DNA of 40,685 nucleotides from Bacteroidaceae bacterium (GTDB taxonomy: Bacteria; Bacteroidota; Bacteroidia; Bacteroidales; Bacteroidaceae), in NCBI GenBank assembly GCA_017617575.1, contig JAFZVY010000041.1:1-40685 (forward strand), given 5' to 3'. Positions 1 to 40,685 of the stretch are shown in pieces. A model generated the notes under the pieces. The model ran no database searches. It saw nothing but the letters and a program-made list of their open reading frames with translations, and was not told where the DNA came from. A program made the translations under genes and the position numbers. Each line of letters starts with the position of its first letter. Within the stretch, counting starts at the first letter, position 1.

Positions 1-68
1 CAGGAGGACAAATACTCCTGTATAAACGCAAGACGTTTATCGTCCGTCATCTCTTTTGATTTTCGCAT
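1..68 (-). CDS. 5' end of an unidentified gene, cut by the window edge
   Basis: On the minus strand an ATG at 68 opens a frame that stays open to the window edge; a second in-frame ATG lies at 50. The N-terminus begins M-R-K-S-K and continues TDDKRLAFIQEYLSS, a short charged helix. Only about 22 residues are visible, so no family can be named. A small DNA-binding or transposase-like protein is one possibility, suggested only by the helix and by the 9-bp inverted repeat just upstream. The gene is divergent from leuB. Confidence 0.4.
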   Translation of the reverse strand, partial: MRKSKEMTDDKRLAFIQEYLSS

Positions 69-72
69 AATA

Positions 73-100
73 ATGACACTTTTTGTAGCCCTAAAGTGTC
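73..100. repeat. 9-bp perfect inverted repeat upstream of the partial gene
   Basis: TGACACTTT and AAAGTGTCA are separated by 10 nt. The repeat sits a few bases in front of the start of the truncated minus-strand gene, where an operator or the end of an insertion sequence would be expected. No target-site duplication can be judged because the other end is outside the window. Confidence 0.45.
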
Positions 101-357
101 AACTTATTTAGTACACGTCAATTCAAAATTCTGATTGATTGTCTTTATTGTTTTTCTGCTTCTCCGAATTTTACGATAAGGTATCTTGAAAGCAAAAAAG
201 GGAAATCGTACCAAAAGGACAAAAGTGTGAGTTTGTTAATTTGTGAATCTTTGGGACAATCATTTCTTTTCACTATCACAGATAAGCCTTTTTGCATAAA
301 AATAATTAAAATTGCAATTTTAGTGTGAATTTATCGTTATAGACCGAAATAATTGTG

Positions 358-392
358 TAAATTTGCACCCTATAAGCCAAAATGGCTTATAG
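358..392 (+). promoter_or_regulatory. leuB promoter -7 box followed by a 5' hairpin
   Basis: TAAATTTG at 358-365 fits the Bacteroidetes TAnnTTTG -7 element. Immediately after it is a perfect 10-bp stem with a 3-nt loop (370-379 pairing with 383-392, CTATAAGCCA). It would lie at or very near the 5' end of the leuB transcript. No good TTG -33 box at 19 nt was seen. The rest of the 69-426 gap is AT-rich and shows no gene. Confidence 0.5.
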
Positions 393-426
393 ATTGTAAG
401 TATTTGAAGAATTTAACGTATATAAT

Positions 427-1488
427 ATGAAACTTAAGATTGCAGTATTGGCCGGTGATGGTATCGGACCAGAGATTATGGAACAGGGTGTTGCTGTGAT
501 GGACGCAGTAGCCGCTAAGTTTGGACATGAGGTGAGCTACAAGGAGGCTCTTTGTGGTGCACACGCCATAGACGAGGTGGGAGACCCGTTCCCAGAGGAG
601 ACTTTCCAGACTTGTATGGATGCTGACGCTGTGCTCTTCGCAAGCGTGGGCGACCCTAAGTTTGACAACAACCCTAACGCTAAGGTGCGTCCTGAGCAGG
701 GACTGCTCGCCATGCGTAAGAAGCTCGGTCTCTTTGCCAACATTCGTCCTGTGACTACATTCGACTGCCTCGTACACAAGTCTCCTCTCAAGGATGAGCT
801 TGTGCGTGGTGCTGACTTCATCTGCATCCGTGAGCTTACGGGCGGTATGTACTTCGGTGCTAAGAAGGAGGGTACTGACGAGGCTTACGACACTAATGCA
901 TATACTCGTGCTGAGGTGGAGCGCATCCTCAAGGTGGCTTACCAGTATGCTATGCAGCGTAACAAGCACCTCACAGTGGTGGACAAGGCTAACGTGCTTG
1001 CTTCAAGCCGTCTGTGGCGTGCCGTTGCTCAGGAGATGGCTCCTAAGTACCCAGAGGTGAAGACTGACTTCATGTATGTGGACAACGCTTCAATGCGTAT
1101 GATTCAGGAGCCTAAGTTCTTCGACGTCATGGTGACTGAGAACACATTTGGCGATATCCTCACGGATGAGGGTTCTTGTATCACTGGTTCAATGGGTCTC
1201 CTCCCTTCTGCATCAACAGGTGAGCACACTCCTGTGTTCGAGCCTATCCACGGTTCATGGCCACAGGCAAAGGGTCTTAACATCGCTAACCCTCTTGCTC
1301 AGATCCTTTCCGTTGCCATGCTTTACGAGTACTTCGACCTCAAGGCTGAGGGCGCTCTCATCCGTGAGGCTGTCAACGCTTCACTTGACCAGAACGTACG
1401 CACTCCTGAGATTCAGGTAGAGGGCGGCGCTAAGTACGGCACTAAGGAAGTGGGTGCTTGGATTGTGGAGTATATTAAGAAGAAGTAA
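427..1488 (+). CDS. leuB: 3-isopropylmalate dehydrogenase LeuB
   Basis: Cytoplasmic enzyme of leucine synthesis: oxidises 3-isopropylmalate with NAD+ and decarboxylates it to 2-oxoisocaproate. The 353-residue protein has the usual LeuB length. Visible motifs are the N-terminal [17 protein letters not shown], the metal-binding [10 protein letters not shown] near residue 239 and the nucleotide-binding EPIHGS near 272. It is a single gene here, with its own promoter-like box and a strong terminator 160 bp downstream, so it is probably monocistronic. No other leu gene is in the window. It belongs to the isocitrate/isopropylmalate dehydrogenase family; [10 protein letters not shown] favours LeuB over isocitrate or tartrate dehydrogenase. 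Confidence 0.97.
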
Positions 1489-1517
1489 AAGGAGCGGACC
1501 CACAGACCAGCCCGACC

Positions 1518-1566
1518 GGACCCCCTCCCCAGCCCTCCCCCTTTCAAGGGGAGGGAGAAGTTACTC
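1518..1566 (+). repeat. CT-rich palindromic repeat, copy 1 (3' side of leuB)
   Basis: GGACCCCCTCCCC at the left and GGGGAGGGAGAAGTTAC at the right form a hairpin. It lies 30 bp after the leuB stop and is almost identical to the copy at 2689-2736 (about one difference). Family members are also at 2811, 22834, 26101, 29195 and 38617. Confidence 0.75.
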
Positions 1567-1645
1567 AGTCGCGGATAGGGCTTCGCGAGGGCTTCAAGAC
1601 TTGGGTGGTATTACTCATTACTAATTGGTAATTACTCATTAAAAT

Positions 1646-1687
1646 AAAACAGCCGTTAGAACAAAGTGTTCTAACGGCTGTTTTATT
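1646..1687. terminator. Strong intrinsic terminator after leuB, likely bidirectional
   Basis: An 18-bp perfect stem (1646-1663 with 1667-1684) around a 3-nt loop, with the core AACAGCCGTTAGAACA and A/T runs on both sides. It sits between the convergent leuB and cbiK genes and could stop transcripts from both. The same AACAGCCGTTA start recurs in the terminator at 37373. Confidence 0.85.
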
Positions 1688-1767
1688 TGTTCTACAAGAA
1701 TTCGTGTGGGTGATGTTTTCATTCCTCATTCCTCATTGCAAACCATTCTTCATTCTTCATTCTTCAT

Positions 1768-2682
1768 TCAATGAGAGCTTATCATCTTCTTCTCCACGCT
1801 GGTGTATGGGCGGAACTTGCTTGCCTGAATGGCATGCTTGACGTAGATGTCGAGGAAGGAGTCATATTCTCCGATGCCCTTGGTGAAGACCTTTGCCACC
1901 TTTATGCCTACGCTCTCGAGAGCTTTCTTCCAGTCTTCGGCGATGTCCTTCTGGACGTGGTCGCCTGCCACGAACATGAAGGGGATGAGGTTTACCTTCT
2001 TCACTCCGTTGGCCTTGAGGTGCTTGATGAGGATGGCCTGTGTAGGGAATCCCTCGATGGTGGCAACTGTCCAGTTGTCGTGGTTGGAGTCACGGAAGAC
2101 GTAGTCGAGCATGGTGTATTGTGTGTTCTTGTCCTTGGCTGAGCCGTGGCACACAAGGACGTTAGTGGTCTTCTTGTCCTTGTAGATGGCACACTCCGCC
2201 TCGACTGCCTTGTAGTAGTCGTCAACGCTTGAGAGGAGTGGGTCGCCTATCCTTATGTCCTTGAAGGCTTTCATGTTCCTGAACTTGTCAACCTCAAGGC
2301 GTAGGTAGTCCATCTCCGTGCCGTTGATGATGTTTGAGGGTTGGAGGAGGATGTGTGTGAATCCTTCCTGACGCAGCTCCTCAAGCAGCTGTGATGGTGT
2401 CTGTTTCACGATGTCATGCTCCTGCATCTTCTTGATGACGATGCGTGACGTCCAAGCCTCACGGAACTCGTACTGCTTGAATGCCTCCCGTAGGCGCATA
2501 TTGAATCGCTCGATGCTCTGTATGCGCGCATCCTCGTTTGTCGTGCCGAAGTGAACTGCCACGACGGCTGCCTTGTCGCTTCCTTTCATGGAGGCAAACA
2601 TGTCGCTCTCTATGCCCTCGTTCTGGGCATGGATGCTCGTGAAGGTCAGGAGCATCAGGAGTAGTAAGGTTAGATGTTTCAT
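1768..2682 (-). CDS. cbiK: Exported CbiK-like sirohydrochlorin/tetrapyrrole chelatase
   Basis: CbiK family, class II chelatase that inserts Co2+ into sirohydrochlorin early in anaerobic B12 synthesis. From the ATG at 2682 the protein is 304 residues and starts with a clear signal peptide (MKHLTLLLLMLLTFTSIHAQ). The two metal-site histidines of the family appear in VCHGS (about H179) and VAGDH (about H242); VVAVHFGTT is near the start of the mature chain. An upstream in-frame start at 2748 was rejected because it reads through a palindromic repeat and would bury the signal peptide. Export is odd for a biosynthetic enzyme; periplasmic CbiK proteins are known in Desulfovibrio. It could instead handle haem, iron or another metal outside the cytoplasm. 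It lies near the corrin operon but is separated from it by the M6 protease and a 555-bp gap. Confidence 0.85.
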   Translation of the reverse strand: MKHLTLLLLMLLTFTSIHAQNEGIESDMFASMKGSDKAAVVAVHFGTTNEDARIQSIERFNMRLREAFKQYEFREAWTSRIVIKKMQEHDIVKQTPSQLLEELRQEGFTHILLQPSNIINGTEMDYLRLEVDKFRNMKAFKDIRIGDPLLSSVDDYYKAVEAECAIYKDKKTTNVLVCHGSAKDKNTQYTMLDYVFRDSNHDNWTVATIEGFPTQAILIKHLKANGVKKVNLIPFMFVAGDHVQKDIAEDWKKALESVGIKVAKVFTKGIGEYDSFLDIYVKHAIQASKFRPYTSVEKKMISSH

Positions 2683-2688
2683 AATGAC

Positions 2689-2736
2689 GGACCCCCTCCC
2701 CAGCCCTCCCCCTTTCATGGGGAGGGAGAAGTTACT
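2689..2736. repeat. CT-rich palindromic repeat, copy 2
   Basis: Nearly identical to copy 1 at 1518-1566. It begins 7 bp upstream of the cbiK start codon, so it would fall in the cbiK leader or promoter. This is the one copy placed at a gene start rather than a gene end. Confidence 0.75.
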
Positions 2737-2810
2737 CTGTGAATGCATTTTATTCGTCGAAATGAAACGAATAATTTTGAATTTTGCATTTTGAATTATT
2801 CATTTGCAAA

Positions 2811-2853
2811 GTAACTATTCCCCGTCCTGAAAGGAAGGGGGCGGGGGAAGGTC
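2811..2853 (-). repeat. CT-rich palindromic repeat, copy 3 (after the M6 protease stop)
   Basis: Read from the protease gene it goes GACCTTCCCCC to GGGGAATAGTTAC and begins 2 bp past the stop codon. It has the same orientation relative to its gene as copies at 1518, 26101, 29195 and 38617. Confidence 0.7.
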
Positions 2854-2855
2854 TT

Positions 2856-4682
2856 TTATTTGATAATTACTTTCTTTGTCACTCCGTTCTTGCGCACGAG
2901 GTACACACCCTTGTTGCTTGGTGTGGTCTTTGTTCCGCTGAGAGTGAAGTATTCTGTTGTGTTGTTGTCTGTTGTTACGTCGGCGATGCCTGTCCAGTCC
3001 ATTTCCACGCCTCCGCCCATGAACTTGAAGGAGATGAGTCCGTCCTTCTCCTTGATGTCTGTGATAGGCTTATGGAGGTAGTATGTGTCGTCAGTGTTCT
3101 TGTTGAAGAGCTTGCCACCGTAGTTGGTGTGTGAGTCATCCGTGAACTTGGTGACGTTGCTGCTACCAGGGAATAGCTGCTTGGCAAGTGTTGTTCCTTC
3201 CACGCTGTAGTTACTCTTTGTACGTTTGCCGTAGCTACCGTTTGCAGGGACGACAGACATGTGCATGTGGTCGTGGGAGTAGTTCACCGCATTGTAGTAC
3301 CATGACTCTTCGTCATAGTCAATGTGGTAGATGAGGAGTCCACTGATGCCTGTGCTTCTATATACATACTTGTACCATGGGTCTGTGTCCTGACGGTTCT
3401 CAAGGAAGAAATACTCGTTGCGGTTGGCATCGTTGTAGATGATGTATGCAATAGGAGCATCGCCAAGACAAGGCATATTAGTCACGGTGCAAGGCTCTGT
3501 GAGTTCTATTGGGTCAAGCCATCCTGCAAACCATCGCTCGTAGGCTGTGTAGCCACAAGGTGCCTCACCGTGGGCATCAGGACCGTTGGAAGAACCTACG
3601 CACATAAGGTCATAGACGTGCATTCCGAATGCGTAGTCGTTTTCTGCCGTGCAATAGAGGTCAGGCAAGCCGAGGCAGTGGCTGAACTCATGGCAGGCAG
3701 TACCGATGCCGTCCATGTCGTAGGTGTCGGCATCTGCATATTCGCAACTCATGGCGTAGGTGTCAACCACGTAGTCGCCAATGTACAAGGGACCTTCGCC
3801 GTCGTTTATGTCTTCCTTGCCTTCCTGAAATGTCCATTCGTGTGGCCATATATAGCTGCTGCCAGCACCTGTGTGCTCACCAGGACCTGCATAGACAAAG
3901 AACACCTGCTCTATCTCGGAGTCACCGTTCCAGTCGTAGAGGGAGAAGTCTATGTCGTCGCTTGCCTTCTTGATTATCTCCTGTGCAAGTTCGCAGGTGT
4001 GCATATCGCTGCTGCTCTGTATGTCGTTCTTGCCATAGTACTTGTAGCTCTTTGATGCCGTGTAAGGACCTATGACGTCAAACTCAAGGTCGAACTTACC
4101 ATAGCTCTGGGCGTAGAAGTAGTCATGTACAGAACCTGCACAGCCATTCTTGCTGTAACCCACCTTGTTGAACATATTGTTGTACTCATCCCTTGTGTGT
4201 CCGCTCCTGAACTTTAGGTCGGAGAACTGCACAAGGATGACGAGGCCGCGCTTATTGCCCATGTAGGAAGAGGCCTTGCCTATTATGCCGCGGCGACCAG
4301 TCATGGCTGGCGATTTGCTTACTCTTGCTGCATTACGCTTTCTTGCGCGTGACGACCATGCGGAACTGATGTCCTCCTTGGCGTTGGCAGAAGCGATGTA
4401 TTCCTTCTCGCTCTCGGAGCGCAAGGCTTCGTCGTGGGCGAGGATGGAAGAGGCGGATATCTTGCCGTCGGCAACTGTTGCGTAGAAATAAGAGCCATCG
4501 CTCTCTACCACTGGCATTCCGTCCGTAGTTGAAAGGTAATGAAGTGACTCATCTCCGTTGAGGGTGAGCGTAAGGCTTGTGCCGTCACTTTGTGTGACGG
4601 TAAAGGTAACCCGTTTGGATGGGATGGCAAGGCAGAACAGGCAGCTTGCCATAAATAAAGATGTCAATAATATTCTTTTCAT
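2856..4682 (-). CDS. M6 family secreted metalloprotease
   Basis: A 608-residue exported zinc protease of the M6 (immune inhibitor A-like) family. It starts with a signal peptide (MKRILLTSLFMASCLFCLA). A region with many charged residues follows, which may be a propeptide, then the catalytic domain with HEFSHCLGLPD around residue 330 (the HExxHxxGxxD metzincin-type zinc motif). The last residues, GVYLVRKNGVTKKVIIK, resemble a short type IX secretion sorting domain (type A), in which a GxYxxKxxxxxxKxxxK pattern is usual. This suggests surface delivery or release. It is probably monocistronic, with a repeat 2 bp after the stop and a 555-bp upstream gap. Substrate is unknown. Confidence 0.9.
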   Translation of the reverse strand: MKRILLTSLFMASCLFCLAIPSKRVTFTVTQSDGTSLTLTLNGDESLHYLSTTDGMPVVESDGSYFYATVADGKISASSILAHDEALRSESEKEYIASANAKEDISSAWSSRARKRNAARVSKSPAMTGRRGIIGKASSYMGNKRGLVILVQFSDLKFRSGHTRDEYNNMFNKVGYSKNGCAGSVHDYFYAQSYGKFDLEFDVIGPYTASKSYKYYGKNDIQSSSDMHTCELAQEIIKKASDDIDFSLYDWNGDSEIEQVFFVYAGPGEHTGAGSSYIWPHEWTFQEGKEDINDGEGPLYIGDYVVDTYAMSCEYADADTYDMDGIGTACHEFSHCLGLPDLYCTAENDYAFGMHVYDLMCVGSSNGPDAHGEAPCGYTAYERWFAGWLDPIELTEPCTVTNMPCLGDAPIAYIIYNDANRNEYFFLENRQDTDPWYKYVYRSTGISGLLIYHIDYDEESWYYNAVNYSHDHMHMSVVPANGSYGKRTKSNYSVEGTTLAKQLFPGSSNVTKFTDDSHTNYGGKLFNKNTDDTYYLHKPITDIKEKDGLISFKFMGGGVEMDWTGIADVTTDNNTTEYFTLSGTKTTPSNKGVYLVRKNGVTKKVIIK

Positions 4683-4883
4683 TCTCTTTGTTTTTTTATT
4701 TACAAGCTCCGCTTGTGGGTAGTTATAGATATGTTTATTTTTTTTGTTTGTAGTTAAATTGTAGTTAAAATGGAGTTATATAGGAAGTTAAAAAGACGTT
4801 TGATTGTTCGTGGATTTTTTTAGAAGAACATTAGTAACAAGCAAAAAATAACATGGTATATTTATTTAGCATAAATTATCATG

Positions 4884-4988
4884 AATTTGCCACGAATTTT
4901 CATAAATGGATTTCGATATTATCGAAATTATAATTAATGATAATTAATTTGTTACGCGAATAATATTTATGATAATTCGTGGCAAATT
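4884..4988. repeat. Nested AT-rich inverted repeats
   Basis: AATTTGCCACGAATT at 4884-4898 and its perfect complement at 4974-4988 enclose a second palindrome, TTTCGATA-T-TATCGAAA, at 4911-4927. Similar bases extend beyond the outer arms (4871 to 5002). It lies inside the 4683-5237 gap between the divergent M6 protease and the end of the ABC ATPase gene. The rest of that gap is AT-rich, with one module (5064-5105) shared with 23846 and 40000. No gene is seen. Confidence 0.7.
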
Positions 4989-5237
4989 AATGGAAATTCG
5001 TGCAAAACCAAAAGTCTTATTTTGTACCAAATTATTTTTTAATCATCACTTATAAGAAATTTTACCTTCGGTGAGAAAAGTTCTTTAATTTTCCAAATTT
5101 TCGTTCACCCCAAACCACTTTGCGATGGACATCCGTCTCTTTTACTCCACTTTAACTACTTTTTAACTCCTCTTTAACTCCTTTACTTGACTCCTTGCAA
5201 GTAGCGTCAGCTGAACTTGCGAGACTTGAATGGATAT

Positions 5238-6305
5238 TTATTCAAACTGAGTCATGTTCGCTGCCTCGCGAATCTCGGAAATCTGATTCTTTACGATGGT
5301 TGGTACTACTGTCACCAGCAGGTGCTCTATGCGGTCAACATTGTAAATCTCCGTGCCACGTTCGATGAGACGGAATGTGCCGTCACCTGGTACGAGAAGC
5401 TTGACCACGTCGTTCCTGTCGTCAACAGGCTTGATGCCGTTGCGGATGAGAGCCTTGCAACAGAGCTTGTACTCAAGGCTGTGCTTGTCACCGTTTACCA
5501 CTACCTCGCGAGATGTCTCGTGCTCTATGTTGAAGGTGCAGAGGTTGCGGTCGTATGTTATGCCGTCACGGTTGAAGTACTTCTCAATCATTCCGAGTGC
5601 CGAGAGGTCTTCCGGCGAACCAGTGGTGAGTCCGTTCTCCTTGTCGAGCAACCAGATGTGGTCAGCCACCTGAAGGGCGTGCTCGAGGTCGTGGGTAGAG
5701 AGGAAGATGGTCTTCTTGAGCGACTTGGCAAGACGGTGGAGCAAGAGCATCATCTGTATCTTGCTCGGATAGTCAAGAAAGGCAGTAGGCTCATCCATGA
5801 AGATGATTGGTGTCTCCTGTGCAATAGCCTTTGCTATCATCACCTTCTGACGCTCACCATCAGAGAGTGTCTGCATCTTCCTTTCCTTCAGTTCCACGAT
5901 GTTCACCCACTCGAAGCTCTTGTCTATTGTCTTCTTGTCCTGCTCACGGAGCTTGCCCCAGAAGCCTGTGTAAGGAGCACGTCCCATTGCCACCACATCG
6001 TAGGCAGTCATGTTCTTGATGCCTGCATTATCGGTAAGGACAACGCTGATAAGCTTGGCAAGGTCCTTGCTCTTGAAGCTCTTGATGTTGTCGCCACCTA
6101 TGGTGATGCTTCCTCCGAGTGCCGGCTGGAATCCTGCGAGCGTGCGGAGGAGTGTTGACTTTCCTGCTCCGTTAGGTCCGAGAAGACAGGTGAGTTCGTA
6201 AGGGAAAATCCTTGCAGTGAGCTTGTCTGATATAATCTTCTTCTTATTATCTACGACATAACCTGTGCAAAGGTCATTTATCTCAATTGATTTCTGTTGT
6301 TGCAT
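5238..6305 (-). CDS. ABC transporter ATPase, FecE/BtuD-type (siderophore/cobalamin)
   Basis: Cytoplasmic ATPase that powers a binding-protein-dependent importer. The Walker A GPNGAGKST is at about 43-51, the signature LSDGERQKV near 147-155, Walker B IIFMDEP near 167-173 and the H-loop STHD near 203. The usual Q-loop glutamine position reads VLTDN. After the ATPase core there is an extension of about 120 residues, making 355 in all, longer than the roughly 250 of a minimal FecE/BtuD. Its start lies 23 bp inside the end of the antiporter gene, so it is translated as part of the operon. The partner permease is two genes upstream. Cobalamin or another corrinoid is the likely cargo given the adjacent corrin genes; iron-siderophore is the alternative. 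Confidence 0.9.
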   Translation of the reverse strand: MQQQKSIEINDLCTGYVVDNKKKIISDKLTARIFPYELTCLLGPNGAGKSTLLRTLAGFQPALGGSITIGGDNIKSFKSKDLAKLISVVLTDNAGIKNMTAYDVVAMGRAPYTGFWGKLREQDKKTIDKSFEWVNIVELKERKMQTLSDGERQKVMIAKAIAQETPIIFMDEPTAFLDYPSKIQMMLLLHRLAKSLKKTIFLSTHDLEHALQVADHIWLLDKENGLTTGSPEDLSALGMIEKYFNRDGITYDRNLCTFNIEHETSREVVVNGDKHSLEYKLCCKALIRNGIKPVDDRNDVVKLLVPGDGTFRLIERGTEIYNVDRIEHLLVTVVPTIVKNQISEIREAANMTQFE

Positions 6306-7266
6306 TTGTTACAAGGTATATATAATAAAGTATTTGGACTATCAATAGTATTGCGCCTTCCCACTTCTTAACCTCGAAGTGGGTGCGGCTGAACAGCCAG
6401 AAGAGGCAGGATGCCAGTACGAGGGTGGCAATGTCCATCGGCGTGATGTCGCCTAAGGAGAGTGGGGCAATGGTTGCCGACACTCCGAGTACGAAGAACA
6501 CGTTGAACACGGCGCTTCCCACCACGTTGCCGAGTGCCATCTCGGCGTCTCCCTTCCTTGCTGCCATGGCTGATGCTGCCAACTCAGGAAGCGAAGTGCC
6601 GATACTCACGATGGTGAGTGCTATTATTGACTGGCTTACGCCCAGCTGTAAGGCTATGCTTGAGGCACTCTTCACGAGAAGGTCGCCTCCGATGATGAGG
6701 GAAGCAAGTCCTCCCACGATGAACACTATGGACTTCCATAGTTTCATGTTCCTGACGCTGTCGCTGAGTGATGTCTCCTCCTTTGCCTTTCCGTCACCCT
6801 TAGTCATGGCGAATGTGTAGCTGAGGAAGATGGCGAACATACAGATTAGAAGCATACCCTCGGAGCGGCTTATCTCGTTGTGTGCCCCTGTGGCAAACAC
6901 TCCGTCGAGTGCCGTGATGGCTACTACGAGCGAGGACAGTACGACGAAAGGCACGTCATTGCGTATATTGCCCGGGCTTGCCGTTATCGGTGCAAGGAAG
7001 GATGTGACGCCAATGATGGTGAGTATGTTGAAGATGTTGCTTCCCACCACGTTTCCTATTGCCAAGTCCGTATTGCCTTTGAATGATGCAAGGGCACTTA
7101 CCACGAACTCAGGTGCGGAGCTACCTATTGCTACTATGGTCATTCCGATTACCATGGTAGGGATGCCGAACCTGTGTGCCACGGCGGCAGAGCCGTCCGT
7201 CATGAAGTCGGCACCCTTTATTATCGCCACAAGGCTTATTATGAATAATACGATGTCAAGTATCAT
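6283..7266 (-). CDS. CaCA family sodium/calcium-type antiporter (YrbG-like)
   Basis: Inner-membrane exchanger of 327 residues with about ten hydrophobic segments. Two internally repeated alpha motifs mark the family: GMTIVAIGSSAPEFVVSALA with GNVVGSNIFN in the first half, and ALTIVSIGTSLPELAASAMA with GNVVGSAVFN in the second. These acidic motifs bind the cation. It sits between the ABC permease (62 bp upstream) and the ABC ATPase (23-bp overlap downstream). This is a strange place for a Ca2+/Na+ exchanger and may reflect a role in divalent-cation balance linked to corrin synthesis. That link is inference. Confidence 0.92.
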   Translation of the reverse strand: MILDIVLFIISLVAIIKGADFMTDGSAAVAHRFGIPTMVIGMTIVAIGSSAPEFVVSALASFKGNTDLAIGNVVGSNIFNILTIIGVTSFLAPITASPGNIRNDVPFVVLSSLVVAITALDGVFATGAHNEISRSEGMLLICMFAIFLSYTFAMTKGDGKAKEETSLSDSVRNMKLWKSIVFIVGGLASLIIGGDLLVKSASSIALQLGVSQSIIALTIVSIGTSLPELAASAMAARKGDAEMALGNVVGSAVFNVFFVLGVSATIAPLSLGDITPMDIATLVLASCLFWLFSRTHFEVKKWEGAILLIVQILYYIYLVTNATTEIN

Positions 7267-7327
7267 TAAAATGAATAATTAAGAATTCTGTATTTTAAAG
7301 AGTGTCCTTGCCGTTCGGGGCAAGGGG

Positions 7328-8380
7328 TTACCTTCTACGATTGGAGAATATCACCCATATCACGACTGGTGCGCCTATGAGCGAGGTGACGGAGTTGACG
7401 GGCAACGCACCTTCTGCCCCCGGTATTCGTGCTATGAGGTTACACGCCAAGGCAAGCAACGCGCCTGTGAGGAGTGATGCAGGCATGATGATGCGGTGGT
7501 CAGCTGTGCGGAACAGTCCTCTTGCAAGGTGCGGCACGGCAAGTCCGAGGAATGATATTGGGCCGCAGAAAGCCGTGCATATAGCCACGAGGAAACCAGA
7601 CGAAAGGATGATGCAAACCCTTGCTTGTGCCACGTTAAGTCCAAGGTTCTGGGCATAGTTCTCGCCAAGCAGTAGCATGTTGAGTGGCTTGATGAGAAGC
7701 ATGGCTGCCGCCAAGAGTACCACCATGATTCCGGCAAACAAGCTTATCTGTGACGATGACACGCTTGCAAACGAGCCTAAGCCCCAGATGGTGTAGGCGT
7801 GTATGTCCTCTGGAGGACTGAAATACTTGAGTATGCTGATTATGGCATTTGCTATGTAGCCAATCATTACTCCCACGATAAGGAGAGTCACGTTGCCCTT
7901 CACGGCTCTTGCCATCATGGCTATAATGCCCATGACTGATATTGCTCCTATGGCTGCCGCCACGGTTATAGCCACGTTTCCGTAGAGCCCGAGGCTACTC
8001 ATTGCCTTGCCTCCTATAGCTCCGGAGAGAAGTATGAGAAGAGCCACGCCGAGGCTTGCTCCGTTGCTCACTCCCAGTACTGAAGGGCCTGCAAGAGGAT
8101 TGCGGAATACCGTCTGCATCTCAAGGCCTGCCACGGAGAGACCAGCACCAGCTATTATGGCTGTCATCGCCTGTGGAATGCGTGTCTTGAATATGATGTT
8201 ACTCCATATCTCGCCCATCTCTGTGTCCTGTGTCGGTTGACCCAGCACAATGCGTATGGCTTCCTCCACGGGTATCGGTACGGAACCCATGGCAATGTTG
8301 ATGATAAACATTGCAACGATTCCTAAGAATGCCACGACCATTACGGCTGTGGAGGAAAATATGGAGCGCTCTTCGTTCAT
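7328..8380 (-). CDS. ABC importer permease, FecCD/BtuC family
   Basis: Inner-membrane subunit of 350 residues with about ten membrane segments. Family motifs include NPLAGPSVLGVSNGASLGVA near residues 94-113 and the C-terminal GPISFLGLAVPHLAR, which forms part of the contact with the ATPase. Its ATG overlaps the stop of cbiET (ATGA, 4 bp), so the two are translationally coupled. No substrate-binding protein or TonB receptor gene is present in the window. Coupling to cbiET suggests a corrinoid substrate (BtuC role). Confidence 0.9.
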   Translation of the reverse strand: MNEERSIFSSTAVMVVAFLGIVAMFIINIAMGSVPIPVEEAIRIVLGQPTQDTEMGEIWSNIIFKTRIPQAMTAIIAGAGLSVAGLEMQTVFRNPLAGPSVLGVSNGASLGVALLILLSGAIGGKAMSSLGLYGNVAITVAAAIGAISVMGIIAMMARAVKGNVTLLIVGVMIGYIANAIISILKYFSPPEDIHAYTIWGLGSFASVSSSQISLFAGIMVVLLAAAMLLIKPLNMLLLGENYAQNLGLNVAQARVCIILSSGFLVAICTAFCGPISFLGLAVPHLARGLFRTADHRIIMPASLLTGALLALACNLIARIPGAEGALPVNSVTSLIGAPVVIWVIFSNRRR

Positions 8381-9636
8381 CTTGCAAATGTAATGATATT
8401 TATTGGATTGTGTTCATCAAGTACAACTCTGTTGTCCGAAATTATGCGTAAATTAAATTTTTTTATACTTTCGTAAACCAAATCGCGGCTATTTGATGAC
8501 ACAGAATTGATAACAAAGCGTGTATTTTCGCCAGTATGTGGCAAAACCTTGCCTACAATCTCCACCAGCTTGCCTCCGTGGCCACCTATGAACACGGCAT
8601 CAGGCGATGGGAGTGACGAGATGTCCGTATGGAGGAAATCGCCAATATGGATATTGATACCCGGAACGCCAAAGCGCCTCATGTTCTTGTTGATGATAGC
8701 CTCGCACTCTGGGCGTATCTCGAAACTCTCCACATGCAGGCGTGGGCAGAGCATCTTAGCCTCTATGCTCACACTTCCTGTGCAGAAGCCTATGTCCCAG
8801 AATGTACGTGCATTCACGATGTCGAGTGCAGAGAGTGTGACAAGGCGTATTGGTGCCTTCGTAATCATCTTTGCACGTCCGTCAAGCAACTCGAACTCAC
8901 TTTCAGGAATGCCAAAGTGACGAGGCTTGTCATGTGTCTTGCGAAGGATGATGCAGTTGGGTGACAGAAATGCCCCCCAGCCCCCGAAGGGGGCGTCCGT
9001 TCGGGGCACATCTTCACATTCTCTTTTAAACCATTTCTCTGTTTCCGGATGGCTGCCCCCTTCGGGGGTTAGGGGGCCAGTTACCCTTTCCTTCTCCTCG
9101 TTTCCCAAGCACTCGCCCACGGTCATGTCGTAGTTGTCGTAGCCGTACTCCAGCATCCTCTGCCATATTGCTTCGGGTGTCTTGTTCTTGTCTGTAAGGC
9201 ATCCGATGAGGCTTTCGCCATTGATAAGTGCCTCGTCCAGTTTGTCCCAAGGACGACCAGTGAGAGATACGACGTGCATGTCCTGATAGGGTAGGCACAT
9301 ACGGTGTGCCAACATCTGTAGGGAGTTGAAGTAGGGGAGTACCTTGACGTTGCAATCAGGTACCTCCCTCTGTATTGTAGATGCAAAGCCAAAGAAGAGA
9401 GGGTCGCCAGATGCGAAGATGACTATGTCCTCATACTCCTTGTATTGCTCAAACACGTTTGAGAGGGGTACGGTAATGTCAATCCACACGGCATCCTCAG
9501 GAAGGAAGTCGTGCATTATCTCATGGTGACGCTTGCCACCGCTGAACACCTTTCCCGTCCTTATGATATCAAGGGTGCGTGGCTCAAACCATTGCTCCCT
9601 CGCATCACTTATTCCTATGACTGTGCAACGTATCAT
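8377..9636 (-). CDS. cbiET: Fused CbiE-CbiT: cobalt-precorrin-7 C5-methyltransferase / precorrin-6B C15-methyltransferase (decarboxylating)
   Basis: A 419-residue fusion of two SAM-dependent enzymes of corrin-ring assembly (CobL-like). The N-terminal CbiE part (about 1-200) has VIGISDAREQWF, FASGDPLFFG and the TVGECLGNEEKERV region. The C-terminal CbiT part (about 240-419) has a Rossmann methyltransferase core with WDIGFCTGSVSIEA and FIGGHGGKL. Between KERV and SPNCIIL about 37 residues are encoded by a GC-rich palindromic element (8972-9077) that stays in frame; homologues normally have a much shorter linker there. The flanking conserved motifs are intact, so the enzyme is probably functional. 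It overlaps the permease gene by 4 bp and follows the cobJ-cobH gene by 170 bp. Confidence 0.93.
   Translation of the reverse strand: MIRCTVIGISDAREQWFEPRTLDIIRTGKVFSGGKRHHEIMHDFLPEDAVWIDITVPLSNVFEQYKEYEDIVIFASGDPLFFGFASTIQREVPDCNVKVLPYFNSLQMLAHRMCLPYQDMHVVSLTGRPWDKLDEALINGESLIGCLTDKNKTPEAIWQRMLEYGYDNYDMTVGECLGNEEKERVTGPLTPEGGSHPETEKWFKRECEDVPRTDAPFGGWGAFLSPNCIILRKTHDKPRHFGIPESEFELLDGRAKMITKAPIRLVTLSALDIVNARTFWDIGFCTGSVSIEAKMLCPRLHVESFEIRPECEAIINKNMRRFGVPGINIHIGDFLHTDISSLPSPDAVFIGGHGGKLVEIVGKVLPHTGENTRFVINSVSSNSRDLVYESIKKFNLRIISDNRVVLDEHNPINIITFAR
8972..9077. repeat. GC-rich palindromic element, copy A (inside cbiET)
   Basis: About 106 bp with inverted arms of about 34 bp. The left arm starts GCCCCCCAGCCCCCGAAGGG and the right arm, on the other strand, GCCCCCTAACCCCCGAAGGG. 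Each arm contains its own small palindrome CCCCCGAAGGGGG. The centre is AT-richer. On the cbiET strand it encodes GPLTPEGGSHP through to [10 protein letters not shown] without a stop. Confidence 0.9.
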
Positions 9637-9639
9637 CCC

Positions 9640-9803
9640 TTTTTGAATTAAGAGTTAAGATTTAAATTCTCGGAGCTAAATTTGAATTAAGAACTCGACG
9701 TTAATTAAGAACTCGACGTTGATTAAGAATTATGAATTAAGAATTGAACAGGACTTAATTGCTTCCCTACGGTCAGTGAGACCGCTTCGCTTAGTTCTTA
9801 ATT
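9640..9803. repeat. AATTAAGAATT-type low-complexity repeat and TCAGTGAGACCGCTTCGC module
   Basis: The gap between the cobJ-cobH and cbiET genes holds tandem variants of GAATTAAGAACTCGACGTT (9683-9730) followed by the module CGGTCAGTGAGACCGCTTCG at about 9770-9789. The module recurs near 26228, 37429 and 38314 (inverted). No gene is seen. Confidence 0.6.
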
Positions 9804-9806
9804 CTT

Positions 9807-11213
9807 CTACACGTCTCGCCCAGGCTTGAGCTGTTCCGCATCATCGTAGGTGAGGATGCTGTTCACGAGCGTGGCTGCAAGGTTGCTGCCGCCTTTGCGT
9901 CCCTCAATGAGTATCTTTGGGATGTCCATGAATGGCTTGGCTGCATGCTTGCTCTCTTCCACGTGTACGAAGCCTACTGGCGCGCCTATTATTCCTGCTG
10001 GGTGGCACTTCTTCTTGCGGATGAGCTCGCATAACTCAAGGAGAGCTGTAGGGGCGTTGCCGAATACGTACAGGGCATCGGGGTGCTCCTCGACTGCAAG
10101 TCGCATACCTGCCTGAGCACGTGTTATGCCTTGCTCCTTAGCCATCTTTGCACCACGTGGGTCGTTTATGTAACAGACAACCTCTATGCCGAGACGTTCA
10201 AGCGCACCCTTGCGAATGCCACTTGCCGCCATTGTTACATCCGTCACTATCGTCTTTAGCGTGCCGTCCTTCACCTTATCGTATAGCTTGGCTGTAGCCT
10301 CGTCATCCATCCACACGAGGTTCTCCATGTCGAAGTCCGCCGTGGTGTGACTGGCGTGAAGCATAGGCCATAGCTTCCATGTAGGGATGTCAGGATTCTT
10401 CAGCTCCTTGCGTATTGTCTGGAAAGACTTTATCATTATGTTCTGTCCTACGTTCTTGCCTTCGGATGACTCCTCGCGATAGTAGCCGCGTGGGGTGATA
10501 AACACTCCGTTGTCTATGAACGACTGGCTATTGCCAATGATGATTACCGTAAACATATCCACGTCCTCTGGGTCGAAGTCGGCAAGGGTGGTGAGGTGCA
10601 CCTCCTGTCCCTCGCGCCCAGCATTCTTAACATAGCCCACGGGCGTGTTGCCGTCCCTCTCTTTGAGGAAAAGCTCCACGAGGCGGTAAAGCTGCCAGTA
10701 GCGTCCATGGCTCTTAGGGTTGTAGATAGCCGTCACGAAGTCGCCAATGGCTGCCGCCTTTATGCGCCTTTCTATGACTGCCCACGGAGTCATGAGGTCG
10801 GAAATTGATATGAGGCAAAGGTCGTGGCCTATAGGTGCACCGAGAAGCGAAGCCGCCTTCTGAAATGCGCTGATGCCTGGGAGGGCAACTATCTCGATGT
10901 CCTCGCCCTTCTCCTTTGCCATCTCATAGATGAGGGGTGTCATACCATAGATGCCAGCGTCGCCACTCGAAATGACGCACACATCCTTGCCCTCCATGGC
11001 ATAGTTGAATGCCTCCTCTGCACGTTGCCTCTCTTGTTTCATACCGCTGTCCACAAGCTTGGCGTCCGCCCTTACCGCATGCTCTATGAAGCGGAAGTAG
11101 AACTTATAGCCCACCACCACGTCACACTGGCTTACAGCCTCAAGCACGGCAGGCGTAATGTCTTCCTTGCTTCCCGGACCTATGCCCGCAACTATTATCT
11201 TTCCTTTTGCCAT
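9807..11213 (-). CDS. cobJ: Fused precorrin-3B C17-methyltransferase (CobJ/CbiH) and precorrin-8X methylmutase (CobH/CbiC)
   Basis: From the ATG at 11213 the protein is 468 residues. The N-terminal half (about 1-245) is a SAM-dependent uroporphyrinogen-type methyltransferase with VAGIGPGSKEDITPAV, VISSGDAGIYGM and AIYNPKSHGR, matching CobJ/CbiH, which contracts the ring. The C-terminal half (about 265-468) is a precorrin-8X methylmutase with the HASHTTADFDM region holding the expected catalytic histidine, plus TDVTMAASGIRK and GAPVGFVHVEESK. Both act on the corrin ring in the cytoplasm. It is first in the operon, preceded by a -7/-33 pair at 11253-11281. The longer in-frame start at 11294 was rejected because it would include the promoter. 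Confidence 0.93.
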   Translation of the reverse strand: MAKGKIIVAGIGPGSKEDITPAVLEAVSQCDVVVGYKFYFRFIEHAVRADAKLVDSGMKQERQRAEEAFNYAMEGKDVCVISSGDAGIYGMTPLIYEMAKEKGEDIEIVALPGISAFQKAASLLGAPIGHDLCLISISDLMTPWAVIERRIKAAAIGDFVTAIYNPKSHGRYWQLYRLVELFLKERDGNTPVGYVKNAGREGQEVHLTTLADFDPEDVDMFTVIIIGNSQSFIDNGVFITPRGYYREESSEGKNVGQNIMIKSFQTIRKELKNPDIPTWKLWPMLHASHTTADFDMENLVWMDDEATAKLYDKVKDGTLKTIVTDVTMAASGIRKGALERLGIEVVCYINDPRGAKMAKEQGITRAQAGMRLAVEEHPDALYVFGNAPTALLELCELIRKKKCHPAGIIGAPVGFVHVEESKHAAKPFMDIPKILIEGRKGGSNLAATLVNSILTYDDAEQLKPGRDV

Positions 11214-11225
11214 TGTAATATTCCT

Positions 11226-11281
11226 GTGTACTGATTTTTTAGTACACAAGTGCAAAGATAAGAAGTTTCCGCGAGATGCAA
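11226..11281 (-). promoter_or_regulatory. Promoter and leader hairpin of the corrin operon
   Basis: Read on the minus strand, TATCTTTG (11260-11253) is a good -7 box and TTG (11281-11279) is 18 nt upstream, close to the TTG-N19-TAnnTTTG consensus. The short leader can form a 7-bp stem, GTGTACT with AGTACAC (11226-11247), just before an AGGAA-like ribosome site. The leader is too short for a cobalamin riboswitch. Confidence 0.65.
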
Positions 11282-11654
11282 TCCGTTTTTCCACTTATTT
11301 TGTTTACGTTAATCGTGTGCCTTTGCCATAGCGGTGGAAGAGTGGGGTAGGATGCGGGTAGTGGCGTTGTCATTATGTCATTTGCGCATATCATGTAAAT
11401 CCTTCGCTAATGTTTCGTGAGTCCTCCGTATGTATATATGTAATGTGGAAATATCAAAAGGAAAGTACAAAGTGTGGAATGCTTGCCATAGTGTAAGTAT
11501 TGAGAATTCGTTTCCTTACCTTTTGCTAAGTTTAAGACACTATTATTATGCCTTGTGAAATGTGAAAATGTGTGCGTATTTTCATATTTGATGTTGTTTA
11601 ACGTAAAAAATAAGGGCGAAATGCAGTTTTTCTTGCAAAAAGTTAAAGAAATGT

Positions 11655-11708
11655 TTGTTCGGGTGTCAAAAAGACACTACATTTGCAGTGTCAATAACAA
11701 AAAGACAC
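11655..11708 (+). promoter_or_regulatory. Porin promoter with GTGTC/GACAC operator-like half sites
   Basis: TTG at 11655-11657, 20 nt, then TACATTTG at 11678-11685 forms a Bacteroidetes-type promoter. GTGTC-AAAAA-GACAC (11663-11677) fills the space between the boxes, and a second pair, GTGTC (11688) and GACAC (11704), follows the -7 box. Such placement suggests a dimeric repressor or activator. The 629-bp gap (11214-11842) otherwise shows no gene. Confidence 0.6.
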
Positions 11709-11842
11709 AAACACAAAAGAAATATAGACAAAACAAACAAAAGTAAGGCGTGACACTTACAGAGTGGAAAATATCAGAAAAAGCCACAACGCAAGCACAG
11801 ACGTCACGTAAGTATTAACACAAACACAAACAAGTTAGTAGT

Positions 11843-12562
11843 ATGAAGAAAGTAACGATGAGCATCTTGGCACTCGCTGCAGTAGCAGCACCAGATGCAA
11901 TGATGGCACAGGATGAAGTTGAGGCAACAGTAAGTGCTGACGTGGTAAGTAGCTATATCTGGCGTGGCCAGGATATGGGAGGCGCAGCAGTTCAGCCAAC
12001 ACTCGGAATCGGTTACAAGGGATTGAGCCTCTCTGCATGGGGCTCATACGGTATCGATTCACAGAATGAGATGAAGGAACTTGACCTTACTCTTTCTTAT
12101 TCTGTAGGTGGCTTCACAGTGGGCGTTACGGATTACTATTGTGCCTATGGCACGGAATCAACTCCGGGCAAGTACTTTGAGTATGCAGCTCATTCAACAG
12201 GTCATGTCTTCGAGGCAAACCTCGGTTATGACTTCGGTTGTCTGTCAGTCAACTGGTTTACTAACTTCGCCGGAGCAGATGGAGTGAATAAGGATGGCGA
12301 GCGTGCTTATTCATCATACGTTGAACTCGCCACTCCTTTCACACTTGGTGGTATCGACTGGACAGCTACTCTTGGTGCTGTTCCATACGCTACTACGGTT
12401 TACGCAGATGCTGGAGGTTTTGCCGTTACTAATATCGGCGTGAAGGCAACAAAGGAACTGGTTGTCACTCCATCGTTTAAGTTGCCAGTATTTGCAGGTC
12501 TCTCTGCAAACCCAAGTACTGAGAAACTTTATTTCGTGGCAGGTTTCACACTCGGCATTTGA
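11843..12562 (+). CDS. TorF-like outer-membrane porin
   Basis: A 239-residue exported protein with a signal peptide (MKKVTMSILALAAVAAPDAMMAQ) and then alternating beta strands. The pattern ADVVSSYIWRGQDMGGAAVQPTLG is typical of the TorF/Gcw_chp putative porins. It ends VAGFTLGI, consistent with a final membrane beta strand. It lies directly before the PII and ammonium transporter genes on the same strand, and probably feeds them by letting a nitrogen compound cross the outer membrane; that role is inference. Its promoter has symmetric operator-like half sites. Confidence 0.8.
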   Translation: MKKVTMSILALAAVAAPDAMMAQDEVEATVSADVVSSYIWRGQDMGGAAVQPTLGIGYKGLSLSAWGSYGIDSQNEMKELDLTLSYSVGGFTVGVTDYYCAYGTESTPGKYFEYAAHSTGHVFEANLGYDFGCLSVNWFTNFAGADGVNKDGERAYSSYVELATPFTLGGIDWTATLGAVPYATTVYADAGGFAVTNIGVKATKELVVTPSFKLPVFAGLSANPSTEKLYFVAGFTLGI

Positions 12563-12604
12563 ATTGTTCAGATTTAGCATTTATAGAAGTTATGCTTTCA
12601 AGGA

Positions 12605-12671
12605 GTTAAGAAGTTAAGACGATACTCTTTTATACATTTGTCGAATAGACATTTGTCTTAACTTCTTTAAC
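12605..12671 (+). other. Long hairpin between porin and PII gene
   Basis: GTTAAGAAGTTAAGAC (12605-12620) pairs with GTCTTAACTTCTTTAAC (12655-12671) with a single bulge, enclosing a 34-nt loop. There is no T-run straight after it. It could attenuate or process the transcript between the porin and the PII gene, lowering expression of the downstream genes. Confidence 0.55.
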
Positions 12672-12718
12672 TTCATAACTTCTTAACTACAAAAATTCAG
12701 AAGATAAATCAATAAGTT

Positions 12719-13075
12719 ATGAAAAAGATTGAAGCAATTATCCGAAAAACAAAATTTGAGGATGTCAAGGAGGCTCTCATTAAGGCTGACATTGAGTGGT
12801 TTAGTTACTATGATGTCAGGGGCGTTGGTAAGATGCGCCAAGAGAGAATCTACCGTGGCGTGAAGTATGACACTTCGTTCATTGAGAGAATTCTTATCAG
12901 TATTGTTGTACGTGACATCAATGTGGAGAAGACCGTTCAGGCTGTCGTTTCTGCCGCTCAGACAGGCGAGATTGGTGACGGACGTATCTTCGTCATTCCT
13001 GTTGAGGACTCTATCCGCATCCGTACAGGTGAACGTGGCGATATCGCCCTCTATAATGCTGAACAGGCGAAGTAA
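12719..13075 (+). CDS. glnB: PII nitrogen signal protein (GlnB/GlnK)
   Basis: A 118-residue trimeric sensor of ATP/ADP and 2-oxoglutarate that blocks or opens the ammonium channel. The N-terminus MKKIEAII is family-typical. In the T-loop, Tyr50 (RGVKY) matches the tyrosine that is uridylylated in enteric PII and Tyr45 matches the neighbouring one; the loop is one residue shorter than in E. coli. The C-terminal part has GEIGDGRIFVIPVEDSIRIR, typical of the nucleotide-binding B-loop and C-loop. Its place immediately before the ammonium transporter fits the GlnK role. Confidence 0.95.
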   Translation: MKKIEAIIRKTKFEDVKEALIKADIEWFSYYDVRGVGKMRQERIYRGVKYDTSFIERILISIVVRDINVEKTVQAVVSAAQTGEIGDGRIFVIPVEDSIRIRTGERGDIALYNAEQAK

Positions 13076-13201
13076 ATGAAGAATTAAGAATGCAGAATGA
13101 AGAATGAAGATTTTGTCTTCAGTATTTATTTCGTCCTCTATTCAAGCTGCGCATGGCTTGAACCTCAATAACACAACAAACACAAAAAAGGAATCTTGAT
13201 T

Positions 13202-14587
13202 ATGAAAAAGATTGATTATATGAAGCTATCGCTCGTTGCTGCGATGCTTATCTCTCCTCTTGTCTGTCATGCTGCTGATGCTGCACCAAGTGCAGCGGAG
13301 GTTGCTACAACGGCAGAAGTATCCCTTAACACAGTATGGGTACTCCTTGCTGCCATGCTCGTGTTCTTCATGCAGCCAGGTTTCGCTCTCTGTGAGGCTG
13401 GTTTCACTCGTTCAAAGAATACTGCCAACATCCTTATGAAGAACTTCTGTGACTTCATGCTCGGCTCTGTTTGCTTCTGGCTCATCGGCTTCGGCGTTAT
13501 GTTCGGCGCAGGTGCATTTGCCGGAATGCCAAGCTTCGGTGACCTTTCATTCTTTGACACAGACGGCATAGGCGGTATTCCTGTAGAGGGTTACCTCATC
13601 TTCCAGACTGTGTTCTGCGCAACATCTGCCACTATCGTTTCAGGTGCCATGGCAGAGCGAACAAAGTTCTCAATGTATCTTGTTTACTCTCTCCTTATCT
13701 CCCTCGTCATCTATCCTATAGAGGCACACTGGTCATGGGGAGGCGGTTGGCTCAACGACCTCGGTGAGGGTACATTCATGCACGACTTGTTCGGTTGCGG
13801 TTTCCATGACTTCGCCGGTTCTACAGTCGTTCACTCAGTAGGTGGCTGGCTCGCTCTCGTAGGAGCTATCGTACTCGGCCCTCGTCGTGGCAAGTATGGC
13901 AAGGACGGTAAGTCACACGCCATCCCTGGTCACTCACTCTCACTCGCTGCTCTTGGTGTGTTCATCCTTTGGTTCGGATGGTTTGGATTCAACCCAGGTT
14001 CACAGCTTGCAGCATTCGGTTCAGATAACTCTCTTGCAATCTCACATACTTTTGTTACTACGAACATGGCAGCTTGTACTGCTGGTATTGCAACTCTCGT
14101 CCTCTCTTGGTTCCGCTACGGCAAACCATCACTCTCACTTACTCTCAACGGTATTCTTGCAGGTCTCGTTGCTATAACAGACGGATGCGACCTCGTAAGT
14201 GTAGGTGGAGCTGCAATCATCGGTATTATCGCAGGTGTTGTGATGCCACTCTCAGTTGAGTTCATCGACCACGTTCTTCACATCGATGACCCAGTAGGTG
14301 CAAGCTCTGTCCATGGTGTATGTGGAGTGCTCGGAACACTTCTCACAGGTCTCTTCGCAACAGGTGAGGTTGACGACACTATGGTAGGATTGTTCTACGG
14401 CGGAGGCTTCTCATTCCTCGGTGCTCAGGCTCTTGGAGTAGTAGTTGTAGGCGCATGGGCACTAATCGTAGGATTCATAGTATTCAAGTCTATTGATAAG
14501 ATTCACGGTCTCAGAGTTCCAGCACGTATCGAAGACGAAGGTCTTGACATCTACGAGCATGGTGAGACAGCTTACGGTGATGCTTAA
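13202..14587 (+). CDS. amtB: Ammonium transporter Amt
   Basis: Inner-membrane ammonium channel, 461 residues from the ATG at 13202, which has AAGGA about 9 nt upstream. A TTG six bases earlier is in frame but less likely. It begins with a cleavable signal-like segment ending CHAADA, then about eleven membrane helices. Family motifs include GFTRSKNTANILMKNFCDF, the HWSWGGGWL segment, WFGFNPGS and the DDPVGASSVHGVCG segment holding a pore histidine. It forms a pair with the PII gene 126 bp upstream, so channel opening is likely set by PII state. Confidence 0.97.
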   Translation: MKKIDYMKLSLVAAMLISPLVCHAADAAPSAAEVATTAEVSLNTVWVLLAAMLVFFMQPGFALCEAGFTRSKNTANILMKNFCDFMLGSVCFWLIGFGVMFGAGAFAGMPSFGDLSFFDTDGIGGIPVEGYLIFQTVFCATSATIVSGAMAERTKFSMYLVYSLLISLVIYPIEAHWSWGGGWLNDLGEGTFMHDLFGCGFHDFAGSTVVHSVGGWLALVGAIVLGPRRGKYGKDGKSHAIPGHSLSLAALGVFILWFGWFGFNPGSQLAAFGSDNSLAISHTFVTTNMAACTAGIATLVLSWFRYGKPSLSLTLNGILAGLVAITDGCDLVSVGGAAIIGIIAGVVMPLSVEFIDHVLHIDDPVGASSVHGVCGVLGTLLTGLFATGEVDDTMVGLFYGGGFSFLGAQALGVVVVGAWALIVGFIVFKSIDKIHGLRVPARIEDEGLDIYEHGETAYGDA

Positions 14588-14603
14588 ACAGAATAGTTCA
14601 GAA

Positions 14604-14626
14604 GCCCCCTATCCCTTGAGGGGGGC
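14604..14626 (+). repeat. GCCCCC...GGGGGGC hairpin after amtB, related to one arm of the GC-rich element
   Basis: GCCCCCTATCCCTTGAGGGG continues to GGGGGC and forms a short stem 16 bp after the amtB stop. It resembles a single arm of the palindromic element found at 8972, 35043 and 39014, without the second arm. It may be a solo arm or remnant. Confidence 0.5.
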
Positions 14627-14725
14627 ATCTGTTAAGATAGATGTGACATGATTACCGAATATGGTGGTCGCAAATAAATAACTAAGGATTATGTGAAAGT
14701 TCGAAATATATTATTATTGTTGACC

Positions 14726-14767
14726 TTGCGGTGGGTTGTCGTGAAGACAACCTGCCGCAACTTTTTT
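14726..14767 (+). terminator. Intrinsic terminator of the porin-PII-amt unit
   Basis: TTGCGG-T-GGGTTGTC pairs with GACAACC-TG-CCGCAA around a GTGAA loop and is followed by CTTTTTTG. It ends transcription before the rfbA promoter at 14779. Confidence 0.8.
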
Positions 14768-14778
14768 GTGCTTTTTCT

Positions 14779-14808
14779 TTGTAGTGTGGATAATAAACAC
14801 TATTTTTG
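14779..14808 (+). promoter_or_regulatory. rfbA promoter, exact TTG-N19-TAnnTTTG
   Basis: TTG at 14779-14781, exactly 19 nt, then TATTTTTG at 14801-14808. This is the best match in the window to the primary sigma promoter of Bacteroidetes. It lies about 50 bp upstream of the rfbA start. Confidence 0.8.
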
Positions 14809-14858
14809 TCCTTTGAAAGAAAAACAAAAAAGGAATAGTTTAAAAAAATAAAGAAAAA

Positions 14859-15752
14859 ATGAAAGGTATCGTATTGGCTGGTGGCAGCGGTACTCGTCTG
14901 TACCCAATCACTAAGGGCGTGAGCAAGCAGCTCATTCCTATCTTCGACAAACCGATGGTATATTATCCGATATCTGTGCTTATGCTCGCAGGTATCAAGG
15001 ATATCTTGATTATATCTACTCCGTATGACCTCCCGGGATTCAAGCGTCTCCTTGGTGATGGCTCTGACTATGGAGTACACTTTGAATATGCTGAACAGCC
15101 ATCACCTGATGGTCTTGCACAGGCATTCATCATTGGCGAGAAGTTCATCGGTAATGATGACGTATGTCTCGTGCTTGGAGATAACATCTTCCACGGACGT
15201 GGATTCTCTGGTATGCTCAAGGAGAGCGTGGAGAATGCCAAGGCTGGCAAGGCTACTGTCTTCGGCTACTGGGTGAACGACCCTGAGCGTTATGGCGTGG
15301 CTGAGTTTGACAAGGAGGGCAACTGCCTCTCTATCGAGGAGAAGCCAGCAAAGCCAAAGAGCAACTTTGCTGTTGTAGGTCTTTACTTCTATCCAAACTC
15401 TGTGGTGCAGATTGCAAAGACTATCAAGCCTTCTCCACGTGGCGAGCTTGAGATTACTACTGTCAATCAGGAGTATCTTGCACAGAAGTCGCTCAAGGTA
15501 CAGCTCCTCGGTCGTGGCTTCGCTTGGCTCGACACAGGTACGCATGACTCACTCTCTGAGGCAAGTACATTCATCGAGGTGCTTGAGAAACGTACAGGTC
15601 TCAAGATTGCCTGTCTTGAGGGTATCGCATACCGTCAGGGATGGATTACCAAGGAGAAGCTTCGTGAGGTGGCAGAGCCAATGAAGAAGAACCAGTATGG
15701 TCAGTATCTCCTCAAGCTTGCAGACACTAATTACTTTGGGGAAGCTGAATGA
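14859..15752 (+). CDS. rfbA: Glucose-1-phosphate thymidylyltransferase
   Basis: Makes dTDP-glucose from dTTP and glucose-1-phosphate, the first step of dTDP-L-rhamnose synthesis for surface polysaccharides. The 297-residue length is typical of RmlA/RfbA. The N-terminal nucleotide-binding motif is [20 protein letters not shown] and later segments include [15 protein letters not shown] and LGDNIFHG, the sugar-nucleotide site. It is a single gene here; rfbB, rfbC and rfbD are not in the window. Confidence 0.97.
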
Positions 15753-15900
15753 GAGTTAATAATTCAAAATGCAAAATTCAGAATTTACCATTCGGTAAGG
15801 ACGTTATTTTGCATTTTGAATTTGCATTATTGGTTTTGAATTCTGAATTCTTGGTTTCGCATTCTGAATTATGCATTCTGAATTTTGAATTCTGAATTTA
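15753..15900. repeat. GAATTCTGAATTTTG-type low-complexity repeat before dus
   Basis: Repeated units of AATTCAGAATT, GAATTTGCATT and GAATTTTGAATTCTG fill almost the whole gap between rfbA and the dihydrouridine synthase gene and run into its coding start. Similar sequence occurs at 2775, 24885-24925 and 25040-25072. Confidence 0.7.
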
Positions 15901-15912
15901 TACTTCGCTCCC

Positions 15913-16812
15913 TTGCAGGGATTCACAGAGGATGCCTATCGTCGTATTCACAATCGGCTTGTGGGTGGCGTTGAGGCTTATTACACACCGTTCATACGTC
16001 TGGAGCATGGTGGTTTGCGCTCAAAGGATCTTAGGGATATACGTCCGGAGTTCAATGAGGGTGTGAACGTCATACCACAGATTATAGCGAATGGTGGTAA
16101 TGAGTTCCGTGTGGTGCTTGATACCGTCCTTAAGGATGGCTACAACCGTATAGACATCAATATGGGTTGTCCGTTTACGCTTCAGGCACGTCATGGCAGG
16201 GGAGCAGGAATACTTCCGCATCCCGATAAGGTTCGTGAGATATGTGACATCGTTAGTGCAACTCCCGATGTACGTTTCTCCGTCAAGATGAGGCTTGGCA
16301 ACGAATCTGCGGATGAATGGAAGGCTGTATTGCCAATCCTTAATGACACTCCGCTTGTCAATGTGGCTGTCCATCCTCGCATTGCCACTCTGCAGTACAA
16401 GGGAGATGTGGATATGGAGCAGTTTGGCGAGATAGTGGAACAATCCGCCCATCCTGTCATTTACAATGGCGATGTATGTACGCTCGATGATATTCGTCGC
16501 ATAGAGGCGGCTTATCCTTCACTTGCAGGCATAATGATAGGCCGTGGCTTACTTGCCCGTCCAAGTCTTGCCCGTGAGTATGCCGAAGGGGTGGAGTGGG
16601 ACGAACACAAGAGGCTTCAGCTTATCCGTCGCATACATGACGAGTTATTGGAACATCATCGTTCCGTCATTCCGAGCGACGACCAGCTACTCGGTAAGAT
16701 TCGTACTTACTGGGGATACATGGAGCCAACGCTTGGCAAGAAAGCATATAAGAAAATCATGAAGGCTGGTAACCTCAAAAACTACCTTTTGGCGGTAGGT
16801 GAGGTGAATTAG
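15913..16812 (+). CDS. dus: tRNA-dihydrouridine synthase
   Basis: FMN enzyme that reduces uridine to dihydrouridine in tRNA. Seen motifs: QGFTEDAYRRIHN at the start, INMGCPFTLQARHGRGAGIL around the catalytic cysteine (C86), KMRLGNESADEW, VHPRI and the C-terminal FMN phosphate site NGDV with GIMIGRGLLARP. From the TTG at 15913 it is 299 residues. The family N-terminus normally includes the residues before QGFT, and FAPL is encoded in frame upstream (15904 onwards), so real translation may begin at a non-standard codon such as CTG 15892 or ATT 15889. An in-frame ATG at 15871 is cut off by TGA at 15886. The start therefore looks eroded by the repeat. Confidence 0.92.
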   Translation: MQGFTEDAYRRIHNRLVGGVEAYYTPFIRLEHGGLRSKDLRDIRPEFNEGVNVIPQIIANGGNEFRVVLDTVLKDGYNRIDINMGCPFTLQARHGRGAGILPHPDKVREICDIVSATPDVRFSVKMRLGNESADEWKAVLPILNDTPLVNVAVHPRIATLQYKGDVDMEQFGEIVEQSAHPVIYNGDVCTLDDIRRIEAAYPSLAGIMIGRGLLARPSLAREYAEGVEWDEHKRLQLIRRIHDELLEHHRSVIPSDDQLLGKIRTYWGYMEPTLGKKAYKKIMKAGNLKNYLLAVGEVN

Positions 16813-16847
16813 AAATGAAGAATTAGAAATGAGTAATTAGTAATAAC

Positions 16848-16873
16848 GTTTGAAACCGTCCTTGGTTTCAAAC
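16848..16873 (+). terminator. Hairpin between dus and the AraC gene
   Basis: GTTTGAAACC and GGTTTCAAAC form a perfect 10-bp stem around a 6-nt loop, 36 bp after the dus stop. There is no clear T-run, so it may be a weak terminator or an mRNA 3' end structure. Confidence 0.5.
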
Positions 16874-16913
16874 AATAACTAAAGAACTCACTCCCTCAAA
16901 AACTTAAAGAATC

Positions 16914-17780
16914 TTGGCAACTACTCAGCTTGACATACTTGATTTGCTTGTGCTCAACCTTGGTTATGTAGAGTCACATCGCAGGTGGACGGTAAATGGT
17001 CTTGAGTCACCATTTGCCCGATTGTACTATGTCGAGAAGGGACACGGATGGCTGGAGTTGTCAGGTCAGAAGATAGAGGTCACTCCTGGACATCTGTATC
17101 TTGTACCGTCGTTTGTCAAGCATAACTATGTGTGTGAGCCAGGTTCTGGATTGTATTACCTCTTCGTGTTTGAGGAACTGAAGCATCAGACGGATTTGTT
17201 TGACATGTACGACTTCCCAGTCGAGGTGCCTGTGGAGGATGATGCACTCTTCCTCTTCCGCTATTTCTGTCGTGCCTATCCGCAACTTGCTTTGCGCCTT
17301 GAACATTCCGACCCACAGGGATATGACAATCATAAGTCGTTCTCCATGTTCTCAAGCCGTTACAGGGCTATGCACCTTTATGAGAGGGCACAGTTGCGAG
17401 GCATGGTATATATCGTGTTCTCCAAGTTCATGGTTGATGCCAAGCCTAAGGTGTGGACTGAGGATGTGCGCCTTCAGAAGGTGTTGAAGTATATCCTCGA
17501 GCATCTGGACGAGGACATAAGCATAGAGACGCTTGCCGACATAGCCTGTCTTACCAAGCCTTACCTTATACGACAGTTTAAGACAACGCTCGGAATGGCA
17601 CCTCTGCAGTTTATTACCCACAAGAAGATTGAGAAGGCGCAGCTGCTTCTTGTCACCGATTCACGTGCAATACAGGATATTGCACAGGCTGTCGGTTACT
17701 CCGATTCTTCTTATTTCGTTCGTGTGTTCAAGAAGAAGGTTGGAATGACTCCACAGGAGTATAGAACGGAGATGAAATAG
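16914..17780 (+). CDS. AraC family transcriptional regulator
   Basis: A 288-residue regulator. The N-terminal part (about 20-90) is cupin-like (FARLYYVEKGHGWLELSGQ, PGHLYLVPSFV), likely to sense a small molecule. The C-terminal part (about 185-288) holds two helix-turn-helix motifs, with DEDISIETLADIACLTKPYL and IQDIAQAVGYSDSSYFVRVF ending in GMTPQEYR. Translation appears to start at TTG 16914, because TAA at 16905 closes the frame upstream and no ATG is available. It lies upstream of the FadL-like gene and may control it, or it may act elsewhere; the target is unknown. Confidence 0.92.
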   Translation: MATTQLDILDLLVLNLGYVESHRRWTVNGLESPFARLYYVEKGHGWLELSGQKIEVTPGHLYLVPSFVKHNYVCEPGSGLYYLFVFEELKHQTDLFDMYDFPVEVPVEDDALFLFRYFCRAYPQLALRLEHSDPQGYDNHKSFSMFSSRYRAMHLYERAQLRGMVYIVFSKFMVDAKPKVWTEDVRLQKVLKYILEHLDEDISIETLADIACLTKPYLIRQFKTTLGMAPLQFITHKKIEKAQLLLVTDSRAIQDIAQAVGYSDSSYFVRVFKKKVGMTPQEYRTEMK

Positions 17781-17853
17781 GATTTTGTTTTAATAAAGTA
17801 GGACAAAATTGACGTATTGAACAATAAAAAGCTATTTTTCATTAAATTTATTC

Positions 17854-17883
17854 TTACAATTGGGATAAAGTATCGTACCTTTG
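17854..17883 (+). promoter_or_regulatory. Promoter of the OmpP1/FadL-like gene
   Basis: TTA at 17854-17856, 19 nt, then TACCTTTG at 17876-17883. One base differs from the Bacteroidetes consensus in the -33 box. It is 38 bp upstream of the start codon. Confidence 0.65.
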
Positions 17884-17920
17884 TGTCAAATTAATATAAA
17901 GTGTTAAGGTAAAAACTATT

Positions 17921-19252
17921 ATGAACAAAATCTCAATTGTGGCATCAGCAATGATGCTTACAGCGTCTTCAGCATTCGCTGGAGGACTTATGACCAATAC
18001 TAATTATCACATTGCTTTTGACCGTATGATGGCTCGTGGTGCATCATTCGACATTGATGCCGCTTACAGCAATCCTGCCGGTCTTGCATGGGGACACGAA
18101 GGCTTCCAGCTTTCTCTTAACTTCCAGAAGCCTTGGCAGAATCGTGACATCACAACTAATATCCCTAATTTCTTGGGTGGTGACTATATGAACAACACCA
18201 AGTTTGAGGGTAAGGCATCTGCTCCAATCGTTCCAGCACTCTTCGCTTCATACAAGAAGGACAAGGTTGCTGTATCTGCCATGATTGGTATCGTTGGTAG
18301 CGGTGGCTTCGTAGAGTACGAGAACGGTGTGCCTATGTTCAATGCTCTCGTTATGGCAGGATTGGCAAATAATGGCGTTTCTCCAAAGATGTACACTATT
18401 GACTCTAACGTTAAGGGTAAGCAGTATATATATGGTGCACAATTGAACTTTACATATAAGTTTACAGATTACTTGGCTGGTGCTGTAGGTGTTCGTGCCA
18501 ACTACTATGATGGTTATAGCCGTGTAAATTTGCGAACAATTGTGAATCCTATGTATAGTGCGGTTATCCCAGAGATTAGTAAGGAACTCGACTGCACACA
18601 GCGTGGATGGGGCTTTGCTCCTATCGTCAGCCTTGACTATCACCAAGGACCTGTTACTGTTGCTGCACGTTATGAGTTCCGCACAAAGATTAACACAAAG
18701 AACGAGACAACAAAGATGCCAGATGGTCTTCCAGCAAGTCTTACTGCACCATACGAGGATGGCAACCACGTTCGTTACGATATGCCAGCACTCCTTTCTG
18801 TTGCAGTTGGCTATGAGTTCACTCCAAGCCTTCGTGCTACAGCAGAGTATCATTTCTTCGATGATAAGAATGCTAAGATGGCAGGTGACCGTCAGAAGAC
18901 TCTTACTGGTGGTACTAATGAGTACCTTCTCGGTGTGGAGTATGACATCAACGAGAAGTTCACAGTTTCATGTGGTGGTCAGCGTACAGACTACGGTCTC
19001 TCTGACGACTACGAGCAGCACACATCATTTGCTTGCGACAGCTATAGCGTAGGTCTTGGTGGTGCATGGAACATCACAGACAAGATTCGTCTCAATGCAG
19101 GTTACTTTGTAACTATCTATAGCGACTATACAAAGGAATATACAGCGGAGAAAGGTGGTTACCTCGGTAACCCTGAAGCGGTTTTCCCTGGTACAGACAC
19201 CTTCTCACGCACTAACCACGTTGTAGGTATAGGTATCGACTATAAGTTCTAA
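17921..19252 (+). CDS. FadL/OmpP1-type outer-membrane transport protein
   Basis: A 443-residue exported beta-barrel with a signal peptide (MNKISIVASAMMLTASSAFA) followed by GGLMTNTNYHIAFDRMMARG and YSNPAGLAW, the N-terminal hatch pattern of OmpP1/FadL proteins. Many alternating strands follow and the chain ends in GIGIDYKF with a terminal aromatic residue, as outer-membrane barrels do. The family carries hydrophobic compounds such as fatty acids or aromatic molecules; the cargo here is unknown. It has its own promoter and a terminator at 19321. Confidence 0.88.
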   Translation: MNKISIVASAMMLTASSAFAGGLMTNTNYHIAFDRMMARGASFDIDAAYSNPAGLAWGHEGFQLSLNFQKPWQNRDITTNIPNFLGGDYMNNTKFEGKASAPIVPALFASYKKDKVAVSAMIGIVGSGGFVEYENGVPMFNALVMAGLANNGVSPKMYTIDSNVKGKQYIYGAQLNFTYKFTDYLAGAVGVRANYYDGYSRVNLRTIVNPMYSAVIPEISKELDCTQRGWGFAPIVSLDYHQGPVTVAARYEFRTKINTKNETTKMPDGLPASLTAPYEDGNHVRYDMPALLSVAVGYEFTPSLRATAEYHFFDDKNAKMAGDRQKTLTGGTNEYLLGVEYDINEKFTVSCGGQRTDYGLSDDYEQHTSFACDSYSVGLGGAWNITDKIRLNAGYFVTIYSDYTKEYTAEKGGYLGNPEAVFPGTDTFSRTNHVVGIGIDYKF

Positions 19253-19320
19253 GTGGTGACTCTGTCATCACAAAACGACCAGAAACAACGCTTTTTTTAT
19301 ATCCATAATTCGGATTGTAT

Positions 19321-19352
19321 GGGGATGGGCTTATGCCTGTCCCCTTCTTTTT
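19321..19352 (+). terminator. Terminator after the FadL-like gene
   Basis: GGGGATGGGC and GCCTGTCCCC form a stem with two wobble pairs around TTAT, followed by TTCTTTTTG. Confidence 0.7.
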
Positions 19353-19388
19353 GCTGAAGAAGTTAATACATAGGAAACCTTGATACCC

Positions 19389-20183
19389 CTACGGTAAGTA
19401 TATATCAAGTATCTCGTATGCAGGTTCGTCCATAATGAAATGGTATGCATAGTCACGCCAAGAACGTGGAGTAAAGAAAGGTGCATGAGCCATCTTGATA
19501 TGTAGGTTACGCAGATTAATCTTGTAAGGACGTGCAAGCATCATGCAACGTTCCATTATATCAATATTCTCTGGCACATCTGGATTTATATTAAAAAACA
19601 CATTACCAATTACAATAACCTTCTTTGTATATCGCATCTGGACAGAACAGTTGTCAAGGATATAATAGTAATCATCCGTTCTATCTCCGAAACTATTGAC
19701 TCCAATAATAGTCGTAGTACCTTTATCATTTTCATCACCTTTTGCCCTGTGCATTCCGCCATTGGAAGGTATAGAATTTTCACTGAGGAAAGTGGTCTTG
19801 ACCACGTCACCTGTATATATCTTACGTCCGCGGTCATCTTTATAGCCAGTATAGAAACCAGCAAAGAGAACTGGGAATATCTTCACATCTGCAAAGACAC
19901 GAATCATTTCCATATCTCCTGTAAAGTCGAACTGGTCAACGGTAAGGTATTCTTCTGTCTCACAATCCTCACATGTCCAATAAAAGAGATGGTCACGATA
20001 AAAGAACAGGTCACATGCCAAGCCATAGCCGAAAGTACCATCAGGCTTTACATATCGCACTTCTGTAGTAAATTGATAGCCATTCACACCCTCAGCATAC
20101 ATCTCTGGGTGCATCATCCATTTCTCTACTTCCTTCTGAAAAGAAGCCGCATCACACATTACTTTTGTCTTCATATTTTTCAT
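19389..20183 (-). CDS. YopX-domain protein of unknown role
   Basis: A 264-residue protein. Residues 111-128 read YTGYKDDRGRKIYTGDVV, and a later segment is VIVIGNVFFNINPD. Both are hallmarks of the YopX family, small proteins common in phages and mobile elements. The N-terminal 100 residues contain two close cysteines (C71, C74) and resemble nothing I recognise; the C-terminal 60 residues are also unassigned. It has its own promoter-like element at 20204, a copy of the element in front of the nuclease-like gene. Coding sequence is AT-richer than its neighbours, which suggests transfer. The function of YopX proteins is not known. Confidence 0.8.
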   Translation of the reverse strand: MKNMKTKVMCDAASFQKEVEKWMMHPEMYAEGVNGYQFTTEVRYVKPDGTFGYGLACDLFFYRDHLFYWTCEDCETEEYLTVDQFDFTGDMEMIRVFADVKIFPVLFAGFYTGYKDDRGRKIYTGDVVKTTFLSENSIPSNGGMHRAKGDENDKGTTTIIGVNSFGDRTDDYYYILDNCSVQMRYTKKVIVIGNVFFNINPDVPENIDIMERCMMLARPYKINLRNLHIKMAHAPFFTPRSWRDYAYHFIMDEPAYEILDIYLP

Positions 20184-20203
20184 CGTTTAATTATTTGATG
20201 ACG

Positions 20204-20249
20204 CAAAAGTAATGAGCGATGCGGCAAAAAAGCTGCACAGTCAGGATAA
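20204..20249 (-). promoter_or_regulatory. Shared promoter/operator element, copy B (before the YopX gene)
   Basis: On the minus strand TACTTTTG (20211-20204) is a -7 box. The 42 bp from 20204 match copy A at 21257 at about 31 positions, with CGGCAAAAA and TGCACAGTC (20234-20242) identical. It occupies the 67-bp gap between the nuclease-like gene stop and the YopX gene start. Confidence 0.65.
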
Positions 20250-20250
20250 A

Positions 20251-21231
20251 TCAGCAATATTTCTTAATAAAATCTTTCCATTTCATGATTGTGTCACATA
20301 TCCATGCGAATATTTCATTCTGTCCTTTGACATTATCAAAATCCTTAAATTCATGTACCAACCAAACACTTGTTGCCTTTCCATTACCACTGTAAAAATC
20401 TATCTCACTGCCAAAAGCATTGACAATTTCATCTTTATGCTCAGATAACCTATCGAATATTCCTCGGTTATTTGGGATATAGATACCCGTCTTAACCAAG
20501 CATTCTTTTTTCCTGACAATAATAGTTGCTTTCACATCCTGATGTCCCTTTACACATAAATCGTAAGAATTCCCTGGATGTGGTTTTTGTGGACAATTGA
20601 AGTTCTCATCTGAAAAGAAATGTGGAGGAATGCTATCTGCATATTTATTGAATTCCGTCCAAAACCCCATATAAAACGTCTCCATTTCTGTCATATCCTT
20701 AAATTTCATGTCTGATGGAGCCGGACGTACAATAACGTTAAAGCGTGGAAGAATGTCGGTGGCATTAATCTTCAATAGCTGAACTTCGACAAGATAAAAT
20801 TCTACATAGTTGTCAGTCCTACGATTTAGCCAATCAACAGCCTTTCGGTGCTCTACTGTTGCCTTTGCAACAATCCATATCACAGTCGCAAATTCAGGAT
20901 CTGCAGCATCTTTAGAGTCTGCTACATTTTTACGTCCAGCGGCATAGGTTACAATCTTGCCCAAATGGTCATGATTAGTAGCCTCAAGTTGATTTTCTAT
21001 TATAACCTTTCTTTCTATTCCCTTACACTTGCCTTTCGCTACTATGTCAATTCTTTTGTTACCATCAATCGTGACTTCACATTCTGGCTCTGTAATACTG
21101 TCAAGTCCGACTTCCTCACTAAGAAGTTCCAAACCATCTTTAGCAAGCCATTGAGAAAAATCATGCTGCTCGTGCGACCACACCTCACGAAGATTCTGAA
21201 CTCGTTCTAATTTAACTATATTATATGCCAT
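20251..21231 (-). CDS. DUF4268-type protein with a PD-(D/E)XK nuclease-like core
   Basis: A 326-residue cytoplasmic protein. The N-terminal region carries RIDIVAKG (D62) followed by KVIIENQLEATNHDHLGK (E79, Q81), the D...E-x-Q pattern of a PD-(D/E)XK nuclease fold. A segment NVIVRPAPSDMKFKDMTEME precedes a C-terminal DUF4268-like region (MGFWTEFNKYADS, IYIPNNRGIFDRL, WLVHEFKDFDN). Proteins of this type occur in defence and restriction settings, but no methyltransferase is adjacent. It is divergent from the WYL regulator with about 95 bp between starts. Nuclease activity is inferred from the motif only. Confidence 0.82.
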   Translation of the reverse strand: MAYNIVKLERVQNLREVWSHEQHDFSQWLAKDGLELLSEEVGLDSITEPECEVTIDGNKRIDIVAKGKCKGIERKVIIENQLEATNHDHLGKIVTYAAGRKNVADSKDAADPEFATVIWIVAKATVEHRKAVDWLNRRTDNYVEFYLVEVQLLKINATDILPRFNVIVRPAPSDMKFKDMTEMETFYMGFWTEFNKYADSIPPHFFSDENFNCPQKPHPGNSYDLCVKGHQDVKATIIVRKKECLVKTGIYIPNNRGIFDRLSEHKDEIVNAFGSEIDFYSGNGKATSVWLVHEFKDFDNVKGQNEIFAWICDTIMKWKDFIKKYC

Positions 21232-21256
21232 ACCTTAAAGATTTATTAAACTGGTG

Positions 21257-21305
21257 CAAAGATAAGCATCGACTCGGCAAAAATGTTGCACAGTCTCGAA
21301 TAAAT
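21257..21305 (-). promoter_or_regulatory. Shared promoter/operator element, copy A (between nuclease-like and WYL genes)
   Basis: On the minus strand TATCTTTG (21264-21257) is a -7 box for the nuclease-like gene. The upstream part with CGGCAAAAA and TGCACAGTC (21287-21295) matches copy B at 20204. On the plus strand TATTTTTG at 21309-21316 would drive the WYL gene almost without a leader, so the element lies between both promoters. Confidence 0.65.
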
Positions 21306-21325
21306 TCATATTTTTGCAAAAAAAA

Positions 21326-22240
21326 ATGAATATGGAAAATACTTTGCAACGTTACATTTGGCTGTACAATACAATAAAGAGAGCAAACGGAATCACTCTT
21401 AAAGAAATCAACGAGCGATGGAAGACATGCCGTCATAATGATGACGGTAAGGAGATTGCACGTAGGACATTCAACGACCATCGGCATAAAATGGAAGAAT
21501 GTTTCGGCATTATAATTGAGTGCAACAAAAGCAATAATACGTATTATATTAAAGACGAGCCTCATGGTTACGAAAGAAATATCCGCGACTGGCTCATCAA
21601 AAGCTTGGAGACTTGTTCTATAATACGTGAATCTGAAAATATACAGAATAAGATTGCGCTGGAAAACATACAATCGGATGGAGAATTCTTGATAGATGTT
21701 GTTCTTGCACTTCGAGAAAACAAAGTTATAACTTTTGAATACCATAGTTTCAGCAGAAACCACTCTACCCAACACACGCTAAAGCCTCTTGCATTAAAGC
21801 TGTTTCGACAAAGGTGGTACGTCATCGGCCAGCACCTCGACGACGACAAGATTCGTATCTTCTCCCTTGACCGCATAGAACAACTTATAATAGAAGCAAA
21901 GACATTCATCTATCCATCCGACTTCGATGTAAACTATTACTACAACGAATCATTCGGTATAATCATCGAAGATGGAGTACAAAGTGAACGTGTTCGCCTG
22001 AAAGTAAACAGCAGTCAAGTTCGCTATTTGGAGACCTTGAAATTACACCATTCTCAAAGAGTAATAGAAAACACACCGACATATTCAATCTTTGAGTACA
22101 AGCTCAAGCCCACATACGATTTCATTCAAGAAATCATGTCACACCTTGATGACGTTGAAATTTTGGAACCAAAATCACTAAGAGACGAGATACGACAGAT
22201 TGTAAAAAGACTGTACGAGAAATATAATGATGGTGAATAA
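21326..22240 (+). CDS. WYL-domain transcriptional regulator
   Basis: About 304 residues from the ATG at 21326 (another ATG at 21332; a TTG at 21314 lies in the promoter and was not chosen). The N-terminal 100 residues look like a winged helix (TLQRYIWLYNTIKRANGI, ARRTFNDHRHKMEE). The middle holds the WYL domain, with VITFEYHSFSR and RWYVIGQHLDDDKIRIFSLD, thought to bind a ligand such as nucleic acid or a nucleotide. The C-terminal part resembles the WCX region. WYL regulators such as BrxR and CapW repress phage-defence genes. Divergence from the nuclease-like gene and the duplicated element suggest it controls both neighbours. Confidence 0.9.
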   Translation: MNMENTLQRYIWLYNTIKRANGITLKEINERWKTCRHNDDGKEIARRTFNDHRHKMEECFGIIIECNKSNNTYYIKDEPHGYERNIRDWLIKSLETCSIIRESENIQNKIALENIQSDGEFLIDVVLALRENKVITFEYHSFSRNHSTQHTLKPLALKLFRQRWYVIGQHLDDDKIRIFSLDRIEQLIIEAKTFIYPSDFDVNYYYNESFGIIIEDGVQSERVRLKVNSSQVRYLETLKLHHSQRVIENTPTYSIFEYKLKPTYDFIQEIMSHLDDVEILEPKSLRDEIRQIVKRLYEKYNDGE

Positions 22241-22329
22241 GTGGTCTTATTTATGTTTCGTTAGTGGCACTAACTGGTGATTTGTCGAATAACAAATCCT
22301 ATGTCTTCTATGAAAATTTGGAGTGTTGG

Positions 22330-22363
22330 GATGTGCCAATTTCTTTCTGTTTCTTGGCACATC
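22330..22363. terminator. Inverted repeat between the convergent WYL and DUF2809 genes
   Basis: GATGTGCCAA and TTGGCACATC form a perfect 10-bp stem with a 14-nt loop. It lies between two convergent genes and could stop transcripts from either side, although no long T-run follows. Confidence 0.45.
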
Positions 22364-22448
22364 TTATGATTAAACATTATGTTTAGGAAGCGTAAGTATT
22401 ATGATTAGGGTGGATAAGTATGGTTCTTTTCTGTGCGTACTATGCTTA

Positions 22449-22823
22449 TTACTCACCGCCACTTGGCTCTATTGCCTTATACACGAGATATATGCAGACG
22501 ATGCCGATGGTGAGGGCAACCAAGTCAATCCATAGGAAGCCTTGACCGAGCATCATGTGACCGATGAAGGTGGTGCGGAAAGTCGTGAGCCATTGCCATG
22601 TTATGAGTTGCGAGAACTCTGTGAGGTAGGAATGGATGAGGCTCACGATGGCTACGGTATTTAGGTTCCGTCTTACCAGTATGATGTGCCAGATGCAGAA
22701 CACCATCATTGCCCAGAGTGCATCACCTGTCTCTTCTGTTAGCCAGTCGATGTGGCGTGAAAGGAGTCCCAAAGGGATGAGTATGGCAATGGCTATCAAT
22801 GATGTCAGGATACGTCTTTTCAT
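22449..22823 (-). CDS. DUF2809 family small membrane protein
   Basis: A 124-residue inner-membrane protein with four hydrophobic segments, from the ATG at 22823; the in-frame GTG at 22841 lies in a palindromic repeat. HIDWLTEETGDALWAMMVF and WLTTFRTTFIGHMMLGQGF are typical of DUF2809. No function is known. Next on the same strand upstream is the thioesterase, 200 bp away across a repeat. Confidence 0.75.
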   Translation of the reverse strand: MKRRILTSLIAIAILIPLGLLSRHIDWLTEETGDALWAMMVFCIWHIILVRRNLNTVAIVSLIHSYLTEFSQLITWQWLTTFRTTFIGHMMLGQGFLWIDLVALTIGIVCIYLVYKAIEPSGGE

Positions 22824-22833
22824 GATGGTTGTT

Positions 22834-23023
22834 AGACCCACCCTAACCCTCCCTACAGGGAGGGGACGGAGTTACTATGTCTGCTTACTTATCAGCGATG
22901 GGGCATTCTTTTTCCCCTCCCTATAGGGCGAATGAGGGCGCAGAAGAGAGACTAAATGTCTTTTTGTCCCGAAATGAGGGGAGAACAGTGCCATGTTCGA
23001 CGGTGGTTGGTTAGGGTGGGTCT
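22834..23023. repeat. Inverted repeat pair with inner CT-rich hairpins
   Basis: AGACCCACCCTAA (22834-22846) and its perfect complement TTAGGGTGGGTCT (23011-23023) bound about 190 bp that include CCCTCCCTACAGGGAGGGG and GTTAC, as in the CT-rich family. It fills the gap between the DUF2809 gene and the thioesterase stop. No gene is seen inside it. Confidence 0.7.
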
Positions 23024-23025
23024 CT

Positions 23026-23412
23026 TTACTCCTTTGCAAAGAGTTTTGGGTAGCGTTCTGTGATTTTGACTGGTCGTCCGTTCTCCATGAAGCAGTGGGT
23101 GGACTTGCCAGTGAATACTATGTCGTCGCCCTTGCGACCGATGTAGTTGAATGAGAACTTCAGGGCAGACACCTCGCCAAGGTTTATCTCTATGCGTATC
23201 TCGTCCTGAAAGGTGGTGCTCTTCTTGTATTGACAACGTACGTCGATGACAGGTGAGACGATGCCATCTGCCTCTATCTTCTCGTAGCCGTAGCCGATGC
23301 GGTCGAGGAAATCGACGCGAGCCTCTTCCATGAAGCGGATATAGTTGGAGTGGTGAGTGATACCCATGCGGTCACACTCGTAGTATGTCACTTTGTGGAT
23401 GTATTCGTTCAT
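23026..23412 (-). CDS. Hotdog-fold acyl-CoA thioesterase (YbgC/FadM-like)
   Basis: A 128-residue cytoplasmic thioesterase of the 4-hydroxybenzoyl-CoA thioesterase family. The start YYECDRMGITHHSNYIRFME carries the catalytic aspartate of the conserved YxxxDxxG..H.NY motif. Its length is normal. It would hydrolyse short acyl-CoA or acyl-ACP thioesters; substrate not evident. It has a -7-like box (TAACTTTG on the minus strand at 23531-23524) and a leader that can fold (23430-23500). Confidence 0.9.
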   Translation of the reverse strand: MNEYIHKVTYYECDRMGITHHSNYIRFMEEARVDFLDRIGYGYEKIEADGIVSPVIDVRCQYKKSTTFQDEIRIEINLGEVSALKFSFNYIGRKGDDIVFTGKSTHCFMENGRPVKITERYPKLFAKE

Positions 23413-24012
23413 ATTTAATCTGTTTCAGATTTCAAATTTATAATCTATGCGTCCCGAACGCTACGTCCCCGAAGGCATCGATTTGAGATTATAGATTTGA
23501 CGTTTAATTCCAATATTTCGGTGCAAAGTTAATGTTTTTATGTCAGAATCTGTTGTGGGGATAAGAATAATAGTATGTGTGACTAAACAAAATGTGAACA
23601 AAATGTTGCATGATTCTCACAAAAAATATATACCTTTGCTTTTGGTTACTTGATAATTTGGGAAACGAAAATTAAGAATATTAAGGAAAATTATTGTTTC
23701 TTAAAAAACACAGAGGACACAGAGAACTCAGAGGGCAAGATTAAATTGTTTTCTTTTGTTTTTCCAATTGGCGCACGATGCGCAGGAAAGGAATAATGTG
23801 AAGATTTCCTCCCTACGGTCAGAGAGAATAGTTGGATTAAAGGTTGGTAAGATTACCTTCGGTGAGAAAAGTTGGTAATTTAGTCGCCCATGGCGACGGG
23901 TTCTAAAAAATCTTTATGCCAAATTTTCTTTAATTTTTTTAATTTTCGTTCTTAAAAAGATGTCAGCGAAAATGAACATGATGTTTAACTTGAAAATAAA
24001 AACAGAATAGAT
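23413..24012. repeat. 600-bp gap with mosaic repeats and a promoter
   Basis: Between the divergent thioesterase and udp genes. It holds an inverted repeat CAAATTTATAATCTAT with GATTATAGATTTG (about 23432-23499), a plus-strand -7 box TACCTTTG at 23631-23638, then repeat modules: CACAGAGGACACAGAG (23709), CTCCCTACGGTCAGAGAGAA (about 23810), GATTACCTTCGGTGAGAA (23850) and TAGTCGCCCATGGCGACGG (23880). The last three recur in 39885-40180. No gene is seen. Confidence 0.65.
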
Positions 24013-24888
24013 ATGAAAAAGTATTTTGCACCATCAGAACTTATCATAAATGAGGATGGCTCAGTGTTCCATCTCCATGTACGTCCAGAGCAGATAGCTC
24101 ATAAGATTATTCTCGTAGGCGACCCTGGTCGTGTACCTCTCGTGGCTTCTCACTTCGACAACATCGAGTGCGACATACAGAGCCGTGAGTTCCGTACCAT
24201 CACTGGTACGTTCAAGGGCAAGCGTGTGTCTTGTGTCTCTACTGGTATTGGTTGCGACAATATAGACATCGTGATGAATGAGCTTGATGCACTCGTGAAC
24301 ATTGACTTCAACACTCGTGAGGAGAAGGATAGCCTTACTTCACTTGAGATTGTACGTGTGGGTACTTGTGGCGGTCTCCAGCCATATACTCCTGTGGGTA
24401 CGTTCGTACTCTCTGAGAAGAGCATCGGTTTCGACGGTCTCCTCAATTTCTACGCTGGACGTAACGAGGTGTGCGACCTTGCCTTTGAGGAGGCATTTAA
24501 GGCACACATGCAGTGGAACCCTCTCAACTGTGATCCTTACGTTATTGATGCTAACCCAGAGCTTACTGCACGTATATGTGGCGATGGCGACTGTGTTAAG
24601 GGCGTCACTATCGCTTGTGGTGGATTCTTCGGTCCACAGGGACGTGAGCTTCGTGTTCCACTTGCCGACCCAAAGCAGAACGAGAAGGTGGAGTCATTTG
24701 AGTACAATGGCTACCGCATCACTAACTTCGAGATGGAATCATCTGCCCTCGCTGGTCTTGCACGTCTTCAGGGACACCGTGCCACAACGGTATGCATGGT
24801 TATTGCCAACCGCCTTATCAAGGAGGCAAACACTGGATATAAGAACACTATCGACAACCTGATTAAGTTGGTTGTGGAGAGAATCTAA
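24013..24888 (+). CDS. udp: Uridine/nucleoside phosphorylase
   Basis: A 291-residue cytoplasmic enzyme that splits uridine or a related nucleoside with phosphate for pyrimidine salvage. Family signatures are ILVGDPGRVPLVASHF, STGIGCDNIDIVMNEL and NFEMESSALAGLA, the PNP/UDP family 1 pattern. The length suits the longer Bacteroidetes uridine phosphorylases. It appears monocistronic, with repeat-rich gaps on both sides. Exact base preference cannot be read from the sequence. Confidence 0.9.
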   Translation: MKKYFAPSELIINEDGSVFHLHVRPEQIAHKIILVGDPGRVPLVASHFDNIECDIQSREFRTITGTFKGKRVSCVSTGIGCDNIDIVMNELDALVNIDFNTREEKDSLTSLEIVRVGTCGGLQPYTPVGTFVLSEKSIGFDGLLNFYAGRNEVCDLAFEEAFKAHMQWNPLNCDPYVIDANPELTARICGDGDCVKGVTIACGGFFGPQGRELRVPLADPKQNEKVESFEYNGYRITNFEMESSALAGLARLQGHRATTVCMVIANRLIKEANTGYKNTIDNLIKLVVERI

Positions 24889-25188
24889 CTTTAAATTCAT
24901 AATTCATAATTCAAAATTTAGAATTGTGGTAGTACGCTCCTTCAAGGATTAAAAGACATTTTGAAACACAGAGGACACGGAGGGCACTGAGGAGGATTTT
25001 TAATTGACAATTGAAAATTAACAATTAACATGCAGGTTCTCACATTTTGAATTTTGCATTTTGAATTTTTAATTCAACTCTGTGTCCTCTGTGTTGAAAC
25101 ATTTTTCTAAACAAATAAGCGAATAATCATTCGTCTTTTTACTCCTTCTTACTTCTTCTAACTCCCTTTTACTCCACAAAGAAAAAAC
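24889..25188. repeat. 300-bp repeat-only gap with inverted CACAGAGGACAC ends
   Basis: GAAACACAGAGGACACGGAG (about 24963) and its inverted partner, TCTGTGTCCTCTGTGTTGAA (25078), bound low-complexity AATTGAAAATTAACAATT and TTTTGAATTTTGC units. The CACAGAGGACAC module also occurs at 23709 and 26166. No gene is seen. Confidence 0.65.
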
Positions 25189-26139
25189 ATGAAATCAATA
25201 TGTGATTTTATTGCAAAATGGATGGGAGCATTGGTACTCTTGACGGCTGTGGTGGCTGTATGCGTACCTGCTCCCTTCCGTTCTGTTGACACATGGGTGA
25301 TAAGTCCGATGCTTGGACTTATCATGTTTGGTATGGGACTGACATTGCGCATTGATGACTTCCGCATAGTCATCAGTCGTCCTCGTGACATTCTGCTTGG
25401 CTGTCTGGCTCAGTTCACGGTCATGCCGGGTGTGGCATGGGTGCTCACGCAGGTGTTTCATCTTCCTGCTGAACTGGCAATAGGTGTAATCCTTGTGGGA
25501 TGCTGTCCCGGAGGCACGGCATCTAATGTCATCACTTATCTTGCCAAGGGCGACTTGGCTCTCTCCGTGGGAATGACGGCTGTATCCACCGTCCTTGCTC
25601 CTCTGCTCACTCCTCTGCTTACATGGGTGCTTGCAGGTGAGATGGTGGATGTCGATGCCGTGGGAATGCTTCTTTCCATAATGTATGTGGTCATTGCTCC
25701 TATCGTTGCTGGTGCTTTCTTGCAACATTATTTCCCGGAGATGACAAAGCGTGCCGTGGCATATCTCCCAGCATTCTCTTCATTGATGATTGCTGCTGTG
25801 GTGGCTGTCATCGTGGGTCATACTGCCGATAAGCTGTTGGCAGGTGGAGTGGTCGTTGCACTTGTCGTTGTGCTTCACAATGTCTGCGGACTTGGCATAG
25901 GCTATCTTCTTGGTAAGTGTCTTCGTCTCTCTGAGAGCAAGCGTCGTGCCATAGCCATCGAGGTGGGTATGCAGAACAGCGGACTTGCTTCGTCACTTGC
26001 TGCCATCCACTTTGCTGCTTATCCTCTTGCCACCATCCCCGGAGCCATATTCAGCGTGTGGCACAATATCAGTGGTGCACTCGTGGCAAAGGTGTTTGCA
26101 GACCTTCCCCCAACCCCTTCCTTTCAGGACGGGGAGTAG
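25189..26139 (+). CDS. BASS family sodium-dependent anion/bile-acid symporter
   Basis: A 316-residue inner-membrane symporter with nine or ten helices. Two family motifs are clear: GCCPGGTASNVITYLAKGD and EVGMQNSGLASSLA, which form the crossing discontinuous helices of the sodium and substrate sites. Substrates in this family range from bile acids to pantoate and keto acids; none can be named here. The last residues, ADLPPTPSFQDGE, and the stop codon are encoded by a CT-rich palindromic repeat (26101-26143), so the native C-terminus was probably replaced. Confidence 0.9.
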   Translation: MKSICDFIAKWMGALVLLTAVVAVCVPAPFRSVDTWVISPMLGLIMFGMGLTLRIDDFRIVISRPRDILLGCLAQFTVMPGVAWVLTQVFHLPAELAIGVILVGCCPGGTASNVITYLAKGDLALSVGMTAVSTVLAPLLTPLLTWVLAGEMVDVDAVGMLLSIMYVVIAPIVAGAFLQHYFPEMTKRAVAYLPAFSSLMIAAVVAVIVGHTADKLLAGGVVVALVVVLHNVCGLGIGYLLGKCLRLSESKRRAIAIEVGMQNSGLASSLAAIHFAAYPLATIPGAIFSVWHNISGALVAKVFADLPPTPSFQDGE

Positions 26140-26143
26140 TTAC
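26101..26143 (+). repeat. CT-rich palindromic repeat, copy 5 (forms the BASS stop)
   Basis: GACCTTCCCCCAACCCCTTC through to GGGGAGTAGTTAC. The TAG inside the right arm is the stop codon of the BASS gene. Same orientation relative to the gene as copies 1518, 2811, 29195 and 38617. The gap to 26399 also contains CACAGAGAGC-like and CTTCGCCAGAAGGCG modules. Confidence 0.75.
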
Positions 26144-26378
26144 ATTGTTCGTTGAGTGCTTTCTCAACACAGAGAGCACAGAGAACTCAGAGAGGGAAAA
26201 TGTTTTCCTATGTTTTACCTCCCATTGGTCAGTGAGACCGTTTCGCTAAGTTCTATTGGCGAACGTATAGCCTTCGCCAGAAGGCGAGTCCTAAAAAAAG
26301 AAAGTTTAATTTTCCCCCTTTTTTCAAAAAAACACGATTTTCTTGTTTAAGAATGAATGCTTCGTTCGTTATATAGTC

Positions 26379-26399
26379 GGATGAAGCAAATAATCATCC
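26379..26399 (+). promoter_or_regulatory. Small hairpin just before the sigma-factor start
   Basis: GGATGA and TCATCC pair around 9 nt and end at the base before the ATG at 26400. If the ATG at 26400 is used, the hairpin would cover the ribosome site; with the ATG at 26412 it lies upstream. Confidence 0.4.
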
Positions 26400-26909
26400 A
26401 TGAAAGATAAGATGGAACAATCAGAGTTTGAACATATAGCACATAGGCTGAGGAGCAAGGCACAAGGCATTGCTGTCCTTTACGGCTTCTCGCAGGATGA
26501 TGCGGAAGACGTGGCACAGGATGTCATGCTGAAGCTTTGGGGAATGCACGAGTCGGTGGAGTGCGGTTCCCGTATCGAGGCTTATGTGGGTATCATGGCA
26601 AAGCATTGTTGCATTGACCGAATAAGGACAAGGCGAGCGGATGTCGGGCTTGATGAGACTATGGAAGTGATGAACACGGAGAGTCAAGCTGATATGCTCG
26701 AATACAAGGAACTGGAGGAATGGCTCGAAAAGCGTATTGACAGTCTGCCGAGTACGTCGGGCATTATCCTAAGGATGCGACAGATAGAGAATCGTGAACT
26801 TGACGAGATAGCGTCAATACTCGGAATCAGCAAGGCGTCGGTATCGACACTTCTGTCAAGGGCAAGACGCCAGTTGTTGGACGAACTAAAAAGGAGGAAC
26901 AAAAGATGA
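26400..26909 (+). CDS. ECF-type RNA polymerase sigma factor
   Basis: A 169-residue sigma-70 family protein. Region 2 is seen in QDDAEDVAQDVMLKLWGMHE and region 4 in REIDEIASILG-like residues RELDEIASILGISKASVSTL near the C-terminus. A second possible start is ATG 26412. The last codons overlap the start of the next gene (ATGA, 26906-26909), the usual arrangement for a sigma factor and its anti-sigma factor. Target promoters are unknown. Confidence 0.93.
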   Translation: MKDKMEQSEFEHIAHRLRSKAQGIAVLYGFSQDDAEDVAQDVMLKLWGMHESVECGSRIEAYVGIMAKHCCIDRIRTRRADVGLDETMEVMNTESQADMLEYKELEEWLEKRIDSLPSTSGIILRMRQIENRELDEIASILGISKASVSTLLSRARRQLLDELKRRNKR

Positions 26910-27634
26910 CTACACGCATAGAATACACACAGGAACAGGTGGAGGTGATGCTCAGTCACTTCATGGAAGGTACGTCTTCCCTTGAGGAGGAGGCTATGCT
27001 TGCCGACTACTTCCGTACTCACGATGTGAAGGACGAATGGCGCGAGTACAAGGAGATGTTTGCCATGTTTGATGCCGAGTGTGTGGAGGTCAATGATACT
27101 CCTCGCACGGAAGAAGGCTCTTTGGCTGAGATGCCAAAGGTTGTGGAACTGAAGCCTAAGGTCGTTTTGTGGCGAAGCATCGGTATTGCGGCTTCCATTG
27201 CTGTTGTCGTCACTATCTGTATGATGTGGAACGGACATGAGCAAGTGACGGGACAGGTGGCGGATAACGATACCACAAACATCGTGCAGGAGATAGAACG
27301 TGTCATATATGATTCGCCTAAGCGTCAGATGGCAGACAACTCACACTCGGACATCGTGGAGAGTGTGCCTGCACCAGTCAGGAGGGTACGTCATAGGCAG
27401 GAAGAGGCAGAAGCCGTGGCAATGGTGGATGTCAATGTGACCGACACAGTGACGGAAACAAGTGAGGTGGTCGTAGATTCCTTGCCAATGCCGATGCATC
27501 ACCGTCAGTACAGACGGATGCCACAGGACTTTATGGCAGAGATGGATATGAACCGAATAATTAACGATATAAAGGCAAGGGGCGACAAGATTCGCGAAGA
27601 AGTTGAGGTTGCTTGCTCGCCAAATCTTTACTAA
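26906..27634 (+). CDS. Anti-sigma-like single-pass membrane protein
   Basis: A 242-residue protein. The N-terminal 85 residues are acidic and cytoplasmic (MLSHFMEGTSSLEEEAMLADYF), one membrane segment follows (about 90-112, WRSIGIAASIAVVVTICMMW) and the rest is outside and rich in valine, aspartate and arginine. The topology and the 4-bp overlap with the sigma gene fit an anti-sigma factor. No zinc-binding anti-sigma motif is seen and it is not a FecR-type protein by sequence, so the role comes from position. Confidence 0.8.
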   Translation: MTTRIEYTQEQVEVMLSHFMEGTSSLEEEAMLADYFRTHDVKDEWREYKEMFAMFDAECVEVNDTPRTEEGSLAEMPKVVELKPKVVLWRSIGIAASIAVVVTICMMWNGHEQVTGQVADNDTTNIVQEIERVIYDSPKRQMADNSHSDIVESVPAPVRRVRHRQEEAEAVAMVDVNVTDTVTETSEVVVDSLPMPMHHRQYRRMPQDFMAEMDMNRIINDIKARGDKIREEVEVACSPNLY

Positions 27635-27654
27635 ACATAAAAACAGAAACGATT

Positions 27655-28875
27655 ATGAAAAATATTATATTTACACTCTTGCTTCTGATTGTAGGTCAGT
27701 ATGCAAGTGCACAGAATGCGAAGATAATGGAGTTGTGTCATTATATTGATTCGACTAAATTAGGTAGTTGTCGAGCTTTATATACTGCAAGTGATGGTCA
27801 GGCAACTCGTTTTGCGGTAACTATCTCACTCTTTGATGTAAACGATGATAATGCCGTCATGGTTGATAGGCAAGGACGAGTTGTTGATAATTGGGACACC
27901 TCTAAGAGGTCTGAGTTGAGTAAGCGAATGACACAAGTATGTGAAGAATTATCAAAGGATGCCGTTGATGCTTGTCGTGTGGAGTGGCATCGTAAGTTGC
28001 AGGATGTTTATAAAAGGATGAACGGTAAAGCTCTTGACAGCTGTGAGGCAAATCCTATCGTTGATGATGTGGAGTATGCCATTGTGATGGATAGGGATGA
28101 TGACTGGAAGGATTCAGGAGAGGTTACACCTTCAAGTGTAAGAAAAAATGTAAAAGAAAGTCTTCGGTTTCATCATTCTGCGATATGGTCAATAAGCAAT
28201 TTTAAATGGAATGAACTTCGCCCTATGCCTATATATACGGACTCTCTTGTATATTACTGTTCCATCGATTCGGTTGTTGCAGAGCGTAAGTATATTGATG
28301 TCAAGGATTATATGAATCATGTAAAGCCAATACTTAAAGGCATTAAGCATCGCAATGTCAGCTATTCTTGTGATTCTGTTCTCACGCAGGATGTGGCGGA
28401 TGAAATGTATTCAGTAATACGTTATCCAGAGAATTGTGCACCATATCCATCAAGTACGGAAGGAGTGATTTATGAGTTTGAGTCAAAGGAGCAATATGAT
28501 GATATATATAAACGCATATTGGACGCTACGGTAGAGTATGTGAAGCTTCATCCTGATGTGGGATATAGTAATATTGAATTGACAGACTCTGAAATTGATT
28601 TTATTGATGTTGAGGTGCGTGATGTTATAGGAACATTAAACTATGAGATGCGAGATGGTAAAGCACCAAAGAACTTTAATGTACAATTCCGTAGAGTGAA
28701 AGAACATGAACAAAGAATGGATGACAACGGCTTTATGTATAAAGTTAACACGAGCTCAAAGTATTATCTTCTTATCATGGACACAACGGGTGACTTGCAT
28801 TTGCCAAGACAATGGGATAAAGCATCAAAGTGTGTGAATGGCAAATACACATACTTGAAAGGTATGGGTAAGTGA
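27655..28875 (+). CDS. Exported protein of unknown function in the sigma operon
   Basis: From the ATG at 27655 it is 406 residues with a signal peptide (MKNIIFTLLLLIVGQYASAQ); the upstream start at 27613 would overlap the previous gene. The mature part is rich in aspartate, lysine and tyrosine with scattered cysteines (for example SCRALYTA, YSCDSVLT). I recognise no domain. It follows the anti-sigma-like gene by 20 bp and is likely co-transcribed, so it may be the sensor or output of that system. Coding sequence is AT-richer than the two genes before it. Confidence 0.8.
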   Translation: MKNIIFTLLLLIVGQYASAQNAKIMELCHYIDSTKLGSCRALYTASDGQATRFAVTISLFDVNDDNAVMVDRQGRVVDNWDTSKRSELSKRMTQVCEELSKDAVDACRVEWHRKLQDVYKRMNGKALDSCEANPIVDDVEYAIVMDRDDDWKDSGEVTPSSVRKNVKESLRFHHSAIWSISNFKWNELRPMPIYTDSLVYYCSIDSVVAERKYIDVKDYMNHVKPILKGIKHRNVSYSCDSVLTQDVADEMYSVIRYPENCAPYPSSTEGVIYEFESKEQYDDIYKRILDATVEYVKLHPDVGYSNIELTDSEIDFIDVEVRDVIGTLNYEMRDGKAPKNFNVQFRRVKEHEQRMDDNGFMYKVNTSSKYYLLIMDTTGDLHLPRQWDKASKCVNGKYTYLKGMGK

Positions 28876-28887
28876 TGATGGAACGCA

Positions 28888-29055
28888 ATGGCTATTTTTG
28901 CCCCTGTTTATCGTACCTCATTTGATATGGCATATCATACCTCGTTCGATATACCACATCAATCCTCGTTCGATATGGTACATCGTACCTCGTATGATGT
29001 TGCACATCTTACCTCGTTCGATTTACACGTTCCATACAGGGGGCTGGTGAAATAG
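28888..29055 (+). CDS. Possible 55-residue protein made of octapeptide repeats
   Basis: An ATG at 28888, 12 bp after the stop of the exported protein and with GGAA upstream, opens a 55-codon frame through a 24-bp tandem repeat. Five successive octapeptides read YRTSFDMA, YHTSFDIP, HQSSFDMV, HRTSYDVA and HLTSFDLH. The frame is fully open, but units differ at all codon positions, so the repeat might be non-coding DNA. Too short for normal gene calling. Kept as a possible gene because of its position. Confidence 0.3.
   Translation: MAIFAPVYRTSFDMAYHTSFDIPHQSSFDMVHRTSYDVAHLTSFDLHVPYRGLVK
28909..29028. repeat. Five 24-bp tandem repeats
   Basis: Five units of exactly 24 bp with core ACCTCGTTCGATAT (units begin at 28909, 28933, 28957, 28981 and 29005). 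No spacers separate them, so it is not a CRISPR array. The unit length is a multiple of three and the frame stays open. Confidence 0.85.
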
Positions 29056-29078
29056 TGGCACGCTCCGTCAGAAAATAA

Positions 29079-29115
29079 TTGACGCTCCGTCAGATTTTGG
29101 CTGACGGAGCGTCAA
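29079..29115 (+). terminator. 15-bp perfect hairpin with a third half-copy upstream
   Basis: TTGACGCTCCGTCAG pairs with CTGACGGAGCGTCAA around ATTTTGG. A further CGCTCCGTCAG lies at 29061-29071, so a second, alternative fold is possible. It may end the sigma operon transcript, though the T-run is short. Confidence 0.55.
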
Positions 29116-29194
29116 TGCTTTCTGTGTGTGCGCCAAAGACGGCGCAATATGTAATAATGTGATTACCTATAAGGATGCCTCGCTCCTATGGTAT

Positions 29195-29234
29195 CTACTC
29201 CCCGCCCTGAAAGGGAGGGGTTGGGGGAGGGTCC
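29195..29234 (-). repeat. CT-rich palindromic repeat, copy 6 (after kduI)
   Basis: Read from kduI it is GGACCCTCCCCCAACCCCTC through GGGGAGTAGATAC, beginning 17 bp after the stop codon. Confidence 0.7.
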
Positions 29235-29251
29235 GTGGGGTTGGGGCTTCC

Positions 29252-30247
29252 TTATCTTATATCAATCACAGGAATGTTGTCCTTGTCGTTGTAGTAGAGG
29301 TTCTCACCTGCCATACCCCAGATGAAGGTGTAGTAGTAAGTACCTGCTGCTGCGTGCATAGACCACTCTGGTGACATGATGGCCTGCTCATTGTGGAGCC
29401 ATACGTTACGGCTTTCCTGTGGCTGACCCATCACGTGAGAGATAGTCTGGTCAGTTGGGAGGTTGAAGTAGTAGTATGCCTCGATACGGCGACCGTGAGT
29501 GTGAGGTGGCATAGTGTTCCATACAGCACCAGGGTTGAGTTGTGTGAGACCGAGCTGAAGCTGGCATGGACCTTCCTCAAGCACGTCGTTTACGATAAGC
29601 TTATATACTGTACGGCTGTTTGCCTCTTCCACAGAGCCTACAGGTCCCCAGATGGCTGCCTTGAGTGAGCCCTTGCGACCGTCAAGCGTAATCCACTGTG
29701 TCTTGTAGTGCTGGTGTGCAGTGGCAGAGTTGAGGTAGAACTTAGCTGGCTTCTTTGAGTCCTTTGAACGGAACTCGATGCTCTTGTTCACGTCCTTGTC
29801 CTTGCCGATGTGTCCACGACCGATGTAGAGTGCCTCCTTTGGTGAGAGTGCATATTCCTTGCCGTCAACGATAACCACGCCGTCGCCTTGACCGCAGTTT
29901 ACTACGCCAAGCTCACGGTTGTACATGAAATACTTATCCTTGATGGTGTTGTCAACGTCGAGTCCGAGCTCTGAGAAGTTCTCAAGCTTGAGAGTCTTGT
30001 TTACAGGCATGGCACCACCGAAGATGAAGCGGTCGTAGTGAGAGTAAGTGAGGAGGATAGAGTCTGCCTCCATCACCTTTTCCATGACGAAACGCTCACG
30101 GAGAGTCTTTGTGTCGTAGTGCTTCACATCCTCTGGATGGCAAGCTGTCTGGAAACGAACGTGCTGATTGCCCACGAAGCGGTCAGCTTCCTGTGCGTTG
30201 GCTGTCATTGATGCAGCGAGGGCTGCGAGTAAGATTATTTTCTTCAT
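29252..30247 (-). CDS. kduI: 5-keto-4-deoxyuronate isomerase KduI with a signal peptide
   Basis: KduI converts 5-keto-4-deoxyuronate, the product of pectin or glycosaminoglycan lyases, to 3-deoxy-D-glycero-2,5-hexodiulosonate. Zinc-site residues are in [16 protein letters not shown] and the C-terminal [22 protein letters not shown] is diagnostic. From the ATG at 30247 the protein is 331 residues and starts with a signal peptide ([19 protein letters not shown]); normal KduI is about 280 and cytoplasmic. This predicts a periplasmic isomerase. It follows the PTS IIC gene by 102 bp on the same strand, so uptake and isomerisation are probably linked. Confidence 0.92.
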
Positions 30248-30283
30248 ATTTGTTTGTTTTTTTGTTAGTGCTTTATTGATGGC

Positions 30284-30346
30284 GTGCGCCAAAAACGGCG
30301 CACGGGTAGGCTGTCGTCACCCTCCCTCGGGAGGGCAGGGCAGTGG
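30284..30346 (-). repeat. Compound repeat: TGCGCC hairpin plus CCCTCCCTCGGGAGGG
   Basis: GTGCGCCAAAAACGGCGCAC followed by GGCTGTCGTCACCCTCCCTC. The same pair occurs at 32499-32627. A lone copy of the first hairpin is at 29126. It lies between the PTS IIC stop and kduI. Confidence 0.65.
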
Positions 30347-30349
30347 GCT

Positions 30350-31756
30350 TTATCCTATCTTCTTCTTGTTCCAAGCGAGGAGGGCGATGGCGATGATAGC
30401 CAAGATGCCTGCTCCTATGTACTTGAGGTAGTTCATGCATCCGTAGATGAGGAATGCGATAGGAGAAGATGCGAAGTCGAGTGAACCTGCGCTGAAGCCT
30501 TCCGGCACACGTACTGCTGCATCGTCAGGGTGGGCAGCAGATACCTGCATGGCTGCGCTTGTGAAGTCCTTTGACATAAGTGTGACGAACACAAGTCCGA
30601 TGGCAATGACAACGAGTCCCACGATGAAGCTCTTAACCACATTGCCCTTTGTGTAAGGAAGTACCATGACGAATACATAGAACATTCCTGCAAGGCTTGC
30701 AAGTGGGAGGAACTGGTTGATGCCAACCTTTGAGAGGCCTACTGCAAGTACGAGTGTCACAGGGATAAGGAGAAGTGACACGATGAGTGTAGTAGGGTGA
30801 CCAATCACGAGTGCTGGTGACATACCGATGTAGAACTCCTTCTTGTCGCCAAACTTCTTTGCGATAAGCTCGCGTGTTGCCTCTGAGATAGGCTTGAGAC
30901 CTTCGATGAAGAGGCTTGTGATGCGTGGGATAAGTTCCATGACTGCTCCCATCTTGATGCCAAGGCCGAGGATGGCTGGGATGCTGTCAACGAGTTCCTG
31001 TGCATCCTTGCACGCAAAGATTCCGATGACAATACCGATGATGATACCAAGGAAGAGAGGTTCGCCGAAGAGTCCGAACTTCTGCTTCATGCCCTCTGCG
31101 TCGATGTTGAGCTTGTTGAATCCAGGAATCTTGTCAAGAGCCTTGCCTATGATAACGGCGAAAGGCATGAAGCCTTGACAGAATGGCTGAGGAATGGATA
31201 TGCCCTCCATGCCAGGGTAGAACTCCTGAAATGACTTAGCCGTGCGGTCGGCAAGCACGAGGGTGATGATGTAGCATATTATTGCTGCGAAGAATCCCCA
31301 TGCAACAGGGAAGCTCCATCCGAGACCGTCTGTGAGGAAGTAGGTCACAGCGCCGATGAAGGCGAAGTGCCAGTAGTTCCAGAGGTCAATGTTGACTGTT
31401 CGTGTGCATCCTACGAGGATGAGCAAGAGGTTGATGGCGAGGCACACTGGGATGATGAATGCACCTACCGTAGTGTTATAAGCCACGGAAGCTGCTGCTG
31501 GCCAACCCATGTCGAACACGTTGAGCTCAAGGCCGTAAATCTCGACTACCTTGCTGAGGGCAGGGCCGAGGCTTGAAGTGAGAAGACCAGTGATTACTCC
31601 GAGTCCCACGAAGCCGACTCCTACATAGAGTCCGCTCTTGAGTGCCTTTGAGAACTTGATGCCGATGCATACGCCGAGGATGGTGAAGATGATTGGCATC
31701 ATCACCGCAGCACCAAGTCCAATGATGTACGAAAAGATGTTTTCTATTATGTCCAT
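30350..31756 (-). CDS. Orphan GatC-like PTS IIC membrane transporter
   Basis: A 468-residue membrane protein with about eleven helices, matching the galactitol PTS IIC (GatC) family: AVMMPIIFTILGVCIGIKF, GFVGLGVITGLL, DMGWPAAASVAYNTTVGAF and NYWHFAFIGAVTYFLT. No IIA, IIB, HPr or enzyme I gene is in the window, so it may work without phosphorylation, as an ordinary carrier or symporter. Linkage to kduI suggests an unsaturated or keto-deoxy uronate as cargo. It is preceded by the DUF4923 gene, 33 bp away. Confidence 0.88.
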   Translation of the reverse strand: MDIIENIFSYIIGLGAAVMMPIIFTILGVCIGIKFSKALKSGLYVGVGFVGLGVITGLLTSSLGPALSKVVEIYGLELNVFDMGWPAAASVAYNTTVGAFIIPVCLAINLLLILVGCTRTVNIDLWNYWHFAFIGAVTYFLTDGLGWSFPVAWGFFAAIICYIITLVLADRTAKSFQEFYPGMEGISIPQPFCQGFMPFAVIIGKALDKIPGFNKLNIDAEGMKQKFGLFGEPLFLGIIIGIVIGIFACKDAQELVDSIPAILGLGIKMGAVMELIPRITSLFIEGLKPISEATRELIAKKFGDKKEFYIGMSPALVIGHPTTLIVSLLLIPVTLVLAVGLSKVGINQFLPLASLAGMFYVFVMVLPYTKGNVVKSFIVGLVVIAIGLVFVTLMSKDFTSAAMQVSAAHPDDAAVRVPEGFSAGSLDFASSPIAFLIYGCMNYLKYIGAGILAIIAIALLAWNKKKIG

Positions 31757-31789
31757 AATTGATTAAGTTAGTATTCTATGTTAGTGGAT

Positions 31790-32368
31790 TTATTTCGTGA
31801 GTACAAGTCCTACGTATGTGCCTTGGAGGCTGTTGAGAAGACCAGCCACGGTAGATAGTGTCGTGCTTGCCTGAGTGGCAGTGGCTGATACTGACTGAGT
31901 GAGGGCAATGAGCTTGTCGGCAGGCATTGCCAACTGCAGTTTGCCGCCTGTGAGGCTTATGTTGGCAGTCGTTGACTTGCCAATGCCTGTGATAGAGATG
32001 TTGCTACCCTCAAGGGTGTATGTGCCGTTGAATGTCTTGTCGCCAACGGTGACGGCAAGTGTGCCGTTGTCGTTGAATGTGAAAGATACCTTGCCTGATG
32101 ATATTCCAGCCTTCTCAAGTCCTTTCTGAAGGTATGTCTGAGCCTTTGTGACTGGTGCAGAAGAACCGAGAGATGCTTCCTGTTCCTGTGACTTGAAAGC
32201 AAGTACAGCCTCGGAAAATGCCCAAGTGCCCTTGATGGCAGATGCTGATACGCCCTGTGTGCCTATAATGCCTGTTGCTGGTGTTTCACCTGTGATGGTG
32301 GATGCCTTTCCGTAAGTTGTTGGCAAACCTAAGATAAGGGAAGCCAAGATTAGGTTTCTTGTTTTCAT
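31790..32368 (-). CDS. DUF4923 family exported protein
   Basis: From the ATG at 32368 the protein is 192 residues with an N-terminal hydrophobic export signal (MKTRNLILASLILGLPTTYG). The rest is a repeated beta pattern with SAIKGTWAFSEAVLAFKSQE and GTYTLEGSNISITGIGK, as in DUF4923, a Bacteroidetes envelope family of unknown function (often lipoproteins, though no lipobox cysteine is seen here). The longer in-frame start at 32509 reads through repeat sequence and was rejected. Confidence 0.8.
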   Translation of the reverse strand: MKTRNLILASLILGLPTTYGKASTITGETPATGIIGTQGVSASAIKGTWAFSEAVLAFKSQEQEASLGSSAPVTKAQTYLQKGLEKAGISSGKVSFTFNDNGTLAVTVGDKTFNGTYTLEGSNISITGIGKSTTANISLTGGKLQLAMPADKLIALTQSVSATATQASTTLSTVAGLLNSLQGTYVGLVLTK

Positions 32369-32498
32369 AAGTAATATCTGAATTTGTGGCAGACCTTTGC
32401 CGTGGTCGTCATCCTCGTTTGGGAGGGGGAGTGATGCCGTGGCTGTTTGGGAGTGTCTGCTTGTGTTAGTTTTGAGTTCGTTAGTTATGTGAGAGGAA

Positions 32499-32627
32499 AC
32501 GTGCGCCAAGGACGGCGCACGAGGCTGCCGTTTGTGTTGCCCTTTTTCCGCCCCTTTTGCCTTTGTGCTGCTCGCTTGGCTTTCGGTGCGCTGCCGTCAC
32601 CCTCCCTCGGGATGGCAGGGGTGGGGC
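32499..32627 (-). repeat. Compound repeat: TGCGCC hairpin plus CCCTCCCTCGGGATGG
   Basis: CGTGCGCCAAGGACGGCGCA at the left end and GTCACCCTCCCTCGGGATGG at the right, around 32596-32627, touching the cobU stop codon. Same layout as 30284-30346 but with a longer spacer. Confidence 0.65.
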
Positions 32628-33154
32628 TATTTTATCCTCACCTTTATTCCGCTTACCATCAGATAGACCTCGTCGGCTTTCCTTGCGACGTGTTGGTTTA
32701 TCCATCCCTGAAGGTCGGTAAAGCGTCGCTGTAGAATATTATCGCTCACACCGCCGAGTCCTATCTCGTTGGTCACAAAGATGAACGTGGCATCCTGTGA
32801 CGTGAAACGGTCAAACTCCTCCTTCATCTGTGCAAGGATGCCGTCAACGCTCCTTGATGAGTCCTCAAAGTCCTCACGGGAGTCAAAGAGGAAGTTCGTT
32901 GCCCATAGCGTGATGCAGTCGATGAGTACCACCCTGCCGCTTACGTCGTGATGGCTCAACCATTTCTCTTCCTCGATGTTTGTCCATTGTGGTCCTCGTC
33001 GCATTTTGTGACGTTCAACGCGATGGCGGAACTCCTCGTCCCAGATGCGTGAGGTGGCTATATATATAGGAGAGTCACTGAGTGACAGGGCAAGCCGCTC
33101 TGCTTCTTCGCTCTTTCCGGAGCGTTGACCTCCCGTTATTAGTATAGTTTTCAT
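32627..33154 (-). CDS. cobU: Adenosylcobinamide kinase / guanylyltransferase CobU
   Basis: A 175-residue cytoplasmic enzyme that phosphorylates adenosylcobinamide and then adds GMP, making AdoCbi-GDP. The P-loop GGQRSGKS is at residues 8-15, the guanylyl-acceptor histidine is in RVERHKMRR, and the conserved FVTNEIGLGGVSDN is present. From the ATG at 33154; the start at 33181 is less likely. It is divergent from the riboswitch-carboxylase unit. Its partners cobS and cobT lie downstream of that unit on the same minus strand. Confidence 0.95.
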   Translation of the reverse strand: MKTILITGGQRSGKSEEAERLALSLSDSPIYIATSRIWDEEFRHRVERHKMRRGPQWTNIEEEKWLSHHDVSGRVVLIDCITLWATNFLFDSREDFEDSSRSVDGILAQMKEEFDRFTSQDATFIFVTNEIGLGGVSDNILQRRFTDLQGWINQHVARKADEVYLMVSGIKVRIK

Positions 33155-33247
33155 TGCTTTTTGTAAATTTAAGCAATGCAAATATGAGGATTATTTTTGA
33201 AAGAACACTCATATATGGTCACATTTTGATTATTTTTCAAGAAATGT

Positions 33248-33278
33248 TTGTCTGTTTGAGTATAAAGTGCTACTTTTG
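33248..33278 (+). promoter_or_regulatory. Promoter of the riboswitch-carboxylase operon
   Basis: TTG at 33248-33250, 20 nt, then TACTTTTG at 33271-33278. The predicted start of transcription falls a few bases before the riboswitch. Confidence 0.7.
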
Positions 33279-33284
33279 CCACCG

Positions 33285-33470
33285 CATTTGGTTCCCCCTA
33301 CGTGTAAAAAAGAGCGGAAAGTGGGGCTAAGATGGGAACGCAGTGAAATTCTGCGACATTACCCGATGCTGTGAGTCCTTATTTCGAGGGCGGCGTATAA
33401 ATTAGGAGCCACTGGCCATGAAAAGCTGGGAAGGTAACGTCGTCAAGGGATTAAGTCAGAAGACCTGCCA
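33285..33470 (+). ncRNA. Cobalamin (B12) riboswitch upstream of the acyl-CoA carboxylase operon
   Basis: Conserved core segments appear in the correct order: GGTTCCCCC, GGGGCTAAGATGGGAACGCA with GTGAAATTCTGCG, ACCCGATGCTGTGA, the B12 box GAGCCACTGGCC, GGGAAGG and GTCAGAAGACCTGCC. This matches the AdoCbl-class riboswitch. After it a hairpin with arms TTGTC and GACAA (about 33489-33510) lies before the start codon at 33532 and may form the expression platform. The expected effect is lower expression when cobalamin is plentiful. Confidence 0.92.
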
Positions 33471-33531
33471 TTTGCCTTAGAAGTGAATTGTCTGCGGGAA
33501 TACGGACAACGGAATCTGACATATATAGAAC

Positions 33532-35043
33532 ATGATTAGAAAGATTTTAGTAGCTAATCGTGGCGAGATTGCAATACGTGTCATGCGTAGTTGCTATGAG
33601 ATGGGCATACGTTCCGTTGCCGTCTATAGTACAGCTGACCGTTTGTCTCGTCATGTGCTCTTTGCGAATGAGGCAGAGTGCATCGGTGGCGTTGCAAGCA
33701 GCGACAGTTACCTGAATATTGACCATATCATTGCAGCTGCAAAGAAGCACAAGGTCGACGCAATTCACCCCGGTTATGGTTTTCTTAGTGAAAATGCAGA
33801 GTTCGCTCGTCGTTGCGAGGCGGAAGGCTTCATCTTTATTGGTCCACGTCCAGAGACTATGGAGGACATGGGTGACAAGATACGTGCCCGCATCAAGATG
33901 ATTGAGGCTGGTGTGCCTGTAGTTCCGGGAACACAGGAGCAGCTCAACTCTGGCGAAGAAGCAGTGGAAGTATGCCGTAAGATTGGTTTCCCAGTAATGC
34001 TCAAGGCATCACAAGGTGGTGGTGGTAAGGGTATGCGCCTTATCGAGCGTGAGGAAGACGTAATCGAGATGTACAACGCTGCCAAGAGTGAGGCAATGGC
34101 TGGCTTTGGCGATGATACTGTTTACATCGAGAAGTTCGTCGAGGAGCCACACCATATCGAGTTCCAGATTCTCGGTGACAAGCACGGAAACGTCATTCAC
34201 CTCTACGACCGTGAGTGCTCTGTTCAGCGTCGTCACCAGAAGGTAGTGGAGGAGAGTCCATCACCATTCATCGGTCAGGAACTCCGCGAAGAGATGGGAC
34301 GCAAGGCAGTAGCAGCAGCCAAGGCTGTAGGTTATGTAGGTGCAGGAACAATCGAGTTCCTCGTTGACAAGCACCACAACTTCTACTTCCTTGAGATGAA
34401 CACACGTCTTCAGGTGGAGCACCCAATCACAGAGGAAGTGGTAGGCATGGATCTCGTTAAGGAGCAGATTCGCATTGCCGACGGTCTTCCACTCTCACGC
34501 AAGCAGGACGAGATACAGCAGAGAGGCCACGCTATCGAGTGCCGTATCTGTGCAGAGGATACAGAGAACAACTTCATGCCTTCGCCAGGTGTCATCAAGC
34601 AGTTGACTGAGCCACACGGTATCGGTACGCGTATTGACTCTTACGTATATGAGGGCTACGAGATTCCTGTACACTACGATCCAATGATTGGTAAGCTCAT
34701 CGTATGGGCAACAACACGTGAGTACGCCATCGAGCGTATGCGCCGTGTGCTCTATGAGTACAAGATTACGGGTCTCACAACAAACATACGTTATCTCCGT
34801 CGTATCATTGATGCACCAGACTTCAAGAACGGCGACTATAATACATACTTCATCGAGCGTAACCAGGACCGTCTCCGTCCACGCCCAGGATTCAAGAACG
34901 ATAGCGAGACAATGGCTGTCATTGCCGCTTACATCGACTATCTCATGAACCTTGAGGAGAACACTCCTAATCCTCCAACAGATGGTACTGCCATCAACCG
35001 CTGGAGAGCATTCGGACTTCAGAAGGGAGTATTGAGAGTGTAG
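33532..35043 (+). CDS. accC: Biotin carboxylase subunit of an acyl-CoA carboxylase
   Basis: A 503-residue ATP-grasp enzyme that carboxylates biotin on the carrier protein, using ATP and bicarbonate. Motifs: MIRKILVANRGEIAIRVMRS at the start, GVPVVPG, QGGGGKGMRL near residue 160, EEPHHIEFQILGD, the YDRECSVQRRHQK segment and EMNTRLQVEHPITE. The gene is first of three (biotin carboxylase, carrier, carboxyltransferase), so it belongs to an acyl-CoA carboxylase. The B12 riboswitch in front suggests propionyl-CoA as the substrate. Its TAG stop touches the left arm of a GC-rich palindromic element. Confidence 0.93.
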   Translation: MIRKILVANRGEIAIRVMRSCYEMGIRSVAVYSTADRLSRHVLFANEAECIGGVASSDSYLNIDHIIAAAKKHKVDAIHPGYGFLSENAEFARRCEAEGFIFIGPRPETMEDMGDKIRARIKMIEAGVPVVPGTQEQLNSGEEAVEVCRKIGFPVMLKASQGGGGKGMRLIEREEDVIEMYNAAKSEAMAGFGDDTVYIEKFVEEPHHIEFQILGDKHGNVIHLYDRECSVQRRHQKVVEESPSPFIGQELREEMGRKAVAAAKAVGYVGAGTIEFLVDKHHNFYFLEMNTRLQVEHPITEEVVGMDLVKEQIRIADGLPLSRKQDEIQQRGHAIECRICAEDTENNFMPSPGVIKQLTEPHGIGTRIDSYVYEGYEIPVHYDPMIGKLIVWATTREYAIERMRRVLYEYKITGLTTNIRYLRRIIDAPDFKNGDYNTYFIERNQDRLRPRPGFKNDSETMAVIAAYIDYLMNLEENTPNPPTDGTAINRWRAFGLQKGVLRV

Positions 35044-35197
35044 CCCCCTAACCCCCGAAGGGGGCAGCCATTCGGAACATACCATTATATAATAATAGTG
35101 GCTTTCCTAATGGATGCAATCGGGGACAAGAAACTGATTTTAATGCCATCCACCCCCACAGTTCCGGATGGCCGCCCCCTTTGGGGGCTCGGGGGGC
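35043..35197 (+). repeat. GC-rich palindromic element, copy C (between accC and the carrier gene)
   Basis: The left arm begins GCCCCCTAACCCCCGAAGGG and the right arm ends TTTGGGGGCTCGGGGGGC; the centre is longer than in copies A and B, giving about 155 bp. It starts at the last base of the accC stop and ends 3 bp before the carrier ATG. GGGGGG is the only purine-rich tract near that start. Confidence 0.9.
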
Positions 35198-35200
35198 TTT

Positions 35201-35719
35201 ATGGAAGTACAGGTAGGAAATAAGATATGCGAAGTTACCTTGCTCAACAAGGAGGGTAACAATGTCAAGATAGACATCGACGGCAAGGTGTATGACGTTG
35301 ACGTGGCAATGCTACAGAACGGCACTTGTTCCATCCTCTATGATGGAAACTCATACAATGCCGAGTTGGTGAGAAATAGCGCAAGCAAGCACTATCGTGT
35401 GAACCTCAACTATTCAACTTACCAGATTGACATGCTTGACTCACAGGCAAAATACATGAAGATGCGCAAGCGCGGTGCACAGGATGGTGCACAGGCAGAC
35501 GTCATCGCAGCTCCAATGCCTTGTAAGATTGTGAAGGTTTACGTCAAGCCGGGCGACGAGCTCAAGGCTGGCGACACAGTCCTCACTATGGAGGCAATGA
35601 AGATGCAGTCAAACTACAAGGTTAATGCCGACTGCAAGGTTAAGGATGTGCTCGTTGCAGAGGGCGACAGCGTAGGCGTAGAACAAACATTAATTAGATT
35701 GGAGGTTAACAATGGCTAA
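35201..35719 (+). CDS. accB: Biotin carboxyl carrier protein
   Basis: A 172-residue carrier from the ATG at 35201. The biotin lysine is K134 in EAMKMQ, 39 residues from the C-terminus, as expected. The C-terminal part is a lipoyl/biotinyl fold (VIAAPMPCKIVKVYVKPGDE). An earlier ATG at 35168 lies inside the palindromic element and would add MAAPFGGSGGF; MEVQVGNKICEV is the more likely native start. The stop overlaps the carboxyltransferase start by 8 bp. It works with the biotin carboxylase and the carboxyltransferase as one complex. Confidence 0.93.
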   Translation: MEVQVGNKICEVTLLNKEGNNVKIDIDGKVYDVDVAMLQNGTCSILYDGNSYNAELVRNSASKHYRVNLNYSTYQIDMLDSQAKYMKMRKRGAQDGAQADVIAAPMPCKIVKVYVKPGDELKAGDTVLTMEAMKMQSNYKVNADCKVKDVLVAEGDSVGVEQTLIRLEVNNG

Positions 35720-37154
35720 TAAACTTACAGCAAGAGAAAGAATAGAGACTCTCCTCGATAGTGGTACATTCGTTGAGATGGACAAGCACGTTGTTCATCG
35801 TTGCAACGACTTCGGAATGGAGAACAAGCGTTTTGAGGGTGACGGTGTCATCTCAGGTTACGGTAAGATTGACGGACGCATCGTGTTCGTATATGCATTC
35901 GACTTTGCTGTACTCGGTGGCTCACTCTCTGCTGCCAATGCACAGAAGATTGCAAAGGTACAGGACCTCGCACTCAAGAATGGTGCACCTATCATCGGTC
36001 TTAACGACTCAGGTGGCGCACGTATTCAGGAAGGCGTGGAGTCACTCACAGGATTCGCACACATCTTCCGTCGCAACGTGATGGCAAGTGGTGTCATCCC
36101 ACAGATTAGCGCAATCCTCGGTCCTTGTGCAGGTGGTTCTTGCTACTCTCCAGCACTCACAGACTTCATCCTCATGGTGAAGGAACAGAGCCAGATGTTC
36201 GTCACTGGTCCTAACGTGGTAAAGGCAGTAACTAACGAGGACGTTGACAAGGAGACACTCGGTGGCGCAATGACTCACAACTCTGTGAGCGGTGTAAGCC
36301 ACTTCATCTGCAAGGATGACGAGGAGACACTTATGACTATCCGTGAACTCATCGGCTTCATTCCTTCAAACAACATGGAGGATGCACCGGTTCACTCTGT
36401 AACAGACGAGATTACTCGCGTGTGTCACGAACTTGACAACGTGGTACCTGAGAATCCAAATATGCCATACGATATCCGCAATATCATCGAGCCAATCTGC
36501 GACCAGCAGTATTTCTTCGAGATACAGCCAGAGTTCGCCAAGAACATCGTTATTGGTTTCGGTCGCATGGCTGGACGCACAGTCGGATTCGTTGCCAACC
36601 AGCCTAACTTCCTTGCAGGTGCACTCGACATCGACGCAAGTGACAAGGCTGCTCGCTTCATCCGCTTCTGCGACTGCTTCAACATCCCACTCGTGGCACT
36701 TGAGGACGTACCAGGATTCCTCCCAGGCGTACAGCAGGAGCACAACGGTATCATCCGTCACGGAGCAAAGATTGTTTACGCATTCGCTGAGGCTACAGTG
36801 CCAAAGATTACTCTCATCACTCGCAAGGCATACGGTGGTGCTTACATCGTGATGAACAGCAAGTGCATCGGTGCAGACGTCAACCTTGCATACCCAACAG
36901 CCGAAATCGCAGTCATGGGTGCTGAAGGTGCTTGCAACATCCTCTACCGCAAGGCTACTCCAGAGGAGCGTGCACAGAAGATTGAGGAGTATCGCGAGAA
37001 GTTCGCAAACCCACTTCCAGCGGCACAGCTTGGTTACATCGACGAGATTATCGAGCCTAAGGATACACGTATCCGCCTCATTCAGGCTCTCGAGATGACT
37101 CGCAACAAGAACCAGAGCAACCCTCCTAAGAAGCACGGCAATATGCCACTTTAA
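35712..37154 (+). CDS. pccB: Acyl-CoA carboxylase carboxyltransferase (propionyl-CoA carboxylase beta-like)
   Basis: A 480-residue carboxyltransferase of the PccB/MmdA family that moves the carboxyl group from biotin to an acyl-CoA. Seen motifs: GLNDSGGARIQEGVESL, ILGPCAGGSCYSPALTDF (the biotin-side oxyanion region), FVTGPNVVKAVTNE and, in the C-terminal half, EDVPGFLPGVQQEHNGIIRHGAK and ITRKAYGGAYIVM. It is a member of the three-gene unit, with an 8-bp overlap upstream and terminators downstream. Propionyl-CoA is the best guess because the operon has a B12 riboswitch and methylmalonyl-CoA mutase needs B12. Acetyl-CoA is the alternative. Confidence 0.92.
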   Translation: MANKLTARERIETLLDSGTFVEMDKHVVHRCNDFGMENKRFEGDGVISGYGKIDGRIVFVYAFDFAVLGGSLSAANAQKIAKVQDLALKNGAPIIGLNDSGGARIQEGVESLTGFAHIFRRNVMASGVIPQISAILGPCAGGSCYSPALTDFILMVKEQSQMFVTGPNVVKAVTNEDVDKETLGGAMTHNSVSGVSHFICKDDEETLMTIRELIGFIPSNNMEDAPVHSVTDEITRVCHELDNVVPENPNMPYDIRNIIEPICDQQYFFEIQPEFAKNIVIGFGRMAGRTVGFVANQPNFLAGALDIDASDKAARFIRFCDCFNIPLVALEDVPGFLPGVQQEHNGIIRHGAKIVYAFAEATVPKITLITRKAYGGAYIVMNSKCIGADVNLAYPTAEIAVMGAEGACNILYRKATPEERAQKIEEYREKFANPLPAAQLGYIDEIIEPKDTRIRLIQALEMTRNKNQSNPPKKHGNMPL

Positions 37155-37323
37155 GTTTATCAGTTCGTGAGTTCTTAAGTTTTTTAGTTCTTGCGAAATT
37201 ATAAACCTGAAGGCTCAGGAACAGAGCAATGGAATGAGTCATTACTAATTACTCATTGCTCATTCCTCCTTATTTAAGGAATACGTGAAATCAAAATATA
37301 ATCATTTAAAGTTTGTAAAATGG

Positions 37324-37356
37324 AAGCATCCCGACTGTGAAGTTAGGATGCTTTTT
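37324..37356 (+). terminator. Terminator of the carboxylase operon
   Basis: GAAGCATCC and GGATGCTT form a stem around 14 nt, followed by TTTTTTC. The gap 37155-37323 holds AGTTCTTAAG-type and ATTACTAATTACTCATT-type repeats and no gene. Confidence 0.75.
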
Positions 37357-37372
37357 TCATGTCATAATAAAA

Positions 37373-37416
37373 ACAGCCGTTAATTTAATGCGCATTAAAT
37401 TAACGGCTGTCTTTTT
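37373..37416. terminator. Perfect 38-bp palindrome, bidirectional terminator
   Basis: ACAGCCGTTAATTTAATGC and its complement meet without a loop (37373-37410) and are followed by CTTTTTA; A-rich sequence precedes it, so it also works from the other side. It separates convergent pccB and cobS. It shares AACAGCCGTTA with the terminator at 1646. Confidence 0.8.
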
Positions 37417-37428
37417 ATCCGAATGATT

Positions 37429-37456
37429 GGTCAGTGAGACCGCTTCGCTTAGTTCC
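37429..37456. repeat. TCAGTGAGACCGCTTCGCTTAG module at the cobS stop
   Basis: The repeat module TCAGTGAGACCGCTTCGCTT runs up to and includes the region of the cobS stop codon, so the last residues of CobS may be repeat-derived. Other copies are near 9770 and 26228, with an inverted copy at about 38314-38336. Confidence 0.55.
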
Positions 37457-38294
37457 TAATTGAAAGAAGTGCCAAGTAGAACACACATTCGCAGATGAGA
37501 AATGATGCTCCGCAGCAGTCGCCCGTGTAGCCACCGATGCGGCGGCGCATGTACAGCATGAGGAGGACGTGCGTGATGATTGTAACGACGAGTGCCACCA
37601 GTGCAGGTATGAGGAACTTAGGAAACACGAATGCTATGAGTAGGGCGCATGGCACGAGGCTCACGAGAAGGGTGAGCATGATGTCAGCAATGGTACTCCT
37701 TGTATATACGAGCTTGTTCTTAGCCTCCGACTCCTTGCGAGAGTATGGCAGGCAGTATATGGTGAGTGAACATACAGCCTTGCTCATCACGTCAGCAGTA
37801 AAGAGGATGGTAAAAGGCATGAGCCAAAGAGGTGTGGATTCCCATTGCTCGATAGGCAGACCCGATGGGTCATTGAATATGATAGTGTCTGCATAATTCA
37901 TCACTCCGCACATGGCGTTCGTAATGATGAGGAAGTAGATGATAAGACCTATCACTCCGTACGTGCCGATGTGCGAGTCTTTCATTATCTCAAGCGTACG
38001 TTCACGTGTCGTGCCACCACCGAAACCGTCGCAGAAGTCGGCAAGTCCGTCCTCGTGCAACGCCCCTGTGACTATGATGCGTGCAAGGAGTGCAAGCACG
38101 TAACAAAGTAATCCGTCGCCGTAACCTAAGAAGTTAAACGCAGCGTACATGACGGCATACATGATAAGGCTCGTCAGCCAACCAGCCAACGGCCATAGCG
38201 GTACGACTCTCTCGTACGCCTCCTTAGGTATGTCACTAAGCCTCCAGAATGGTAGGCGAGTGAAGAATGATAATGTTGCAAGTATGCGGTTCAT
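37449..38294 (-). CDS. cobS: Adenosylcobinamide-GDP ribazoletransferase CobS
   Basis: An inner-membrane enzyme of 281 residues, from the ATG at 38294, that joins AdoCbi-GDP to alpha-ribazole phosphate in the last stage of B12 synthesis. The conserved acidic motif GALHEDGLADFCDGFGGG (about residues 80-97) is present, along with about seven hydrophobic segments. The in-frame TTG at 38315 lies in a repeat and was not used. It follows cobT on the same strand after a 366-bp repeat-filled gap. Confidence 0.95.
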   Translation of the reverse strand: MNRILATLSFFTRLPFWRLSDIPKEAYERVVPLWPLAGWLTSLIMYAVMYAAFNFLGYGDGLLCYVLALLARIIVTGALHEDGLADFCDGFGGGTTRERTLEIMKDSHIGTYGVIGLIIYFLIITNAMCGVMNYADTIIFNDPSGLPIEQWESTPLWLMPFTILFTADVMSKAVCSLTIYCLPYSRKESEAKNKLVYTRSTIADIMLTLLVSLVPCALLIAFVFPKFLIPALVALVVTIITHVLLMLYMRRRIGGYTGDCCGASFLICECVFYLALLSIRN

Positions 38295-38660
38295 ATTCTG
38301 CCCCCCGACCCCCAACTTAGCGAAGCGATCTCACTGACCGCAGGGAAGTAACGGGGCGGCCTCCGGATTAGGGGGAGGAGGCCTTTTGGTTCTGTTTATT
38401 TAGTGAAAAATATTATTTTTGCCGCCAAGCGGCCAGTTAGAAAAACAAAAGAAAACACAGGAAAACAAAAGAAAACATGTTTTTTCTTGTTTTTGTTCTG
38501 TTTACTTCCCGTTGGTCAGTGAGAGAGTTCTTGACTGTTTTTCCAATATGCACCTTAGTGCAAAATTGCAACCATACAGATATGTTTTTTGTACCCGAGT
38601 TATGGTTATCGAATGGGTAACTACTCCCTCCCCTCGGGGAGGGTCGGGGTGAGGGCTACC
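38295..38660. repeat. 366-bp repeat gap between cobT and cobS
   Basis: Contains GCCCCCCGACCCCCAACTTA (38300) joined to an inverted TCAGTGAGACCGCTTCGCT module, a hairpin GGCCTCC with GGAGGCC (38358-38383), a duplicated AAAACAAAAGAAAACA tract (38442-38477) and CT-rich palindromic copy 7 at 38617-38656, starting 4 bp past the cobT stop. No gene is seen. Confidence 0.65.
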
Positions 38661-39773
38661 TTAGAAGTATTTCGTTATCTCCGCGTGTTGGAAGTTATCC
38701 ATCTCGTTTATCATGTTGACGGCTGATTGCAGGATAGGGTAGGCACATATAGCACCAGTGCCTTCGCCCAGTCGGAGACCGAGGGAGAGGAGAGGCTCTG
38801 CACCCATGGCGTCCAGCATGAGGCGGTGTCCCGACTCGTCGCCACAATGACCGAAGACGGCGTATTCCATCACGTTCCTGTCTATCTGCGATGCGCCAAG
38901 CATGCAAGCCGTCATGATGAAACCGTCAACAAGCACTATCATCCTGTGTTCTGCCGCACGCAACATTCCGCCTATGGCTGCTACCATCTCATAGCCACCG
39001 AAGTAGGCAAGGAGCCCCCCATCCCCCGAAGGGGGCGGCCATCCGGATATCAATCTATCTTCACTTATATTATTGTTGTGCGTATTCTCTTTGTCCCGAA
39101 TGGCCGCCCCCTTTGGGGGACGGGGGGCCAATGCTTTGGATAGCACCTCATATTTATGTTTTATCCCTTCGTTGTTAAGTCCTGCACCGGCACCCACGCA
39201 CTTGTCGAGAGGTATGCCGAGGAAAAGGTGCATCCAGATGCTTGAAGGTGATGTGTTGGCAATGCCCATCTCGCCAAAGCTGATGACGTTGCAACCCTCG
39301 GCGTGACACTTGTCCACCATCTCTGCACCTACGGCAAGGGCACGCTCATACTCCTCCTGCGTCATGGCAGGCTCATGGAGGAAGTTACGTGTGCCGTGTG
39401 CAATCTTGCGGTCGATGATGTGCGGATAACGCTCATGGTCGAAGTCATAGTCCACGCCCACGTCCACCACGTGAAGCTTGAAGCCGTGCTGACGGCAGAA
39501 CATATTCACGCCACCGCCGCCGCGTCCGAAGTTTATCATCTGTTGCCACGTCACCTCACGAGGACTGACACTCACGCCCTCACGCTCTATGCCGTGGTCA
39601 CCGCCAAAGAGGATGTGACACGGATGCTGTAGCTTAGGCGTAAGCGTATGCTGTATAAGCCCAATCTGAAGAGCGAGCGACTCAAGTCGTCCGAGTGAGC
39701 CTTTCGGCTTGTTGAGGTTGTCAATCTTTTCCTGGAGAACAGGTATGAAAGACTTATCTAAGGTCTGTATCAT
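38661..39773 (-). CDS. cobT: Nicotinate-nucleotide:dimethylbenzimidazole phosphoribosyltransferase CobT
   Basis: A 370-residue enzyme that makes alpha-ribazole phosphate for the lower ligand of B12. Motifs: [16 protein letters not shown] (the N-terminal pattern), [28 protein letters not shown] and LRLGEGTGA with the catalytic glutamate at about 337. Between KALA and [17 protein letters not shown] an insertion of about 38 residues is encoded by a GC-rich palindromic element (39014-39128) and remains in frame; homologues have a short stretch there. All catalytic motifs are intact. A -7-like box (TACCTTTG on the minus strand at 39797-39790) is very close to the start. Confidence 0.94.
39014..39128. 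repeat. GC-rich palindromic element, copy B (inside cobT)
   Basis: About 115 bp. Left arm GCCCCCCATCCCCCGAAGGG onwards; right arm, on the other strand, GGCCCCCCGTCCCCCAAAGGG. It shares ATCTTCAC and ATTCTCTTT in the centre with copy A. On the cobT strand it reads [13 protein letters not shown] through to [11 protein letters not shown]. This is a different reading frame of the arm from the one used in cbiET. Confidence 0.9.
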
Positions 39774-39884
39774 CGTATTAAGTTTTTTGCAAAGGTAGTC
39801 TTTTTAGTTATGAGCAAAAAATAACTTGGAATATTTTTCGAACTGTATGGTTGAATTTTATACCCCACGGAGAAAGCAGAGTTT

Positions 39885-40185
39885 TTTAGAACCCGTCGCC
39901 AAGGGCGACTAAATTACCAATCTGCGCAATCTTTGAACCAACTGTTCTCTCTGACCGTAGGGAGGAAATCTTACATTATTTTTAGAACGAAAATTTAAAA
40001 AAATAAAGAACTTTTCTCACCGAAGGTAAAATTGTTTTTTATTGTTTTTGTTCTGTTTCCCTTCTTGTTTTTCCAATTGGCGCCTTAGCGCATAAAAAAT
40101 GGTAAGATTACCTTCGGTGAGAATAGTTGGATTAAAGATTGCGCAGATTGGTAATTTAGCCTTCGCCAGAAGGCGGGTTCCAAAA
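39885..40185. repeat. Mosaic repeat block
   Basis: Modules found here: ACCCGTCGCCAAGGGCGACTA (about 39891), CTCTGACCGTAGGGAGGAAA (about 39950), CTCACCGAAGGTAA (40016, inverted), GATTACCTTCGGTGAGAATA (about 40107) and CCTTCGCCAGAAGGCG (about 40160). The same modules occur at 23810-23950 and in part at 5064-5105 and 26268. No gene is seen. Confidence 0.65.
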
Positions 40186-40280
40186 AAATGTATTCTACGT
40201 GGTTCCGTGGTGGGATTAAAAACAATAATTCGTTATGTTATAGCTTTTGTATAGAAAAGCCAAGTAGCCAGTACGTACGG

Positions 40281-40346
40281 GAACGTACTCTCAGTACGTC
40301 CCCAACGTACTGAGAGTACGCTCGCCACGTACTACGAGTACGTTCG
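40281..40346. repeat. Three 22-bp tandem repeats with a 15-bp inverted pair
   Basis: Three units of 22 bp (from 40281, 40303 and 40325) share ACGTACT...AGTACG. The first two form a perfect inverted pair, CGTACTCTCAGTACG (40284-40298) with CGTACTGAGAGTACG (40306-40320). Confidence 0.75.
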
Positions 40347-40388
40347 CGACGTATTTTCGCCCTTTCCCTTACCTTCCCCTTAGGTGTG

Positions 40389-40461
40389 CCTTATGTGTCT
40401 GTTCAGTTGCTAAGGGAAACTAAGGAGAACCTAAGGGAAACGTAAGGTGCACCTAACACGA
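40389..40461. repeat. CTAAGGGAAA tandem units with flanking complement
   Basis: Units CTAAGGGAAA, CTAAGGAGAA, CTAAGGGAAA and CGTAAGGTGC follow each other (about 40411-40451). TTAGGTGTGCCTTA upstream can pair with TAAGGTGCACCTAA at the end (12 of 14 pairs). Confidence 0.55.
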
Positions 40462-40515
40462 AATCGGATTGTATGGCTTGGATGATTAAGCCTGAAAGGC
40501 TGGTGAGATTACAGG

Positions 40516-40685
40516 CAGGTGTGGAGCGTAGCGTAACCCCTGATTATTGGTGCGACGTCATCCTATGAACCCAGAATGGGTGGCAGAACAAAAGCCATGT
40601 TAGTGCCTTTATTCTGTCACTCCTTCGGAGTTCTGAAAAACAGAACCGAACTTTATACAGGGGTTCCGCTACGCTCCACACCCTG
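40516..40685. repeat. 170-bp element with 27-bp inverted ends, reaching the window edge
   Basis: CAGGTGTGGAGCGTAGCG-TAACCCCTG (40516-40542) is complementary to CAGGGGTTCCGCTACGCTCC onwards (40658-40685), with only two differences. The inside has further small hairpins such as CTCCTTCGGAG. No open frame of useful length fills it. It could be a small non-autonomous element or a structured RNA. Confidence 0.65.

Follow-up and report, generated by a model that had tools for sequence, protein, structure and literature searches.

Palindromic repeats that code for protein are best known from the obligate intracellular Rickettsiales, and the usual account of them is weak selection. Two described systems are among those closest to the repeat family presented here. 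In the available text of their sources, Rickettsia palindromic elements (RPEs) and their Wolbachia counterpart are palindromes of approximately 100-150 bp that occur between genes and also in frame within conserved genes, where they are tolerated (PMC2229807, PMC10969869). REP/BIME elements are described, in the available portions of one paper, as GC-rich hairpins of 20-40 nt that form pairs of opposite orientation, mainly in unidirectional or convergent gaps; they adjoin stop codons, often supply a TAG stop and are sometimes located in genes (PMC3733652). The same portions offer a precedent for a recurrent site, as different REPs lie at about the same position of recB in two Xanthomonas species (PMC3733652). 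The part of a further source available to us reports arrays of heptamers near start codons in Beggiatoaceae and Cyanobacteria and in a small number of Bacteroidetes (PMC4679880).

The window considered here is a stretch of 40,685 nucleotides from a Bacteroidaceae bacterium, whose genome is a metagenome-like draft of 3.38 Mb in 162 contigs and 86% complete. In it, cobT (38661..39773, minus strand) encodes nicotinate-nucleotide--dimethylbenzimidazole phosphoribosyltransferase, a protein of 370 amino acids, in a frame that stays intact across a palindromic element. Re-reading places the element at 39014..39128, as the initial annotation had it, with a length of 115 bp and no stop in the cobT frame. 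Two inverted arms, arm 1 at 39014..39047 (plus strand) and arm 2 at 39095..39128 (minus strand), enclose a unique middle at 39048..39094. The arms are GC-rich, about 34 nt in length and of the type GCCCCCnAnCCCCCRAAGGGGGCnGCCATnCGGA, and positions 39014-39046 are 91% complementary to 39096-39128 across 33 nt. The AT-rich middle of 47 nt has no match elsewhere in the window or in 46 fetched stretches (E 0.01); only the arms repeat. In cobT, the first base of the arm is codon base 1 (GCC CCC CGT, or APR...). The insert lies between conserved segments, as had been claimed: the match to TIGR03160 is split in two, and the best alignment to a PDB entry breaks there as well, running to residue 220 and restarting at 251. 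An Rfam search of the window gives nothing on the cobT element, its sole match being a cobalamin riboswitch (RF00174, 85.9 bits, 33272-33486, plus strand) ahead of the gene at 33532-35043. An integron attC site and an invertible promoter were considered for the cobT element and provisionally set aside.

Turning to the rest of the window, a second arm pair (8972..9077) occupies the CbiE-CbiT linker of a cbiET fusion (8377..9636, minus strand, 419 amino acids; CbiE 6-188, CbiT 258-379). Here the first base of the arm is codon base 2 (GGC CCC CTA ACC, or GPLT...), and the earlier reading of this copy as in-gene but in another frame than that of cobT is correct. The linker measures 38 amino acids in this genome and 62 in the nearest relative, G019, which holds the same arms in frame around another middle. 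In G003 it measures 14 amino acids with an arm-like APQPPKG, and in 27 other genomes 9-17. The CbiET linker was rejected as a genus-wide hotspot, the arm pair being present in only two of 30 genomes (this one and G019). The initial annotation had counted two copies, both within genes; these are real, and a third pair (35043..35196) is intergenic. Situated between the gene at 33532-35043 (plus strand) and a start at 35201 (plus strand), this third pair completes the TAG stop of the former with its first base and ends 4 bp before the latter. Further dispersed repeat families (ACCTTCGGTGAGAA and GGTCAGTGAGACC types), often in inverted pairs, are seen at 39880-40190, 5047-5106 and 23801-23966.

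Across the genome there are 67 arm-like matches and none for a reversed-pattern control, which bears out the earlier judgement that chance is unlikely; a shorter pattern gives 72 matches and its control one. When arms are scored at 16 or above in stretches picked by arm matches, a selection that misses degenerate arms, 78 arms in 53 clusters are obtained. Just five clusters are in predicted genes, namely cobT, cbiET, a cbiJ-cbiD fusion, a SpoU-type RNA methyltransferase and the N-terminus of an MFS transporter, though 79% of the bases in the fetched stretches, which were chosen around arms, are called coding by our own hexamer predictor. An excess of copies inside genes is thus absent. The outer end lies within 16 nt of a gene in 55 of the 70 intergenic arms with a neighbour (24/32 at starts, 31/38 at stops), some of the large distances being miscalls of that predictor, and random placement of 71 arms yields a mean of 5.6 and a maximum of 15 in 2000 draws. 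In eleven of the 31 stop-adjoining arms, the first G also serves as the final base of the stop codon. Gaps that bear arms are co-directional in 41 cases, convergent in three and divergent in one; the corresponding numbers for gaps without arms are 158, 24 and 27. Separate stretches of G019 with 70 arms place 33 of 67 within 16 nt (random mean 3.8, maximum 12), a result that is not fully independent because some of these placements were inherited by both genomes: for only 29 of the 51 elements in G019 are the flanks missing from the element stretches of this genome. One arm of the G019 set is in a gene, again the SpoU-type methyltransferase; the set does not include the arm pairs that G019 carries in cbiET and cbiD.

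Several of these copies deserve individual mention. The SpoU-type RNA methyltransferase (L035 3111-3761 and L345 6784-7371, minus strand) carries an in-frame arm in both genomes, followed in this genome by a heptamer array. In the CbiJ-CbiD fusion (L041 2070-3968, arm at 3489), one arm and a heptamer array would be translated in frame. The CbiD loop is 52 amino acids long here, 40 in G019, where it is made of two arms, and 28 in G001; as a genus-wide hotspot it was rejected since 27 of 29 other genomes hold 7-14 amino acids and only G019 and G001 are also long. Corrinoid genes account for three of the five in-gene clusters (cobT, cbiET and cbiJ-cbiD), a striking share without explanation under a purely neutral reading. 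A single arm makes up part of an apparent signal peptide in the ORF MTKFLRILLTLCIASPFGGRGAAQSF of G003 (L178), and chimeric arms in L036, L039, L049, L058, L061 and L065 have the inner GGCCATCCGGA half fused to a TGACCGCAGGGAAGTAACGGGG-type repeat.

Taken together, the cobT element probably belongs to a non-autonomous, REP/MITE-like family of palindromic repeats in a rumen Bacteroidales lineage that dwells at gene seams and, rarely, in tolerant protein linkers. Its normal home would be the short spacer between co-directional genes, framed by an inverted pair of arms. The family most probably spreads by transposition-like insertion with help from a factor in trans and is kept where it is harmless; the rare in-gene copies would persist only where the linker is disordered and the new length keeps the frame. 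Among the features that speak against this, the middles are mostly unique, which is uncommon for units that transpose. A search for transposases of the Y1/RAYT family (PF01797) in four genomes found no mobilising enzyme, and this genome, 86% complete, contains no member of that family. A link between RAYT and the arms was also rejected, as the PF01797 gene of G019 bears a different palindrome of its own. That Y1 transposase gene (L177), flanked by the palindrome CCGTAGGTTCTACGAACCCACGG, is probably a separate REP system.

Comparison with relatives reveals an empty site and a turnover of contents. At one place, G019 has a 124-bp element between GTAA and ATTATG while this genome reads GTAA AAT ATG, an empty site with a 3-bp spacer; no target-site duplication is seen at that one clean empty site. 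In comparisons with G001 and G003, four of 13 orthologous gaps are arm-free and short, the flank alignments lying 42-55 nt apart, and three of 13 have arms. Against G019, 25 of 30 paired elements could be placed and, by blastn coverage of this genome's element only, 11 are conserved (at least 90% of length), five are partly replaced and nine fall under 30%; identity of the flanking DNA is mostly 80-95%. On visual inspection, other repeats occupy the replaced places and begin at the same gene edges; many of them are inverted heptamer arrays. The content of the inserts turns over; the gene edges and the frame stay.

One possible, if tentative, explanation of this turnover is recombination between arms or other repeats, which would swap the contents of spacers and linkers and spread the family by conversion instead of transposition. 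The split of the 25 placed elements into conserved, partly replaced and replaced classes fits such a process, as do the cbiET linker with both arms kept around a different middle, and the cbiD loop with two arms in G019 and one arm plus a heptamer array here. However, two genomes cannot separate swapping from serial insertion and deletion, and a search of the stretches compared gave no copy that could have donated a swapped middle. Somewhat more doubtful is the idea that the spacer hairpins are functional, folding the spacer out of the mRNA to keep stop and start close, so that any repeat that can frame a spacer would be retained, with in-gene copies as a by-product. A single outer helix forms in the predicted fold of all 30 paired elements, but inverted repeats fold by construction. 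Spacers without GC arms lend further support: unrelated inverted repeats frame 26 of 101 co-directional spacers, each beating all 20 shuffles, as opposed to four of 20 convergent and none of 21 divergent spacers. Nevertheless, initiation could suffer from GC hairpins that lie 2-16 nt ahead of a start, and in-gene copies gain nothing from the folding of a spacer.

It is very unlikely that the element is selected for coding, that is, that selection cleared its arms of stops in every frame and so let it survive in genes. Some properties lean that way: two frames are in use, the cobT element is open in four of six frames and could be inverted with the cobT frame still open, and 51 of 78 arms (0.65) are open in all six frames versus 0.59 for dinucleotide shuffles. 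Over the six frames, though, the open fraction of the 78 arms is 0.904 and that of the shuffles 0.900, which leaves a special openness of the arms unsupported. Full elements are mostly closed; the 30 paired elements with their middles have 33 of 180 frames open, or 27 of 168 minus the two in-gene pairs, and random intergenic 115-mers have an open fraction of 0.129. Since stops are about as frequent in the arms as in shuffles, and so few clusters are in genes, a design for being read through is unsupported. By the refuting condition that the initial annotation itself set, the proposal that the element survives because it can be read fails in its strong form; it stands in its weak one, in which rare tolerated in-frame copies persist. 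The in-gene copies need no explanation beyond survivorship.

The cobT gene itself appears functional. It scores 398 bits against the CobT equivalog TIGR03160, above the cut-off of 319, with a match in two pieces of which 6-220 is the stronger; Pfam also identifies it as CobT. Outside the loop, dN/dS is 0.065 versus G019, 0.076 versus G001 and 0.093 versus G024, and for cbiET the value versus G019 is likewise 0.065. By this measure cobT is under purifying selection, and both genes seem, by sequence, to be functional. E337, the glutamate of the GEGTGA motif, which we take to be the catalytic residue of CobT, is invariant in 31 sequences. In an AlphaFold2 model (pTM 0.88), residues 219-247 have pLDDT below 50 and sit between helices 201-215 and 251-258, so the loop with the element models as disordered. 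Matches to CobT among plasmid records number 127, each below 60% identity. For comparison, 110 CobT loci were assembled: 30 of the same genus (one being this genome's own), plus the 80 best among 467 found in named genomes; they are mostly from rumen or gut Bacteroidales, one is titled Roseburia, and some genomes occur in both sets. A cobT that is decaying into a pseudogene, or that owes its form to misassembly, is barely credible, for while the assembly is a metagenome-like draft, G003 (74% complete) has only a cobT fragment (residues 12-110) and nine of 45 same-genus genomes have none, the full frame, the equivalog score and the dN/dS speak against it, as do the 110 loci, all of which have cobT open over 290 residues or more, whatever the loop.

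Among these loci and the window there are 99 distinct loops of 14-58 amino acids with a median of 18. The loop of this CobT has 41, and the statement that the element adds about 38 residues is therefore wrong in net terms. Arrays of 7-bp units are found in 28 of the 99 distinct loops, inverted repeats in 12 and either in 35, compared with one of 430 control segments drawn at random from the same cobT frames. The inverted repeats stem from different families. A CCCCTAAGTTAGGGG-type palindrome in cobT of L231 and L218 has 13 and four matches in the respective genomes, and a GGCGCCTTCGGCGCAATGG-type palindrome in cobT of L224 and L215 has seven and 76, cobT copies included; both types are absent from this genome (G000) and G019. 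The gene-edge rule is kept unevenly by these families, which weighs against the main reading. Intergenic copies with the outer gene within 16 nt number 7/7 in G045 and 2/2 in G046 for the CCCCTAAGTTAGGGG type, all at stops, and 0/4 in G047 and 8/25 in G048 for the GGCGCCTTCGGCGCAATGG type. Copies in predicted genes, again including cobT, number 5/12 (G045) and 1/3 (G046) for the former and 3/7 (G047) and 5/31 (G048) for the latter. Within cobT, a change of one unit in a 7-bp array (L217, L105, L245 and others) would shift the frame, a possible on/off switch.

Closer relatives add a further state, as the CobT of G019 (89% identity) has a heptamer-type loop without arms. The idea that the cobT middle is the old native loop framed by two arms was ruled out with a profile of 48 native loops, which in 25 leave-one-out tests picks up true native loops at p<0.05 in 92% of cases and fails here (shuffle p 0.54); the native signature is lost in G019 as well (p 0.59). 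With no trace of the native loop in the middle, the element has replaced the native inter-helix loop; translation would read through the insert and CobT would continue to work. The presence of unrelated repeat families in CobT loops indicates that one site was filled repeatedly, in frame at each locus examined. The loop is a recurrent landing site for unrelated repeats, a permissive and presumably neutral position that probably catches any repeat that happens to be active in the genome concerned. A broader proposition is unlikely to hold in full: that in rumen Bacteroidales, unrelated inverted repeats mark gene seams and a few linkers as exchangeable slots whose borders and frame are fixed and whose contents are swapped, the CobT 215-250 loop being one such slot in a core B12 enzyme, filled independently by unrelated palindromes and heptamer arrays.

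The seam-dwelling repeat family places coding palindromes in rumen Bacteroidales, where the host gene is under purifying selection, and one enzyme loop records many in-frame arrivals of unrelated repeats. Such a loop amounts to a natural experiment: it can show where proteins tolerate junk DNA, how frequent frame-keeping inserts are, and if one process drives turnover in spacers and linkers alike. As a practical caution, alignments of CobT, CbiET and CbiD from these bacteria include non-homologous loops.

With respect to known systems, no description of this arm family was found among the matches listed in a literature search that included Prevotella and Bacteroidetes and left subscription journals mostly outside its scope, and none, among the matches listed, of a single enzyme loop that unrelated repeats have filled time and again. 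BrickBuilt, a MITE of Porphyromonas gingivalis, is likewise from Bacteroidota and combines inverted ends with a tandem array or minisatellite; the available part of its description sets it apart through IS5-like ends and some target duplications, and no in-frame copies are seen there (PMC4596501). TAACTGA-type heptamer repeats are, in the available sections, 7-bp arrays just upstream of starts and rarely in ORFs (PMC4679880), whereas the units here are others, and a given spacer, or the CobT loop, may hold either such an array or GC arms. Like RPEs, the family places a palindromic repeat in frame in conserved genes (cobT, cbiET, cbiJ-cbiD, the SpoU-type methyltransferase and the MFS N-terminus). 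This likeness is one of kind only, in another phylum and another type of host. Nearly half of the RPE copies of R. conorii are in genes, as far as the available text goes (PMC10969869), compared with five of 53 clusters here, and RPEs are described as encoding a conserved peptide, whereas two frames are in use here. In addition, unlike RPEs, the intergenic copies lie at gene edges and one protein loop repeatedly takes unrelated repeats. The likeness to REP/BIME elements consists of short, multi-copy GC hairpins in inverted pairs, mostly intergenic, in contact with stop codons and seldom between divergent genes. In contrast to them, neither this genome nor G019 has a RAYT transposase flanked by the same repeat, and the tag is wanting, with GTAG at the outer junction of five of 78 arms and CGTC at none; within the arm or 6 nt around it, GTAG occurs in eight and CGTC in 23 of the 78. 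The arms also lie 2-16 nt before downstream starts, from which uni-REPs stand at varying distances according to the available portions of their source (PMC3733652). The cobT-element family thus works like RPEs and like REP/BIME elements, and the features in which it departs from each keep it outside both.
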